NCBI RefSeq assembly: GCF_000764495.1
Contig: NZ_JRLB01000013.1
Span: 1-64,000, forward strand
Length of the DNA: 64,000 nt
Direction of reading: 5' to 3'
DNA from: Nitrincola sp. A-D6
GTDB taxonomy: Bacteria > Pseudomonadota > Gammaproteobacteria > Pseudomonadales > Balneatricaceae
In this document: positions 1 to 64,000 of the stretch, in pieces
Position numbering within the stretch: the stretch's first letter is position 1
How the letters are laid out: every line of letters starts with the position of its first letter
The notes under the pieces: model-generated
Databases searched by the model: none
What the model was told of the DNA's origin: nothing
Seen by the model: the letters and a program-made list of their open reading frames with translations, nothing else
Translations under genes and position numbers: made by a program

Positions 1-230
1 GTCAAGGCAATCCCCGTGAGCCCGGCACAAGCAGGGTATTGTCGTAGAAGCTTCAGATACTGCATCTCTCCGGTTGCACCTGACAAATCCAGCAGTAGCA
101 CATTGGCTTTATCCGGTGGAGCCAGTTGAAAGGTTTTCTGATGCCGGCTATTGAAAAACAGCTCCAGCATGGTTTGCTCTGATTGACCGAAGCCCGACAG
201 TCCAATTTTATAGGGTTGTTGAATTGCCAC
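1..230 (-). CDS. Partial receiver-like protein of unknown role
   Basis: An open frame reads leftward from a GTG at 230 and leaves the window, so only about 76 N-terminal residues are visible. AAGGA lies about nine bases ahead of the GTG, and the gene starts 12 bp behind the stop of its upstream neighbour, so the two are probably co-transcribed. The visible part alternates strands and helices: a first strand KIGLSGF at residues 8-14, and a hydrophobic strand ending in aspartate (NVLLLDLSG, Asp48) where a response-regulator receiver would carry its phosphorylated Asp. That resemblance is inferred from the strand pattern only. The acidic pair normally found after the first strand is missing, so it may be a degenerate receiver. 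I do not recognise the family. Confidence 0.5.
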   Translation of the reverse strand, partial: MAIQQPYKIGLSGFGQSEQTMLELFFNSRHQKTFQLAPPDKANVLLLDLSGATGEMQYLKLLRQYPACAGLTGIAL

Positions 231-242
231 GGACAGAATTCC

Positions 243-710
243 TTATGCACACTCTTCAAACTGAGCGGGGTTAAAGCATTGTGGTGACATAGATAAACTA
301 CCATTCACCAACACCGAATACTGCAACGGCAGACTTCGGATAAAACGAAAATCAGAGGTATCGGCAAACTTTCTCAATGCAGACAGTGTTGACTTGTCTA
401 ACAAGGGCTCCGCCTGATCGATTACCCGATTGACCAGAGGACGACCTTTGCCACGCAGTACCAGAAACAGATCGATAAGGGCACCCGTCAAACGCCCGGA
501 ATCACCTTTACGAATAGCAAAATATATTCTGCGTATATGCGTTCTCAGATGCTTTGGCACCGCACTGATATAACGCGACGAGTAACACAAACCCAGCTCA
601 GAATCGGCCTGTTCACAAATCAGCGAACGACTTTTTTGCAATTCGAAACAGATCTGCAGCTTTTCAGCAAATCTGCCAGGATCATGTAAAGGTATATTCA
701 GTGCATTCAT
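243..710 (-). CDS. Hypothetical protein, 155 aa
   Basis: A complete 155-residue frame from ATG 710 with AGG eight bases upstream. It has no signal peptide, membrane segment or motif I recognise. The middle is basic and rich in Arg/Lys with long predicted helices (residues 50-120), and the C-terminus is polar with two Cys. It is followed after 12 bp by the receiver-like partial gene, so the two probably form an operon reading away from acnB. Because of that neighbour it could be an accessory of a signalling protein, but this is only context. Codon use looks like the rest of the window. Confidence 0.55.
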   Translation of the reverse strand: MNALNIPLHDPGRFAEKLQICFELQKSRSLICEQADSELGLCYSSRYISAVPKHLRTHIRRIYFAIRKGDSGRLTGALIDLFLVLRGKGRPLVNRVIDQAEPLLDKSTLSALRKFADTSDFRFIRSLPLQYSVLVNGSLSMSPQCFNPAQFEECA

Positions 711-946
711 GTTTACAGCCTCATGGACTTAATAACGCTTGTATTCTTTATACGCAGCCCCCGGAAACCTTGCAATCAGAGATCAACGTTTAGTTGATTC
801 GCGTCAATTTGCAGACCTGAAACAGCTCTTTTGGGCAGGATCTTTATCCAAAGTATAACCTCCGGATTGTCGACAAAACTTAACTTTACCCCCCTATAAG
901 CTAGAATTCACAGCGCCAATCACCATTCGATAACAAATTCGAAACG

Positions 947-971
947 ACATCGACTGCTGTTTTGTCGATGT
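947..971 (+). promoter_or_regulatory. Hairpin in the acnB 5' leader
   Basis: Perfect 8-bp inverted repeat ACATCGAC / GTCGATGT (947-954 and 964-971) with a nine-base loop TGCTGTTTT, ending 30 bases before the acnB GTG. No run of T follows, so it is not a terminator. It lies in the 291-base gap between the divergent gene at 710 and acnB. The rest of that gap holds AT-rich promoter-like DNA without a pair of boxes I would call firmly. An operator or an mRNA control element are both possible. Confidence 0.4.
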
Positions 972-1001
972 TCGATAGTGACAACAGATGAGGGCTATAT
1001 C

Positions 1002-3597
1002 GTGCTTGAAGCTTACCGTAAACATGTAGAAGAACGTGCCTTAGAAGGCATCCCACCCAAACCACTGGATCCAGAGCAGACTGCCGCACTGGTTGAGCTG
1101 GTGAAAAACCCACCAGCAGGTGAGGAAGAGTTCCTTCTTGATCTGTTGAGCAATCGTGTTCCTGCAGGTGTGGACCAGGCCGCTTACGTTAAGGCCGGAT
1201 TCCTTGATGCCATCGCCAAGGGTGAAGCGACATCCCCGCTGATCAGCCTGAAAAAGCTGTCGAGCTGCTGGGCACTATGCTGGGTGGCTATAATATTCAG
1301 CCACTGATTACCGCCCTGGATAATGAAAAACTGGCTCCTATCGCTGTTAAAGCACTGTCGCATACTTTACTGATGTTTGATGCTTTCCACGATGTTCAGG
1401 AAAAGGCCGATGCCGGAAATGCATTCGCCAAAGAAGTTATGGCCTCTTGGGCCGCTGGCGAGTGGTTCACCTCCAAGCCTGAAGTACCTGAAAAAATCAC
1501 AGTGACTGTATTCAAAGTCCCTGGTGAAACCAATACAGATGACCTGTCACCCGCTCCGGATGCCTGGTCGCGTCCGGATATTCCGCTACACGCCAATGCC
1601 ATGCTGAAAATGGAGCGTGAAGGTATTGAGCCAGTAGACCCAGGTGTTACCGGTCCACTGAAGCAGATCGAAGCGGTTAAAGCCAAAGGCTTCCCTGTCG
1701 CCTATGTCGGTGATGTTGTCGGTACGGGTTCTTCACGTAAATCTGCTACCAACTCAGTGCTGTGGTTCTTTGGCGATGATATGCCAAACATTCCTAACAA
1801 GCGTGCCGGTGGTTTCTGCTTTGGCGGAAAGATCGCACCGATTTTCTACAACACCATGGAAGATGCCGGCGCCTTGCCGATCGAAATGGATGTTGAGAAA
1901 ATGAATATGGGTGATGTCGTCGATATCTATCCTTATGAAGGCGTCGCCAAAAACCATGAAACCGGTGAAGAGCTGTGCCGTTTTGAACTGAAAACGCAGA
2001 TGCTGCTGGACGAAGTGCGTGCCGGTGGCCGTATTCCTCTGATCATTGGACGCGGCCTGACTCAGAAAGCCCGTGAAACTCTCGGCTTGCCACCCGTTGA
2101 CCTGTTCCGTACGCCAGAGCAGCCAGCCGCATCTACAAAAGGCTTCACGCTTGCTCAGAAAATGGTCGGCAAGGCCTGCGGTGTTGATGGCATTCGCCCT
2201 GGCACCTCCTGCGAACCCAGAATGACCACTGTCGGCTCACAGGACACTACTGGTCCGATGACCCGTGATGAACTGAAAGATCTGGCCTGCCTGGCTTCTC
2301 AGCGGATCTGGTGATGCAGTCTTTCTGTCACACAGCCGCTTATCCCAAGCCTGTTGATGTGGGAACACACCATACTCTGCCAGACTTCATTATGAACCGT
2401 GGTGGTGTGGCGCTGCGTCCTGGTGATGGTATCATCCACTCCTGGTTAAACCGTATGCTGCTGCCTGACACAGTCGGTACCGGTGGTGACTCTCACACCC
2501 GCTTCCCGCTGGGTATTTCTTTCCCTGCAGGCTCTGGCCTGGTAGCGTTTGCAGCTGCAACCGGTGTGATGCCGCTGGATATGCCAGAATCTGTGCTGGT
2601 ACGCTTTAAAGGCAAGCGTAATGCCGGTATCACCCTGCGTGATCTGGTACATGCGATTCCTTACTATGCGATCAAAGAAGGTCACCTGACCGTTGCTAAA
2701 GCCGGCAAGAAAAACCTTTTCTCCGGTCGCATTCTGGAAATTGAAGGCCTGGAAGATCTGACTGTAGAACAGGCATTTGAACTGTCTGATGCATCAGCTG
2801 AGCGTTCAGCAGCTGGCTGTACCATCAACATGTCTGAAGAGTCTGTAGCCGAATACCTGCGCTCTAACATCGTCATGCTGAGATGGATGCAGTCTGAAGG
2901 CTACGGCGATGTCCGCACTATTGAGCGCCGTATCAAGGGCATGGAAGAGTGGCTGGCTAATCCATCACTGATGCGTGCCGACAAAGATGCCGATTACCAC
3001 ACCGTCATTGAAATCGATCTGGCTGATATCAAAGAGCCTATCCTCTGCGCACCTAACGATCCAGACGATGCACGTCTGCTGTCTGATGTCGCCGGCGATA
3101 AGATCGACGAAGTATTTATCGGTTCTTGCATGACCAACATTGGTCACTTCCGTGCAGCGGGTAAATTACTCGAAGCTTCAGGCAAGACCATTCCAACGCG
3201 GATGTGGATCTCTCCTCCAACCAAGATGGATCAGGCGCAATTGACTGAAGAAGGCTATTACAGCATTTTCGGTAAAGCCGGTGCACGCATGGAGATGCCA
3301 GGCTGTTCACTGTGTATGGGTAACCAGGCACGTGTAGCAGACAAGGCGACTGTTGTGTCTACCTCGACACGTAACTTCCCTAACCGTCTGGGTAATGGAG
3401 CTAACGTGTACCTGGCATCAGCTGAGCTGGCGGCGGTTGCAGCGCTGGAAGGCAAACTGCCAAGCGTTGCAGAATACATGGCCTATGCCAACAAAATCGA
3501 TAGTATGGCCGGTGAAATCTACCGCTACCTGAACTTCGATCAGATGGAAAAATATGTTGATAAAGCGGCCTCTGTTATTCCAACAACGGCTGTCTGA
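1002..3597 (+). CDS. acnB: Aconitate hydratase B (two frameshifts)
   Basis: Bifunctional aconitate hydratase/2-methylisocitrate dehydratase, an Fe-S enzyme of the TCA and methylcitrate cycles. The protein reads like Escherichia coli AcnB from end to end, and the corrected length of 865 residues is the family length. The start is GTG 1002 with GAGGG seven to eight bases upstream; the N-terminus [16 protein letters not shown] is the family start. The cluster cysteines sit in [10 protein letters not shown] and [10 protein letters not shown] near the C-terminus. Two breaks interrupt the frame. At 1247-1248 one C is missing (SPLIS should continue [10 protein letters not shown]). At 2293-2294 one G is missing (CLGFSADL expected). 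Both fall in short homopolymers and the protein is intact on either side, so a sequence error is likelier than gene death. A terminator follows at 3625. Confidence 0.93.
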
Positions 3598-3624
3598 CAC
3601 TAAACTAAGCGTTTAGCCCTACCG

Positions 3625-3650
3625 AAACCCCGGCGCTTGCCGGGGTTTTT
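3625..3650 (+). terminator. Intrinsic terminator after acnB
   Basis: Perfect 9-bp stem AACCCCGGC / GCCGGGGTT (3626-3634, 3639-3647) with loop GCTT, running into TTTTT. It lies 28 bases after the acnB stop and just ahead of the next start at 3667, so it separates acnB from the DUF2185 gene or lets only some transcription through. Confidence 0.85.
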
Positions 3651-3666
3651 CTATAATGAGGACCTT

Positions 3667-4089
3667 ATGAAGCCCCTGAATCCTGATACAGCACCAGAGC
3701 CAGGCTATGAAACAGCGCAAACCAAAAATGGCTTTCTGGCGCTGGTTTCAAAGCTGGTGTTTGATGAAAAACTTCCAGTTCGCTTTATGTACAAAACTGT
3801 ACCTGAGCACTTGAATGATACCGGTTGGCGCATGTTTACCGGCTATGAAACAGAGGAGTTTCTCGCTGATGAGCACTTAAACCTGATACCTGTGCCACTG
3901 GAAAAAATCTGCCAACTGGATCCCGCTCTGCCTGAACTGGTTCAGTATAACGCGGGTACCGTATGGGAACGCACACCAGACTCGACTGAGTGGCGGCAGG
4001 TGTTTGACTTTACTATTCCGGTACCACGGACTGATGTTAAGATCACCAATGATATTGAAGATTTTCTGGCATCCCGCGAACGCAGTTAA
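3667..4089 (+). CDS. DUF2185 (Imm33-like) protein
   Basis: A 140-residue cytoplasmic protein. ATG 3667 is preferred over the in-frame ATG at 3637 because GAGGA stands five bases ahead of it and the earlier codon lies inside the terminator. The core (GFLALVSKLVFDEKLPVRFMYK, in pieces, then DTGWRMFTGYE) matches the DUF2185/immunity-protein-33 pattern: a strand-rich half with VSK and the SGW/TGWR motif. The family is common as a lone gene in proteobacteria as well as in polymorphic toxin loci. No toxin gene is nearby, so an immunity role is not supported here. The next gene starts 12 bases downstream. Confidence 0.65.
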   Translation: MKPLNPDTAPEPGYETAQTKNGFLALVSKLVFDEKLPVRFMYKTVPEHLNDTGWRMFTGYETEEFLADEHLNLIPVPLEKICQLDPALPELVQYNAGTVWERTPDSTEWRQVFDFTIPVPRTDVKITNDIEDFLASRERS

Positions 4090-4101
4090 GGATTTATCAC
4101 C

Positions 4102-4347
4102 ATGGACATGTCTTCATTCGGCACTTATGCGCTGCACTTTATTGGCGTAATTATTGTTCTGGTAGGCTTATCGATCAAACCAAAACTTAAAACCCTGGGG
4201 ATAGCCCTGGCCGTCGCCGGATTTTTACTCGGAACCTCGCCGGTTTGGTATTCAGCCATCACCCAGCCCAGTGATGAAGAGATGTATGAGGCCTGGCAAG
4301 AGCAGCAGCAACTTGAACAGCAACGCCGTCAGCTTGAGAGTGAATGA
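4102..4347 (+). CDS. Small two-helix inner-membrane protein, 81 aa
   Basis: ATG 4102 follows AAGGA at a good distance, 12 bases after the DUF2185 gene, so the two are likely one transcript. Two hydrophobic segments (residues ~8-25 and ~32-52) are joined by the basic turn KPKLK. They are followed by a glutamine/glutamate-rich tail predicted to be helical (EAWQEQQQLEQQ). The shape is a hairpin membrane protein with a cytoplasmic coiled tail. I do not recognise the family and assign no function. Confidence 0.6.
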   Translation: MDMSSFGTYALHFIGVIIVLVGLSIKPKLKTLGIALAVAGFLLGTSPVWYSAITQPSDEEMYEAWQEQQQLEQQRRQLESE

Positions 4348-4371
4348 TTCTGCGCGCTGAGCTCAGCTTAC

Positions 4372-5331
4372 CTAAGCCAGCAACATTTGCTGCTGTATAA
4401 TGTGTTGCAATATCACTAGCGGATCACGCTCACAGCGTATCTCGGTGAACAATGTCTGAGCCTGAGGAAACTGCCACTGCAGCATATTTAACCACTGCTT
4501 AGTACGCCCATGAACATGGCGTTCAGACACCTTATCAATCACCTGACGGTGATATATCTCCAACATAGGTAAGAGCCGCTGCCAGGCGTCAGACTGGGAC
4601 ATAGCTCCAGCTTTACCTGATAGCACTTCCGCCAGAAAAGGGTTACTCAGTATACCGCGCCCCAGCATGACATCATCACAGCCGGATACATGCCGGCAAC
4701 GCTGATAATCGTCAGCATTCCAGACCTCACCGTTAGCCACCAAATGCAGCTTCACCTGTTCACGGATACGTGCGATCCACTCCCAGTGGGCTGGTGGTTT
4801 ATAACCTTCCAGCTTAGTTCTGGCATGCACCGTCAAGGTAGATGCACCAGCGGCTTCAATGGCCTGTGCATTTTCTATCGCTAACGCCTTATCCACATAG
4901 CCCAGGCGCATCTTAGCCGTCACTGGAATAGTAGCGGGAACAGCTCGCCGTACAGCAGCTACTATCTCATACAGCAGATCTGGCTCGGTTAATAACACCG
5001 CACCACCACGGCTCTTATTGACAGTTTTTGCCGGACAACCAAAGTTAAGATCGATACCAGGGGCGCCCAGCTCTGCCGCTTTAGCCGCATTCTCAGCCAT
5101 TAATGACGGATGATTACCGAGCAACTGCAAATACACTGGTATACCCGAACGCGTACAACCCTGTTGATGCAGTTCCGGTGCCAGGCGGTAAAAAACTGAC
5201 GCGGGCAGAAGCCTATCAGATACACGGATAAACTCAGTTACGCACTGGTCTATACCCGGAATAGAAGTGATTAAATCGCGCAACGTGTAATCCAGCACCC
5301 CTTCCATGGGTGCCAGGTATAATTGACTCAT
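4372..5331 (-). CDS. dusC: tRNA-dihydrouridine(16) synthase
   Basis: Reduces U16 of tRNA to dihydrouridine with FMN and NADPH. The 319-residue protein starts at ATG 5331 (SQLYLAPMEGVLDYTLRDL), the canonical Dus N-terminus, and is close to the 315 residues of E. coli DusC. The catalytic Cys99 lies in NFGCPAKTVNKSRGGA. The HxR element (TVHARTKLEGY) and the FMN phosphate region (NGEVWN, then GRGILSNPFL) follow. The DusC subgroup is chosen over DusA/DusB from the GCPAKTVN loop and the overall length. It begins 13 bases after the metZ stop, so it probably ends the long trp-acc-pur transcript. The Shine-Dalgarno sequence is weak. Confidence 0.9.
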   Translation of the reverse strand: MSQLYLAPMEGVLDYTLRDLITSIPGIDQCVTEFIRVSDRLLPASVFYRLAPELHQQGCTRSGIPVYLQLLGNHPSLMAENAAKAAELGAPGIDLNFGCPAKTVNKSRGGAVLLTEPDLLYEIVAAVRRAVPATIPVTAKMRLGYVDKALAIENAQAIEAAGASTLTVHARTKLEGYKPPAHWEWIARIREQVKLHLVANGEVWNADDYQRCRHVSGCDDVMLGRGILSNPFLAEVLSGKAGAMSQSDAWQRLLPMLEIYHRQVIDKVSERHVHGRTKQWLNMLQWQFPQAQTLFTEIRCERDPLVILQHIIQQQMLLA

Positions 5332-5344
5332 AAAGAAGCGTTTT

Positions 5345-6559
<1,215 letters not shown>

Positions 6560-6569
6560 TAACCGCTCC

Positions 6570-8105
6570 TTATTCAATTCGGGTATGCAGATCAGCGGAG
6601 GTATCACTATCGATATCAGCATCCGGATCGGTGTTATTTACGGGATTTTTGGCGTCATCACTACGCCTCTGTTCCAGACGATCCAAATAAGCACGGTCAA
6701 CTGTGCCAGTGACATACTGGCCATCAAACACACAGGTATCAAAGACTGTGATTGCCGGGTTCAACTGGGTAACACAGGATTTCAGATCATCCAGATCCTG
6801 GTAAAGCATCCAGTCACAGCCGATATAGTCGCCGACTTCTTTGGCACTGCGCCCATGCGCAACCAACTCCGATGCGGTTGGCATATCAATACCATAGACG
6901 TTGGGGAAGCGCACTTCCGGTGCAGCGGAAGCAAAATACACCTTGCGTGCACCGGCATCGCGCGCCATTTCGATAATCTGCTTGGAGGTTGTACCACGCA
7001 CAATCGAATCATCTACCAACATCACCACTTTATCTTTAAATTCACTGGAGATGGGGTTTAACTTCTGACGCACCGATTTTTTACGCTGGGTTTGCCCCGG
7101 CATGATAAAAGTGCGGCCAATATAACGATTCTTGATAAAGCCTTCACGGAAAGTGACGCCCAGCGTATGAGCCAACTCCAATGCTGATGTGCGACTGGTA
7201 TCCGGAATCGGGATCACCACATCGATATCATGATTGGGCATTTCCTTAAGTATTTTTTCAGCCAGTCGTACCCCCATCAACATCCGCGATTCATGTACCG
7301 ATACGCCATCGATAATAGAGTCAGGCCGTGCCAGATAGACATACTCAAATAAACAGGGTGCCAGCGTCTGCTGTTGCGTGCATTGTTGCAGATGCAAGCC
7401 ACCATCACGGTCAATAAAAATCGCCTCGCCAGGTATGATATCGCGAACCCGCTCAAAACCAGAGGTATCTAGGGCGACGCTCTCTGAAGCAACCATATAT
7501 TCAGCCTGGCCATTTACAATACGCTTGCCATACACCAGTGGGCGTATACCGTGCGGATCGCGAAATGCCAGCACACCGTATCCGGTAATAATGGCCACGA
7601 CCGCATAGCCACCCTGACAACGCTGATGCACTTTGGATACTGCCGCGAAGATATCTTCGGGTGAGGGGTTTAACTTGCCCAGTTGCTGTAATTCATGTGC
7701 AAACACATTAAGCAATACTTCAGAGTCAGAAGTTGTATTAATGTGGCGAAGATCAGCACGAAAGATATCATCAGCCAACTGCTCGGCATTGGTCAGATTA
7801 CCATTATGTGCCAGCGCAATACCGTAGGGTGAGTTAACGTAAAAAGGCTGGGCTTCGGCTGAGCTGGAGCTACCGGCCGTTGGATAACGCACATGCCCTA
7901 TTCCCAGATTACCTACCAGGCGTTTCATGTGGCGAGTACGAAACACCTCATTAACCAGTCCATTATCCTTACGCATGAAGAAGCGGTTACCTTCAGATGT
8001 AACGATACCGGCCGCATCCTGGCCGCGATGCTGCAACACTGTCAGGGCATCAAAAAGAGTCTGGTTAACGTAGCTTCTGGCAAAAATGCCAACTATACCG
8101 CACAT
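6570..8105 (-). CDS. purF: Amidophosphoribosyltransferase
   Basis: Catalyses the first committed step of purine synthesis, PRPP + glutamine to 5-phosphoribosylamine. The 511-residue protein begins MCGIVGIF, so the N-terminal nucleophile Cys2 is exposed after Met removal. The class II glutaminase domain ([16 protein letters not shown]) covers roughly residues 2-230. The PRPP site [15 protein letters not shown] follows near residue 365. There is no frameshift. AGAGG precedes the ATG. It lies 43 bases after cvpA and ten bases before metZ, in the same transcript. The acidic C-terminal tail ([11 protein letters not shown]) is not conserved. Confidence 0.96.
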
Positions 8106-8148
8106 GAATTCAACCTCTGAGGTGATAATTTGATAGGTTAACTGAAAA

Positions 8149-8646
8149 TCAGCTACCTGCGTTCCAGATCATCTGACCTATATCTCTAGCCATATCCCGC
8201 GACCAGGTTTCCATAACTAAAAAATGTGGGATCAACACCGAATCATTCCACCAAGGGTCTTGTATGGCAGGTGTCATTTTCAACAACACCAGCATAATGA
8301 CAACCACCAGACCGCCACGTAAAGCGCCAAAACCCACACCCAACACGCGATCAGTGGCAGAAAGCCCAGTCATTTTAACCAATGATCCAATCAAGCTGCC
8401 AATTAGATTACCAACGATCAGCGTCGCAATGAAGAGTATAAGAAAAGCAACCAGTTGGTGCACCGAAGGTACAGCATCGAAGTAGCTAGCGATAATCTCC
8501 GCCAGCACTTCATAAAATAAGCGCCCAACAATAAAGGCCGCAACCCAGGTCAACAATGACACTGCTTCGCGAATAAAGCCGCGACGTAGACTCATCACCG
8601 ATGAGATCAATACAATTGCCAGAATTACCCAGTCTGCCCAGTTCAT
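8149..8646 (-). CDS. cvpA: CvpA family inner-membrane protein
   Basis: A 165-residue integral membrane protein of the CvpA (colicin V production) family, about the size of E. coli CvpA (162). Four hydrophobic segments can be seen (residues ~4-20, 27-45, 64-85, 100-122), with the conserved RRGFIRE after the first helix and the glycine-rich [12 protein letters not shown] stretch. ATG 8646 is chosen over the TTG two codons earlier. It sits directly upstream of purF, its usual position. The family is linked to envelope stress and colicin V export; its biochemical role is not settled. Confidence 0.9.
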
Positions 8647-8685
8647 TATCAAGCGATTTCTACCCTGCCGGTGTTCATTGTTTGA

Positions 8686-9243
8686 CTATTGCGTGGTAAA
8701 ACGCACGATCATACCTTCTAAACCATATTCCTGCTGCAACAATAGCTTGAGCTCTTCGAGGCGCCCACGTTGCATTTCCGGACCAACGAAAACCCGTACC
8801 ACATCTTCACCATGGCGAATATAGACACGGTATCCGGCATTAATTAGCCGAGTTCTTAGTTCGCGTGCATTAGACTCCTGACGAAAACTGGCTAATTGCA
8901 GGGCCCAGGCTGCCGGGACTTGATCAGCATCCAGCGCTGGAGTTTCTTCAGCTGGATTGAGGCTGGGTCGAAGCGCTTCCAGGGATTCGGTTATTTCGGC
9001 AACCGGTGCCGAAACGACCGGTGCTTCTGTAACGGGGGCGACTGGTGCCTGCTCTATTATGACGGGGGGCGGCATCTCAGTCTCCACCAACCGGACCACT
9101 TCGGGTGTTGCTGGAATACGAGAGTCTAGCTTACGCTCTTCATAACCTGCCGCATTAAACACCAATGGGAAAAAAGCAATACCGATCAGCAATAGAATAA
9201 CGGCCCCGATCAAGCGCTGTTTCAAATTATCCCTGACGTCCAT
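8686..9243 (-). CDS. dedD: DedD-like SPOR-domain membrane protein
   Basis: A 185-residue bitopic division protein. A short cytoplasmic N-terminus (MDVRDNLKQR) is followed by one membrane helix (residues ~11-29), a proline/valine-rich periplasmic linker (~40-105) and a C-terminal SPOR domain starting at WALQLASF and ending FVGPEMQRGR..EEYGLEG-like. SPOR domains bind denuded septal peptidoglycan. ATG 9243 gives the DedD-type start; a TTG at 9255 is also open. The start overlaps the end of folC by 17 bases, so the two are translationally coupled, as in folC-dedD-cvpA of other gammaproteobacteria. Confidence 0.87.
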   Translation of the reverse strand: MDVRDNLKQRLIGAVILLLIGIAFFPLVFNAAGYEERKLDSRIPATPEVVRLVETEMPPPVIIEQAPVAPVTEAPVVSAPVAEITESLEALRPSLNPAEETPALDADQVPAAWALQLASFRQESNARELRTRLINAGYRVYIRHGEDVVRVFVGPEMQRGRLEELKLLLQQEYGLEGMIVRFTTQ

Positions 9244-10531
9244 CGGTCCACTCAACTGTTTTCAATGCATCTGTTACTGTAAAAAAAGAACCTGCAATCA
9301 CCAACCGAGACGTATTGGTCAGCTGTGACGGCAGTTGTGCCAGCGCCGTATCGACACAGCTGTATTCTGCCATTGATGTAGAAGGGACACCAAGCTTATT
9401 CAATATCTGTTTCAGTTGATCGGCACTGGCGCCTCGGGGGTTATCCAGTGTCACAAGGTGCCAGAAATCAACGACTGGCAGCAAAGCTTCACAAACGCTC
9501 GTCATGTCTTTGTCAGCCAGCATACCCAATAACAGATGTGTCGGCGACACTGGGTGTTGGCTCAACACAGAGGCCAGATAAGTAGCTGATTCAGGGTTAT
9601 GTGCCACATCCAGAATACAGGGGTAACCAGCAAGACGTGCTGGCTGCATCCGCCCGGTCAAGCGCGCATTAGCCAGGCCAGCATCCACGTGTTGCTTAGC
9701 TATATCAAAAGGTATCAACTGCAAAACTTGCAATACAGCCGCGGCATTTTGCAAAGGCAAGCTGGGACAGGGCAGTGATGACAGTGCTGTGCAATGCCCT
9801 GCCAAGTCCTGCCCTTGCCAAGCCCAGAGAGCATCACCATCCAAACTATAGTGGTATGCCTGTCCGTTAGTTCGAAGGTCAACGCCCAGGTTTGCAGCAT
9901 GCTTCAATAAGCTGGCCGGTGGCTGTGGATCGCCACACACAGCCAAACAACCTGGCCGGAAAATTCCCGCTTTTTCAAAACCTATTGATTCACGGTCCGG
10001 TCCAAGCCAGTCTGTATGATCCAGAGCAATTGTTGTGATCAGTGCAACATCCGCATCCACCAGGTTAACCGAATCCAGGCGTCCACCCAGTCCGATTTCC
10101 AGCAACAGTACATCCGGCTTTGCCGCGCTGAAAATTATCAGAGCTGCCAGCGTGCCATATTCGAAATAGGTCAGCGGCACACCCTTGCGGGCAACTTCTA
10201 CCTGGGCAAATGCCTCACAGATCTGTGCATCAGAAACTGCTTGTCCCAGCAGAGTAATACGCTCGTTATAGCGCAGAAAATGCGGTGAAGTATAGGTCCC
10301 CACCTTAAGTCCGGCGGCCTGAAGTATCGACTCCAGCAAGCGAATACTGGTGCCTTTACCATTGGTACCAGCAACGACGAGTTTAAAGCTGCTACTCAGG
10401 TCCAGCGCCAGATGGCCAGCGACCTGGCGCATACGTTCCAGACCCAGCTCAATCTCTGCCGGATGGCAAGCTTCAATATAACTTAACCACTGATCCAGGC
10501 TGGCATCAGCTGCAGGTTGTTGTTGTGACAC
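9227..10531 (-). CDS. folC: Bifunctional folylpolyglutamate/dihydrofolate synthase
   Basis: Adds glutamate to dihydropteroate and to folates, using ATP. It is 434 residues, a usual FolC length. The P-loop GTNGKGTS is near residues 54-61; GRLDSVNLVDADVALIT-type and ALDHTDWLG motifs follow (the latter binds Mg and substrate). The Mur-ligase C-terminal domain includes DVAHNPES (residue ~310), where the conserved His/Asn meet ATP. It lies 14 bases after accD and overlaps dedD. There are no breaks in the frame. Confidence 0.94.
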   Translation of the reverse strand: MSQQQPAADASLDQWLSYIEACHPAEIELGLERMRQVAGHLALDLSSSFKLVVAGTNGKGTSIRLLESILQAAGLKVGTYTSPHFLRYNERITLLGQAVSDAQICEAFAQVEVARKGVPLTYFEYGTLAALIIFSAAKPDVLLLEIGLGGRLDSVNLVDADVALITTIALDHTDWLGPDRESIGFEKAGIFRPGCLAVCGDPQPPASLLKHAANLGVDLRTNGQAYHYSLDGDALWAWQGQDLAGHCTALSSLPCPSLPLQNAAAVLQVLQLIPFDIAKQHVDAGLANARLTGRMQPARLAGYPCILDVAHNPESATYLASVLSQHPVSPTHLLLGMLADKDMTSVCEALLPVVDFWHLVTLDNPRGASADQLKQILNKLGVPSTSMAEYSCVDTALAQLPSQLTNTSRLVIAGSFFTVTDALKTVEWTDGRQG

Positions 10532-10545
10532 GCTGACTTCCCGAA

Positions 10546-11460
10546 TCAGTGTTCTGGTACTTCAGCGTCTGGCTGATCACCGTTTGCAGGAAGCAGACAC
10601 GCGGTTGAAACACCTGTCAACTTACCGATCAATGAAGCCAGGCGCGTACGCATTTCTCTTCGCTGGATGATCATATCCACCTGACCGTGCTCCAACAGAA
10701 ATTCGCTGCGCTGAAAACCTTCAGGCAATTTCTCACGCACAGTCTGCTCAATCACTCGGGGACCGGCAAAACCGATCAGCGCATTTGGCTCTGCAATATT
10801 CAGATCACCCAGCATCGCCAGACTCGCCGACACACCGCCATAGACCGGATCTGTCAATACCGAAATATACGGTACACCTGCCAGGCGCATTTTTTCCAAC
10901 GCCGCACTGGTTTTAGCCATCTGCATCAATGAGAACAGTGCTTCCTGCATCCGCGCACCACCTGAGGCTGAGAAACAGATCAAAGGGATGCGTTCCTCAA
11001 GTGCCAGATGAGCAGCACGCACAAAACGCTCACCCACAACAGCACCCATGGAGCCACCCATAAAACGAAATTCAAATGCCACGGCAACTACAGGCGTACC
11101 CTCTAACGTACCGCGCATGGCAACCAGCGCATCAGTCTCACCTGTGTCTTTCTCTGCCGCTGTCAGGCGATCTTTGTATTTTTTTGAATCCTTGAATTTA
11201 AGACGATCAACCGGCAAGACTTCTGCACCGATTTCGGCACGATTATCTGGATCAAGGAATATATCCAGACGACGACGTGCACCAATACGCATGTGGTGAT
11301 CGCATTTTGGACAGACATTCAGATTTTTATCCAGTTCCGGCTTATACAGCACCGAGTCACACTTGGGGCACTTTTCCCACAAGCCCTCAGGCACACTGCT
11401 ATGCCTGCGCTCTGTACGTTTTACCAGAGAGGGAACAATTTTATCCAGCCAGCTACTCAT
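10546..11460 (-). CDS. accD: Acetyl-CoA carboxylase carboxyltransferase subunit beta
   Basis: Beta subunit of the carboxyltransferase that makes malonyl-CoA, working with AccA. It is 304 residues, as in E. coli. The N-terminal zinc ribbon has Cys31, Cys34, Cys50 and Cys53 (CPKC..VCPKC). The crotonase-like core carries [12 protein letters not shown] and [10 protein letters not shown], then PVYGGVSAS and [11 protein letters not shown]. It lies 32 bases after trpA, the order trpA-accD-folC known from pseudomonads, so amino-acid and lipid genes share a transcript. Confidence 0.96.
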
Positions 11461-11492
11461 CGTTAATCACATTTCCGCTTTAAAATTTGGTT

Positions 11493-12292
11493 TCAGGCAT
11501 CCATGGCTGATCGCATAGCCGCAATCAGTTGACTAACCTGTTCGGGGATCTGTTCCGGTGTTTCGGCCAGTTCAGCAATCCGGTTAACCAGTACGCTACC
11601 GACAATAACCCCATCAGACACTGCCGCAATGGCTTGCGCTGATTCAGGATCACGAATACCAAAGCCCACCGCCAGTGGTACATCGGTCATGCTTCTGACA
11701 TGATCTATTTTAGCAGCTACTTCACCAACATTCAGCGCCGCAGAGCCGGTTACGCCCTTCACTGAAACGTAATACAGATAACCCGTTCCCAGCGCACAGA
11801 TCTGACGCAGACGTGCATCTGACGTCGCGGGTGATATCAGATAGATGGTATCCAATCCCTTTTCGGTAAACATGCGACTGGTATCATGCGACTCTTCAGG
11901 CGGCAGATCTACGGTCAATACACCATCCACACCCGCTGCTACGGCATGATCGGCGAAGTTTTCATAACCTATTGCTTCAATTGGGTTCAGATAGCCCATC
12001 AACACAACCGGTGTTTCCTTGTCCGTTTTTCGGAATTCAGCCACCATGGCAATGACATCCAGCAAGCGCACACCATGTACCAAGCACGTTCACAGGCCAG
12101 CTGAATCACGGGCCATCAGCCATTGGATCTGAGAAAGGCACGCCTAACTCAATGACATCAGCCCTGCTTTAACCAATGCATGCATCAGGGCAGTGTCACG
12201 GCAGGATTTGGGTCACCCGCTGTGACAAAAGGGATCAGCGCTTTGCGACCACTAGCGCGCAAATTTTCAAAACGTGTTTGTAATCGGCTCAT
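11493..12292 (-). CDS. trpA: Tryptophan synthase alpha chain (four frameshifts)
   Basis: Cleaves indole-3-glycerol phosphate and passes indole to TrpB. Start ATG 12292 ([21 protein letters not shown]), 17 bases after trpB. The C-terminal 196 residues are uninterrupted ([37 protein letters not shown]). Between 12190 and 12083 the frame breaks four times, each explained by one missing base: C near 12188-12190, G near 12162-12164, G near 12109 and one base near 12083-12085. Restoring them gives [42 protein letters not shown] (in overlapping pieces), a perfect family match with catalytic Glu and Asp present. The corrected size is about 267 residues, the normal length. Confidence 0.9.
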
Positions 12293-12309
12293 CAGTTTCC
12301 AGTATCCTG

Positions 12310-13530
12310 TCAGATCGTTATGCCATCGAGCTCGGCAACAGTATGTATATCCTTATCGCCCCTGCCAGACAGATTTACTACGATGTTCTGATCCTTGCTC
12401 ATTGTTTTGGCAAGTTTCATCGCATAAGCAATGGCATGACTGCTTTCCAGAGCCGGCATTATACCCTCAACCTGGGTCAGTGTGCGAAAGGCATCCAATG
12501 CTTCTTTATCATCGATAGCTACATATTCAGCACGACCACTATCTTTCAACCAGGCATGCTCCGGTCCTACTCCGGGATAATCCAGGCCAGCTGATACTGA
12601 ATGGGTGGGCAGGATTTGACCCGCGTCGTCTTCCATCAGGTAAGTGCGCATTCCATGCAACACACCCGGGCGACCATCGCTTAGTGGAGCCGCATGCTGG
12701 CCAGTTGCCAGACCATGCCCACCAGCCTCTACACCGATCATGCGCACTGAGGTATCTTCGATAAAGGGGTGAAACAAACCGATCGCATTGGATCCACCAC
12801 CAACACAGGCAATAATAACATCCGGCAGACGCCCGGTCTGGTCCAGACACTGACTGCGCGCTTCGCGGCCGATAACGCACTGAAAATCACGCACCAGCTT
12901 CGGATAAGGGTGAGGACCTGCCGCCGTTCCGATGATATAAAAGGTATTATCTACATTAGTGACCCAGTCACGCATGGCTTCATTCATGGCATCTTTTAGT
13001 GTACGTGTCCCTGATGTTACCGGAATCACTTCAGCGCCTAAAAGTCGCATACGGTAAACATTTAACGCCTGGCGCTTAATGTCATCAGCACCCATGTAAA
13101 CCTTGCACTCCAAACCAAGGCGCGCAGCCACCGTCGCTGATGCAACCCCATGCTGACCGGCACCCGTTTCAGCAATGACGCGAGGCTTACCCATAAATTT
13201 GGCAAGCAACGCCTGCCCAATGGTGTTATTTACTTTGTGTGCGCCGGTATGGTTTAAATCTTCGCGTTTCAGGTAAATCTGTGCTCCACCGACTTCACGA
13301 GACAAGCGTTCAGCATGGTATAAAGGCGATGGGCGACCAACATAATGCGCCAGATCCCGGTCAAATTCGGCTTTAAACGCCGGATCAGCCCATAATTTTT
13401 CATACACGCCTTCCAGCTCTTCCAGAGCGCCGATAAGGGTTTCTGACACAAAGCGCCCACCATATGGGCCAAAGTGTCCATGTGCGTCAGGGTAGGTTTG
13501 CTTTACAGACTGATCAGTTTGAATTGACAC
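12310..13530 (-). CDS. trpB: Tryptophan synthase beta chain
   Basis: PLP enzyme that condenses indole with serine. It has 406 residues, a typical size. The PLP lysine is Lys99 in HTGAHKVNN, and GAGQHGVA (carboxylate loop) and the phosphate cup GGGSNAIG are intact. It begins with GTG 13530 and overlaps the end of trpF by 17 bases, so translation is coupled. trpF-trpB-trpA stand together without the other trp genes, as in pseudomonads, and no leader peptide or attenuator is visible. Confidence 0.96.
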
Positions 13531-14140
13531 GATTCACCTCGTTAATAAAACGTCTGATTTTTTCGCTATCTTTAATACCCTTAGCCACCTCAACACCACC
13601 GCTCACATCCACGGCCAGTGGCCGCACCTGCTGAACTGCAGCGGCTACATTATCCGGCTGCAGCCCACCGGCCAGCACAATACGTTGCTGCAGTTCAGCA
13701 GGAATACGCTGCCAGTCAAATGTAATACCGGTTCCACCGGGAATTCCGGGCACATAGGCATCCAACAGAATACCTCTGGCACTGGGATAACGCGCTATTT
13801 CAGCAGCTATATCAGTATCTTCTTTGACACGCAGTGCTTTTATATAGGGTCGATTGAAACTTTCACAAAATACTGGCTCTTCATTGCCATGGAACTGCAG
13901 CAGATCGATACCAGTCAGGGCCAGGACTTTGTCTATCTGTGTACGCTCTGCATCAACGAACAGAGCAGTCGATGTTACAAATGCTGGTAACTGCGCCACG
14001 ATATCAGCCGCCTGCTCAGCTGATATATAACGAGGACTGGGAGGATAAAACACAAAACCCAACGCATCAGCGCCCAGCAATGCCGCACAGCAAGCATCTT
14101 CCTGTCGTGTTATACCGCAAATTTTAATCCGTGTCCGCAT
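13514..14140 (-). CDS. trpF: Phosphoribosylanthranilate isomerase
   Basis: Amadori isomerase of tryptophan synthesis. A (beta/alpha)8 barrel of 208 residues from ATG 14140, chosen over the upstream codon at 14161 because the family starts RIKICG directly after Met. The catalytic base Cys8 (KICGITR), the acid in ILLDAYVPG with GGTG, and the phosphate site LAGGL / DVSGGVE are all present. It follows truA by 53 bases on the same strand and overlaps trpB. Confidence 0.95.
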
Positions 14141-14193
14141 AACAACCCCAAGCTTCACCAAGCCAGCTATGATAACAGACAGGGAATGCGGCG

Positions 14194-15035
14194 TCAGTCT
14201 GCTGGTGACAGGAAAAAGGGTCCAAGCTCGGCTTTTGGCAGTAAAAATTCAGGCTCATAATCTACATCCACGAAATACAGCCCGGATGGCGATGCGGTAA
14301 CCCCGCCCTGACGGCGATCGCGCGCATTTAACACATCTTCAGCCCAGCCCACTGGTGCGTCACCTGCACCGATTTTCATCAACACCCCAGCAATATTACG
14401 TACCATATGATGCAAAAAAGCATTTGCCTTAATATCGATAATCAACAACCGACCTTGCCTGTATACTTCAAGATGCTGAACCCTGCGAACCGGATTTTTA
14501 GCCTGACAAGCCACAGCACGGTAGGAAGTGAAATCATGCTCACCTACCAGCAATCTGGCCGCTTGCTGCATTTTAACCTCATCCAGCACCTTCCAGGTCC
14601 AGGTTACCCCCTCGTCAGCACGGCGGGCTTAATCGGTGCCGAATAAATGATATAGCGGTAACGTCTTGCCCGCGCTGAAAAACGCGCATGAAAGTCCTTA
14701 TTAACCGGCTTAACCCAAAGCAACGCAATATCTTCAGGCAGATAGGTATTTCCACCCATCACCCAAGCGCGCTCGGGTCGTTGTACCAGTGCATCAAAAT
14801 GAATCACCTGATAACTGGCACTGACACCGGCATCTGTGCGCCCGGCACAGATCACATCAACCGGGTGGTCTGCTACACGAGACAAGGCCTCTTCCACTTT
14901 TCCCTGTATACAGGGAATGGGGTCGAGGCGTTGTTTTTGCCAACCATGGTAAGCCGCACCTGAATACTCTACAGCGGCCGCATAACGATAAGGGGCGACA
15001 TCTGTCGCCCCTGATAAAGGTGGGTTTTCCAGCAT
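14194..15035 (-). CDS. truA: tRNA pseudouridine(38-40) synthase (one frameshift)
   Basis: Isomerises U38-U40 in the anticodon stem. The N-terminal half holds the catalytic Asp68 in CAGRTDAGVSA, where the usual His after Val is Ser; RARRYRYII follows. The C-terminal half has FHH-type AFLHHMVRNIAG and a hydrophobic end. The frame breaks at the G-run 14607-14611 (written on the plus strand as C5): LTRG should continue VTWTWKVLDEV, which needs six G. Corrected length is about 280 residues, close to E. coli TruA (270). fimV-truA-trpF is a conserved order; fimV ends 12 bases upstream. Confidence 0.9.
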
Positions 15036-15047
15036 TCAGTCAATATC

Positions 15048-17530
15048 TCAACTCAGACTATCCAGCAACTTCTGTGCTTCTTCTTTTTGCTTGTCATTAC
15101 CTTCCCCGAGAATTTCTCCAAGGATTTCACGCGCACCTTCAGCATCGTCCATTTCCAGATAGGCACGTGCCAGATCCAATTTGGTCTCATTCTCATCAGC
15201 ACCATCAAGCAGGTTAAGCCCATTAAGCATATCGATGGCTTCATCGGAAGATTGTGATTCCTCTAGTGAGATATCATCATCAGTGCTATTCAGCATATCA
15301 TTCAATTCATCATCCAGATCAGATTCCAGATCATGAGCGATATTGGCCGTTAGCTCATCCTCAACTTTTTCACCCGGCTTTTTGGTCTCCGATTCAGTAA
15401 CTTCTGTTTCAGTAACCTCTGTCTCGACATCTTCAATCTCCATGGAGCCCAACAGAGAATCGAGATCATCATCAGCACTGGACTCAGGCTCAACGTCTTT
15501 AGTTGATGCATCAGCCATCCCTTCATCAGGCTCATTCAGAACAAAGTCAAGTTCATCACTATCATCCCGGACGATTTCATCCGGCTCATCATCAGCCGAC
15601 TCGTCATCTGTATCAGACAGATCGCTCATCAACAGATCATCAAGAGACTCGAGTTCATCTTCGCTCTGGTCATCAGAGGCTCAACACTGTCTTTAGGCTC
15701 AGGCTCATCGTAATTAAGCAAATCATCCAGCAGATCGTCTTCATCGTCTTCATCGTCCTGATCAACTGGAGTATCAGCTTCAGCCAGTTTTTCCGGCTCA
15801 ACTTCAGATACATCTTCATCAACTACAGGCTCATCACCCAGCTCGGTTTCACCCAAAAGGTCATCGAAGTCATTTTCAGCTGACAGATCGTACTCTTCAT
15901 CAACAACCCGAGTATCATCATCTTCATTAAGCTCCAGATCAAGATCAAGGTCCAGATCCAAATCGGAGAAATCATCAGCTTCAGCACTGGCTGGCATCAC
16001 TGTATCATCAGCTTGATCGGGTTCTGACGACTCCTCCACCTTGTCATCTGTCGCGACAGCAACAGCCGTAACGCCAGCAGCTGTTGCGGCGACCTTGTCG
16101 CCCGACAGACTATCGGGTGCTGTAAACATGGGCTTAGGTGTCTTGTCGCGACGACGCCTTGATAGCAACAAAGCCGCCAGAGCAGCCACTAGCGCAGCAG
16201 CAAGACCACCCACAACCGGTAAGCTGGTGATTTTATCCATGAGCCCGGCAGGCTCTGGTTCCGGCTCTTGCTCAACAGCCTGTAGTGAAGCAATCTGCTG
16301 CTCCTTGAGCTCCAGCATACGCTGCATTAATACCAGCTGTTCCTGAATCGCATCCAGTTTTTCATTCAAGTCACGATTTTCACGCTCAATTTTATCAACA
16401 GTCTCCTGCGTAACCATTAAGCGGCTATCAAGATCCTCACTACGCTGTAACAAGCCATCAGCCACTTCTGAGCTCAGCAGCATCTCATCACGCGCAGCCA
16501 TATCACCAGCTACCGGTGTCTCCTGTTCTGTATCAACCTCATCCGGCGTTACAATCCGCAGCTCTGCATCAGCCAGCGCATCTGCGGCTTCGGCCTGGGC
16601 CTCACCAGAAGTCTCTGCTTCCGCTTCAGGGTCAGCCGCAACTTCTTCAGCCTCAGCTTCGTCAGGGGCCGCATCCACAGCCTCAGACGTGGCTTCTGCT
16701 TCCACTTCTACCTCAGTTTCTACCTGAGGCGTTGGCTGAGCTTCTGCTGACTGACTTCTGCCTTGTCGCCAGGCGTCAGTTTGACGAGCCACTTCGGCTG
16801 ATGCTTCAGCAGGTGATAACGCCCGAATCTGATCCACAGATGGAATATCCATCACCGTACCGGCGCGCATTATATTGATATTTGCAGTTGGAAACGTTTG
16901 CGGGTTATAACGCTGCAAGGCCACCATCATCTGCTGCGGGGTAATAGAACTATTGGGTCTGTGACGGTTTGCGAGCACCCAAAGAGTATCGTTGGCACCC
17001 ACATGTATCTGATTGGCTGATGTAGGCAGTGTGCGTTGCTCTGCTGCAGGTCGAGCGGCTGTTATTGCTGCTGCAGTGGGCGCGGGAGCTGAAGAAACTG
17101 CCGGTTGTACCTGCCCGCGTACTGGCGCAGGATCAAACATCGGTGGATCAAGCAGCACTGTGTACTCCCTGACCAGACGCCCATTTGGCCAATTCACCTC
17201 AACCAGAAAATTGAGGAAAGGCTCTCTTACTGGCTCAGTCGAAGTCATCTGGATAACGCCCGCACCATCCGGCGTCACTTGTACCTGGAAGCGAATATCA
17301 TTAAGAAAACGAGACTTACTCAGTCCGGCTATGGAAAACTCATCTGCATCGGCCATGCGTGGCTGAATCTGCAAGGGCGAAAGATCCCTCACCTGCATCA
17401 ACCGAATCTCTGCATTAAGTGGCTCATTCAGCGCCGAGCTTATATTTATCTCACCAAGCCCCAGGGCATTTGCATTAGGTACTCCAAGCACCCCGGCTAT
17501 CGCGAGGCTTAAGGCAAGTTTACGCAGCAT
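15048..17530 (-). CDS. fimV: FimV/TspA-family pilus assembly scaffold (one frameshift)
   Basis: Large inner-membrane, LysM-bearing scaffold linked to type IV pili and polar organisation. A signal peptide covers residues 1-22 (ending NANA), followed by the FimV N-terminal domain. A LysM-like region begins near residue 175 (HVGANDTLWVLA). Then come an Ala/Glu-rich acidic stretch, a coiled coil (~residues 350-410), one membrane helix (near 440) followed by SRRRRD, a very acidic tail with an alternating Leu-Asp run, and the conserved C-terminal TPR-like piece (LDLARAYLEMDDAEGAREIL). One G is missing near 15674-15675; restoring it gives EPLDDQSEDELESL and joins the halves. Corrected length is about 827 residues. 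No other pilus genes are near, which is usual for fimV. Confidence 0.88.
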
Positions 17531-17627
17531 CTGTTTTCCCTCTTGATCCGCAACTAAACTGATTGTCCCAGCAAAACAGGCAGTTGCTTATCCAATATAA
17601 GTATACCAAGTATTATGTATAACCCCT

Positions 17628-18635
17628 TCAATGGTCAAGTTGAGTAAACACCTGCTCGGCAATCTGTATCGCATTAAGCGCACCACCCTTGCGCATACTG
17701 TCCGTGACAGCAAACAACATGATGCCGCAATCATTATCCGGCTCAGTTCTCAGACGCGATACAAACACCTCATCCTTGCCAGCGGCATTGGCTACTGCAG
17801 AGCATATCTGATCGGCAATACAACTCACTCCCGGCACTTGACGTAACAGGGATTGTGCCTCATTTAAATCTACAGGAAATTGACACTCCGCATGTAAAAC
17901 GACATTTTGCCCATAAAAAAGTGGTAATTGCAGACTGCTGACGGCTATTTCCAACTGCTCATCATTAAGCACACGGCGTAACTGGGTAATGATTTGTGTT
18001 TCCGTATCCGTAGCACCCGACTCGGTAACCTTTCCGGTCAAAGGTAGCAGATTAAACGCGATCTGCTGACCAAAAAAACTGGCTTCAGCATCACGACCAT
18101 TCAACAGCTTAGCTGTTTCGGATGCCAAGGCCTCTACACCTTTTTTACCCGCCTCGGCCACAGAGCTCAGGCTGGTAAGATTAAGGCGCAGCAGCTTAAA
18201 GCGTTCATGTAGCGTAGCCAGTACTGCCGCGGCCGCCACAACGGCCGGAGCAGGTGATACGTAATAGCCATTGTGCACACCAGTCCTGATCAATTCTGAA
18301 TTAACCTCAGGCACCACACACAACGCCGTTTGTGCAACTTCAACATCCGGACAAAGGTCTATCACGCACACGCCAGAGTCCAACTGAGTAGCAGCAAACT
18401 GCTCAGGCAAAGCATCCGGCTGGCAATTAAATACAAGTTCAACGTCTGAAAAATCAGCCGTTTCTGCTGAAACCACACGGGTTGCATGACCTGAAAACAT
18501 CACGCTACGTCCCTTGACCTCACCTGGATCGGTAAGCAGCAGACGCGCGACGGGGAATGCCCGGCTTTCAAGAATTTCAAGCAGGTTCTCACCCAACAGG
18601 GTAGAGACACCGGTTACTGCAACAACAACTGACAT
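17628..18635 (-). CDS. usg: Usg, inactive aspartate-semialdehyde dehydrogenase paralogue
   Basis: About 335 residues with the Asd fold: an N-terminal NADP-binding strand and GVSTLLGENLL, and a C-terminal dimer domain. Where Asd has GGNCT with the catalytic Cys, this protein reads YYVSPAPAVVAAA, so the thiol nucleophile is absent and it cannot do the usual reaction. Usg proteins lie beside asd and fimV/truA in many gammaproteobacteria; their role is unknown. ATG 18635 is preferred over 18647, which abuts GGAG with no spacing, but both are open. A terminator separates it from asd upstream. Confidence 0.85.
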   Translation of the reverse strand: MSVVVAVTGVSTLLGENLLEILESRAFPVARLLLTDPGEVKGRSVMFSGHATRVVSAETADFSDVELVFNCQPDALPEQFAATQLDSGVCVIDLCPDVEVAQTALCVVPEVNSELIRTGVHNGYYVSPAPAVVAAAAVLATLHERFKLLRLNLTSLSSVAEAGKKGVEALASETAKLLNGRDAEASFFGQQIAFNLLPLTGKVTESGATDTETQIITQLRRVLNDEQLEIAVSSLQLPLFYGQNVVLHAECQFPVDLNEAQSLLRQVPGVSCIADQICSAVANAAGKDEVFVSRLRTEPDNDCGIMLFAVTDSMRKGGALNAIQIAEQVFTQLDH

Positions 18636-18700
18636 AGACGCACTCATCTCCGGTTAAAACGTAGTGGATGACGACCAGGAATTCCAATACCCGCCACCTG

Positions 18701-18738
18701 AAACAAAACAGCCCGACAGACCTTGCGGCGCCGGGCTG
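18701..18738 (-). terminator. Intrinsic terminator after asd
   Basis: On the minus strand, CAGCCCG (18738-18732) pairs with CGGGCTG (18715-18709) over a 16-base loop and is followed by TTTTGTTT. It stands 20 bases after the asd stop and ahead of usg, so usg needs its own promoter or read-through. Confidence 0.65.
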
Positions 18739-18757
18739 GTTATCATACCTGAAAAGC

Positions 18758-19876
18758 TTACTGATGCTGCATCAGAATTCGCAGCATACGACGTAGCGGC
18801 TCCGCCGCACCCCAAAGCAACTGATCACCGACACTAAAGGCATTCAGGAAATCTGGCCCCATTCTCATCTTGCGCAGACGCCCAACGGGTACACTCAAAG
18901 TACCAGTCACCTGGGTAGGACTCAGCTCACGCATAGTCACTTCACGCTCATTCGGTACCAGTTTAACCCAGTCATTGGCTGATGCGATGATGGACTCTAT
19001 TTCATCCATTGGCACATCTTGCTTCAACTTAATGGTGAAGGCCTGGCTATGACAGCGCATGGCACCGATACGCACGCAGGTGCCATCAATGGCAATCGGA
19101 TTGTCTGAGCAGCCGAGGATTTTATTGGTCTCGACAAACCCTTTCCACTCTTCCTTGCTCTGACCGGCTTCCACAGCCTTATCGATCCAGGGAATCAGTG
19201 AGCCTGCCAGCGGCACTCCGAAATTATCGGTTTTAAAAGCATCACTGCGCATAGCGTCGACAACCTTGCGGTCAATATCCAGAATAGCGGAGGCCGGATC
19301 AGCCAACTCGGCACTGACCGAAGACTCTATCTGCCCCATCTGGCTGATCAGCTCACGCATATTCTGTGCGCCAGCACCGGACGCTGCCTGATAGGTCATG
19401 GAACTAACCCACTCCACCAGGTTTTCGCGAAACAGTCCGCCCAGGCCCATCAGCATCAGGGAAACGGTGCAGTTACCCCCGACATAGGTTTTTATGCCTT
19501 TAGTCAGCCCCTGCTCTATTACCTGCTGATTGACCGGGTCAAGTACGATGATGCTGTCATCCGCCATACGCAGCGTTGAAGCCGCGTCTATCCAGTAGCC
19601 TTTCCAACCGGCTTCACGCAGTTTGGCATAGACCTCAGTGGTGTAATCGCCCCCCTGGCAGGAGATAATCGCATCCATCTGCTGCAGCTCGGTAATATCA
19701 CGCGCATCTTTGAGTGCAGGAATGGTTTTGCCGATATCCGGTCCAGGCTTTCCAGCCTGGGATGTGGTGAAGAACACAGGTTCAGCGATATGATCAAAAT
19801 CCCGCTCTTCCAGCATTCTTTGCATCAGTACTGAACCGACCATACCACGCCAGCCAACAAAACCTACACGTCTCAT
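18758..19876 (-). CDS. asd: Aspartate-semialdehyde dehydrogenase
   Basis: Reduces aspartyl phosphate to aspartate semialdehyde for Lys, Met, Thr and diaminopimelate synthesis. 372 residues from ATG 19876, with GGGGG five bases upstream; the frame is open to 19888 but lacks a ribosome site there. NADP-binding [10 protein letters not shown] (residues 8-17), catalytic Cys136 in [10 protein letters not shown], and the conserved [11 protein letters not shown] late in the protein are intact. The downstream paralogue usg lacks the cysteine. It follows leuB by 84 bases. Confidence 0.95.
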
Positions 19877-19960
19877 TCGTGCCCCCAAATTTCATATAAA
19901 TTAAAAAAACAGATTAATGGGAGGCATCAGTCAAAACACCTCCCTTTTGCAACGCTCTGA

Positions 19961-21040
19961 TCAGTTTAGAGCGGCTACTACGGCATCGCCCATCTCAGAG
20001 GTACTCACCCGTGTCATACCCTCTGACATAATATCAGCGGTACGCAACTGCTGATCCAGCACCTGACTCACGGCCGCTTCAATTTTATCGGCCGCCGCAG
20101 CTGAATCAAGAGAGTAACGTAACATCATAGCGGCTGAGAGAATGGTTGCCAACGGGTTTGCAATGCCCTGACCGGCAATATCGGGCGCAGAACCATGACA
20201 TGGCTCATACATACCCTTGTTATTTGCATCCAGTGAAGCCGATGGCAGCATTCCTATAGAACCGGTCAGCATCGCGGCAGCATCCGATAAGATATCACCA
20301 AACATATTGCCGGTAACGACCACATCGAACTGTTTGGGTGCGCGGACCAACTGCATAGCGGCATTATCCACATACATATGACTGAGCTCGACATCCGGAT
20401 AGTCGGCAGCCAGCTCATTCATTACCTCGCGCCAGAGCACCGTCACTTCCAGCACATTGGCTTTATCGACTGAGCAGAGTTTTTTATTACGGGCACGTGC
20501 CGCTTCAAAGGCTACCCGACCGATGCGACGTATTTCATTCTCGTCATAGACATAGGTGTTATAACCCTCACGCACACCGTTTTCTTTGGTGCGATAGCCG
20601 CGCGGCTGACCAAAATAAATACCGCCAGTCAGCTCACGTACGATCAGAATATTCAGACCGGAAACGACCTCGGGTTTCAGTGTCGACGCATGGGCTAATT
20701 GCGGGTAGAGAATTGCCGGGCGCAGATTACCAAACAACGCTAACTGAGAGCGGATACCCAGCAAGCCCTTTTCAGGACGTATCTGGAAATCCGGATTAGT
20801 GTCCCATTGCGGTCCACCGACAGCACCGAGCAAAATGGCATCAGCCGCTTTGGCCGCTGCCAGCGTTTCGGCAGGCAAAGGGACACCGGTGGCGTCAATC
20901 GCCGCACCACCCACCAGGGCCTCACTCAATTCCAGACCCAATGAAAGCTGCTCATTAACCTTTTCCAGTACTTTACGTGCTTCAGCGACTATTTCCGGGC
21001 CAATACCATCACCGGGCAATATCAGTATATTTTTTGACAT
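19961..21040 (-). CDS. leuB: 3-isopropylmalate dehydrogenase
   Basis: NAD-dependent oxidative decarboxylation of 3-isopropylmalate in leucine synthesis. 359 residues. It begins [13 protein letters not shown]. Substrate arginines lie in the LRPA and [10 protein letters not shown] regions, the catalytic Lys/Asp in SVDKANVLE and later MFGDILSD, and NAD binding at [12 protein letters not shown]. It is third in leuC-leuD-leuB, 32 bases after leuD. A G/C-rich inverted repeat lies in the gap before asd. Confidence 0.96.
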
Positions 21041-21072
21041 CTAACAAATACCTTAAATCAATAAATTACAGT

Positions 21073-21711
21073 TTAAGAGAACAGCCAGGGAGCCGATTCA
21101 CGACGTTTTGCCTCATAGATACCGATAGCGTCACCTTGCTCCAGCGTCAAACCTATATCATCCAGACCGTTCAACAGGCAGTGTTTACGAAACGCATCAA
21201 TTTCAAAAGATAACGCCGCACCATCCGGCTTGATCACCTGCTGATTTTCCAGGTCTATTTTCAATTGATAACCCTCATTGGCCGCCACTTGATCAAACAA
21301 CTCATCAACAAGTGATTCTTTAAGAATTATCGGTAACAGTCCGTTTTTAAAGCTGTTATTGAAGAAAATATCCGCATAGCTTGGCGCAATAATAGCACGA
21401 ATCCCAAAATCCTCCAGCGCCCAGGGCGCATGTTCCCGACTGGAACCGCAACCAAAATTCTTGCGCGCCAGTAAAATACTGCAACCCTGATAACGGGGTT
21501 TGTTTAACACAAAATCCGGATTTAGCGGACGCTGACTGCTGTCCTGATCCGGCTGGCCTTCATCCATATAGCGCAGCTCATCAAACAGATTCGGACCGAA
21601 ACCGGAACGCTTGATGGATTTCAGAAACTGCTTAGGAATAATCATATCCGTATCAACATTGGCACGATCAAGCGGTGCCACGATACCCTGATGTAGAGTA
21701 AATTTTTTCAT
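21073..21711 (-). CDS. leuD: 3-isopropylmalate dehydratase small subunit
   Basis: Swivel-domain subunit that pairs with LeuC to isomerise isopropylmalate. 212 residues, normal for LeuD. It starts [22 protein letters not shown] and carries the [13 protein letters not shown] loop that closes over the LeuC active site. AGGAG precedes the ATG, and the gene lies 14 bases after leuC. The frame is intact. Confidence 0.95.
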
Positions 21712-21725
21712 TGTCTTTCTCCTGT

Positions 21726-23146
21726 TCAGGCGCTGGTGATTTCACGGATATCAACAAAATGACCGGCAATCGCGGCGGCCGCAGCCATTGCCGGACTCAC
21801 CAGGTGCGTACGACCACCAAAGCCCTGACGGCCTTCAAAGTTACGGTTGGAGGTTGACGCACAGTGCTCTCCGGCACCCAGCTTATCCGGGTTCATCGCC
21901 AGACACATGGAACAGCCCGGTTCACGCCACTCCAGTCCAGCGTCAATAAATACTTTATCCAGACCTTCAGCTTCAGCCTGGGACTTCACCAGGCCGGAAC
22001 CTGGAACTACCAGCGCCTGCTTCAGGGTTGCTGCCACTCTTTTGCCTTTAACCACAGCGGCCGCTTCACGCAGATCCTCGATCCGTGAGTTGGTGCAGGA
22101 ACCAATAAATACCCGATCCAGTTGAATATCGGTAATTTTTTGATTGGGCTTCAAACCCATATACTGCAAAGCACGTTCAGTGCCTTCGCGTTTGACAGGG
22201 TCGTTCATGCTAGCCGGGTCTGGCACCAGGGCTCTCACTGAAGCTACCATTTCCGGCGACGTGCCCCAGGTAACCTGCGGCTCAATATCAGCCGCCTGAA
22301 TTTCGACTACCTGATCAAACACAGCATCCGCATCGGATACCAGCTTGCGCCAGGCCTCAACCGCCATCGGCCAATGCGCTTCTTTAGGGGCAAACGGGCG
22401 ACCCTTGATATAATCCACAGTAATATCATCGACAGCAATCAGACCGACCCGTGCACCCGCTTCAATGGCCATGTTACAGATGGTCATACGCCCTTCCATT
22501 GAGATACCACGAATCGCCTCACCCCCAAACTCAATCGCGTAACCTGTACCCCCTGCCGTACCAATAACGCCGATAATATGTAACACCACATCCTTGGCGG
22601 TGACACCCTGACCAGGGTGCCATTCACACGCACCAGCATATTTTTCATTTTTTTGGCAATCAGACACTGAGTTGCCAATACATGCTCAACTTCGGAAGTG
22701 CCGATACCATGCGCCAGAGCTGCAAAAGCACCATGCGTTGCTGTATGCGAATCGCCACAGACCACGGTCATGCCGGGCAAAGTTGCCCCCTGCTCCGGCC
22801 CAACGACATGCACGATACCCTGACGCGGGTCGTTCATTTTAAATTCGGTAATACCAAAACTGTCACAGTTCTCATCCAGAGTTTTCACCTGAATGCGTGA
22901 GATGGGATCAACAATGGAGTCCACTCCGCCCGAGCGATCCGTGGTCTGCACGTTATGATCTGGCGTTGCCAAATTGGTATCAATACGCCAGGGCTTGCGC
23001 CCAGCCAGACGCAGGCCTTCAAAAGCCTGAGGTGACGTAACCTCATGTAACAGATGACGGTCGATATACAACAGTGCGCTACCGTCTGTATTTTCACTTA
23101 CGAGGTGGTCATCCCACAATTTGTCATACAGGGTTTTGCCAGTCAT
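21726..23146 (-). CDS. leuC: 3-isopropylmalate dehydratase large subunit (one frameshift)
   Basis: Fe-S subunit of isopropylmalate isomerase, in the aconitase superfamily. The N-terminal part ([29 protein letters not shown]) and C-terminal part ([25 protein letters not shown], with the three cluster Cys) match the family. The frame breaks at 22612-22613, where a G is missing: [15 protein letters not shown] is expected. Corrected length is about 473 residues against 466 in E. coli. It is the first gene of leuCDB and is transcribed away from a LysR gene across a 138-base region. Confidence 0.92.
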
Positions 23147-23232
23147 AGCTTTAATCTCCGGACAGGTTTTTTATCTAATAGCCAGCATGGTAAAAGAGTC
23201 CAACACAATAAACAAATTCATATTTTTTATCC

Positions 23233-23252
23233 ATTCCATTCCAAAATGGAAT
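23233..23252. promoter_or_regulatory. Dyad between leuC and lysR, candidate LysR-type operator
   Basis: ATTCCA and TGGAAT (23233-23238 and 23247-23252) form a perfect 6-bp inverted repeat around an 8-base spacer, with an internal TTCCA repeat. It lies 32 bases before the lysR ATG and 87 before leuC, where LysR-type proteins bind T-N11-A dyads to control themselves and the divergent gene. That it serves this LysR is inferred from position. Confidence 0.5.
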
Positions 23253-23284
23253 ACAATAGCTTTTTCAACAAGTGTAAAGTCGAT

Positions 23285-24163
23285 ATGGATACACACAGCC
23301 TTAGTGCTTTTGTTATGGTAGCCGAGATGGGCTCTTTCTCGGAGGCTGCGGATCGGTTATTTCTGACACAGTCAGCCATCAGCAAACGCATTGCCTTACT
23401 GGAGCAGCAGCTACACTGCCGTCTGTTCGATCGTATTGGACGGCATATCAGTCTGACTGAAGCTGGCCAGCAGCTGCTCCCCAAAGCCCATGAGATTCTC
23501 ATGGCACTCAAGGATGCTGAAACACTGGTCAGCAATCTGACCCAGCAGGTAACCGGCCGGCTTTCCTTTGCCGCCAGTCATCATATCAGTCTGCACCGTT
23601 TGCCGCCGCTGCTTAAAGACTTCACCCGGCAATTTCCGCTGGTTGAGTTGGACTTACGCTTTGATGAATCTGAACTGGCCTATGAAAGCGTACTCAAGGG
23701 CGATATAGAGCTGGCTCTGATTACCCTTGCCCCCAAGGCAAATGCGCGCATCTGTAGTGAACAGATCTGGGACGACCGGCTTTCCTATGTAGTTTCAGCA
23801 AATCATCCTCTGGCCGATAAACAGGCTGTAACACTGGCTGAGTTGAATCACTACAGCGGCCTGCTGCCACGCCCGGATACATTTACCCATCAACTGGTGC
23901 GCCAGCAGATGTCGGCCTGGCAACTGGAACCCAACCTGGGCATGAGTACCAACTATCTGGATACGATCAAAATGATGGTATCCATCGGATTGGGCTGGAG
24001 TCTGCTGCCGGAAACCATGATAGACAACCAGTTAAAACGTCTGGACCTGGACGCCGAACCGGTTCACCGGCCACTGGGGTATATCTATCATCGCGACCGA
24101 ACGCTATCTAATGCCGCGCAGCAGATGGTAACCCTGCTCAGACAGTGTGGTGATTCACATTAG
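23285..24163 (+). CDS. LysR-family regulator divergent from leuC
   Basis: A 292-residue LysR-type transcription factor. ATG 23285 gives the standard N-terminal winged helix-turn-helix (FSEAADRLFLTQSAISKRIALLEQ region, residues ~17-40), then a linker helix and a periplasmic-binding-like effector domain (residues ~90-290). A LysR gene next to leuC is conserved in pseudomonads. Its effector is not known to me; control of leuCDB is the natural guess from the shared 138-base divergent region with a dyad. The Shine-Dalgarno sequence is weak. An upstream extension of the same frame crosses the promoter region and is not used. Confidence 0.85.
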   Translation: MDTHSLSAFVMVAEMGSFSEAADRLFLTQSAISKRIALLEQQLHCRLFDRIGRHISLTEAGQQLLPKAHEILMALKDAETLVSNLTQQVTGRLSFAASHHISLHRLPPLLKDFTRQFPLVELDLRFDESELAYESVLKGDIELALITLAPKANARICSEQIWDDRLSYVVSANHPLADKQAVTLAELNHYSGLLPRPDTFTHQLVRQQMSAWQLEPNLGMSTNYLDTIKMMVSIGLGWSLLPETMIDNQLKRLDLDAEPVHRPLGYIYHRDRTLSNAAQQMVTLLRQCGDSH

Positions 24164-24175
24164 CTTAAGCTTGAT

Positions 24176-24207
24176 TGTTTCATAATGGGTAGTAGCTGTT
24201 TCATAAT
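24176..24207. repeat. Tandem 11-bp direct repeats before phaE
   Basis: TGTTTCATAAT occurs twice (24176-24186 and 24197-24207), start to start 21 bases, which is two helical turns. It lies just after the lysR stop and 47-59 bases before the phaE starts. Same-face spacing fits a pair of protein-binding half-sites. It does not resemble the TGC-rich PhaR sites known to me. Confidence 0.5.
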
Positions 24208-24265
24208 AGAGACTGGCTGTATTACTATCACCCTTCAAAAAACCGCCAGGCAGATGGAGCCTTTT

Positions 24266-25180
24266 GTGACTGACGACCTGCAAGCAACGATCCGGCGCTG
24301 GCTAGAGCTCTACCCAAACCAACAGGCAGATACTGAGCTACCCGACTGGACTGAGCTGATGCAACAACTTCAGCAGACAGGCTGGCAACACCTTCCGGAG
24401 CAGCATGCGGAGCTACTCGCTGTTATGACGCAGGAGTCTGTGGAGTTTACCCGCTTCGCCGGCCAACTGCTCACTCAGTGTCATAAAGAAGATGCGCCAG
24501 AACTGGCAGGATTTTTTACTGACTTTCACCAGCATATCAACCGCCTTACAGAAGACTGGGTTATCAAACGCTGGCATTTGCCCGAACAATTAGGGGCATT
24601 ACTGCGTACCCATAGTTTTAATGATGAACAGTTCATTGACCACCCGTGGATGAAAGGGATGCGCAGCCTGATGGAGGGCGCACCTGCAGAGCTTCCATTC
24701 AATCAGCAGAAAGCACTGCGTGAATCTGGCCAACTGCTGAATCAACACCAGCAAGCCCTGCAGCAGTATTCAGCACACTATGCACAGATTAACAGCCGGG
24801 CATTGAACCGCCTGTCAGAGCAGATCGAAACCGGTAATGGAACCATCAGCAGCTTGACAGCGCTACATCGACTCTGGGTGGAGGCTTACGAAGCCAGTTA
24901 TGCAGAACAACTGGCCACAGAAGAGTACCAACTGGCACATGGTCGCGTCAGTAATACCTTAATGCAGCTTAGACTGTGGTTTCAGGAGCAGCGCAACCAG
25001 CAATTGAAGCTTTTCGGAATAGCTACAGAAGCGTCGCTCAACCTGGCATTTGAGAAGATTCACCAGTTAAGCAAACAACTAAGGCACCTGCAACGCGCAC
25101 AAGTAGATTCCAGCGAACTGCGGGATGAACTACGCCAACTTAAAGATGATATAAACACTCTGCAGAGAGAGCGCCAATGA
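24266..25180 (+). CDS. phaE: Class III PHA synthase subunit PhaE
   Basis: Helical, largely cytoplasmic partner of the class III polyhydroxyalkanoate synthase. About 304 residues from GTG 24266 (GGAG six bases upstream) or 308 from ATG 24254. The sequence is rich in Gln, Leu and Trp. The diagnostic region is in the second half (HRLWVEAYEASYAEQLATEEY, in pieces), with a C-terminal coiled coil (DELRQLKDDINTLQRE). It overlaps phaC by four bases (ATGA), so both subunits are made together. PhaE sequences diverge strongly; identification rests on this motif plus the neighbour. Confidence 0.82.
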   Translation: MTDDLQATIRRWLELYPNQQADTELPDWTELMQQLQQTGWQHLPEQHAELLAVMTQESVEFTRFAGQLLTQCHKEDAPELAGFFTDFHQHINRLTEDWVIKRWHLPEQLGALLRTHSFNDEQFIDHPWMKGMRSLMEGAPAELPFNQQKALRESGQLLNQHQQALQQYSAHYAQINSRALNRLSEQIETGNGTISSLTALHRLWVEAYEASYAEQLATEEYQLAHGRVSNTLMQLRLWFQEQRNQQLKLFGIATEASLNLAFEKIHQLSKQLRHLQRAQVDSSELRDELRQLKDDINTLQRERQ

Positions 25181-26253
25181 GCCGCATAAAGCTGGATTCA
25201 AAACAGCTAAAACAGGAAATCATCAGCTTTAATCAGCAACTCCTGGAAAGTTATAAACTGCTAAAGCGCATGCCACCGGTTGAAACTGGCCAGACTCCCT
25301 TTGAGACAATTTTTCAACTGGACAAGGTACGACTGAATTACTACCAACCGGAAATTGTACAGCCCGAACTCCCCCCTATCGTCATCTGCTACGCCTTGGT
25401 TAATCGACCTTATATGATTGACCTGACACCAGAGCGCTCCATGCTGCAAAAATTACTGCAGCGAGGTATTGGCGTCTATTTGATTGATTGGGGATATCCG
25501 GATGCATCAGACCGATTCCTGGACCTGGACGACTACATCAACCACTATCTTGATCAATGTATCGACGCAGCCACTCGACATGCCGGTCAAGAACGCATCA
25601 ACTTGATGGGGATCTGTCAGGGCGGCACCTTCAGCCTCTGTTACACAGCACTGCATCCGCAAAAAATTGCACGCTTGATTACTTTGGTGACACCGGTTAA
25701 TTTTGATACCGAAGACTTCACCCTGAGCAAGCTGGCACGACATGTTGATGCCGACCTGGCTGTAGCGACCTATGGTAATATACCCGGCACCTTGCTCAAT
25801 GAAACCTACAATTCACTTATGCCGATGCGATTGGGGCTGCAAAAAAACCTGGACCTGCCCATCACCCTGAGTGATGAGGCCAGCGCAAGGGCCTTTCTAA
25901 GTATGGAAAAATGGATTTACGATAGCCCGGATCAGGCTGGAGCCGCCTTCAGTGAATTCATCAAAAATTTTTTCCAGCAAAATAAATTGATAAAGAATAC
26001 CCTGAAGATTGGTAATCAATCAGTCGATCTAGGTCACATTACCCAGCCGCTGCTGAATATTTATGCCAGTCATGACCACTTGGTACCACCTTCATCATCA
26101 AAAGCACTTAAAGGAATGACCAGTAGCCAGCTATACCGGGAAAAAGAGATAAAAACCGGCCATATAGGCCTGTTTGTGAGTAGTAGAACAGGCAGCCAGT
26201 TGATCGATTCAATCGCCAACTGGCTACAGTCAGACCTAGACAATAACGCCTAG
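25177..26253 (+). CDS. phaC: Class III PHA synthase catalytic subunit PhaC
   Basis: Polymerises 3-hydroxyacyl-CoA, mainly short-chain, on nascent PHA granules together with PhaE. The 358-residue length fits class III PhaC (about 355) and not class I (about 590). The lipase-box-like GICQGG places the nucleophile at Cys147. Asp in the SHDHLVP region and His in TGHIGLF supply the rest of the triad. The stop overlaps the stop of phaR on the opposite strand in the palindrome CTAG. A second, class I synthase is encoded at 59871. Confidence 0.92.
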   Translation: MSRIKLDSKQLKQEIISFNQQLLESYKLLKRMPPVETGQTPFETIFQLDKVRLNYYQPEIVQPELPPIVICYALVNRPYMIDLTPERSMLQKLLQRGIGVYLIDWGYPDASDRFLDLDDYINHYLDQCIDAATRHAGQERINLMGICQGGTFSLCYTALHPQKIARLITLVTPVNFDTEDFTLSKLARHVDADLAVATYGNIPGTLLNETYNSLMPMRLGLQKNLDLPITLSDEASARAFLSMEKWIYDSPDQAGAAFSEFIKNFFQQNKLIKNTLKIGNQSVDLGHITQPLLNIYASHDHLVPPSSSKALKGMTSSQLYREKEIKTGHIGLFVSSRTGSQLIDSIANWLQSDLDNNA

Positions 26254-26813
26254 CGGCGCTTTGGGTCCTCTCGTCGACTCGTCACACCGGAACCTGACTT
26301 GTCCTTTTCAGCATCAGTTGTATCCGTTTTTTTCGGGCTTTGCATCGGTGATCCATCGGGATTAACACCTGGACTGAACATTTTCCACATAGCCAGGTTC
26401 TGATCCGCGATCCGGTTCATCATCGTCAACGGATTCGCTGCACCAATCATATTTTGCATCTGATCACGAATCAGATCCTGATGTTCCAGAAAGGCACCGA
26501 TGCTCTGCTCCAGATATTGACTCATCATGCCTTGCATACTATCGCCGTAGAAACGGATCAACTGCTGCAGCACCTGATTGGTCAAGAGTGTGCCATGCCC
26601 TTCGGCTTCCTGTTCACTAATGATTTGCATCAAGATATTACGTGTCAGATCCTGACCTGACTTGGAATCCAGTACCTGAAAAGGCTCCGAGTTGAGCACT
26701 AACTCTTTAACATCCTCCAGGGTTACATAACAACTGCGAGAAGTGTCGTACAAGCGTCGATTAGTATATTTTCTCAGTATACGCACGCCATTACTCTTCT
26801 GTTTTGTGCTCAT
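26250..26813 (-). CDS. phaR: PHA synthesis repressor PhaR
   Basis: Regulator that binds both DNA and PHA granules and controls phasin and PHA genes. 187 residues from ATG 26813, with GAGGA ten bases ahead. The PhaR N-terminal DNA-binding domain is clear (RILRKYTNRRLYDTSRSCYVTLEDV, in pieces), followed by the PHB-accumulation regulatory domain (LTRNILMQIISEQE) and a low-complexity Ser/Lys/Asp tail. It converges on phaC. The adjacent DUF6489 gene ends four bases upstream of its start. Confidence 0.92.
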   Translation of the reverse strand: MSTKQKSNGVRILRKYTNRRLYDTSRSCYVTLEDVKELVLNSEPFQVLDSKSGQDLTRNILMQIISEQEAEGHGTLLTNQVLQQLIRFYGDSMQGMMSQYLEQSIGAFLEHQDLIRDQMQNMIGAANPLTMMNRIADQNLAMWKMFSPGVNPDGSPMQSPKKTDTTDAEKDKSGSGVTSRREDPKRR

Positions 26814-26817
26814 TAAT

Positions 26818-27084
26818 CTATTTTTCCTCAGATCCATCTTTATTATTAGAACGCGTATATTGATTCATCAAACTGAACATCAGTTTTTGAAACCCCTCTA
26901 CTGTTCCCATACCAGACGTCATAAACGGTTTAAACAGGGTGACGGGATCATAGCCCTCCACGCCCTGCTGCATACGTTCACGAATAGTGCCAATCATCTC
27001 CTCATGAAGCGAGGACACATCCGGCAGCCCGAGACTTTCACGGAGTTCGTCCGGTGTCATTTCAATATCAATACTGAACTTCAT
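26818..27084 (-). CDS. DUF6489 family protein
   Basis: An 88-residue acidic protein. The first 35 residues (MKFSIDIEMTPDELRESLGLPDV, in pieces) are the family signature: a strand followed by TPDE and a helix. A Met-rich amphipathic C-terminus follows. It lies four bases ahead of phaR, and the two must be co-transcribed. The family often accompanies phaR and granule genes in gammaproteobacteria; a granule-associated role is plausible but unproven. The strand-TPEELR start also resembles other small proteins of PHA loci. Confidence 0.7.
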   Translation of the reverse strand: MKFSIDIEMTPDELRESLGLPDVSSLHEEMIGTIRERMQQGVEGYDPVTLFKPFMTSGMGTVEGFQKLMFSLMNQYTRSNNKDGSEEK

Positions 27085-27148
27085 AGCTGCCCTCTATGGA
27101 TGTTTGGTACATTTTGTCTGCCCCCTAGGATATAACAACTGCCCAATG

Positions 27149-28313
27149 CTAATCCAGCCGCTTGATCTGTTCGGGAAATATCCACCACAGCGCCAGCAAC
27201 ATAGCCAGCATACTGATCAATGCAGCAGCCAGAAAGGTGCCTTGCCCACCCCATACGTCCCAAAACAGACCCGAGAGCATCGCCCCGGCCGCACCACCGG
27301 CACCAAAACCAGCGCTGGCAAACAACGCCTGCCCCCGTCCGTGTGTTGCATGACTAAAATAATGATAGACCAGCGCGATGCCAACTGCATGCAAACTACC
27401 AAAACTAGCCGCATGCAAAAGCTGCGCAAGCAGCAATAATGCTGGTCGATCTGGATAGATAGCAATCAGCAGCCAGCGTATCGAGCAGAGTAATAAGCTT
27501 AACAACATAATGCGGCGTAGGGTAAAACGCCGAAACAGCAGTGGCATCAGCATAAATAATAAGACCTCTGCCACCACACCCACAGCCCATAGCTGACCAA
27601 TTCTGCCTCGACTGTATCCCAAGTCCTGCAACATAACACTGTAGAAAGTGTAATAAGGACCATGACTGAACTGAACCAAAAAAAAAGATCAACAAAAACA
27701 CCATCACCTGAGGTGTTTTCACAATACTCCATAAACTGCGCTCATCTTCCAGCGGCTTAGACTGCACAACCGGCGCCTTGATAAGCAGCGTATTGAGCCA
27801 GATCAATATCATTAATAACAACGCGACCAGCGGCAACCAGCGAATATTGATCAGATCCAGAAGAGCCCCCGTGCCGATAACGGCCAGAATGAAGCCGACG
27901 GAGCCCCATAAGCGGATCTGACTATAACGATCACGGGACTCACCAAGATGCTGCAATGTCAGCACTTCAAATTGCGGCAACACAGCATTCCAAAAAAAGC
28001 TGAACAACAACATGACAATGCCAATACCCAGAGCTGACGTTTGCCAAAAAATAGCGATAAAAATCATCCAAGTTAAAAAAGCACCGTAGCGCACCACGCG
28101 GATACGATAACCGGTTTTGTCTGCAACCCAGCCCCAGATATTCGGTGCGATAACCCGAGACAGATGTAGCATAGCCATCAGTAGACCAATTGCCTGAGAC
28201 GTCATACCGAAGGATTGTAGATAAAGGCTCCAGTAAGGCACCAGCGTACCCAGTAAAGCAAAGTAAAACAGGTAAAAACCGGATAGCCTGAAATAGGGTA
28301 GTGGCTGGCTCAT
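27149..28313 (-). CDS. MFS permease of the LacY/HcaT (PPP) type (one frameshift)
   Basis: A 12-helix major-facilitator permease of about 387 residues from ATG 28313. The first six helices begin PYFRLSGFYLFYFALLG, with a family loop WGWVADKTGYR. Related proteins carry nucleosides, oligosaccharides or 3-phenylpropionate; the substrate here is unknown. The frame breaks at the A9 run 27678-27686 (T9 in the gene): IFFLVQFSHGPYYTF is expected, which needs eight T. A nine-base homopolymer is a classic site for miscalls, though also for real phase variation. It is divergent from teaA across 266 bases. Confidence 0.8.
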
Positions 28314-28467
28314 GTAAACAGTCCGAAGCGGCACGATTTCGTCAACTTGAGAATCAGTGACATAAAATAAACACTAAAAAATATTTTTTACAAATAAAAC
28401 AATAGATTAACACGTAATTAATGAAATTTATTCCCTGCAATCCAGAATCTTTAACCCCAGTTAACTT

Positions 28468-28502
28468 GCAGTTTCGGCGCTGATTTGCCACGCTGAAACA
28501 GT
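28468..28502. promoter_or_regulatory. Imperfect inverted repeat ahead of teaA
   Basis: GCAGTTTCGGCG (28468-28479) and CGCTGAAACAGT (28491-28502) pair over 12 positions with three imperfect matches around an 11-base centre. It lies about 80 bases before teaA, in the otherwise AT-rich 266-base gap between the MFS gene and teaA. An operator for the tea operon is possible. No T-run follows, so termination is not its job. Confidence 0.3.
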
Positions 28503-28579
28503 ATCAACCTAAGATGAGGATAATACAGTACTTCTGAGCGTGATCGGATATCACACACAAAAAAGCTAAAGAGGAATAA

Positions 28580-29608
28580 ATGATGACCTTGAAAAACATA
28601 CTGAGTACCGCTGTAGCGGGTGTATTAATGACCGGCATGGTAGGTTTCAGTACGGCAGCTGAAGCCGCCAACTGGCGCTATGCTCATGAAGAGTTCGAAG
28701 GTGATGTACAGGATGTCTTTGCATACAAATTCAAGGAATATATAGAAGAGAATTCCGATAATACGGTTCAGGTTTTCCGCTTCGGCGAACTGGGTGAGTC
28801 GGATGACATCATGGAACAAACTCAGATGGGTGTACTGCAGTTTGTCAATCAGTCTCCTGGGTTCACAGGCTCCTTGATCCCTGAAGCACAAATCTTCTTC
28901 ATTCCTTACCTGTTGCCTGTTAATGATGACGATATCGTCGACTTTTTCCGTACCAGCACAGCAATCAATGAAATGTTCCCTGAACTCTATGCAGAACAGG
29001 GCCTGGAATTGTTGAAAATGTACCCGGAAGGTGAAATGGTAGTCACTGCCGATACACCGGTTAGGACGCCTGAGGACTTCCGCGGCAAAAACATCCGTAC
29101 CATGACCAACCCGCTGCTTTCCGAGACCTACCGTGCCTTCGGTGCAACGCCGACACCCCTGCCCTGGGGCGAGGTCTATGGTGGTCTGCAAACCAACATC
29201 ATCCAGGGTCAGGAAAACCCGATCTTCTGGATTGAGTCCGGTGGTCTGTATGAGGTGTCTCCTAACCTGATCTTTACCGGTCATGGCCAGTTCACCACCG
29301 CACTAATGGCCAACCAGAGCTTTTTCAATGGATTGTCTTCTGAAGAACAGCAACTGGTTCGTGATGCGTCTGAGCATGCCTTTGATTACATCACTGAATA
29401 CGTCCCAGGCCTGAGTGAAGAGATGCTGGAGAAAATTCTGGAAGCCAGCTCTGATGTTACGGTAACCCGTCTGACTGATGAAGAGCGTCAGGCCTTTATG
29501 GATACAGCACCTCGCGTTGAAGCGCGCTTCATCGAAATGACCGGTGACAGCGGACAGGAACTGCTAGAGCAGTTTAAAGCGGATCTTGAGCCTTACAAAG
29601 CTCAATAA
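28580..29608 (+). CDS. teaA: Ectoine/hydroxyectoine TRAP transporter, binding protein
   Basis: Periplasmic DctP-type substrate-binding protein. A signal peptide covers residues 1-29 (ending AAEA), and the mature part starts NWRYAHEE. From there it tracks my memory of Halomonas elongata TeaA closely (GDVQDVFA, FGELGESDDIMEQTQ, QFVNQSPGFTGSLIP, PLPWGEVYGGLQT, GQENPIFWIESGG), far beyond general DctP similarity. 342 residues. GAGGA precedes the ATG. Binding of ectoine compatible solutes follows from that family match. It is the first gene of teaABCD, with a strong hairpin between it and teaB. Confidence 0.88.
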   Translation: MMTLKNILSTAVAGVLMTGMVGFSTAAEAANWRYAHEEFEGDVQDVFAYKFKEYIEENSDNTVQVFRFGELGESDDIMEQTQMGVLQFVNQSPGFTGSLIPEAQIFFIPYLLPVNDDDIVDFFRTSTAINEMFPELYAEQGLELLKMYPEGEMVVTADTPVRTPEDFRGKNIRTMTNPLLSETYRAFGATPTPLPWGEVYGGLQTNIIQGQENPIFWIESGGLYEVSPNLIFTGHGQFTTALMANQSFFNGLSSEEQQLVRDASEHAFDYITEYVPGLSEEMLEKILEASSDVTVTRLTDEERQAFMDTAPRVEARFIEMTGDSGQELLEQFKADLEPYKAQ

Positions 29609-29626
29609 TCCAACTTCATGTGAATT

Positions 29627-29660
29627 GGTGCAGAGGGAGCACTCATCCTCTGCACCTTTT
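29627..29660 (+). terminator. Terminator-like hairpin between teaA and teaB
   Basis: Perfect 10-bp stem GGTGCAGAGG / CCTCTGCACC (29627-29636, 29647-29656), loop of ten, then TTTT. It sits 18 bases after the teaA stop inside the operon. Such elements let the binding protein be made in excess over the membrane subunits by partial termination or by protecting the teaA mRNA end. Confidence 0.75.
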
Positions 29661-29701
29661 ATCTCAGGTAGCCGACCTGATCACAGCAAGAGGATACCCA
29701 C

Positions 29702-30277
29702 ATGCAGGATGATCTTCCTGATAACCACACCTCCGGCCTACCCGGCTTTCTGGGTGTTATCGATTCAGGCATCAGTCGAATAGAAGCGGTTATTCTGGCG
29801 GTTGGTGTACTGTTAATGGCACTGAACACCGTTGCCAATGTTGTTGGACGCTTTGTGCTTGGCGAAAGCCTGTTTTTTTCCGAAGAAGTTAACCGCATTT
29901 TGATTGTAATGATCACCTTTGCCGGTATTGGCTATGCTGCCAGACATGGTCGACATATTCGCATGTCCGCACTCTATGATGCCCTGCCTACCTCGGCCCG
30001 GCGCATTTTGATGATCATTATCTCCTTTGTGACATCTGCCACCATGTTTTTTCTGTGTTACTACTCGGTTACCTACATTGAAAGTATTTACAGCACTGGG
30101 CGGGTATTACCTACGATGGGCGTCCCCCTCTACCTGATGTATTTATGGGTACCGATTGGCTTTACCATCACCGGGATCCAATATTTCCTGACCGGTATCA
30201 AGAATATTTTTTCTCGTGATGTCTACCTGTCCACGCACGTCGTCGATGGCTATGAAGAGACTGAAACCGAAGTATAA
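29702..30277 (+). CDS. teaB: Ectoine TRAP transporter, small membrane subunit
   Basis: DctQ-type subunit of the tea transporter. 191 residues with four membrane helices (residues ~28-50, 68-83, 101-122, 145-165) and the family's [16 protein letters not shown] and [12 protein letters not shown] motifs. GAGG lies ahead of the ATG. It stands between the binding protein and the large permease in the teaABCD order. Confidence 0.88.
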
Positions 30278-30301
30278 ACAGCATGACAGAAGGATAAGGT
30301 T

Positions 30302-31585
30302 ATGATTACTTATATGCTGGCAACAATGATCATTCTGTTGCTGTTGGGCTTTCCAATGATGATCCCGCTGATTATGGCGGCCCTGGTCGGTTTTTACATG
30401 TCGTTTGATGGCTTTGGCCAGATGAATATCATGATTCAACAGATGATGGGTGGCATACGCCCTACCGCGCTAATTGCTGTTCCCATGTTTATTCTTGCTG
30501 CAGATGTTATGACCCGAGGGCAGTCTGCTAATCGACTGATTAACATGGTGATGGCATTTATCGGGCACATCAAAGGCGGTCTTGCTGTAAGTACAGCTGC
30601 CTCCTGCACCTTATTCGGGGCGGTTTCCGGTTCAACACAAGCAACTGTGGTTGCGGTGGGCTCCCCTTTACGTCCAAAGCTGCTAAAGGCCGGATACAAG
30701 GATTCATTTACCCTTGCGCTGATCATCAACTCCAGTGATATTGCCTTTCTGATTCCACCCAGTATCGGCATGATAATCTACGGGGTCATTTCCGGAACAT
30801 CTATCGGGGAGTTATTTATCGCCGGTGTAGGGCCCGGTCTATTAATTCTTGCCATGTTCTCAGCGTACTGTATTGCTTACGCTTATATACATAAGGTGCC
30901 AACTGAGCCCAAATCTACCTGGAAAGAACGCCTGGTATCCATCCAGGAAGCCTTGTGGCCCTTGGGTTTTCCGGTCATCATCGTCGGGGGTATCTATGGC
31001 GGTATTTTCAGTCCAACTGAAGCCGCTGCCGCCTGTGTACTTTATGCCGTGATTCTGGAATTTATTGTATTCAGATCATTAAAAGCCATGGACATCTACA
31101 AGATTGCCAAATCCACTGGCCTGATTACTGCTGTGGTGTTCATTCTGGTGGCTGTAGGAAACGGTTTTTCCTGGATTATCTCTTTTGCACAGATTCCGCA
31201 GACGATTCTCGGAGGTCTGGGTATTAACGAAGCCGGTCCGATAGGTGTGCTCTTCGCTATCGCTATTGCCTTCTTTATTGCCTGCATGTTCGTTGATCCG
31301 ATCGTGGTAATCCTGGTGCTGACACCCATTTTTGCACCCGCCATCGCATCAACAGGTCTGGACCCGGTACTGGTAGGTGTACTGATCACCCTGATGGTGG
31401 CCATCGGCTCAGCCACACCGCCGTTTGGCTGTGATATTTTTACCGCCATCGCGATTTTTAAACGCCCCTATTGGGAAGTTATCCGTGGTACTCCACCCTT
31501 TATATTTATGCTGGTATTGGCAGCGATACTGATTATTTACTTCCCGCAGATTGCTCTCTTCCTGCGTGATCTTGCCTTTAGATAA
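30302..31585 (+). CDS. teaC: Ectoine TRAP transporter, large membrane subunit
   Basis: DctM-type sodium-coupled permease, 427 residues, 12 or so hydrophobic helices. Family motifs include FPMMIPLIM near the start, [31 protein letters not shown] and the second-half repeat [13 protein letters not shown] and [16 protein letters not shown] permeases import against gradients using Na+, which suits a marine cell. AAGG precedes the ATG, and the gene lies 24 bases after teaB. Confidence 0.9.
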
Positions 31586-31599
31586 CCAAGGAGGCTATT

Positions 31600-32040
31600 G
31601 TGTTTGATAAAATACTGGTGGCAGTGGATGGCTCGGAAGGTGCATTAAATGCGCTGGATATAGCTGTCGATATACAGAAAATCACCGATGCCGAGATCTA
31701 TCTGTTGTGTGTGTACAAACACCACAGTCTGTTTGAGGCATCCCTGTCAATGGTTCGACCAGAACAACTGCAGATCCCGGATAAGGCGCTCAAGGAGTTT
31801 GCTACCGACGTAGCGAATCATGCCAAGCAGCACGCCAAGGATAAAGGTGCTACCAAAGTACGGGCGTTTGTCAAAGGCGGTCGCCCCTCTAAAACCATTG
31901 TTAAATTCGCTAAAGAAAAAGGCGTTGACCTGATTGTAGTCGGAACGCGAGGCACCAATGGGGATATAGAGGGCTATCTAATGGGTAGTGTGTCTGAGCG
32001 TGTCGCCAGTCGGGCCAAGTGCCCAACACTGGTAGTATAA
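31600..32040 (+). CDS. teaD: Universal stress protein of the tea operon
   Basis: A 146-residue UspA-domain protein with the ATP-binding signature G-x2-G-x9-GS ([16 protein letters not shown]) near the C-terminus. It starts at GTG 31600 behind a strong AAGGAGG, 14 bases after teaC. In Halomonas elongata the matching protein TeaD binds ATP and restrains TeaABC activity; the same role is inferred from identical gene order. Confidence 0.87.
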
Positions 32041-32053
32041 AGCCACTCAGGCA

Positions 32054-32080
32054 CGCCTGAGGTTTACCTCAGGCGGTTTT
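32054..32080 (+). terminator. Terminator at the end of teaABCD
   Basis: Perfect 9-bp stem CGCCTGAGG / CCTCAGGCG with loop TTTA, then GTTTT. It starts 14 bases after teaD and overlaps the end of the convergent cysA. The T-run is present only in the teaD direction. Confidence 0.75.
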
Positions 32081-33217
32081 AACCAGACGCTTCGCTGGCA
32101 TTTCAACCAATGAAGCTTTTTTTTTATGCCAGTGAAGCAGACTGGGCTCCGTGCTGGCCGGGGTAAACAGGTGTCCAACATCCGGCACAGCAAAACACAG
32201 ATCACCACGCATGGGCTGCCAACTGTTGTACTGTGCATGACTGATACCCACTTCCCAGGGTTCGGGACTACTCCAGCCATCCGCTTCTAACTCTACCCGC
32301 ACTTCTGCACCTATCAGGCTGACCGCACTTACCTTGAGGGGTAAATTGGCATATGGAGATGGCTCAGTCTGCAGGTGAACTTCATGAGGGCGCAGGTAAA
32401 GCTGCGCTTCAGGTAAATCTGCTGGAACTTCCTCTAGATCAATCCACGCCTTACCTTGCTGCATCCGCCCTGATTTAATACGGCCTTCCAGTATATTGAT
32501 ATGTCCCAAAAAGCCCATCACAAAGCGACTATCCGGTTGTGCATAAAGTCGCTGTGGCGTATCTACTTGCTCGATACGTCCAGCACTCATCACCACCACC
32601 TTATCAGATACTTCTAACGCTTCCTCCTGATCGTGGGTAACAAACACACTGGTAAAATGCAGTTCATCATGCAGACTGCGTAGCCAGCGGCGCAGGTCTT
32701 TGCGTACTTTTGCATCCAGCGCGCCAAACGGCTCATCTAACAACAGCACCTGAGGCTGCATCGCCAGCGCTCTGGCCAAGGCGACACGCTGTTTCTGCCC
32801 ACCTGACAATTGAGCCGGATAGCGTGATGCAAGATGGCCCAACTGCACCATTTCCAGCAGATTTTCCACACGTTTTTTGATTTCAGTCGCAGCGGGACGA
32901 CGCGCTTTAGGCATTACTTCCAGACCAAAGGCAATATTTTGCGCCACCGTCATATGCCGAAACAGCGCATAGTGTTGAAACACAAAGCCGACGCGGCGAT
33001 CACGCACATGCACTCGGGTAACATCATCACCATGAAAGTAAATATTACCGGTATCTGCCGTTTCCAGCCCGGCAATAATCCGTAGCAAGGTGGTTTTACC
33101 TGAACCGGACGGTCCTAGAAGACCAATCAATTCACCATCGGGAATCTCTAGCGACAAGGTCTCCAGTGCCTGAAACTTACCGAAACGCTTGCTGACATTT
33201 TCAACCCGGATACTCAT
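32069..33217 (-). CDS. cysA: Sulfate/thiosulfate ABC transporter, ATPase
   Basis: 382 residues. Walker [10 protein letters not shown] near residue 36, signature [15 protein letters not shown], Walker [13 protein letters not shown] and the switch His (VTHDQEEAL). A C-terminal regulatory TOBE-like region begins near residue 240 ([12 protein letters not shown]). It powers import of sulfate with CysT, CysW and the binding protein. ATGA overlap with cysW couples them. It is the last gene of the operon, running into the tea terminator. Confidence 0.94.
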
Positions 33218-34071
33218 GCTTCAACCTCACTCAGCAATGCGATTTGACGTGCCTGACGCCATTCAACAAAAGACTTTATAAACAGAGTTAACAGAGCAAT
33301 ACCGGCCAATAAAGAGGCACTGGTAAATGCGCCGACAGCGTTATAATCCTGATACAGCAATTCTACATGCAGAGGGAGCGTGTTGGTTTCCCCACGAATA
33401 TTGCCGGATACGACTGATACAGCACCAAATTCACCGACAGCTCGTGCATTGGTCAATACCACCCCGTAAATCAATGCCCACTGGATATTCGGCAAGGTCA
33501 CCCGGCGAAACAACTGCCAACCCGATGCACCCAGCGTTACACCCGCCTCTTCTTCATCACGGCCCTGCTGCTGCATTAGCGGAATCAATTCCCGTGCAAC
33601 AAAAGGACAGGTCACAAATACCGTGACCATCAGAATCCCCGGCCAGGAGAACATCAGTTGTATGTCCTTATCCATCAGCCAGCCACCCAGCCAACCGTTA
33701 GAACCGTACAACAGCAGATACAGCAAGCCTGCCACCACCGGCGACACCGCAAAGGGAATATCGATCAGCGTAATCAGCAGTTTGCGCCCTGGGAAATCAA
33801 ACCGTGTGACCAACCAGGCCAGGAACACCCCGAATACCAGGTTAATCGGTACGGTCAGTACGGCCACAAACAGGGTTAAGCCAATCGCTCTCAGGGTGTA
33901 ATAATCAGTCAGGTTAGCGACATAGGTTTCTAAACCACCAGAAAATGCCTGAGCAAAAATAGCCACCAGCGGTATCACCAACAACAATCCCACCAGACTC
34001 AATGCCAGCAAGATCAACGACCATTTTACCCAAGGGTGATCACCCACTCGCAGATGTGATGCTGTGCGCAT
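33214..34071 (-). CDS. cysW: Sulfate ABC transporter permease CysW
   Basis: 285-residue inner-membrane permease with six helices and the EAA loop ([28 protein letters not shown], in pieces) that docks on CysA. The segment [18 protein letters not shown] is a CysW/CysT hallmark. It starts one base after cysT ends and overlaps cysA by four. Confidence 0.93.
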
Positions 34072-34072
34072 A

Positions 34073-34929
34073 TTACCGCCCGTGTATACGGCGCAGATAA
34101 TGCGCCTGCCAGATATTAATCAAAAAAAGTAGAATCAATGATGCCAATAACACCACCGAAGCAATCGCACTAGCCGCTGCATAATCAAACTCCTGCAAGC
34201 GAATAAAGATCATTAGACTGGTGATTTCACTCACATAAGGCATATTACCGGCAATAAAAATGACGGCACCAAACTCCCCCAGACTACGGGTGAACGACAG
34301 TGCAATCCCGGTCATTAAGGCTGGCCAAAGTGTTGGAAAAACCACTCTACGGAATACCGTCAAATCAGATCCACCAATGGTAATCCCGGCTTCTTCATCT
34401 TCTGGAGCCAGATCTTCCAGAACAGGTTGAACCGTACGTACCACAAACGGCAGACTGGTAAACGACATGGCGACAATAATTCCCAGCGGCGTATAAGCAC
34501 CTTGATACCGGCTTCAGCCAGAATTGAGCCATACCAACCGTTTTCAGCAAACAACGCCGAAAGGGTGATACCAGCAACAGCCGTAGGCAGTGCAAAGGGA
34601 AGATCCATTAACGCATCAACGATGCGCTTACCCGGAAATTCATAACGCACCAGTACCCAGGCAAGCAGCAAGCCAACAATGCCATTAAATAATGATGCAA
34701 TACCAGCAGCCCAAACTGTTACCTTGTAAGACGCCACCACCCGTGGATCACTGATCACCGCCCAGTACTCTTGCCAGGTCATGCCAGCCGTTTGTACCAG
34801 CAATCCAGTAATCGGTAACAGCAATACCAAACTGATAAACAGCAGTGAAATACCCATGCTCAGCGCGAACCCCGGTAATACACGCTTACCGGGGGTCAGA
34901 GAAATGGCGGGTGCAATGGCTGTAGACAT
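34073..34929 (-). CDS. cysT: Sulfate ABC transporter permease CysT (one frameshift)
   Basis: Partner permease of CysW, also called CysU. The N-terminal part has the first helices and DLPFALPTAVAGITL. The C-terminal part has VQPVLEDLAPEDEEAGITIGGS and TRSLGEFGAVIFIAGNMP. The frame breaks between 34498 and 34500: one base is missing and AGIKVAYTPLGIIVAMSFTSL is expected across it. Corrected length is about 285 residues, normal for CysT. It starts 22 bases after the binding-protein gene. Confidence 0.9.
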
Positions 34930-34951
34930 TGTCCGTTAATCCTTAATCAAC

Positions 34952-35962
34952 TCAGCGACGTTGCAACTGATCCAGTTTGCCACCACTGGCAAAATGCTCT
35001 GTCATGGCATTTTCCCAATTACCCGCGATCTGTTCGATTGTCAGAAGTTCCAGGTCGGGAAAACGGTCAGAAAACTCAGCCTGGATCACTTCGTTATGTA
35101 CCCGATAGTTAAAACCTGCTAACAAACGCTGAGATGCTTCTGAATAAAGCTCTTCAAGATAAGCACGCGCCAATTCCGTATTACCATTACGTTCAGCATG
35201 CTGTTCAACCACGGCTACCGGAAATTCAGCCAAAAAACTGACTTTAGGTACAACCACTTCAAATTCCTGCTCAGGATATTGCGCGACGATGTTGTTCACT
35301 TCCGACTCAAAGGTCAGCAGCGCATCACCCAGGCCACGCTCAACAAAGGTGGTGGTTGCACCACGGCCACCAGTATCAAACACGGCTACGCGGCTAAGAA
35401 AGGTTTTGACGAATTCGTCAATTTTGGACTGATCATCACCAAAGGTTTGCTGCGCATAACCATAGGCAGCCAAGTAGGTATAGCGGCCATTACCAGAGGT
35501 TTTAGGATTAGGAAATATGGTGCTGACATCTTCACGCGCCAGATCGTCCCAGTTGCTGATGCCCTTAGGATTACCTTTACGCACTAAATACGCCATGGTG
35601 GAGTAGTAGGGGGAGCTGGCATTGGGTAACTGACTGCGCCAATCAGCTGGTAACAGATCGCCGCGTTCATGCAGAATATCGACATCAGTCACCTGATTGT
35701 AGGTGACAACGTCGGCACGCAATCCCTGAATAATCGCCTGGGCCTGACGTGAAGAGCCACCATGCGACTGGCGAATCTCAATGCTGTTTCCGGTTTTTTC
35801 CTGCCAGTACTGAGCAAAGTGCTCGTTGTAACTGGCAAACAACTCCCGTGCAATATCATACGACGAGTTCAGCAGTGAATCATCAGTTGCTTGAGCCTGA
35901 CCTGCAGCCAGGCCAAGGGCCAAGGCTGCAGCAAGAGTCTTTACGTTTTTTACCAGCTTCAT
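34952..35962 (-). CDS. sbp: Sulfate-binding periplasmic protein
   Basis: 336 residues. Signal peptide 1-25 (ending AQA), then the mature start [13 protein letters not shown]. The [11 protein letters not shown] loop, which hydrogen-bonds sulfate, and [15 protein letters not shown] are present, both hallmarks of the Sbp/CysP family. It is first gene of sbp-cysT-cysW-cysA. A TATAAT box lies about 56 bases upstream. Sbp versus CysP (sulfate or thiosulfate preference) cannot be told from sequence by eye. Confidence 0.9.
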
Positions 35963-36017
35963 ATCATCTCCACCTATTCTACAAATGCATCAAAAGCATT
36001 TATCTATGGGAGACGAG

Positions 36018-36044
36018 ATTATATTAAGACAATGGTTATAACAA
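36018..36044 (-). promoter_or_regulatory. Candidate promoter for sbp-cysTWA
   Basis: On the minus strand a perfect TATAAT lies at 36023-36018, with TTGTTA at 36044-36039 and a short 15-base spacer. Weak -35 boxes suit CysB-activated sulfate promoters, but I see no convincing CysB site. The surrounding 145 bases are AT-rich and gene-free. Confidence 0.4.
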
Positions 36045-36107
36045 GAATTTTATCTATAATATTTAGCTATATGGAATTACGCCTTGTATCTATCCGCCCA
36101 TACAAGC

Positions 36108-36662
36108 TTAACGAGGCTGTAAAATAGCGCTGGTGATATCTATCACGTCCAGTATTGTGCCCTGACCTTGCACTACCCGCACAATCTTATCACCTAATAA
36201 CAGCAACTCGGTTTCTTCCTGTTGATGCGGCAGGTGACGACCGTAATGATTGGGTAATCGAACCCCCTGCTGGTAAAGATCCACTGGCATCACTTCGCCT
36301 CTGGCGAGTTTTTTCTGCCAACCCGGTGGCAAACTACCACCACGATCCAGCTTCCGCTGCAACCCGGGTGGTAAAGCACGCTGGTTATAAGCCTGATGCG
36401 TCTCAGGTGCCGACAGGCCGAAATACTCTTCCAGTACACGACTTATCAACCCTTCCGTCTCCGTGGACGTTAAGGATGGGAGTAGGTTTTCTGTATCACT
36501 ATCACGATGTTGCGGGCCCATTGAAGAGGACTCTCGTGCTGACTGCTCCCTCGCCTCACCTGACCGACCACGCTGCTCCTGCGCTGCCGGTGTGAAAGCC
36601 GGAGGTGAAGCCCATACAGGCAGAGCAACACCTGCGAAAAGCAGTACCAGTAGTTTGTTCAT
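36108..36662 (-). CDS. CigR/RcnB-like exported protein
   Basis: 184 residues from ATG 36662, with GGAGG six bases upstream; a longer open frame to 36797 overlaps the next gene and has no signal peptide. Signal peptide 1-18 (ending VWA). A charged low-complexity stretch (25-70) is followed by the repeated LPPG motif (ALPPGLQRKLDRGGSLPPGWQKKLARGE, in pieces) and a C-terminal strand pair ending VVQGQGTILDVIDI. The LPPG repeats plus this ending are typical of CigR-family proteins, some of which restrain virulence in Salmonella. Its function here is unknown. It lies 71 bases after yitT. Confidence 0.7.
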   Translation of the reverse strand: MNKLLVLLFAGVALPVWASPPAFTPAAQEQRGRSGEAREQSARESSSMGPQHRDSDTENLLPSLTSTETEGLISRVLEEYFGLSAPETHQAYNQRALPPGLQRKLDRGGSLPPGWQKKLARGEVMPVDLYQQGVRLPNHYGRHLPHQQEETELLLLGDKIVRVVQGQGTILDVIDITSAILQPR

Positions 36663-36733
36663 CATAAACCTCCAAAGTAGATTATCACTTGAGTATAGTG
36701 AAGACGACTGAAGGTTAGCTGAATAGATGAGCC

Positions 36734-37326
36734 TCAACTGTGGGCTTTGACTCGCGCCCACACAGGAGGACGATGGTAACGCCCAACAACTGAACACAGG
36801 GTCAAAAAAGCCAGCAACGAATAGATCAAACTGGTCATATCCACCACCATGACAGCCAGCAGCAACACCAGTGCATCACCGGCCAGCGTGGTTTTACTGG
36901 CATGGATACCCAGGCGCCGCTCCAGATAAAGGGCAAGAATATTCAGACCACCTAGCGACGCATTATGACGAAACAGCAGAATCAGGCCAAAGCCGACCAG
37001 CATCCCGCCGAGTAACGCCGAAAACAACGGATCTATGTCGATATGAATAAATAAGCGCATCAGCTCGGAAAGTCCCGCGAGCATGGAGATACTGCAAAAG
37101 GTTCTAAGGTAAAATCCTTCCCTAATGTGTGCCAGGCAAGTAGATAAAAAGGCAGATTGAGCAGGAAAAATAACTGACCAAAGGAAAGTGGTGTCAGTTG
37201 GGTGAAAAGCATGCCGATCCCGGCCGTACCACTGATAAGCAGATTGGCAGCATTTAGCAGATGTACGCCCAGTGCAACGAGCAAACAGCCCTCAAACAGG
37301 GAGAGCCAGCGGTGTGTGGTACTCAT
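36734..37326 (-). CDS. YitT-family membrane protein (one frameshift)
   Basis: About 198 residues with five to six hydrophobic helices. HLLNAANLLISGTAGIGML and the second-half GLILLFRHNASLGGLNILALYLERR match the YitT pattern (GGhT/SGG turns). The frame breaks near 37105-37108, where one A is missing; FTLRTFCSISMLAGLSELM is expected across it. The proteobacterial short form without the DUF2179 C-terminal domain is seen here. The family's substrate is not known. A 115-base leader with two hairpins precedes it. Confidence 0.8.
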
Positions 37327-37476
37327 GATACAACCTCTATAGTGTACTGACTTGTGGTCAATAACGGTTCAGGTACCCGGCTTCTTGTGAAAGCCCTGGG
37401 TACAGATTCTCAGGGTAGTAAGAATCAAGCAGGAATCATACCAGAGTCGATATAATTAAAAAGTCTTTATTTTCAA
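37327..37476 (-). promoter_or_regulatory. Promoter and two-hairpin leader of yitT
   Basis: On the minus strand, TTGAAA (37476-37471), 16 bases and TATATC (37454-37449) form a promoter that would start near 37442. The predicted leader folds into hairpin one GATTCT/AGAATC (loop of ten, 37426-37405) and hairpin two, GTACCC + GGCTT paired with AAGCC + GGGTAC around a seven-base loop (37403-37373). No T-run follows. A 16-base AT palindrome, GATTAAAAATTTAATC at 37479-37494, abuts the -35 box. I cannot match the fold to a known riboswitch. Confidence 0.45.
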
Positions 37477-37529
37477 ACGATTAAAAATTTAATCTTTTCA
37501 GAAAATGCACCAAATACGGGCTAAACGCC

Positions 37530-38396
37530 CTAAAAACTCGCAGCATCCGGGGTCAACAAGGCCTGCATGTAAGCTGGTAAAGCGAAAGCCGCTCTATGCA
37601 GTGCTGGCGTATAGTAGTGGCAAGTCAGACCACTGCGCTGGAAGCGCTCAGCCAATACAGCTTCATCCACCCAGCGTTTAGCTGTATCGTCACAGCCCCA
37701 GGCCAATGCCATGTTACCGCCAACATAGGTGGGCACGGACACCGTATAAAAGCTCTGATCGACAAAATAAGGCCCCAGACGCTGACGGGTCGTGACCAGC
37801 TCATCCGGCTGCATAAACACCACCCCGTTCTGGGCCACAAAAATACCACCGGGCTTCAACAGGCGCTTGCAGCCGGCATAAAACTCACTGGAAAACAGCA
37901 CTTCACCTGGACCCAACGGATCAGTACAGTCGGAAATAATCACATCGAAAGGTGCCGGAGTGGCAGAATTGACATAAGTGACACCGTCGGCAATGACTAT
38001 TTCGGCACGTGGATCATCAAAAGCCCCCGCTGAATGTCCTGGCAAGTATTCCCGGCATAGATCAATCACCGCCTGATCTATCTCAACCTGAACCACCTGC
38101 TCAACCTGCGAATGCTTGAGTACTTCACGCAATATACCGCCATCACCGCCACCGATAATCAATACCCGTGCCGCCTGCCCATGTGCGAACACAGGCACAT
38201 GCACCATCATTTCATGATAGATGAACTCATCACGCTCGGTGGTCTGCACGATACCATCGAGTGCCATCACCCGACCAAAAAAACGATTTTGAAAAATAAT
38301 CAGGTGTTGATGCTCAGTTTGCTGTTCAAACAAACACGCATCGATACTTAAAGTCTGGCCATAGCCATCACTTAGGGTTTCAGTAAAGGCTTTCAT
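37530..38396 (-). CDS. speE: Spermidine synthase
   Basis: Transfers aminopropyl from decarboxylated SAM to putrescine. 288 residues, as in E. coli. The [14 protein letters not shown] motif (residues ~80) binds dc[21 protein letters not shown] holds the catalytic Asp, and [13 protein letters not shown] is present near residue 50. It overlaps speD by four bases (ATGA). Confidence 0.95.
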
Positions 38397-38884
38397 GGGG
38401 CAGCGGCGGTATCCAGGGGCATACGGCCACGAATGAACTCTTTGACATCCACGTCATTTGGGGTAAAGAAGCGCTGCAACACTGGTAAGGTTTTAGCCGG
38501 CTCGGCATCTCCGCACATAAACACATCAAAGGCGGCAAACTGCCGCTCAGGCCAGGTGTGCACACTGATATGTGACTCAGCCAGTACGGCTACACCAGAA
38601 ATTCCACCATTGGGCGTAAAGTGATGCAGATGAATATGCAGCAACGTTGCCCCTGCAGCCTCCACAGCTTCTCTCAGAGCCTCTTCCATATGATCCAGAC
38701 TATCGAGTTGCTGCGCACCAAACAGGTCAATGATCAGATGGTTACCGGCAAACTCATAATCATCACGACGAAGAAAAAAGTCTTTACGATCACGGCTTGT
38801 TACAGCCGAGCCCACAGGCCAGCTGCGCTGCTGTGACAGGGTATTAAAATACTTTTGTGTATCATCGATGTCTTTAATGCTCAT
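38393..38884 (-). CDS. speD: S-adenosylmethionine decarboxylase proenzyme
   Basis: Pyruvoyl enzyme that makes decarboxylated SAM for spermidine synthesis. 163 residues. Self-cleavage occurs between Glu103 and Ser104 in [13 protein letters not shown]; His109 and Cys124 (FMCGD) complete the active site. The size and motif fit the single-domain prokaryotic type, a little longer than the Bacillus/Thermotoga form. It stands between aroC (4 bases) and speE (overlap), so polyamine and aromatic genes share a transcript. Confidence 0.93.
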
Positions 38885-38888
38885 AGGC

Positions 38889-39980
38889 CTACTTTAGTGT
38901 CAACAGACTCGTTCTAACATCGGCATTCTGGCCCCGATGCCTTAACAAGTGATCCAGCAAGGTTATGGCCATCATGGCCTCAGCAATCGGTGTTGCCCGA
39001 ATACCGACACAGGGATCATGCCGCCCTTTGGTGATTACCTCTACGGCCTCACCGCGGTTATTGATGCTACGCCCCGGCAAACGCATGCTGGATGTTGGCT
39101 TCAATGCGATATGGGCAAGGATATCCTGCCCGGTTGATATACCTCCAAGGATACCACCTGCGTGGTTAGAGAGAAAACCTTCCGGAGTCATTTCATCTCG
39201 GTGCTCAGTACCCTTTTGATTAACAACGGAAAATCCATCACCTATTTCAACACCTTTCACCGCATTAATGCTCATCAGTGCATGCGCCAGCTCGGCATCC
39301 AGGCGGTCAAACACCGGCTCGCCAAGCCCGACAGGCACACCAGACGCCACAACCGAAATTTTGGCACCCACAGAATTACCCTCCTTGCGCAGGGCATCCA
39401 TATACTCAGCCATGGCTTCAGCCGCAACAGCATCCGGTGAAAAGAAGGGGTTACGCCCCACTTCATCCCAATTGAAGCGCGCCGGATCGATGCACACCGG
39501 CCCCAGCTGTGACAGATAGCCTCTGACTGTCACACCCAGTTCGGCCAGTACCTTCTTGGCAATGGCGCCAGCCGCAACCCGCATAGCGGTTTCCCGGGCC
39601 GAAGAGCGACCACCGCCACGGTAGTCACGAAAACCATACTTATGATCATAGACATAGTCAGCATGCGCTGGACGATAAGTGTCCTGGATATCGGAATAAT
39701 CTTTAGAACGCTGATCGGTATTTTCAATCAATAAACCGATAGGCGTACCCGTAGTTCGCCCTTCAAACACACCGGACAGTATCCGCACCTGGTCCGCTTC
39801 ACGGCGTTGCGTGGTATGGCGCGAAGTTCCTGGCTTACGGCGATCCAGATCCAACTGCAGATCAGCTTCTGTCAGTGGGATCCCCGGAGGACAACCATCC
39901 ACGATGGCGGCCAGTGCAGGCCCGTGACTTTCACCACAGCTGGTCAGAGTAAAAAGCTTTCCGATGGTATTACCGGACAT
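38889..39980 (-). CDS. aroC: Chorismate synthase
   Basis: Last shikimate-pathway step, EPSP to chorismate with reduced FMN. 363 residues. Family signatures are [18 protein letters not shown] near the start, [34 protein letters not shown] and [12 protein letters not shown] near the end. The catalytic His residues in GESHG and RPAHADY are present. It is first in aroC-speD-speE. The island at 40136 lies upstream and reads away. Confidence 0.96.
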
Positions 39981-40066
39981 GTTGTCTATCCTGTTGTCAT
40001 AAATCGAGTTAAACGCTTTGCATTGACATGCGAGCAGCAGACAATCTTAATTGATTAGGGGGACTG

Positions 40067-40098
40067 CTAACAGCGTTGTGGCAAAAAAATGCTGTTAG
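40067..40098. repeat. 8-bp inverted repeat between aroC and the TA island
   Basis: CTAACAGC (40067-40074) and GCTGTTAG (40091-40098) form a perfect inverted repeat around 16 bases that include an A7 tract. It lies in the 240-base gap upstream of aroC, just before the AT-rich island. It could be an aroC operator or a scar of the island boundary; nothing decides between them. Confidence 0.35.
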
Positions 40099-40135
40099 TA
40101 ACGAGCAATGCAAGAAGAGTCTATTGCTATAATTA

Positions 40136-40181
40136 AACTCTACCTATAATGTATATAGGTATATTATTTATAGGTAGAGTT
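40136..40181. promoter_or_regulatory. Palindromic operator of the toxin-antitoxin pair
   Basis: AACTCTACCTATAA (40136-40149) and TTATAGGTAGAGTT (40168-40181) are a perfect 14-bp inverted repeat 18 bases apart. Between them lies a further TATAGGTA (40154-40161), also a perfect partner of TACCTATA (40141-40148), so there are three half-sites. A TATAAT at 40145-40150 overlaps the first one. It lies 43 bases before the DUF4258 gene. Autoregulation by the HTH partner is inferred; MqsA-type antitoxins are known to bind ACCT/AGGT dyads. Confidence 0.7.
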
Positions 40182-40223
40182 CATAGGCAGCAACATCCAC
40201 AAATATATAACAAGGAGGTTTTT

Positions 40224-40547
40224 TTGAGTGCCAAGATACTAACGCTGCCTCTCAAGAAGGACCAGGCCCAAGATATTTTGCGACAAGTGGCAGAAGATAG
40301 CAGTCGCATCATATTTACTAACCATGCTGAAGATCGGATGTATGAAAGAGGGATCACCCGAACTGATATTATCAGAGTGCTTAGAACTGGATCAATCAAG
40401 GAAGGCCCAAGCCAAGCAGCAAAAGGAAATTGGGAAATGAAGGTGGAAGGGCAATCAGCTGGCACTTGGGTTAGCATTGCTATTGCAATTGATTACAAAG
40501 AGTTGAGAGAAGACAGTTGCTATACCGTTATCATAACAACTTTCTAA
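40224..40547 (+). CDS. DUF4258 protein, likely toxin
   Basis: 107 residues from a TTG at 40224, chosen because AAGGAGG stands five bases upstream; the earlier in-frame ATG at 40149 lies in the operator. The DUF4258 core has TNHAEDRMYERGI (His with following Arg/Glu), then TDIIRVLRTG and the strand-rich WEMKVEG and CYTVIITTF. DUF4258 belongs to the RelE/BrnT-like small-toxin group and is often paired with an HTH gene, as here 42 bases downstream. RNase activity is inferred, not shown. The base composition is AT-richer than its neighbours, suggesting transfer. Confidence 0.72.
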   Translation: MSAKILTLPLKKDQAQDILRQVAEDSSRIIFTNHAEDRMYERGITRTDIIRVLRTGSIKEGPSQAAKGNWEMKVEGQSAGTWVSIAIAIDYKELREDSCYTVIITTF

Positions 40548-40589
40548 GAAACTAATTAAAAATATATTTATCCAAATTGGAGATGAGGC

Positions 40590-41021
40590 ATGTATCACTA
40601 CAGAAGTTGTGGCCTGCCCAATGTGTATTTGAAAAATGGATACACCGAACACACAACTGATTATGGGCCAGGCGTGTCAATAGAGGACATTGAGGGTCTG
40701 CATAAAGCAATTGCTTTAGCAATCACTGAATCCCCCACCAAGATGACTGGTGCTGAATTTCGATTTTTACGTAAGGAACTGAATCTCTCACAGAAGCGTC
40801 TTGGAGATGCTATGGGAGTAGAGGATCAGACCGTTGCCGGCTGGGAGAAGAAGCAACCAACATCAATGGCAGGTAGGTTGATTCGTATTCTGGCAAAAGG
40901 CCACTATGAAAATGACAAAATTAACGAGTTGCTGGAAAAATTAGCAGATCTTGACTCAAAAGAGAGTCATGAAAACTTGTGTTTTGAAGAGTCTTCAGAT
41001 GGTTGGCATTATGCCGCTTAG
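40590..41021 (+). CDS. HTH antitoxin-like regulator (MqsA/HigA type)
   Basis: 143 residues. The N-terminal piece MYHYRSCGLPNVYLKNGY is typical of antitoxin-type regulators found with DUF4258, but without the CxxC zinc site of true MqsA. The DNA-binding domain FRFLRKELNLSQKRLGDAMGVEDQTVAGWEK (in pieces, residues ~55-85) is a Cro/C1-type helix-turn-helix. It should bind the palindrome ahead of the operon. Toxin-first gene order is like mqsRA and higBA. Codon use is AT-rich. Confidence 0.75.
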   Translation: MYHYRSCGLPNVYLKNGYTEHTTDYGPGVSIEDIEGLHKAIALAITESPTKMTGAEFRFLRKELNLSQKRLGDAMGVEDQTVAGWEKKQPTSMAGRLIRILAKGHYENDKINELLEKLADLDSKESHENLCFEESSDGWHYAA

Positions 41022-41078
41022 TAACTACTGATGAGTTCAATCTTTCAATAGACTTAAGAGTTTAACGACCCAAACGCC

Positions 41079-41642
41079 ATGACAGAGTTTACCCCACCAC
41101 CGGATGATCAGGATGATCTGGACTTCGCCAAGCTAATGAAAGGGGTAACTCCCCTTGAAAAGACACGCGCAGACCTGGGTCCAAAAACCACTCACCAGGA
41201 CGTATCAGTGGCCTACAGACGCCTGATGGCAGCACGTGAGCCTGAGCAATTCATTGATGGCCTGTCAGCCGAGGCCGCTGAGTTGGTAGAATCAGAAGAT
41301 GAGCTGCTGTTTGCCATTCCGGGTGTTCAGATAGGACGGCTTAAACGCTTGCGTCAGGGTCATATACCCTGGGAGCAAGGGTTGGATTTGCATGGTTTTA
41401 GCGTTGATCAGGCTCGCGATGAAGTCAGCCGTTTTATCCGTGACGCAGTCAGGGACAGCGCTCGCTGTGTGTTGATTGTGCATGGCAAGGCGTTTACTCA
41501 ACCAGGCCAACCCGCCACCTTAAAGTCTTGTGTCAACGACTGGTTGCGCCAGATGCCCTATGTGGTGGCATTTTGTTCAGCGCAGCCTAAAGAAGGCGGT
41601 ACCGGTGCGGTATATGTCCTGCTGAAAGCACGAAAAAATTGA
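41079..41642 (+). CDS. Smr/MutS2-domain protein
   Basis: 187 residues. An acidic N-terminal region is followed by a C-terminal Smr domain with LDLHGFSVDQAR (residues ~107-118) and LIVHGKAF with a later GTGAVYVLL. Smr domains have DNA- or RNA-nicking activity; in E. coli the stand-alone form is SmrA/SmrB (SmrB cuts mRNA at collided ribosomes). Which subgroup this is cannot be settled by eye, although the length is near both. It converges on the patatin gene with one base between stops. Confidence 0.85.
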   Translation: MTEFTPPPDDQDDLDFAKLMKGVTPLEKTRADLGPKTTHQDVSVAYRRLMAAREPEQFIDGLSAEAAELVESEDELLFAIPGVQIGRLKRLRQGHIPWEQGLDLHGFSVDQARDEVSRFIRDAVRDSARCVLIVHGKAFTQPGQPATLKSCVNDWLRQMPYVVAFCSAQPKEGGTGAVYVLLKARKN

Positions 41643-41643
41643 T

Positions 41644-42495
41644 TTAACTGTACTGATCGTCTGTGTGGAAGTTGTCATAATGACGCGCTTCCAATTGATC
41701 TAACTGCTTGGCTGCGATGCGCCAACCCAGATCAATCAACTCCTCTGCGCGGTGAAACTCATGAAACCCAGCCAGGGATTTAGGAATGCGCACCATCAGA
41801 TCGGGTGGATAACCCGCTACCTTGTAACGACTCAAGGCTCCCAACATCACTTCCATAGAACTCATAACCACCCCCATGCGGCTATGTGTTCGCATGCTTC
41901 TATCCGAGAGTAAATGCCTGATGCCGGGCATAACTGTATCTGATACTTCATCATCACTGGCGTTTAAGTCAACCGCCACAATCAGGTCAGCATTTACGGC
42001 AACCGTGGGAATGATGGGCAAGGGATTTAGCACCCCACCATCAACCAGAACCTGCCCTGCTTTTTTAATTGGGGTAAACACCCCTGGAACGGCTGATGAG
42101 GCGCGAATCGCATCCAGCAAAGCGCCCTTCTGAAACCAGACCTCTTTCTGGCCACAAAGATCCGTTGCAACGGCGGTGTAATGCAAGGGAAGATCTTCGA
42201 TGAGCGGATTGCCAATGAGCGCCTCTATATGCTGAAACACCTTATCACCACGTATGGTGCCACGCCGGAAATGCAGATCCAGCAAACGCACCACATCAAT
42301 CCACCGCAGCTTGCTGACCCAGTCACTGTAGGCTTGCAGCCCGCCTGCAGCATATACGCCACCGACCAGAGCCCCCATCGAGCTGCCTGAAATCGAAACG
42401 ATATCGTAACCACGCGAAACCAGCTGGTTTATCACGCCAATATGCGCGTAGCCACGCGCGCCACCGGCACCCAGCACCAAGGAAACACTGGGCAT
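41644..42495 (-). CDS. rssA: Patatin-like phospholipase, RssA type
   Basis: 283 residues with the patatin triad: oxyanion GAGGARGYAHIGV (residues ~8-20), nucleophile Ser in GSSMGALVGG (~37-46) and catalytic Asp in DGGVLNPLP (~residue 160). Length and the GYAHIG start fit the RssA group of lipid acyl hydrolases, whose physiological role is poorly known. It ends one base from smr and begins four bases after the DUF4892 gene, so it shares that transcript. Confidence 0.85.
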   Translation of the reverse strand: MPSVSLVLGAGGARGYAHIGVINQLVSRGYDIVSISGSSMGALVGGVYAAGGLQAYSDWVSKLRWIDVVRLLDLHFRRGTIRGDKVFQHIEALIGNPLIEDLPLHYTAVATDLCGQKEVWFQKGALLDAIRASSAVPGVFTPIKKAGQVLVDGGVLNPLPIIPTVAVNADLIVAVDLNASDDEVSDTVMPGIRHLLSDRSMRTHSRMGVVMSSMEVMLGALSRYKVAGYPPDLMVRIPKSLAGFHEFHRAEELIDLGWRIAAKQLDQLEARHYDNFHTDDQYS

Positions 42496-42498
42496 GCT

Positions 42499-43365
42499 TC
42501 AGTCCTGCAGACGTATAATGGTCAAAACTGATTCGTGATCACCGAGTACAGAGGGCACCAGAGATCCAACACCATAAACAGAGATTCGATTCCGATCCAC
42601 CCCGGTATCCAGAAGCTGCGCTTCCAGCTGCTGTGCTTCAGCATTACTTTCAGTTAAGCCGGTATCGCCACTACCTACACGCTGGTGCAGAACCAAACGT
42701 AGCTGCCAGGTAGGACGATCGCCCAGCAGTTGCAGTATCTCAAGTACCCGATCATCGCCTGACAATTTCCAGTCAGGCAAAAGCACATGGCCTTGATTAT
42801 TCAAGCGCTCTTGCCAGCGCGTATCCGTTTCAGAACGGGCAGCCATCTCTTCAGAATGGATGTAATCGACATGCAGATAAACACGGCCATTACCACGCCT
42901 GACGCTGTAGATCGCCATATGACCTGTAGCTATTTCTGCAGCCAGGTAGTTTTGCGTACTATCAACCCCCAAAAGATTGGCATAACCAAATACCTGGTTT
43001 GCCCAGAGATTGCTGGCACCACACTGGCGTGAGGAACACTCATAAAGAATAGATGCGCCAGCACGGAGCAGTTGATCTCTGACATGTTCAAAGCCCTGAG
43101 CTGGTGTATTACCGGTGGCCAATTGCCATGTACGGCGAACCAATTCACCACTCAGGCGTATCTCATTTTGCGTTCTCAGCAAACCTTGAATACGGGCAAT
43201 CTGGCTCAGTGGAAGCTGATAGTCAGGCACATTGCGCTCTGTCTCATTTTCCAGCGCAGCAAGCGGATAGGGTTCAAACCAATCAGGTAACTGATTGGCG
43301 GCCATAGCCGAACCACTGACAAGCACAATAACGAGTAAGAATAACCTGATTGAGCAATTGTGCAT
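42499..43365 (-). CDS. DUF4892 exported protein
   Basis: 288 residues from ATG 43365 (AGGAG seven bases ahead). Signal peptide 1-23 (ending AMA). The start LPDWFEPYPLAALE and the central CSSRQCGASNLWANQVFG (a CxxxxC pair) are DUF4892 hallmarks. The C-terminal half has an OmpA-like alternating pattern (LDTGVDRNRISVYGVGSLVP) reminiscent of peptidoglycan-associated folds. Function is unknown; an envelope role is inferred. It follows the hydrolase gene by 11 bases. Confidence 0.78.
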   Translation of the reverse strand: MHNCSIRLFLLVIVLVSGSAMAANQLPDWFEPYPLAALENETERNVPDYQLPLSQIARIQGLLRTQNEIRLSGELVRRTWQLATGNTPAQGFEHVRDQLLRAGASILYECSSRQCGASNLWANQVFGYANLLGVDSTQNYLAAEIATGHMAIYSVRRGNGRVYLHVDYIHSEEMAARSETDTRWQERLNNQGHVLLPDWKLSGDDRVLEILQLLGDRPTWQLRLVLHQRVGSGDTGLTESNAEAQQLEAQLLDTGVDRNRISVYGVGSLVPSVLGDHESVLTIIRLQD

Positions 43366-43376
43366 TGTAACTCCTA

Positions 43377-44249
43377 TTATATTTCGCTGTATCCACAACC
43401 AGCGGCATTCAGTTGCTGTAAAATATGACCGGCCAGATGTTCAACAGTTTCTTCTTCTAAATGAAAATGATGGCCTCCTGGCAAGTATTGAATCTGTAGA
43501 GCTTCTACGCACGCAGCCAATTTATGGGTCTGTGAAGTCGCGATCCCCTGTTGTGCCAGACACAACAACACGGGCACTTTAATTAACTTAAGAAATTCAC
43601 ATACCTGTGCTTCTGTTAACCTTAGCACAGAAGGCAGAATCAAACAGGGATCTGTATGCCATTTCCATCCGGCCGATGAAGGTGAGAGTGCACGCTCAAC
43701 CAAGGCCTGGGCAGCAGCATAGGGAACGGGAAAGCGACTCAGCATCCGAGCCGTTACGGCATCTTCAAAGGATTTGTAATGGTTAATATGTCGAGTGCCG
43801 ATACGGCTGCGTTGTCGAAAGGCCTGTGCCATCTGCGCAGGAGCTTGCTCAGCGGGAGTTGTCATGGGTGCCAGACCATCCAGCAATACCAGTGAACGCA
43901 CCCGCTCCGGTGCCACAGCCGCCAGCAGCGCCGCAATACCAGCGCCCATGGAATGTCCTATCAGATGGAAGCGGGATAACCCCTGCTGGTCCGCCAGGGC
44001 TATCAGGTCAGCCAGATTATCCCAGATATAATAAGGTGTCGCCGCGGGTCGATGGTCGGAATGACCGTGCCCGGCCAAATCGGGTGCGAGGATGTAATAA
44101 TTACTCAGTTGGGGTGCAAGCCAGTTAAAACTGGCGGCATTATCCAACCAGCCATGCAATGCTATGACGGGTTCATCTTGCTTATCTCCCCAGCTCTGCC
44201 CGGTTAATTGCAGATGTGGGAGTGTAAACCTGTGTTGTGTCGGATTCAC
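43377..44249 (-). CDS. Alpha/beta hydrolase
   Basis: 290 residues from GTG 44249, with AGAGG four bases upstream and overlapping the gpsA stop. The fold is clear: oxyanion [10 protein letters not shown], nucleophile elbow GHSMGAG (Ser ~108), then acid and final His (GGHHFHLEE). It resembles lactonase/esterase-type hydrolases found next to DUF4892 in pseudomonads. No substrate can be named. Confidence 0.82.
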
Positions 44250-45305
44250 TTTACCTCTGTCTTTTCGGTGCCAGTGACAGCGCACTCATGCCGGGGCAAG
44301 ACAAACTCCACATCGCTGCTCTGTACATTGACCATCATATTTCGCGCCACTTCTGATACCGGAGCACCGGTAAAGACCACCTCATACAATCCACTTACCA
44401 ATGGCATATAAATATCCATTTCAGCGGCCTTGTCACGCACCTGACGCAGTGTATTAACCCCCTCTGCCACTTCGCCCAGTGCTGATACAGCCTCATCCAG
44501 AGTTTTCCCCTCGCCCAACGCATAACCCACACGGTAGTTACGGCTGAGGGGTGACATACAGGTTACGATCAGATCGCCCACGCCCGCCAGCCCCAAAAAC
44601 GTCATAGGGTTGGCCCCCATGGAAACGGCAAAACGGCTCATTTCCGCCAGTGAGCGGGTCATCAGCATGCTTTTGGTATTTTCTCCCATTCCCAAAGCGG
44701 CACTCATACCGGCGGCAATAGCATAAATATTTTTCAGCGTCCCCCCCAACTCAACACCATAGGTATCTGTACTGGCATAGACGCGAAAGTAAGGACTGTG
44801 GAGTAATTGCTGAATTCGGGTACGCAGGGCTTCATCCTGGCTGGCGATCACCGTAGCCGCCAACTGGCGCCTGGCTATCTCTTTAGCCAGATTAGGCCAC
44901 TGAGCACACCGATACGCGCACCAGGCACTTCCGCCGTAATGATTTCACTCATCAGCTAAAGCTTTCCATTTCAATACCCTTAGTGGTACTGATGAGTAGC
45001 TGCTCTGGATTTAACCACTCCACCGCCTGACGCAAAACGCTACGAAAAGCGTGACTGGGAATGGAGATAAAAACCACTTCAGCCCCTTGCAAGGCATACT
45101 TCAGGTCAGCCGTGGCTTCCAGACTTTCTGCTAGCGGATAATCAGGCACATAGCGCGGGTTACAACGCTCGGCATTAACCTGCTTCACCCGTGCCGCATC
45201 ACGCATCCAGAAACGCACTGGCAGACCTTTCTCGGCTACCATGTTGGCAATCACGGTACCAAAACTTCCGCCCCCAAGGACGGCAATATGTGTCGATTGA
45301 CTCAC
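44246..45305 (-). CDS. gpsA: Glycerol-3-phosphate dehydrogenase [NAD(P)+] (two frameshifts)
   Basis: Makes sn-glycerol 3-phosphate for phospholipids. N-terminus: [17 protein letters not shown] Rossmann motif (GxGxxG-like), then ISTTKGIE. C-terminus: [13 protein letters not shown] and EGVNTLR. Two bases are missing: one near 44954-44956 (SFSLMSEII expected) and one near 44894-44900 ([13 protein letters not shown] expected). The catalytic Lys region ([10 protein letters not shown]) is intact in between. Corrected size is about 353 residues, within the family. It is essential in most bacteria without glycerol uptake. Confidence 0.9.
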
Positions 45306-45341
45306 GTGACTCTCCGTAAAACGCTGATTACCCTGTAAGGA

Positions 45342-45569
45342 TCATTTCCGATGCTGTTTATCCAGGCTATCGAGCAAGCGATCTACCAACCTGAATACCA
45401 GGCTGATTATACCAAACGACAATGCCGCCATAACCAGAAAAGCCAATAACAACATCGGATCACCGGTTCGCTGGAACCCGGCCACACCAACTACAGCAAA
45501 TAACGCACTGACGATAATACCCAGCAGGTTTCTGAGTTTTCGCGTCCGGTGTTTATCCTGCGGCTCCAT
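45342..45569 (-). CDS. Small membrane protein, 75 aa
   Basis: ATG 45569 shares one base with the rhlB stop (TAATG), so translation is coupled. Two hydrophobic helices (residues ~16-33 and 39-61) lie between basic ends (KHRTRKLR and KQHRK), a small cytoplasmic-loop hairpin. I do not recognise the family. It lies 36 bases ahead of gpsA on the same strand. Confidence 0.6.
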   Translation of the reverse strand: MEPQDKHRTRKLRNLLGIIVSALFAVVGVAGFQRTGDPMLLLAFLVMAALSFGIISLVFRLVDRLLDSLDKQHRK

Positions 45570-47137
45570 TATGACTCATCCGGTTTTTTCTGCTGCGTAT
45601 CCGTTGACTCTATACTGCCTGGTACATCGGCTTCAGCAAGTAGATCTTTCTGTTCAGGCTGCTCAGATTTGGGCGCCCGATCAGAGGATTCCTGCTGGGG
45701 TTCCTGCTGGGGTTCCTGCTGCGCCGTCTCCTGAGCCTCAACCGCCGGCATAGCTTCCTCCGGTGTTTCTACATCGGCTTGTATACCCGTGTCATTAGCT
45801 TGCGGTGGATGTGCCGACAGATCTTCCAGCAGAGCTGCATCCGGATGAATACATTCCAGTTTTACACCGGTTCCAGCTTCAACTTCCGGAATCATGAACG
45901 AGTCATTTTCACAAGCAAAGGCTATCGATGTACCACTGGCACCAGCACGACCAGTACGACCGATGCGGTGTACATAGTCATCCGGGTCTTCCGGGAGCTG
46001 ATAATTGATTACATGAGAGACGCCATCAATATGAATACCCCGCCCGGCCACATCGGTAGCCACCAGTACTTCAATCTTGCCACTACGGAAGTCATCCATG
46101 GTTTTCATCCGCTTGTTCTGCGGAATTTCACCAGACATTAACGCTGACTTGACGCCATCGCGACGCAGCTTTTCGGCCAGATCACGGGCTTCATGACGAC
46201 GGTTACAAAACACGATAGCACGCTCAACATTATTGATGCGCAGATAATTACGTAACAATTTAAACTTATCTGCAGCCGACACCAGAAACACTTTTTGACT
46301 GATGTTATCCGTTACCTGTGACTCAGATTCTATCTCGATCTGTACCGGATCAACTGTCCACTGCCTGGCCAGTTGCATAATCTCGTCAGAGAAAGTCGCG
46401 CTGTATAACAGCGTTTGCCGTTCAGGTCCTTTACGTGGCGTGTGGCGAATAATGGTGCGCACATCCGGAATGAAGCCCATGCTCAGCATCCGGTCGGCTT
46501 CATCCAGCACCAGCACTTCCACATGGTAAAGATCCACATCTTTGGAACGCACAAAGTCGATCAGACGACCGGGAGTGGCCACCAGGATATCAACCGGCGC
46601 TTTTGCCAGGGCTTTACGCTGTTTTTCGAAATCCATACCGCCCACCAGCGATACCACCGACATACCGGCATAACGCACCAGCCCTTCGGCATCAGCCGCA
46701 ATCTGCAACGCTAATTCGCGCGTTGGCGCAATAATCAACGCACGGGGCTCAGCCAGCTTGCGGGGTTCAGGCAAGGGGAAGTCCAGCAGATCGGTAATAA
46801 CCCCCATCAGGAAGGAGGCGGTTTTTCCTGTACCTGTCTGTGCTTTGGCGATCAGATCCTTGCCTTCAAGCGCCTGTTCTATCGTAGCGGCCTGTATCGG
46901 CGTGCAATATTCAAACCCAAGATCAGCGATGGCATGCATCAGATCATCAGGAAGATTAAAATCATGAAAACGTTTCTTGTCTGCAACAGCAGGCACAACA
47001 AACTCACTGGGTGACCAGCTTTTCTTGCGGCTATTGCCACGACTGTCCCGACGCTTGCGGCGCGGTTTGCGCTCTGCATCGCCGCTTGAGGGCTGTTCGT
47101 TTGGGCTTTCAGTCTGTGTCTGTGCTTCTGTATTCAA
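45569..47137 (-). CDS. rhlB: DEAD-box RNA helicase RhlB-like
   Basis: 522 residues. An Arg/Lys-rich disordered N-terminus (residues 20-42) is followed by the Q motif ([10 protein letters not shown]...CTPIQ), Walker [13 protein letters not shown] (VLDEADRML), SAT (YSATFSDE) and the [10 protein letters not shown] motif. The C-terminal tail past ~425 is acidic and holds a Gln-Glu-Pro repeat. Closest to RhlB, the degradosome helicase. The only good start is TTG 47137 with AAGG seven bases ahead, an uncommon start. Confidence 0.88.
45689..45721. repeat. 12-bp tandem repeat inside rhlB
   Basis: TTCCTGCTGGGG recurs at 45689 and 45701 with a third partial copy at 45713 (2.75 copies). It encodes the repeated QQEP in the disordered tail. 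In-frame, so copy number can change without a frameshift. Confidence 0.8.
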
Positions 47138-47148
47138 GTGAGTACCTT

Positions 47149-47163
47149 TTGATTACTGATCAA
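47149..47163. promoter_or_regulatory. 15-bp palindrome upstream of rhlB
   Basis: TTGAT-TACTG-ATCAA lies 12 bases upstream of the rhlB TTG codon. The half-sites are those of FNR/ANR boxes, but the spacer is five bases, not four, and the position would overlap the ribosome site region. A repressor site or chance palindrome are equally likely. Confidence 0.25.
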
Positions 47164-47184
47164 TTGCTGCTATATCTTACCCTG

Positions 47185-49299
47185 TCAGAACACCTGTCGG
47201 AAAGGTGGCAAGGCATTCAGAATTTGTCGACCATAAAATTTTCCAACCAAGCGGCGATCCAGAATCACCACCCGACCACGATCCTTCTCAGTGCGCAGTA
47301 ACCGTCCAACAGCCTGCGTCAAGCGCATCGATGCAGCCGGTACGGTCCACTCAATAAACGCATTACCGCCCTGTTGCTCAATCCACTCGGCCATGGTGGC
47401 ATCAACCGGATCATCCGGTACACTAAATGGCAGTTTGGTAATGATCACATCGGTGAGATAAGCCCCGGGAAGATCTACACCTTCCGCAAAAGACGCCAAG
47501 CCAAATAAACTACTTGGCTGGCCGGCATCGATGCGCTCCCGGTGTTGTTGCAGCATGGCTGATTTTGAGCTGCTGCCCTGCGCCGTCACTCGCGTTTTGA
47601 GGGAGGTATCTAACTGATCCAGTACACTAAGCATCTGCTTCCAGGAACTGAACAGTATCAATGATGCCTGAATACCAGGAAGCTCACGATTAAGATACTC
47701 GGCGACTTCGTCGGTATGTTCGTTAGCACGCCCTGGATCAGAACGCATCACCGGTATTTCCAGCACCGCTGAATTAAAATAATCAAACGGACTGGCCAGT
47801 TGCTCACAAGGGGTCGACTCAGGCAATCCCAACGTAGCTTTCAAGCGATCAAAGCTCCCCAGCGCCGTCAGCGTTGCTGACGTCACCAGAGCGCCAAAGC
47901 ACGCTTCCCAGAGATGTTCCTGCAACGTGGCGGCAACAGACACCGGGCTGCTGCAGCACTCATAATCCTGACCGGCCTGGGTGTCGTGCAATACCACCCA
48001 ACGTGCTGTCGGGCTCGCACCAGGTTCGTCAGGCCGGGCAAAACTACCCGCTAACCAACTCATCTGCTGTAAACGATTAATCAGAAAACCTAACTGCGGA
48101 TAAAAGGTTTCGGCCTGCGCCCGCTCAATGTCGGCCAGATTACCTTCCAGTGCCTCTTTTAACAGTGCAGCCAGTTGTTCCAGTTGCATCAGAATACGTT
48201 GGCTACACTGGGCGACTTCATTCGCAGGCGACAGCCAGGACTCGGGCTGACGCCCTCCGGCAAAGCGTACACGCGGCGTGCGGCCACGATTATCCTGAAA
48301 CAACAGAGCTTCTGCCAGGTCTTTCATGCCACTCAATGCCAAGAGCAAATCCGCAATGGGTTGGTGCAGTTTGACCACCAGGTCATCCAGGTAGGGCGAC
48401 GAACACTGTCCGGCAAACTGCTGCAGTTTTTTCTCCATCCCGCCAACTAGACGAAGTGCTGTATGCAGTCGCAAGCTATAGGAAAAATGACCGCCGGCTT
48501 TATCGGCCAGATGATGTCCTTCATCAAAAATATACAGGGATGATGAGGGTTCCGGTAAAATAGCTCCACCGCCGAGCGAAAGATCCGCCAATACCAGATC
48601 ATGATTGGCGATGATCAGATCGGCATCGCCCATCTGCTCACGTGCACGATAAAACGGGCAGACACTGAAGTTGATGCAGCGCCGGTTACTGCACTGCATA
48701 TGATCACTGGTCAGGTGTCCCCAGGTTTCATCGGAGGGTGCCGCATCCAGTCGGTCACGATCACCGTCCCACTTACCCTCGGCGTACTGTTGCATTAATG
48801 CCTTGACCGCATTCACCACGCCAGGTTCGATCACACGCGCTTGTTCGTCTTCATAAAGTGCCATCTGTCCCTGGGACATCTTGTCGTCTAGCAGCTGTTC
48901 GGCTTTGTTAAGACAGAGGTAGCGCCCACGCCCTTTGGCCAGGCTGTAACTGAAACTCAACCCGGCATGGCTTTCCAATTCAGGCAGATCCTTGTCGGTA
49001 AGCTGCTCCTGGAGTGCCACTGTGGCTGTCGATACAATCAGCTTTAAGCCACGTTGTTTGGCAATGGGTAGCGCCGCCAATAGATAAGCGATGGTCTTAC
49101 CCGTGCCTGTACCCGCCTCCACAGCTACAAGATGGGAATCACCTAAGCGCTTGCCTTTCTCATCAGCCCGGATGCTACCCAGTACCCGGGCAACAGCGGC
49201 AATCATCTGCTTTTGCGCCGGACGGGCTTTTAACCCGCGACTATCCAGAAAGCGACTGTAGGCTGTTTGTATTTCTTTCTTAAGTGACGCTTCCAGCAA
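47185..49299 (-). CDS. dinG: ATP-dependent DNA helicase DinG-like
   Basis: 704 residues, near E. coli DinG (716). Superfamily 2 XPD-like helicase: Walker A EAGTGTGKT (residues ~60), four Fe-S cysteines (LCLNK, then C..NRRC..FSVC, ~155-215), the DEAH-box variant DEGH (IFDEGHHLADK) and a C-terminal VGRLLRTEKDRG motif VI. Unwinds R-loops and forked DNA. It is divergent from lexA with 126 bases between. Confidence 0.9.
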   Translation of the reverse strand: MLEASLKKEIQTAYSRFLDSRGLKARPAQKQMIAAVARVLGSIRADEKGKRLGDSHLVAVEAGTGTGKTIAYLLAALPIAKQRGLKLIVSTATVALQEQLTDKDLPELESHAGLSFSYSLAKGRGRYLCLNKAEQLLDDKMSQGQMALYEDEQARVIEPGVVNAVKALMQQYAEGKWDGDRDRLDAAPSDETWGHLTSDHMQCSNRRCINFSVCPFYRAREQMGDADLIIANHDLVLADLSLGGGAILPEPSSSLYIFDEGHHLADKAGGHFSYSLRLHTALRLVGGMEKKLQQFAGQCSSPYLDDLVVKLHQPIADLLLALSGMKDLAEALLFQDNRGRTPRVRFAGGRQPESWLSPANEVAQCSQRILMQLEQLAALLKEALEGNLADIERAQAETFYPQLGFLINRLQQMSWLAGSFARPDEPGASPTARWVVLHDTQAGQDYECCSSPVSVAATLQEHLWEACFGALVTSATLTALGSFDRLKATLGLPESTPCEQLASPFDYFNSAVLEIPVMRSDPGRANEHTDEVAEYLNRELPGIQASLILFSSWKQMLSVLDQLDTSLKTRVTAQGSSSKSAMLQQHRERIDAGQPSSLFGLASFAEGVDLPGAYLTDVIITKLPFSVPDDPVDATMAEWIEQQGGNAFIEWTVPAASMRLTQAVGRLLRTEKDRGRVVILDRRLVGKFYGRQILNALPPFRQVF

Positions 49300-49382
49300 G
49301 CGAAGATCCTCTGTAATTTCAGTGGTCTATTTTATCAAAATTTACACCATTCAGACACAACTGACTTGACGTAGCGCCAATA

Positions 49383-49417
49383 CTGTACAAAAATGCAGTT
49401 ACTGTACACAAAAACAG
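49383..49417 (+). promoter_or_regulatory. Two tandem LexA (SOS) boxes
   Basis: CTG-N10-CAG occurs twice: 49383-49398 and 49402-49417, 19 bases apart. Both fit the CTGT-N8-ACAG core well, the second ending ACAG. They lie 9-43 bases before the lexA ATG and after a TTGACG (49366-49371), as expected for autorepression. They are 84 bases from the divergent dinG start, which might share them. Confidence 0.9.
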
Positions 49418-49425
49418 GTTATAAA

Positions 49426-50040
49426 ATGAAACTTACAGCGCGTCAATCACAAGTACTTGACTGCATTCGCCGCCACATCGAATCCACTGGCTATCCGCCA
49501 ACACGTGCAGAAATCGCACGGGAGCTAGGGTTCAAATCCGCCAATGCAGCCGAAGAGCACCTTAAAGCACTGCAGCGCAAAGGGGCGATTGAGATCATTC
49601 AGCACACCTCCCGGGGGATACGCCTGCCTGAAGAGCCCATTAATGATCCGCAAGAAACCGGCCTCCCCTTGATAGGATCGGTAGCCGCCGGTTCACCGAT
49701 CCTGGCATTGGAACATATCGAAGAGCGCTGTAATATCGCACCCGATTTTTTCCATCCACCCGCTAACTACTTGCTGCGTGTCCGTGGCATGAGCATGAAA
49801 AACATCGGTATTATGGATGGTGATCTGCTGGCTGTGCACCAGACCCAGGAGATACGCAATGGGCAGGTTGTGGTTGCCAGAATCGGCGATGAAGTAACGG
49901 TTAAACGCTTTCAGCGCCAAGGCAATAAAGTTAGCCTGATCGCTGAAAACGAAGAGTTCAGCCCGATAGAGTTGGACTTGACCCAAGACGAGCTAATCAT
50001 CGAGGGTCTCGGCGTAGGTGTTATTCGCCAGCAGAGCTAA
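49426..50040 (+). CDS. lexA: LexA repressor
   Basis: SOS repressor, 204 residues. ATG 49426 ([14 protein letters not shown]) is the family start. HTH residues ~28-47 ([17 protein letters not shown]). Self-cleavage occurs at Ala88-Gly89 (VAAGSP), with nucleophile Ser123 (GMSM) and Lys160 (VTVKRF). Two SOS boxes stand immediately upstream. It converges on the DUF6586 gene, with lexA-DUF6586-topA in the pseudomonad-like order. Confidence 0.97.
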
Positions 50041-50050
50041 ACACAATCTG

Positions 50051-50080
50051 TATGCAGGAGTTACTCACCACTCCTGCATA
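50051..50080. terminator. Hairpin between convergent lexA and DUF6586 gene
   Basis: Perfect 11-bp stem TATGCAGGAGT / ACTCCTGCATA (50051-50061, 50070-50080), loop of eight. It starts ten bases after lexA and overlaps the last codons of the convergent gene, whose ending MQEW-stop is one arm. No long T-run on either side, so termination would rely on stem strength. Confidence 0.5.
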
Positions 50081-50589
50081 CCCTCCCTGAGCCTATCGAC
50101 TAATTTACGCATACTATCCAACCAGGCTTGATACTCGGTATAAACATCCTGATCTTCGGCATGATCAGGATTAACCTGCATCACATGAATCTCTGAAAGG
50201 CTCGAAGAAGCTGTTGAATTATGCTGTTTGTCTATCGCTACCCAACAGGCGGCATAGGCTCGAAGCAGCTTATGTAACCAACTGTCCTGACGCGCTTCCA
50301 ACTGCTGCAACTCACTCAACTCTGGCGACTCAAACCCGGCCTTTTCGAAGCCCAGAGCCAGATCCGGCAAGCCCACAATACTCTCCGTTTCCACACTGTA
50401 ACGCTCAGCCACCTCGCGCAACAGCGCACTGTACGTAGATGCCAGATGAAACAAGACCGACTCCTGATAGGACTCGATTAATGCATGCTTACTCCAGGCT
50501 GACGAATTCTGGGCATTTTTCAGCGCCTCCAGATGCAATCTGGCAAAATTCAATTTCTGGTTAGTACGGGCCAGGTACACTTCACTCAT
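50065..50589 (-). CDS. DUF6586 family protein
   Basis: 174 residues, all-helical by pattern and without membrane segments: MSEVYLARTNQKLNFARLHLEAL opens a long helix, and the C-terminus (YQAWLDSMRKLVDRLREG) is amphipathic. A small conserved gene between topA and lexA in pseudomonads is known as this DUF; the function is unknown. The assignment rests on the start pattern and location. It begins 39 bases after topA on the same strand. Confidence 0.7.
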   Translation of the reverse strand: MSEVYLARTNQKLNFARLHLEALKNAQNSSAWSKHALIESYQESVLFHLASTYSALLREVAERYSVETESIVGLPDLALGFEKAGFESPELSELQQLEARQDSWLHKLLRAYAACWVAIDKQHNSTASSSLSEIHVMQVNPDHAEDQDVYTEYQAWLDSMRKLVDRLREGMQEW

Positions 50590-50628
50590 TTCAACCCCTC
50601 CAGGGCTTGCTCCAGGACTTTCGATTAA

Positions 50629-53274
50629 TCAGGATTTAGACGCGCGTTTTTTAGCCTGCTCGACTGTCCAGTTTCCCCTGTCGTAGAAAGCACGCCAACC
50701 GGTCGCCTTACCCTCTTTTTCAGTCATCACATATTGCTCTTTGGTTTTGCGGCTATAGCGGACAATAGTAGGATTACCCTCCTCATCCTGAACCGGTGCC
50801 GTCATAAGAAAATGATACTTAGGATCAATTTCATCTTTATGCGGTAACAGTTCACTGACCAACGGCGCACGTGTTTCGCGCTTTTTTGGAAACTGACTGG
50901 CAGCCAAAAACAAACCACTGGCGCCGTCTCTCAGTACATAGGTATCGTCTACCTTCTCACACTGCAGTTCCGGCATGGCAACAGGATCCATCTTAGGGGG
51001 AGCAGCTTCACCACTTCGCAACAGCTTACGGGTATTTTTACATTCTGAATTGGTACAGCCAAAAAACTTCCCGAACCGACCTGTTTTTAACTGCATATCC
51101 GAGCCGCACTTGTCACACTCGATGGTCGGGCCATCATAGCCTTTAATTCTAAAGCTACCCTGCTCCACCTCAAAGCCTGCACAGTCCGGATTGTTACCAC
51201 AGATATGCAGTTTACGCTTTTCATCCAACAGATAGGAATCCATCGCCGTGCCACAGAGTTTGCAGCGATGCTTATTACGCAGTATGCGCGACTCGGCCTC
51301 TTCATCCGCATCAGCACTGACTACTTCATCACCGGAAATCAGGTTAATAGTGCACTTGCAGCGCTCTTTAGGTGGCAGTGAATAGCCGGAACAACCCAGA
51401 AACACACCGGTGCTACCGGTACGGATCATCATCTTACGCCCGCAGTCCGGGCAATCGATATCTGTCGGCGTTGGGGCATTGGGTCGCATACCTGCTTCCG
51501 GGTCCTGCGCCTGCTCCAGATCTTGTACAAAATCCTTATAAAACTTGTCCAGCAAGGCTTTCCAATCCAGATCACCACGAGCCACCTCATCCAGATACTC
51601 TTCCATGCGCGCGGTAAAGCTGTAGTCCATGAGATCTGCAAAGCTTTCGCTCAGGCGTTCCGTAACAATATCGCCCATCTTACAGGCATAAAAACGCCGC
51701 CCCTGGACTTCCACATAGCCGCGATCCTGAATTGTGGAAATAATCGCCGCATAGGTTGAAGGCCGACCAATTCCGCGCTTTTCCAACTCTTTAACCAAAC
51801 TGGCTTCAGTGTATCGAGGTGATGGACGGGTAAAGTGCTGCTTGGGCTCAAGACCCTGAAGGGCCAGTTTATCACCCTCTTTCAGGTCCGGCAGAATGAC
51901 ATCTTCATCGTTTTTACCTCGTGCGGGTAACACGCGGGTATAACCATCAAACCGCAGGATCCGGCCTTTCACGGATAACTCAAAATCATTGGCACGCACG
52001 GTAATCCGGGTACTGGTATACAACGCCGGAGTCATCTGACAGGCCAGGAATTGCCGACGAATCAAGTCATACAGGCGCTCGGCATCCGACTCCATGCCGC
52101 TGAGGCTATCGGCAGTCTGGTTAACATCAGAGGGACGGATCGCCTCATGTGCTTCCTGCGCTCCCTCTTTGCTGCTGTAACGCAGCGGTTGTTCCGGCAG
52201 GTAACGTTCGCCAAACTGATTGAGAATATAGTCTCGACAGGTGGCAACAGCCTCTTCACTCAGATTGGTGGAATCGGTACGCATGTAAGTGATGTAACCC
52301 GCTTCATACAAGCGCTGCGCCATCATCATGGTTTTTTTCACCCCAAAACCCAGACGAGTACTGGCGGCTTGCTGCAGCGTCGAAGTAATAAAAGGCGCTG
52401 ATGGCTTGCTGCTGGTAGCACGATCTTCCCGACCGGTAATGTGATAGTCGGCTTTTTTCAGCAGCGCCAGCAGTTGATCAGTTTCATCCTTCGATGTCGG
52501 TCGAAAGGCTGTCTCGCCTTGGCGGACCACTTGAAGCCTCAGAGATTCACCGTCTTCACTGACCGTTGAAGCGAATACCTCCCAGTATTCTTCGGGGATA
52601 AACGCACGAATTTCGCGCTCACGATCTACAACCAGGCGCACGGCTACCGACTGTACACGTCCAGCGGATAAGCCCCGGGCCACCTTTTCCCACAAAAGTG
52701 GCGACACCATATAACCAACCACCCGATCAAGAAAACGCCGGGCCTGTTGTGCATTGACACGACTCATCGCCAGGTCGCCAGGTTCTTTAAACGCCTCTTT
52801 GATAGCTTTTTTGGTTATTTCATTAAATACGACACGCTTAAAACGGCTGTCATCACCACCAATCGCCTCACGCAGATGCCAGGCAATCGCCTCCCCTTCA
52901 CGGTCCAAATCCGTTGCCAGATATATTTCATCAGCACTGGCTGCCAGCTTTTTCAGCTCATCAACCACTTTTTCTTTGCCTGGCAATATCTCATATCGAG
53001 CCGACCAACCCTGTTCAGGATCGATCCCCATACGCCGAATGAGCTGCTCCCTTGCTTTGGCCTTCTTGTAGACAACCTTATCTTCATCTGACAGTTTACG
53101 CGTCTGCGCAGCTAAACGCGCACGCTCCTTGGGGTCGGTAGTGCTGCCACTGCCGCTGGTCGGCAAATCACGAATATGACCCACACTGGATTTCACCACA
53201 TACTGGCTACCCAGGTATTTATTGATGGTGCGAGCCTTGGCCGGTGACTCCACGATAACGAGGGTTTTACCCAT
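50629..53274 (-). CDS. topA: DNA topoisomerase I
   Basis: Relaxes negative supercoils. 881 residues. TOPRIM domain at the N-terminus ([24 protein letters not shown]), active-site Tyr in ITYMRTDST (~residue 320), then three C4 zinc ribbons (CPDCGRK, CKLCGTA, CDKCGSD) after residue ~600. A basic C-terminal end (AKKRASKS) binds DNA. No frameshift. It is divergent from the unknown gene at 53463. Confidence 0.96.
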
Positions 53275-53347
53275 TAAATCTGATCCTTTATGTCGCTGTG
53301 CGCCGGAAAATATCGTGCATATATAAGTGTTGAGTTGAGCGGGGTCA

Positions 53348-53378
53348 AGTTAAACTGTCTAATAAAGACGGTTTAACT
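53348..53378. promoter_or_regulatory. 13-bp inverted repeat in the topA/unknown divergent region
   Basis: AGTTAAACTGTCT (53348-53360) and AGACGGTTTAACT (53366-53378) pair with one wobble over a five-base loop. It lies in the 188-base gap between topA and the gene at 53463, with a second short palindrome AAAAGCGCTTTT near 53418. It could be an operator, or an RNA hairpin if transcribed. I see no small gene in this gap. Confidence 0.4.
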
Positions 53379-53462
53379 TTACAAAAAAGTTGCCATAATA
53401 GGGCTAAATCGCTCTGTAAAAGCGCTTTTTTACGTTTTCTTTATACCAGAGTGCCAAAGCTA

Positions 53463-54179
53463 ATGCTGAGTGACAACCTCCTTTACGTTTTTCTGATTGC
53501 CGCACTGGGCCTGGCAGCCCTGTCGGTCAACTTTGTTATAACTTCCAGAGAAAAGTATAAAGAAGCTCGCAACGCCCGTCTCAAATGGCTCAAGGAGCAG
53601 TCAGAACATACGCTTAATGCACTGGCCGTTCTGAAAGAGATCAACTGCCGGGGTGACATAACAGATAAGTTAAACCAGCATGCATTGTCACTGATTGAAG
53701 AAATCGGCGTACTAGCGCCGGACTCTGAGCTCATGACAGATGTCAGCAAAATTAAAGACAATACTGACAGAACACGTCCAAAACAGGAACCTTTCAATAA
53801 TGACAGAGCAGTAAGAAAGGCCCAAATCTATATTAACTTTGCTGAAAAGCTGATTATTGACATGGCCAACAAGGGTAAGATGACACCTCAGCTGGCACAT
53901 ACTTACCAGCAGGAGCTGTATTGGCTGAATATATCCATGGTTGCCGATGCACATATAGCTCAAGGACGAACGCTGATGCAACAGGGTGATAAACTCGGTG
54001 CGCTATCGCATTATAAACATGCCAAGGCAATTCTGGTGCGAGCAGCCGTACCGCAGCGCCAAAAACAGGACAGACTGCAGCCAGTACAACAACTGATTGA
54101 CCAACTGCAGCCCAAACGCGATTTTGGGCCCGGCGCACTAGCTGACTCTATTGATGCCTACCTGAAAGATCCTAACTAG
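53463..54179 (+). CDS. Membrane-anchored helical protein, unknown
   Basis: 238 residues from ATG 53463 (a GTG at 53451 is also open). One membrane helix at residues ~5-24, then a long, highly charged alpha-helical cytoplasmic part. The C-terminal half has a TPR-like pattern (AHIAQGRTLMQQGDKLGALSHYKHAKAIL, in pieces). No family name comes to mind. The single anchor plus helical repeat suggests a scaffold. Codon use matches the chromosome. Confidence 0.6.
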   Translation: MLSDNLLYVFLIAALGLAALSVNFVITSREKYKEARNARLKWLKEQSEHTLNALAVLKEINCRGDITDKLNQHALSLIEEIGVLAPDSELMTDVSKIKDNTDRTRPKQEPFNNDRAVRKAQIYINFAEKLIIDMANKGKMTPQLAHTYQQELYWLNISMVADAHIAQGRTLMQQGDKLGALSHYKHAKAILVRAAVPQRQKQDRLQPVQQLIDQLQPKRDFGPGALADSIDAYLKDPN

Positions 54180-54191
54180 TACCCAACAGCA

Positions 54192-54409
54192 TCAGTCACC
54201 GATACGCTCAAAACGTGGGAGCTCTTCTCCATCAACGGTCATGACTGACTCACTGAACATCCCAGCAGGACGGACCCACAAGCCAGCTTCGCCATAACAC
54301 GGGCGATAAATCACCATCCATTCCTCGGTTTCGGAATGCCGGGCGCAATCCAGCACTTGGTATTCAGAACCTTGTAGTGACGGTAACGTCCGGGAGAGGG
54401 TAATAACAT
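54192..54409 (-). CDS. DUF1653 protein (one frameshift)
   Basis: Small protein of the DUF1653 family: after correction it reads MLLPSPGRYRHYKGSEYQVL, the family start, and then VLDCARHSETEEWMVIYRPCYGEAGLWVRPAGMF (in pieces). The start and the rest are in different frames; one G is missing at 54370-54371. Corrected length is 72 residues. The start ATG 54409 has AGGA six bases upstream. Function of DUF1653 is unknown. Confidence 0.7.
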
Positions 54410-54421
54410 ATATCATCCTGT

Positions 54422-54927
54422 TTAAATTTTGGCTGTTAATATGGGCTGTAATGCTGCATAAATAGCATCCAACTGTTCAGGACCGCCAGATTCGCGCCAA
54501 TACACGCTGAAATGCACCGGGCTGGACTCGAGTGCAATGACACCGGCCGGTAAGCTATGAATCAATGCGGCAATTTTCTCACAAGCGCTATGGCTTAACT
54601 GGTACTCACCACGCTTCCAGGACCAGCCATCTGGCAATCCTTGGTTAGCAACATTCTCTGTTCTGAAAACCTGCCAGCTTGTCCACTGATCACGCTCATC
54701 CCGCGACAAATCATTGCGTAACACCCGGTAGGCTGGCACACGGATTTTTTCCGGCTCCATCTCCCTTTGCCACGTGGTGTTTCCAGGTGAGCAATCTGTA
54801 CAGAGAATCCCAGTTGACGGGCATGCAGACGAATATTGGCAACCATTCGTTCACGCGGACTAGGACGTATCCACATTATCGAGCCAATCAATGACAACAT
54901 AACAACTATAGAGATTACCCATTCCAT
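54422..54927 (-). CDS. Membrane-anchored unknown protein (one frameshift)
   Basis: Two overlapping frames join into one protein of about 168 residues if one G is restored at 54763-54765 (HLETPRGKGEMEPEKIRVPAY). N-terminal membrane helix (residues 2-19), a basic stretch, then a soluble domain with WSWKRGEYQLS and a C-terminal HFSVYWRESGGPEQLDAIY. AGGA lies six bases ahead of ATG 54927. I do not recognise the family. It precedes the DUF1653 gene by 12 bases. Confidence 0.6.
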
Positions 54928-54975
54928 CCTGCTATCCTATACTTAATCTAAGACAATTCATTAAAGGGCACAGCC

Positions 54976-55419
54976 ATGAGTACTTATTCCCACATACTGC
55001 TAGCCATCGACCTGTCTGACGAGTCTGAGCAGCTGATAACCAAAGCTGCAGAGCTTGCGCGCTTGTATCAGGCAGAACTGGATATTATCCATGTTGTTGA
55101 ACCGCTCACTTTCGCTTATGGAGGTGACGTTCCGATGGATCTTTCTACCATTCAGGAGCAGCTCGATGAGCACGCAGAACAGAAGCTAAACCACCTTTGC
55201 GCCACCATCGACCACCCGGTCAGCCGGCGTCATATTGTCACCGGCCACACCGAATCTGAAATTCATCGCATAGCCAGTGAAACCGAAGCTGACTTGATTA
55301 TTGTCGGCAGCCACGGCCGTCATGGCCTGGCACTGCTACTTGGCTCCACAGCTAATGGTGTTTTACATGGCGCTAAGTGTGATGTACTGGCGGTGCGGGT
55401 TAAAAGCCAGGAAAGCTGA
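54976..55419 (+). CDS. Universal stress protein UspA family
   Basis: 147 residues, one Usp domain with HILLAIDLSDES at the start and the ATP-binding G-x2-G-x9-GS (GSHGRHGLALLLGST) near the end. It is distinct from teaD (different spacing and loops). It is divergent from the unknown at 54927 and converges on uup, with three bases between stops. General stress role; no partner seen. Confidence 0.88.
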   Translation: MSTYSHILLAIDLSDESEQLITKAAELARLYQAELDIIHVVEPLTFAYGGDVPMDLSTIQEQLDEHAEQKLNHLCATIDHPVSRRHIVTGHTESEIHRIASETEADLIIVGSHGRHGLALLLGSTANGVLHGAKCDVLAVRVKSQES

Positions 55420-55431
55420 CGCTTAGCTTTC
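55411..55431. terminator. Bidirectional hairpin between usp and uup
   Basis: GAAAGCT / AGCTTTC (55411-55417, 55425-55431) with a seven-base loop spans both convergent stops. A weak T-rich tail follows on the plus strand. The stem is only 7 bp, so its efficiency is doubtful. Confidence 0.4.
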
Positions 55432-57330
55432 TTCCTGGAGCGCTTCCAATTCCAGCCAGCGCTCCATCAGCACCTCAACACGAGCTTCACACTGTTGCAG
55501 CTCGTCCAGCTTTTTCGTTACAAGCGTATTATCCTGAGCGTAAAAATCAGGATCAGCAATGGTCTGCTGCATTGACTCCAACACAGCCTCCGCAGCTTCC
55601 AGCTCAGCAGGTAAGGCATCCAGTTCACGCTGCAATTTATAGCTGAGTTTGCGCCCCACAGGTTTGCGTACTTCTGTCGGTTTTGTTGAGGGTACGGCTG
55701 CAACCACATCAGCTTTGGCGACAGCTAATTTGGAATCTATAACGTTTGGTTGGCGCTGACGCAGCCAATCATTATACCCACCCACATATTCCTGAACCCG
55801 CCCCTCGCCTTCAAATACCAACGAACTGGTAACCACATTATCCAGAAAAGAACGGTCATGACTGACCAACAGCACCGTGCCATTAAACTCCATCAGAATT
55901 TCTTCGAGCAGCTCCAGCGTTTCAACATCCAGATCATTGGTTGGCTCATCCAGCACCAGCATATTCGCAGGCTTACTGAATAAACGTGCCAGCAACACTC
56001 GGTTACACTCACCACCAGATAGTGCCTTGACGGGTGTACGAGCACGCTCTGCGCTAAACAGGAAATCGGATAAATAACTGATGATATGGCGGGAACGCCC
56101 TTGCACATCAACACTTTCACGCCCACCGGAAACATTGTCAATTACGGTTTTTTCCAGATCCAATGTATCGCGCATCTGGTCAAAGTAGGCCACTTCCATT
56201 TTGGTGCCAATACGCACCTGACCTGAATCTGGCTGTAGCTGACCCAGCAAGATTTTTAGCAGTGTGCTTTTTCCAATGCCATTTGGGCCGATCAAACCAA
56301 TACGATCTCCGCGCTGAACCTTCAGGCTCAGATTATTAATCAAACGCTTATCGCCATAGGCATGCGAAACATTTTCCAGCTCAGCCACCAGCTTGCCGGA
56401 TTTTTCTGCATCATCCAGCGAAAAGCTGGCCTTGCCTTGCCGATCACGACGCTGAGAACGCTCCCGACGCAACTGTTCTAAAGCACGCACCCGTCCTTCG
56501 TTACGGGTGCGGCGTGCTTTGATACCCTGACGAATCCAGCGTTCTTCCTGAGCCAGCTTCTTGTCAAATTCTGCCTGATGCCGGGCTTCCTCTTCCAGCA
56601 AAGCTTCTTTTTGCTCCAGGAAGCGACTGTAATTTCCCGGAAATTTGGTCAGTATGCCGCGATCCAGTTCTACAATTGCTGTGGACAGATGTTCAACCAG
56701 GGCACGGTCATGCGAAATAAACAGCAGCCCGCCTTTGAAATCCAGCAGCATCTGCTCCATCCATTCAATGGCCTCTATATCCAAATGGTTGGTCGGCTCA
56801 TCTAGCAGCAAAAGGTCCGGCTCCTGTACCAGAGCAGCACCCAATGCAGCACGGCGACGCCAACCACCAGACAATTCGGCCATGGTCTGATCCGGATTTA
56901 ACCCCAGACGGGTCAGCACTTTTTCAACCTTGCGCTCCAGGTCCCAGCCATCAACTGCTTCGATTTGCTGCTGCAACTGCTCCAATTGACGCATAGCCGC
57001 ATCATCAGGTCGTTGTGCCAGTGTTTCATAAGCCTCACGCATAGCAACCACATCCGCCAGGCCCGCACTGATAACGTCACGCACTAAGCGCTCATCAGCG
57101 GCCGGAAGGGATTGAGGTAACTGCGCAATACGAGCACCTGGGGCTCGCCAAAGCGTGCCATTATCCGGGTGTAACTCGCCACTGATCAGCTTCAGCAGCG
57201 TTGATTTTCCCGCCCCATTCAATCCTACCAGGGCAATACGCTCACCTGCTTCTATTTGTAATGCTGCATTATCCAGCAGTACGCGATTTCCAAATGCCAG
57301 GGTTAATGCATCAATTCTGATCAGTGCCAT
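55423..57330 (-). CDS. uup: ABC-F protein Uup
   Basis: 635 residues, equal to E. coli Uup in layout. Two ATPase cassettes with Walker A GLNGAGKST and GPNGIGKST, LSGG signatures, and the linker WIRQGIKARRTRNEGRVRALE. The C-terminal coiled coil (SYKLQRELDALPAELEAAEAVLE region) is the Uup DNA/ribosome-binding tail. In the second signature the usual LSGGERNR reads LSGGECNR (Cys442, one C-to-T change). ABC-F proteins act on ribosomes or DNA repair intermediates. Confidence 0.93.
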   Translation of the reverse strand: MALIRIDALTLAFGNRVLLDNAALQIEAGERIALVGLNGAGKSTLLKLISGELHPDNGTLWRAPGARIAQLPQSLPAADERLVRDVISAGLADVVAMREAYETLAQRPDDAAMRQLEQLQQQIEAVDGWDLERKVEKVLTRLGLNPDQTMAELSGGWRRRAALGAALVQEPDLLLLDEPTNHLDIEAIEWMEQMLLDFKGGLLFISHDRALVEHLSTAIVELDRGILTKFPGNYSRFLEQKEALLEEEARHQAEFDKKLAQEERWIRQGIKARRTRNEGRVRALEQLRRERSQRRDRQGKASFSLDDAEKSGKLVAELENVSHAYGDKRLINNLSLKVQRGDRIGLIGPNGIGKSTLLKILLGQLQPDSGQVRIGTKMEVAYFDQMRDTLDLEKTVIDNVSGGRESVDVQGRSRHIISYLSDFLFSAERARTPVKALSGGECNRVLLARLFSKPANMLVLDEPTNDLDVETLELLEEILMEFNGTVLLVSHDRSFLDNVVTSSLVFEGEGRVQEYVGGYNDWLRQRQPNVIDSKLAVAKADVVAAVPSTKPTEVRKPVGRKLSYKLQRELDALPAELEAAEAVLESMQQTIADPDFYAQDNTLVTKKLDELQQCEARVEVLMERWLELEALQEES

Positions 57331-57533
57331 AATTCGTCCGGTTAAGCCTCTTTTAAACAGGGGCGTATTCTATCAGAAAAGCCTGTTGTTCATGCTTAGT
57401 GTGGAATAATTTAATCCCGGGTTGATATTGTCAAAGAATAGTTGCTTTGCACCTTCTCAAAGGAACCTGCCAGGCGCTACACTAGTCATTACTGGATACC
57501 ATAAACGTCTTATCCAGCGCTGAAGGTGCTTCT

Positions 57534-59476
57534 ATGAATCTGCTTAAACCCCTAACGTTCTGTGTGTCTGGCATGCTGCTTTCTACTTCACTGCTGGCTA
57601 GCAATTATCCGGAGTATCAGCGTGAACTTTACCTTGACACACTGGAGGCGGCCCGAGCGGGTGAAATAGCAGAGGTCGATCAGGCACTCTCTGCTCTCAG
57701 CGACTACCCACTACTGCCGTATATTTACTACGCGCAAGCCACACAGCAACTAAAAACCATGACACCAGCTGACGCTGAAGCCTTGCTGGCAAAGCTTGAG
57801 GGCACACCGCTTTATCAACGCTTCCTGCATATCTGGGCTGTACATTTGAGTGAAAAGTCACAGTGGCCTGATTTTTTCAATTACTTCGCGCAGGTCCGCT
57901 CCCCCAGTGCTCAATTACAGTGTTTAGCTGCGCGCGGAGAACTGGCACAGCAAAACCAGGAAGTAGCCTATACCGAAGGGCTACGTCTATGGTTAACCGG
58001 CAACTCTCAGCATGGTGCTTGTGACCCACTGTTTAATCAACTGATTCAAGCTGGCAAAATCGATTCTGAAGTGGGGCTGGAGCGCACACTTCTGGCACTG
58101 GAAGCGGGTAATACCAGCATTGCGAAGTATGCTGAACGTTTCGTCACTGAGCCGTCAGCACAACAACAGCTGGCCTTGCTGTGGCAGATTTACAACCAGC
58201 CAGAGTCTCTCGCCGCTGATCCAGCCTTACTGAGCAACTACACACCTGATGCCAGCCGTCTGGCACTCATGGCCATCCAACGCCTGGCCAGTAATGACTT
58301 GCGCCTTGCCTTGCTCACCCTGAGCGAGCAAGCACGCCGGCTACAAATACCTGATAGCGCTCAAGCCCCCCTGATTAATCGCCTGGGCGTTCTTTATGCC
58401 AAACGCTTTCAGCCAGATGCAGAGGCTATACTGGCCCAGATTGATCCGGACTACCGCTTTTCAGAGCTAACCGAGTGGCGTATTCGACTGGCACTCACTG
58501 AACAGGATTGGTCAGCTACCCGGCACATGATCACACGCCTGCCAGAAGAGGTGCGTCAGCAAGGACGCTGGCTCTACTGGAGCCTGGTTGCAGACCTGCA
58601 GCAAGGTCGTCAACCCGATCCACAGCTATTGGCGCAACTCACGGCAGAACGTAGCTATTACGGATTCAAAGCGGCCGAACTGACTCACCGTCCCTTTGCA
58701 CTAAATGACAAACCCTCCGGGTTCAGTCAGGAACAACTGCATCAGATTGCACAACTGGCACCCATGCAACGCATCCACGAATTTTATCGTCTGGAGCGGA
58801 TACGAGAAGCCAACCAGGAGTGGAACCTGATGACAGCCACTCTATCCCCGGATCAGATCCATGCCGCAGCACACGTCATCCAGAGCTGGGGCTGGTACTT
58901 TCAGGGCATCCGCGGTGCAATTGCCAGTGATCAATGGGATGATCTGGCATTACGTTTTCCAGCACCTTATCGGGATCTGTTCGATAAGGCTTCGAAAGAG
59001 TTTGATATTGAGCCTTCCTGGGCGCTATCTGTGACCCGTCAGGAAAGCGCTTTTCTGGAGGTCGCTCAGTCTGGTGCCGGTGCGCGGGGCTGATGCAATT
59101 GATGCCAGCTACAGCCAGAGAAACCGCGCGCCGAGCTGACATTCCACTGACCAGTCTGGAACGACTCAATGATGCGGATATCAATGTACGCCTGGGCTCA
59201 GCCTATTTGGCACAAATGCAATCACGCTTCAGAGGTAACCGGGTGCATGCAACGGCAGCTTACAATGCTGGACCTGGACGTGTCAGGCAGTGGCTGTCTG
59301 CGCGCGGACACCTCCCCTTGGACATATGGATAGAAACCATTCCATTCGATGAAACGCGCGGCTATGTTCTGAATGTGTTAGCTTTCGGCGTCATTTACAA
59401 TACATTGGCTGGACAACCAGCACGTGTCTTCAGTGACCAGGAACGCTCAATGCTTGCCTGGAGCATGCCGCGCTAA
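57534..59476 (+). CDS. slt: Soluble lytic murein transglycosylase (one frameshift)
   Basis: Periplasmic peptidoglycan cleavage. Signal peptide 1-23 (ending LLA), a long alpha-superhelical U/L domain (residues ~25-480) and a C-terminal lysozyme-like domain with catalytic Glu504 (VTRQESAFLE). The frame breaks in the G-run 59086-59089: GARGLMQLMPATA is expected, needing one more G. The rest includes AAYNAGPGRV and FDETRGYVLNVLA, both Slt hallmarks. Corrected length about 647 residues. It is divergent from uup. The end overlaps the convergent glutaredoxin-like gene by 30 bases. Confidence 0.92.
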
Positions 59477-59746
59477 GAACGCCTGCTCACTAAAGCAACG
59501 GAGCTGCTCTGTGCCAAAAGGCCAGCTCAGCTCCGCACCCGTTGCCGGAGCAACAAGCACCGGAATACGGGTTGCATAGCGCTCCATCAACGTATCATCG
59601 AACGCTATGTCCAGCAGATCTACCGAAAAACAACCTGCATCCAGCACTTGCAACATAACCTCGACAGCCTCGTCACACAGGTGACAACCCTGTGTTGTCA
59701 TCAGTTCCAGCTCACATACTTCAAGTTTATTTTCCGCACTGCACAT
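59447..59746 (-). CDS. Glutaredoxin-family (DUF836) protein
   Basis: 99 residues. A thioredoxin-fold start: LELMTTQGCHLCDEAVEVM with CHLC (CxxC) near residues 21-24, and a cis-Pro in RIPVLVAP (~residue 62). The family (DUF836/YruB type) is common and small; redox partner unknown. AGGGGA precedes ATG 59746. It converges on slt with 30 bases overlap. The next gene, phaC, is divergent. Confidence 0.82.
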   Translation of the reverse strand: MCSAENKLEVCELELMTTQGCHLCDEAVEVMLQVLDAGCFSVDLLDIAFDDTLMERYATRIPVLVAPATGAELSWPFGTEQLRCFSEQAFLARHAPGKH

Positions 59747-59870
59747 AAAATCCCCTTAGTATTCGACTCAAACCCGTCTAAGTGCTAATGTGATAAATAT
59801 ATTAGATACGATACAGTTTACTTGATTAGATATCCTGATCAGCTAACCGGACGCATAACAGGCCGCACCT

Positions 59871-61607
59871 ATGGATAAGAAAGACAATATTACCAACGAC
59901 CCACAAGAATTCATCAACTACGTCAGTGAAGAAACCTCCAAGCTTTTGGAGATGTATTCAGCTACAGGTGGTGATGACATTTTTCGTCAATTCACAACCT
60001 CCTGGACCGAGCTGGCAACTCGTTCACTGGAAGACCCTACAGTCTGGATAAAAGCTATCGCTGATTATCAACAGGCACAAATGAATCTTTGGCGAAACAT
60101 CTGGAGCGGTGCCAGCGAACAAATTGCTCAGCCATCAGCGGGTGATCGTCGCTTTCAGAACGAAGAATGGTCAAAAAATCCAATCTTTGATTACATCAAA
60201 CAATCTTATCTGCTGTCGTCGAAAATGCTGACAGAAATGGCTGCCAATGCCAATTTATCTGATCAAGAGCAGAAAAAACTGGAATTTTATACCCAGCAGT
60301 ATGTTGATGCACTATCACCCACCAACTTTGCTATTACCAATCCGGAAGTGTTGAACCAGGCACTGGAAACCAACGGCCAGAGTCTGATTGATGGCCTGAA
60401 AAACCTGCTGGGCGATATCGACAAAGGTCATATCACCATGACCGATGAAAATGCCTTTATACTGGGTGAGAATCTGGCCACCACCGAAGGTGCTGTGGTA
60501 TTTCAGAATGATCTGTTCCAGTTGCTGCATTACAAGCCTGAGTGTGAGCAGGTTTATGACAAGCCGCTGCTGATAGTTCCACCCAGTATCAATAAATTTT
60601 ATATTCTCGACCTGCAGCCACACAACTCTTATGTTAAATATTGTGTAGAACAGGGCTATAACGTCTTCCTGGTTGCCTGGGTGAATCCAAGCAAAGATAT
60701 GAGCACTCTCAGCTGGGACGACTATGTAGAACGCGGCGTATTGAAAGCCATTGAAGTCACTAAAGAGATTGCCGAGTCCGATAAGGTCAATGCCGTTGCC
60801 TGGTGTGTTGGCGGTACGCTAATGGCCACGGCCTTGGCGGTTATGACAAACCGTAAGGATACCAGTGTCACCTCAGCGACCTTCCTCACCACGCTGACCG
60901 ATTTCCGCGATCCGGGTGATATGAAAGTCTTTATTGACGAATACCAGGTCAAAACCCTGGAAGAAAAAGTCAACAAAGAAGGCATCCTGCATGGTCGTGA
61001 GCTTTCCACATCCTTCAACATGTTGCGCTCAAATGATCTGATCTGGTCCTACGTAGTAAACAACTATTTGAAAGGACAGACTCCGCCTCCTTTCGATATT
61101 CTGTTCTGGAACAGTGACCCCACCAACCTGCCAGCCAGAATGTACACCTTCTATCTGAACAAGATGTACCTGGAAAACAAACTGGTTGAACCAGGTGGAT
61201 TGACCATTTGTGGTGAGTCTATTGATCTGGGCAAAGTGAAAACGCCTTGCTACTTCTTCTCCGCTGTTGAAGACCATATCGCCCCCTGGAAGAGCACTTT
61301 TTCGGCTACAGAAACCTTCAAAGGACCGCTGGAATTTGTCCTGGGTGCCAGCGGCCATGTTGCCGGTGTTATCAACCCGGCATCGAAAAACCGTCGTCAC
61401 TACTGGATCAAGGGTGAAGTCGGCAAAGGGCCTGATCACTGGCTGGAAACCGCCGAGAAGCAGGAAGGCTCCTGGTGGCCACACTGGTCTGAATGGCTGA
61501 AACGCCGTGCAGGCAAAAAAATTGATGCTCCCAAGGATTACGGCAACGCTACGCACAAACCGATTGAAGCCGCCCCGGGTAGTTATGTTAAAGTTCGTCT
61601 GGACTGA
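59871..61607 (+). CDS. phaC: Class I PHA synthase
   Basis: 578 residues, full class I length. N-terminal domain with alpha/beta-hydrolase cap, then the catalytic core with Cys312 in AWCVGG, Asp in the VEDHIAPWKS region and His in SGHVAGVINP. It polymerises (R)-3-hydroxyacyl-CoA. It stands alone, without phaA or phaB, and differs in class from the phaEC pair at 24266-26253. A strong terminator follows. Confidence 0.94.
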   Translation: MDKKDNITNDPQEFINYVSEETSKLLEMYSATGGDDIFRQFTTSWTELATRSLEDPTVWIKAIADYQQAQMNLWRNIWSGASEQIAQPSAGDRRFQNEEWSKNPIFDYIKQSYLLSSKMLTEMAANANLSDQEQKKLEFYTQQYVDALSPTNFAITNPEVLNQALETNGQSLIDGLKNLLGDIDKGHITMTDENAFILGENLATTEGAVVFQNDLFQLLHYKPECEQVYDKPLLIVPPSINKFYILDLQPHNSYVKYCVEQGYNVFLVAWVNPSKDMSTLSWDDYVERGVLKAIEVTKEIAESDKVNAVAWCVGGTLMATALAVMTNRKDTSVTSATFLTTLTDFRDPGDMKVFIDEYQVKTLEEKVNKEGILHGRELSTSFNMLRSNDLIWSYVVNNYLKGQTPPPFDILFWNSDPTNLPARMYTFYLNKMYLENKLVEPGGLTICGESIDLGKVKTPCYFFSAVEDHIAPWKSTFSATETFKGPLEFVLGASGHVAGVINPASKNRRHYWIKGEVGKGPDHWLETAEKQEGSWWPHWSEWLKRRAGKKIDAPKDYGNATHKPIEAAPGSYVKVRLD

Positions 61608-61634
61608 TAGCCTGGCAATCTGAGGATAACACCG

Positions 61635-61660
61635 AAGGGCGCTGATCAGCGCCCTTTTTT
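61635..61660 (+). terminator. Intrinsic terminator after class I phaC
   Basis: GGGCGCTGATCAGCGCCC is an 18-bp perfect palindrome (61637-61654) followed by T6, preceded by AA that extends the stem. It lies 28 bases after the phaC stop. Confidence 0.9.
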
Positions 61661-61721
61661 AATCTACTTTAAACAACTAATGGCATCGAGAGTCCGGCTC
61701 CGATGGCACGACAACTAATTA

Positions 61722-63098
61722 ATGAACAGACCCCTCAGCCCTTCCTATTTCAGTATCAAAAAAGCTGAAATCAAAACCCTGATGCTACTCGCCTGGCCAA
61801 TTATGATTGCTCAGCTGGCACAAAACACTATGGGTTTTGTTGATACGCTCATGTCAGCACGCGCTGGTAGCGAAGACCTCGCCGCCATTGCTCTCGGCAC
61901 CAGCCTGTGGATACCCATTTATCTGGCATTTTCCGGCATCCTAATGGCTGTCACACCTTTGGTTGCCCACCTGGTTGGTGGCAGAAAAGATAGTGATACA
62001 CCCAGTATTTTCCACCAAGGTGTTTGGGTTGCGCTATTACTGGGAATCATTTCTTTCTGGCTACTGCAGAATACACAGCCCCTGCTGTCACTGTTATCCC
62101 TGGAAGCCTCACTGGAAGATAAGACCCGAGGCTACCTGGAAGCGATTTCCTGGGGCTTTCCAGCTTTAATGGTCTACCAAACCATCCGCGGCTTTAGTGA
62201 AGGCTATGGTAAGACTCGCGCCATCATGAAAATTGCACTACTGGCATTGCTGTGCAACATCCCGTTGAATTATATATTTATTTTTGGAAAATTTGGATTA
62301 CCTGAACTGGGGGGTGTAGGCTGCGGCTGGGCCAGCGCCATTGTCATGTGGATTATGCTGACAGCTGGTATTACCTACACCCGGCAGAGCCAGCAATTTA
62401 GTCGACTACCTTTGTGGTATCCGTGGCACAGGCCTGATTTCAGTCGTATCGCACTATTCCTGCGTCTGGGAATCCCCATCGGCATTGCCCTGCTTATAGA
62501 AGCCAGCATGTTCAGTGTTATCGCATTGCTTTTGGCACCTTATGGCGAAGTCGTTTTGGCCGCGCATCAAATCACCATCAGCTATACCGGCATGGTGTTC
62601 ATGGTACCGCTAAGTATCGCTATGGCGCTCACCATTCGTGTTGGCCAACTGAAGGGCGCTGGTGAACTGGCGCAAGCACGCCTGGCTGCTTTTACCGGCA
62701 TTCAGTTCACCCTCGCTGTAGCACTCATCACAACACTACTAACCATACTGTTAGCCCAACAGATTGCACAGCTGTACACACCCGATGCAGAGATAGTGAC
62801 ACTGGCTATACTACTATTAACCATCGCGGCGCTGTTCCAGTTTTCGGATGCGTTGCAGGTCAGTGCGGCAGGCGCACTTAGAGGCTATAAAGATACGTTT
62901 ATTCCCTTACTACTGGTCTTCGTGTCTTTCTGGCTGATCGGTCTGCCTGCAGGTTATATTTTGGGGATGACCAGCTGGCTGGTTCCTGCCATGGGAGCAG
63001 CAGGTTTCTGGTATGGACTGCTGATCGGCCTGAGTGCAGGTGCCGTAATGCTGATGACACGCCTGAACCGAGTATCTCAATATGTGGAGACCACTTAG
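61722..63098 (+). CDS. MATE-family efflux pump, NorM type
   Basis: 458 residues with about twelve membrane helices and internal two-fold similarity. It starts with a short cytoplasmic end, then LAWPIMIAQLAQNTMGFVDTLM, the NorM pattern (PIMIAQL..FVDT). Later hallmarks are WGFPALMVYQTIRGFSEGYGKTR and FQFSDALQVSAAGALRGYKDT. Drug/Na+ or H+ exchange is the family role; substrate unknown. Overlaps the next gene by 17 bases. Confidence 0.88.
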   Translation: MNRPLSPSYFSIKKAEIKTLMLLAWPIMIAQLAQNTMGFVDTLMSARAGSEDLAAIALGTSLWIPIYLAFSGILMAVTPLVAHLVGGRKDSDTPSIFHQGVWVALLLGIISFWLLQNTQPLLSLLSLEASLEDKTRGYLEAISWGFPALMVYQTIRGFSEGYGKTRAIMKIALLALLCNIPLNYIFIFGKFGLPELGGVGCGWASAIVMWIMLTAGITYTRQSQQFSRLPLWYPWHRPDFSRIALFLRLGIPIGIALLIEASMFSVIALLLAPYGEVVLAAHQITISYTGMVFMVPLSIAMALTIRVGQLKGAGELAQARLAAFTGIQFTLAVALITTLLTILLAQQIAQLYTPDAEIVTLAILLLTIAALFQFSDALQVSAAGALRGYKDTFIPLLLVFVSFWLIGLPAGYILGMTSWLVPAMGAAGFWYGLLIGLSAGAVMLMTRLNRVSQYVETT

Positions 63099-64000
63099 CC
63101 TGCTACTTCTGATCAGCCTGTTGTATGGCTGTGGCGAACCCAATGCAGAAAAAATGCTGCAGGATTATACCCGCCGGGTAAGCAATGCGCTGGATGAACC
63201 GATTGGGTTTTCACCCGGAAACTCGCCCTTCCCAGCATTTCCACCGCGCAGAGAACGCCTGCTGCCTGTTGAGGGGTTACGTGAAGGCCTGATTGACGTT
63301 TTGCAACTGCGCCATTGCGATCTGCTACCTTTAATTGCTGAACGTAACAGCAATCTTGGCCGGGTGATGACACCCTCTCAGACTCTGAAATATGAGCTAC
63401 GTTTTTTACCAGCTGTTGAAGCCTGTGAGCAAGATCTGTCGCAGCGTGTGGAAACAGATGACACATTAGTACCTCTGCTGCATAGAGTCAGGCAGATTCT
63501 GCAACATAAACAGGAACAGCTGCCCCGGGTGATCTGGAACAGCATTTACACCAGTGAAGAGATGGAACAGCAGTTTTCCCGCTCATTTGAACCGCTACCC
63601 ATGCACGCACAAGGCCTGGTTAATCAGGCCAGCAGCACACTGGACGCCTTTACGCTGATTAGCCAATTAGTCACACAAGAGACACCCTGGCCAGACAGTC
63701 ATTTCATTAACGAAATAGAAGTCTATTATGAGCAACTCTATCGCATGCAATCAGGTCAGCAGTGGCTGCGTAGCGTATATCTGCTTAGTTACACCATGAC
63801 GCAGGTTACCCAAGCCATTGAAGCTCGACTGGAGAGACGTCCAATCTGTTTTGATCAGCAACCCAACAACCGCTCCGTGATTATTCAAAATGTATTCAGG
63901 AATTTTTATGCAGCTGAATTCCAGCCTTACCTGGCACTGACGGATCAGTTCGGACGACACTGGCAAACCAGGCATCAGGCTATACAACAGCACTTACCAC
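63082..64000 (+). CDS. DUF3080 lipoprotein (cut by the window end)
   Basis: An open frame from ATG 63082 to the edge, 306 codons so far. Signal with lipobox LLYGC (Cys16 or so). The start ENAEKMLQDYTRRVS-like and the body (ALDEPIGF, LPLIAERNSNLGRVM, YELRFLPAVEAC, IYTSEEMEQQFSRSFEPLP) match DUF3080, a proteobacterial lipoprotein family of unknown function. It overlaps the MATE gene, so the two are coupled. Confidence 0.8.
   Translation, partial: MWRPLSLLLLISLLYGCGEPNAEKMLQDYTRRVSNALDEPIGFSPGNSPFPAFPPRRERLLPVEGLREGLIDVLQLRHCDLLPLIAERNSNLGRVMTPSQTLKYELRFLPAVEACEQDLSQRVETDDTLVPLLHRVRQILQHKQEQLPRVIWNSIYTSEEMEQQFSRSFEPLPMHAQGLVNQASSTLDAFTLISQLVTQETPWPDSHFINEIEVYYEQLYRMQSGQQWLRSVYLLSYTMTQVTQAIEARLERRPICFDQQPNNRSVIIQNVFRNFYAAEFQPYLALTDQFGRHWQTRHQAIQQHLP

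Follow-up and report, generated by a model that had tools for sequence, protein, structure and literature searches.

A twin-hairpin leader with invariant CANAA loops, behind a putative sigma-54-type promoter, precedes yitT in Nitrincola, Marinomonas and related genera

The yitT gene of Nitrincola sp. A-D6, which encodes a short membrane protein of the YitT family, is preceded by a leader RNA predicted to fold into two small hairpins with the same five-base loop, and this pair of hairpins recurs before yitT in other genera on stems of wholly different sequence. We propose that translation of yitT is controlled by this leader, acting as an RNA element with two sites to which a dimeric protein probably binds; judging from the sequences, we give this reading a probability of about 45%. 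The features are listed here by their positions in the window, by which we mean the whole 64,000-nt stretch of DNA analysed.

36734 to 37326, minus strand: yitT, encoding a short YitT_membrane protein (PF02588 on both of its pieces; start codon at 37326)
37334 to 37337, minus strand: Shine-Dalgarno core GAGG, 7 nt 5' of the start codon
37345 to 37363, minus strand: hairpin 2, UAUUGAC-CACAA-GUCAGUA, loop CACAA at 37352-37356 (folding, alignment and covariation)
37373 to 37403, minus strand: hairpin 1, core at 37379-37395, loop CACAA at 37385-37389 (folding, alignment and covariation)
37405 to 37426, minus strand: 6-bp hairpin of the preliminary description of this DNA, present, outside the conserved element
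37417, minus strand: presumed transcription start, about 12 nt past the -12 GC of the putative sigma-54 promoter
37429 to 37443, minus strand: sigma-54-type promoter (putative), TGGTATGATTCCTGC, with GG at -24 and GC at -12, exactly 10 nt apart
37479 to 37494: AT palindrome GATTAAATTTTTAATC, present, outside the conserved element

The leader lies between genes on the minus strand, from the stop codon of speE (37530) to the start codon of yitT (37326). The preliminary description had placed a YitT-family gene downstream of it, and rightly so, as both gene pieces match the Pfam family YitT_membrane (PF02588; 44.8 and 62.4 bits). In the window yitT is split into an 88-aa open reading frame (37060-37326) and a 116-aa open reading frame (36734-37084) in different frames, and the ortholog in the related genome G010 is unbroken (197 aa); the split may be an assembly error, or the element may control a non-functional copy in the window's genome. 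A sulfate-permease-like gene at 34073-34929, which we take to be cysT from reading alone, is likewise present in two overlapping frames, and the split frames of the two genes reflect either assembly indels or decaying genes. A neighbourhood comparison revealed that the genes flanking yitT vary among genera, which indicates that the element belongs to yitT and not to an operon. The Pfam entry labels YitT ‘uncharacterised’, and no substrate was named in the literature searched. A structure predicted for the YitT protein of locus L029 (mean pLDDT 86.8) had no match in the PDB better than E 1.7, and the fold was therefore dropped as a clue to the substrate; the model seems to be built from a twice-repeated unit in which a helix is followed by a short half-helix (LLISGTAG / ASLGG) and then by two further helices. 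No YitT relative was found in viral contigs.

The 168-nt stretch upstream of yitT folds better than all 200 of its dinucleotide shuffles (z -2.97) and the 115-nt leader folds with a z of -2.22, a value equalled by 6 of 200 shuffles. The preliminary description had proposed a leader with two hairpins, and a structured leader with two hairpins is indeed what we find; its ‘6+5 bp’ hairpin with a bulge corresponds to hairpin 1, the outer helix of which (GUACCC/GGGUAC) carries a 2-nt bulge, and is one member of the conserved pair. The other member, hairpin 2, had been missed, and the 6-bp hairpin had been wrongly counted in its place: it exists, but with a transcription start near 37417, from which we infer a 5' untranslated region of about 91 nt, it would straddle the start with its 5' arm untranscribed, and by eye it is lacking in other genera. 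Similarly, the 16-base AT palindrome of the preliminary description is real, but the nearest relative (L003) has only an imperfect copy of it and L029 has none. The leader DNA diverges fast, its sequence being matched in only 3 of 38 genomes, the window's own included.

To compare leaders across genera we took YitT relatives from 57 related genomes, 20 of which had a match, and a further 42 loci from GTDB r220 (one genome per species) by means of two peptide patterns, a procedure that misses relatives lacking those peptides. One of the 42 (L070, 25% identical, Bacteroidales) was removed, and among the remaining 41 the loop pair is absent only from ten loci of the Halomonadaceae, each of which has a single CCACAAG; these ten, eight from Chromohalobacter (L060-L062, L064-L068) and two from Cobetia (L058, L063), were left out of the alignment. 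The alignment, henceforth referred to as A2, thus comprises 33 leaders, i.e. 31 GTDB r220 loci, the window and G010, from seven named genera and a MAG, and none of the 31 GTDB leaders needed to be dropped for want of the loop pair. Fifteen of the 33 are from Marinomonas, which makes the effective sample smaller than 33, and the start of L052, in which the hairpin 1 stem is interrupted after one pair, was set by hand. Adding four leaders from outside A2 that have both loops (G034, G241, G260 and G345) gives a set of 37, used for the distances below. The genera in which the twin-hairpin leader precedes a short yitT are Nitrincola, Marinomonas, Marinobacterium, Neptunomonas, Marinospirillum, Balneatrix and Pokkaliibacter.

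C-A-N-A-A-G is invariant in both hairpins of all 33 leaders in A2, an invariance that is partly built in, as the leaders were anchored on the loop pattern. The loop takes the form Y-CANAA-G, with A, C or U at its middle position and, just before it, a C or U that pairs with the invariant G. The stems, by contrast, differ wholly among genera and change by compensatory substitutions (GGCUUU/GAAGCC in the window, GAGAAUC/GAUUCUU in Marinobacterium mangrovicola and, elsewhere, UUAAC/GUUAA or CCGC/GCGG). For 12 pairs, which were proposed from the same sequences on which they were then scored, 91.9% of alignment cells are paired compared to 71.6% in shuffled alignments, the covariation score is 0.678 compared to 0.280 for shuffled and at most 0.236 for slid alignments, and double changes occur in ten of the 12. 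Unaided, RNAalifold recovers ten of the 12 pairs, and its output consists of the two hairpins alone. It is scarcely credible that these are functionless chance hairpins retained by descent among close relatives: the many Marinomonas leaders in A2 are what such a view has in its favour, and identical loops on completely different stems between genera speak against it, as does a null model that accounts for relatedness. In the latter, parsimony substitutions (from one reconstruction) were reassigned among columns along a FastTree tree, and an APC-corrected G statistic was compared to 150 null alignments; this is our own R-scape-like test and its E-values are not from R-scape. Five pairs, 12-24, 13-23, 56-64, 55-65 and 54-66, ranked highest among the 3,321 column pairs, every one a proposed pair, with E below 0.007, 0.02, 0.027, 0.06 and 1.1, respectively. 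Covariation among yitT leaders, on which the preliminary description had staked its proposal, is therefore present, with three pairs at E<0.05, and supports a structure conserved beyond phylogeny. The remaining seven proposed pairs were unsupported by the tree-based null (E at least 179), since those adjacent to the loops barely vary and the outer ones are paired in only about two-thirds to three-quarters of leaders. That the hairpins merely stabilise the mRNA, i.e. protect the leader or direct its cleavage, is an improbable alternative that would suit hairpins in a short leader for which no trans factor is known, but it leaves the invariant loop letters on two freely changing stems unexplained.

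A search model built from these leaders (R1) was run with stricter filters on three overlapping sets of genomes (57 related ones, 390 from the order and 369 from the class), the best 79 candidates per genome being scored in the first set and the best 11-12 in the other two. Matches above 40 bits numbered 9, 12 and 1, respectively, and every one is a yitT leader; as they include species used to build R1, they are not independent support, and the contribution of the search lies in having found no strong match elsewhere among the candidates scored. Among the candidates scored there is one yitT-leader match per genome; in L108 the yitT frame has no ATG start after the hairpins. Twin loops were absent from the weak R1 matches examined (27 bits or less), yitT leaders excepted. 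Among 48 weak-match loci considered as other targets, two YCANAAG sites on stems of at least 3 bp occur in L087 alone, and this locus, like L119 and L120 (in both of which hairpin 2 is interrupted), is a yitT leader. Six more weak matches were inspected: YCANAAG occurs at least once in five of them, and never as two well-stemmed copies on the same strand; three of the four whose contexts were determined lie within reading frames and the fourth, L194, lies before a leuA-like frame. In L194 (genome G014, positions ~827-842, reverse) a single GGCUU-CACAA-GAGCC hairpin is found just 5' of this frame, which we presume, on reading its protein, to be leuA; the hairpin is probably due to chance. As R1 carries yitT-leader sequence, the search could overlook twin CANAA hairpins that precede some other gene and have stems of very different sequence.

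YitT proteins at least 60% identical to the full-length query are encoded in 15 of the 390 order genomes, and both loops are present in all 15 and likewise in the window's own genome. The hairpin 2 stem is interrupted in G260, G241 and L055, and the stems of G345 are 4 and 3 bp long. The YitT protein of L012 (genome G032) is 63% identical to that of the window over 67 N-terminal residues and has no CANAAG loop within 250 nt upstream of its gene, so that in this family the element may have arisen late or may have been lost. The loop pair was also absent from the distant YitT genes examined. Relatives in the Halomonadaceae have at most one such hairpin (the single CCACAAG sits on a 3-bp stem in the eight Chromohalobacter loci and on a 2-bp stem in the two Cobetia loci) and are possible intermediates. 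In a further family, f37, which includes the Chromohalobacter-like G264, a single site lies upstream in 5 of 15 genomes, namely G264 and G071, G162, G206 and G284 (42-43% identity, stems of 5-8 bp), three of which belong to one genus; an example is GGCGC-CACAA-GCGCC. Four f37 yitT leaders (L164, L166, L167 and L177) have, on the 3' side of their single CACAA hairpin, a stretch similar to ACAACAAGGA (in L164 it reads ACAACAAGAAGGA); it overlaps the Shine-Dalgarno sequence and resembles the A-rich target motif of Hfq/Crc. Other RNA elements were seen on the 3' side of yitT: a xanthine (NMT1) riboswitch (RF03054, 40.7 bits) about 200 nt downstream in Marinobacterium stanieri (L050, 3794-3852), and a cspA thermoregulator (RF01766) directly 3' of the gene in two Marinospirillum species (L055, 3670-4072; L056, 3653-4074).

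Across the 37 leaders 27-42 nt separate the two loops (median 35), and the distance from the end of hairpin 2 to the start codon is 12-25 nt (median 21); for L051 it was measured from a start codon 9 nt upstream of the protein match, which changes the value from -30 to -21. Thirty-two leaders have a recognisable Shine-Dalgarno core, and in 9 of them it shares bases with the 3' arm of hairpin 2. When both hairpins were held during folding of these 32 leaders, the mean probability that the Shine-Dalgarno sequence is unpaired went from 0.40 to 0.36, and its accessibility rose in two leaders and fell in 12; a classical sequestration switch was rejected on this basis. The mean pair probability in the 33 aligned leaders is 0.76 for hairpin 1 and 0.71 for hairpin 2, with values of 0.10 or less for hairpin 2 in L037, L040, L043, L044 and L046 and for hairpin 1 in L034, L052 and L055; some leaders may, as modelled, switch by refolding. 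Neither RNAalifold nor hairpin-held folding revealed a conserved alternative fold. By eye, two further candidates were discarded: a pseudoknot of the CANAAG loop with CUUGU or UUGUG near the Shine-Dalgarno sequence is available in some leaders and absent from others, and an anti-hairpin sequence, CGGUUCGAACCG, lies 5' of hairpin 2 in only some Marinobacterium leaders.

The preliminary description could match the leader to no known class, and this was borne out: no family of Rfam 15 matched the window at gathering score, a permissive search with the leader gave chance-level scores and no Rfam match was found at the yitT leader in 15 related loci. As far as its sequence tells, the leader is structured and of no known class. 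The main rival to a protein-bound element, which we consider unlikely, is a small-molecule riboswitch resembling guanidine-II, in which two hairpins beside the ribosome-binding site would bind a ligand by their loops and control a transporter gene. Guanidine-II (mini-ykkC), as presented in PMC5486947, consists of two tiny hairpins operated by a ligand and is probably a translational switch, and it has in common with the yitT leader two similar small hairpins, conserved loops, a variable spacer and proximity to the ribosome-binding site. A single target per genome (among the candidates scored), a membrane protein as product and the lack of a linked regulator gene would also suit a riboswitch. 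However, the loops are CANAA and not ACGR in all 33 aligned leaders, which excludes membership of guanidine-II itself, as both hairpins lack the ACGR tetraloop; guanidine-II loops dimerise whereas CANAA has no self-complementary letters; and in the guanidine-II account the loop and adjacent stem are strongly conserved whereas the stems of the yitT leader are free and the gene family is a different one. Together with the lack of an Rfam match and an RNAalifold output of two hairpins only, the near-identical loops, variable stems and a Shine-Dalgarno sequence that holding the hairpins does not free leave the riboswitch hint of the preliminary description unproven, even though its structured leader stands.

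Far less probable still is that the hairpins are the target of an ANTAR regulator of the NasR/NasT type, as in nitrate operons. ANTAR domains are encoded in 16 of 17 genomes tested, and the targets of EutV, NasR and AmiR, as described in PMC3369931 and PMC7496416, are likewise two hairpins recognised through conserved terminal loops, a likeness that extends to fixed loops on largely free stems (in the P1 hairpin of EutV, by the account given there, compensatory changes restore stem function except at the closing pairs). However, these targets need six-base loops with A1 and G4, have linkers of 5-12 nt in eut and carry a terminator over hairpin 2 (PMC3369931, PMC7496416), whereas the yitT leader has five-base loops with C first, a loop-to-loop distance of 27-42 nt and a hairpin 2 that lies beside the Shine-Dalgarno sequence, and in the window, to which the terminator scan was confined, no terminator-like site is found near the hairpins; the leader is therefore not a member of this class. 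In addition, no ANTAR match was found in the window's genome (96.5% complete, 117 contigs), and the domain is present in the Nitrincola relatives G003, G004 and G005, none of which has an R1 match. By analogy, the ANTAR dual-hairpin targets would nevertheless be the best precedent for a protein version of the element, with a loop rule that is not followed here.

Other known systems fit no better. CsrA recognises GGA in a loop, and GGA is absent from the loops here; pairing of a small RNA to the loop was dismissed as the middle base varies among A, C and U. The TwoAYGGAY motif of a 2010 set of 104 candidate RNAs is, by its name, said to consist of two hairpins with a common loop sequence, which would be AYGGAY, not CANAA. 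It is listed for human gut, gamma-Proteobacteria and Clostridiales in a table of PMC2864571. The literature searched contains no link of YitT to a riboswitch, nor of ‘YitT family’ to Marinomonas; ‘YitT’ is absent from the main text of three surveys of bacterial noncoding RNAs (PMC11109978, PMC8632094 and PMC6429828), of a review of formerly orphan riboswitches (PMC7266159) and of the 2010 set (PMC2864571), and the rare Marinomonas motif in the main text of PMC11109978 is located before nqrA. The element thus looks undescribed in the literature searched, the scope of which does not extend to a 2017 set of 224 motifs.

We now turn to the promoter. The preliminary description had a promoter upstream of the leader. 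A sigma-70 scan of the window found no promoter at the leader, and the letters at 37429-37443 form a putative sigma-54-type promoter. GG-N10-GC in a TGGYAY..TGC context is the signature of sigma-54 promoters, and the GG-N10-GC pattern sits 36-106 nt 5' of the hairpin 1 loop across loci, in the form TGGTATGAAATATGC in many Marinomonas and as TGGCATACCTGCTGC and TGGCACACCGAGTGC in Marinobacterium. It is found between -180 and -90 in 30 of 35 yitT loci compared to a mean of 1.14 and a maximum of 4 in 200 shuffles; the opposite strand gives 0 and a control stretch 3. Both the pattern and the interval searched had been chosen after the sequences were inspected, and L040, in which the contig begins too close, was omitted from the count. 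In four of the five unmatched loci (L032, L056, L138 and L148) the sequences are unconvincing, and in L055 the pattern lies at the edge of the stretch searched. The DNA-binding domain of RpoN (PF04552) is encoded in all seven genomes tested, the window's own included. An extended -10 is a second possible reading of the Nitrincola letters but not of the Marinobacterium forms, and the sigma-54-type promoter, as predicted from its pattern, is conserved between genera. Activator sites were sought in the same loci: NtrC-like sites (at least 7 of 8 letters) occur in 8 of 35 loci compared to 7.6 in shuffled sequences and were ruled out by this shuffle-level frequency. An ACAA-N13-TTGT dyad is enriched (9 of 32 upstream stretches, all nine from Marinomonas, 258-353 nt before the gene) and was rejected as an activator site because it lies inside a divergent LysR frame in eight loci and in another upstream frame in L042. 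No common activator site was found upstream of the promoter among the yitT loci.

In the mechanism that we propose, yitT transcription would be turned on by sigma-54 and an activator in response to stress or to some nutritional cue. Both CANAA loops would then be read by an RNA-binding factor in the form of a dimer, and as hairpin 2 is situated within the ribosome footprint or at its margin, the factor bound there would gate translation initiation, the simplest case being repression. Two equal loop contacts suggest a dimer or two ligands. We favour a dimeric protein since no refolding platform is seen and since sequence constancy is confined to the loop and the pair that closes it; that the Shine-Dalgarno sequence is not freed when the hairpins are held fits an operator at which a bound factor does the blocking. 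Overall, a protein operator accounts for the data at least as well as a riboswitch. Against a protein operator we count that no regulator gene accompanies yitT, a point that favours the riboswitch since the latter requires no partner gene, and that one target per genome, among the candidates scored, is unusual for a global RNA-binding protein. The five loci without the sigma-54 pattern and the want of a common activator site also count against the proposed mechanism, as do L012, which lacks the element, and the Halomonadaceae with their single hairpin at most.

We tentatively suggest, with somewhat less than even confidence, that the CANAA twin hairpin is the first example of a novel class of regulatory RNA, be it a minimal non-guanidine riboswitch that senses the YitT substrate or an operator for a loop-reading protein, and that it would act as a second checkpoint on a sigma-54 transcript. 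If this is true, yitT would be made only when global and specific signals agree. A protein partner would be a new reader of hairpin loops, and a metabolite would make the element a new riboswitch class of minimal size. In either case, a leader RNA of about 90 nt that answers to the YitT substrate, or to a factor regulating the corresponding pathway, would offer a direct route to that substrate.
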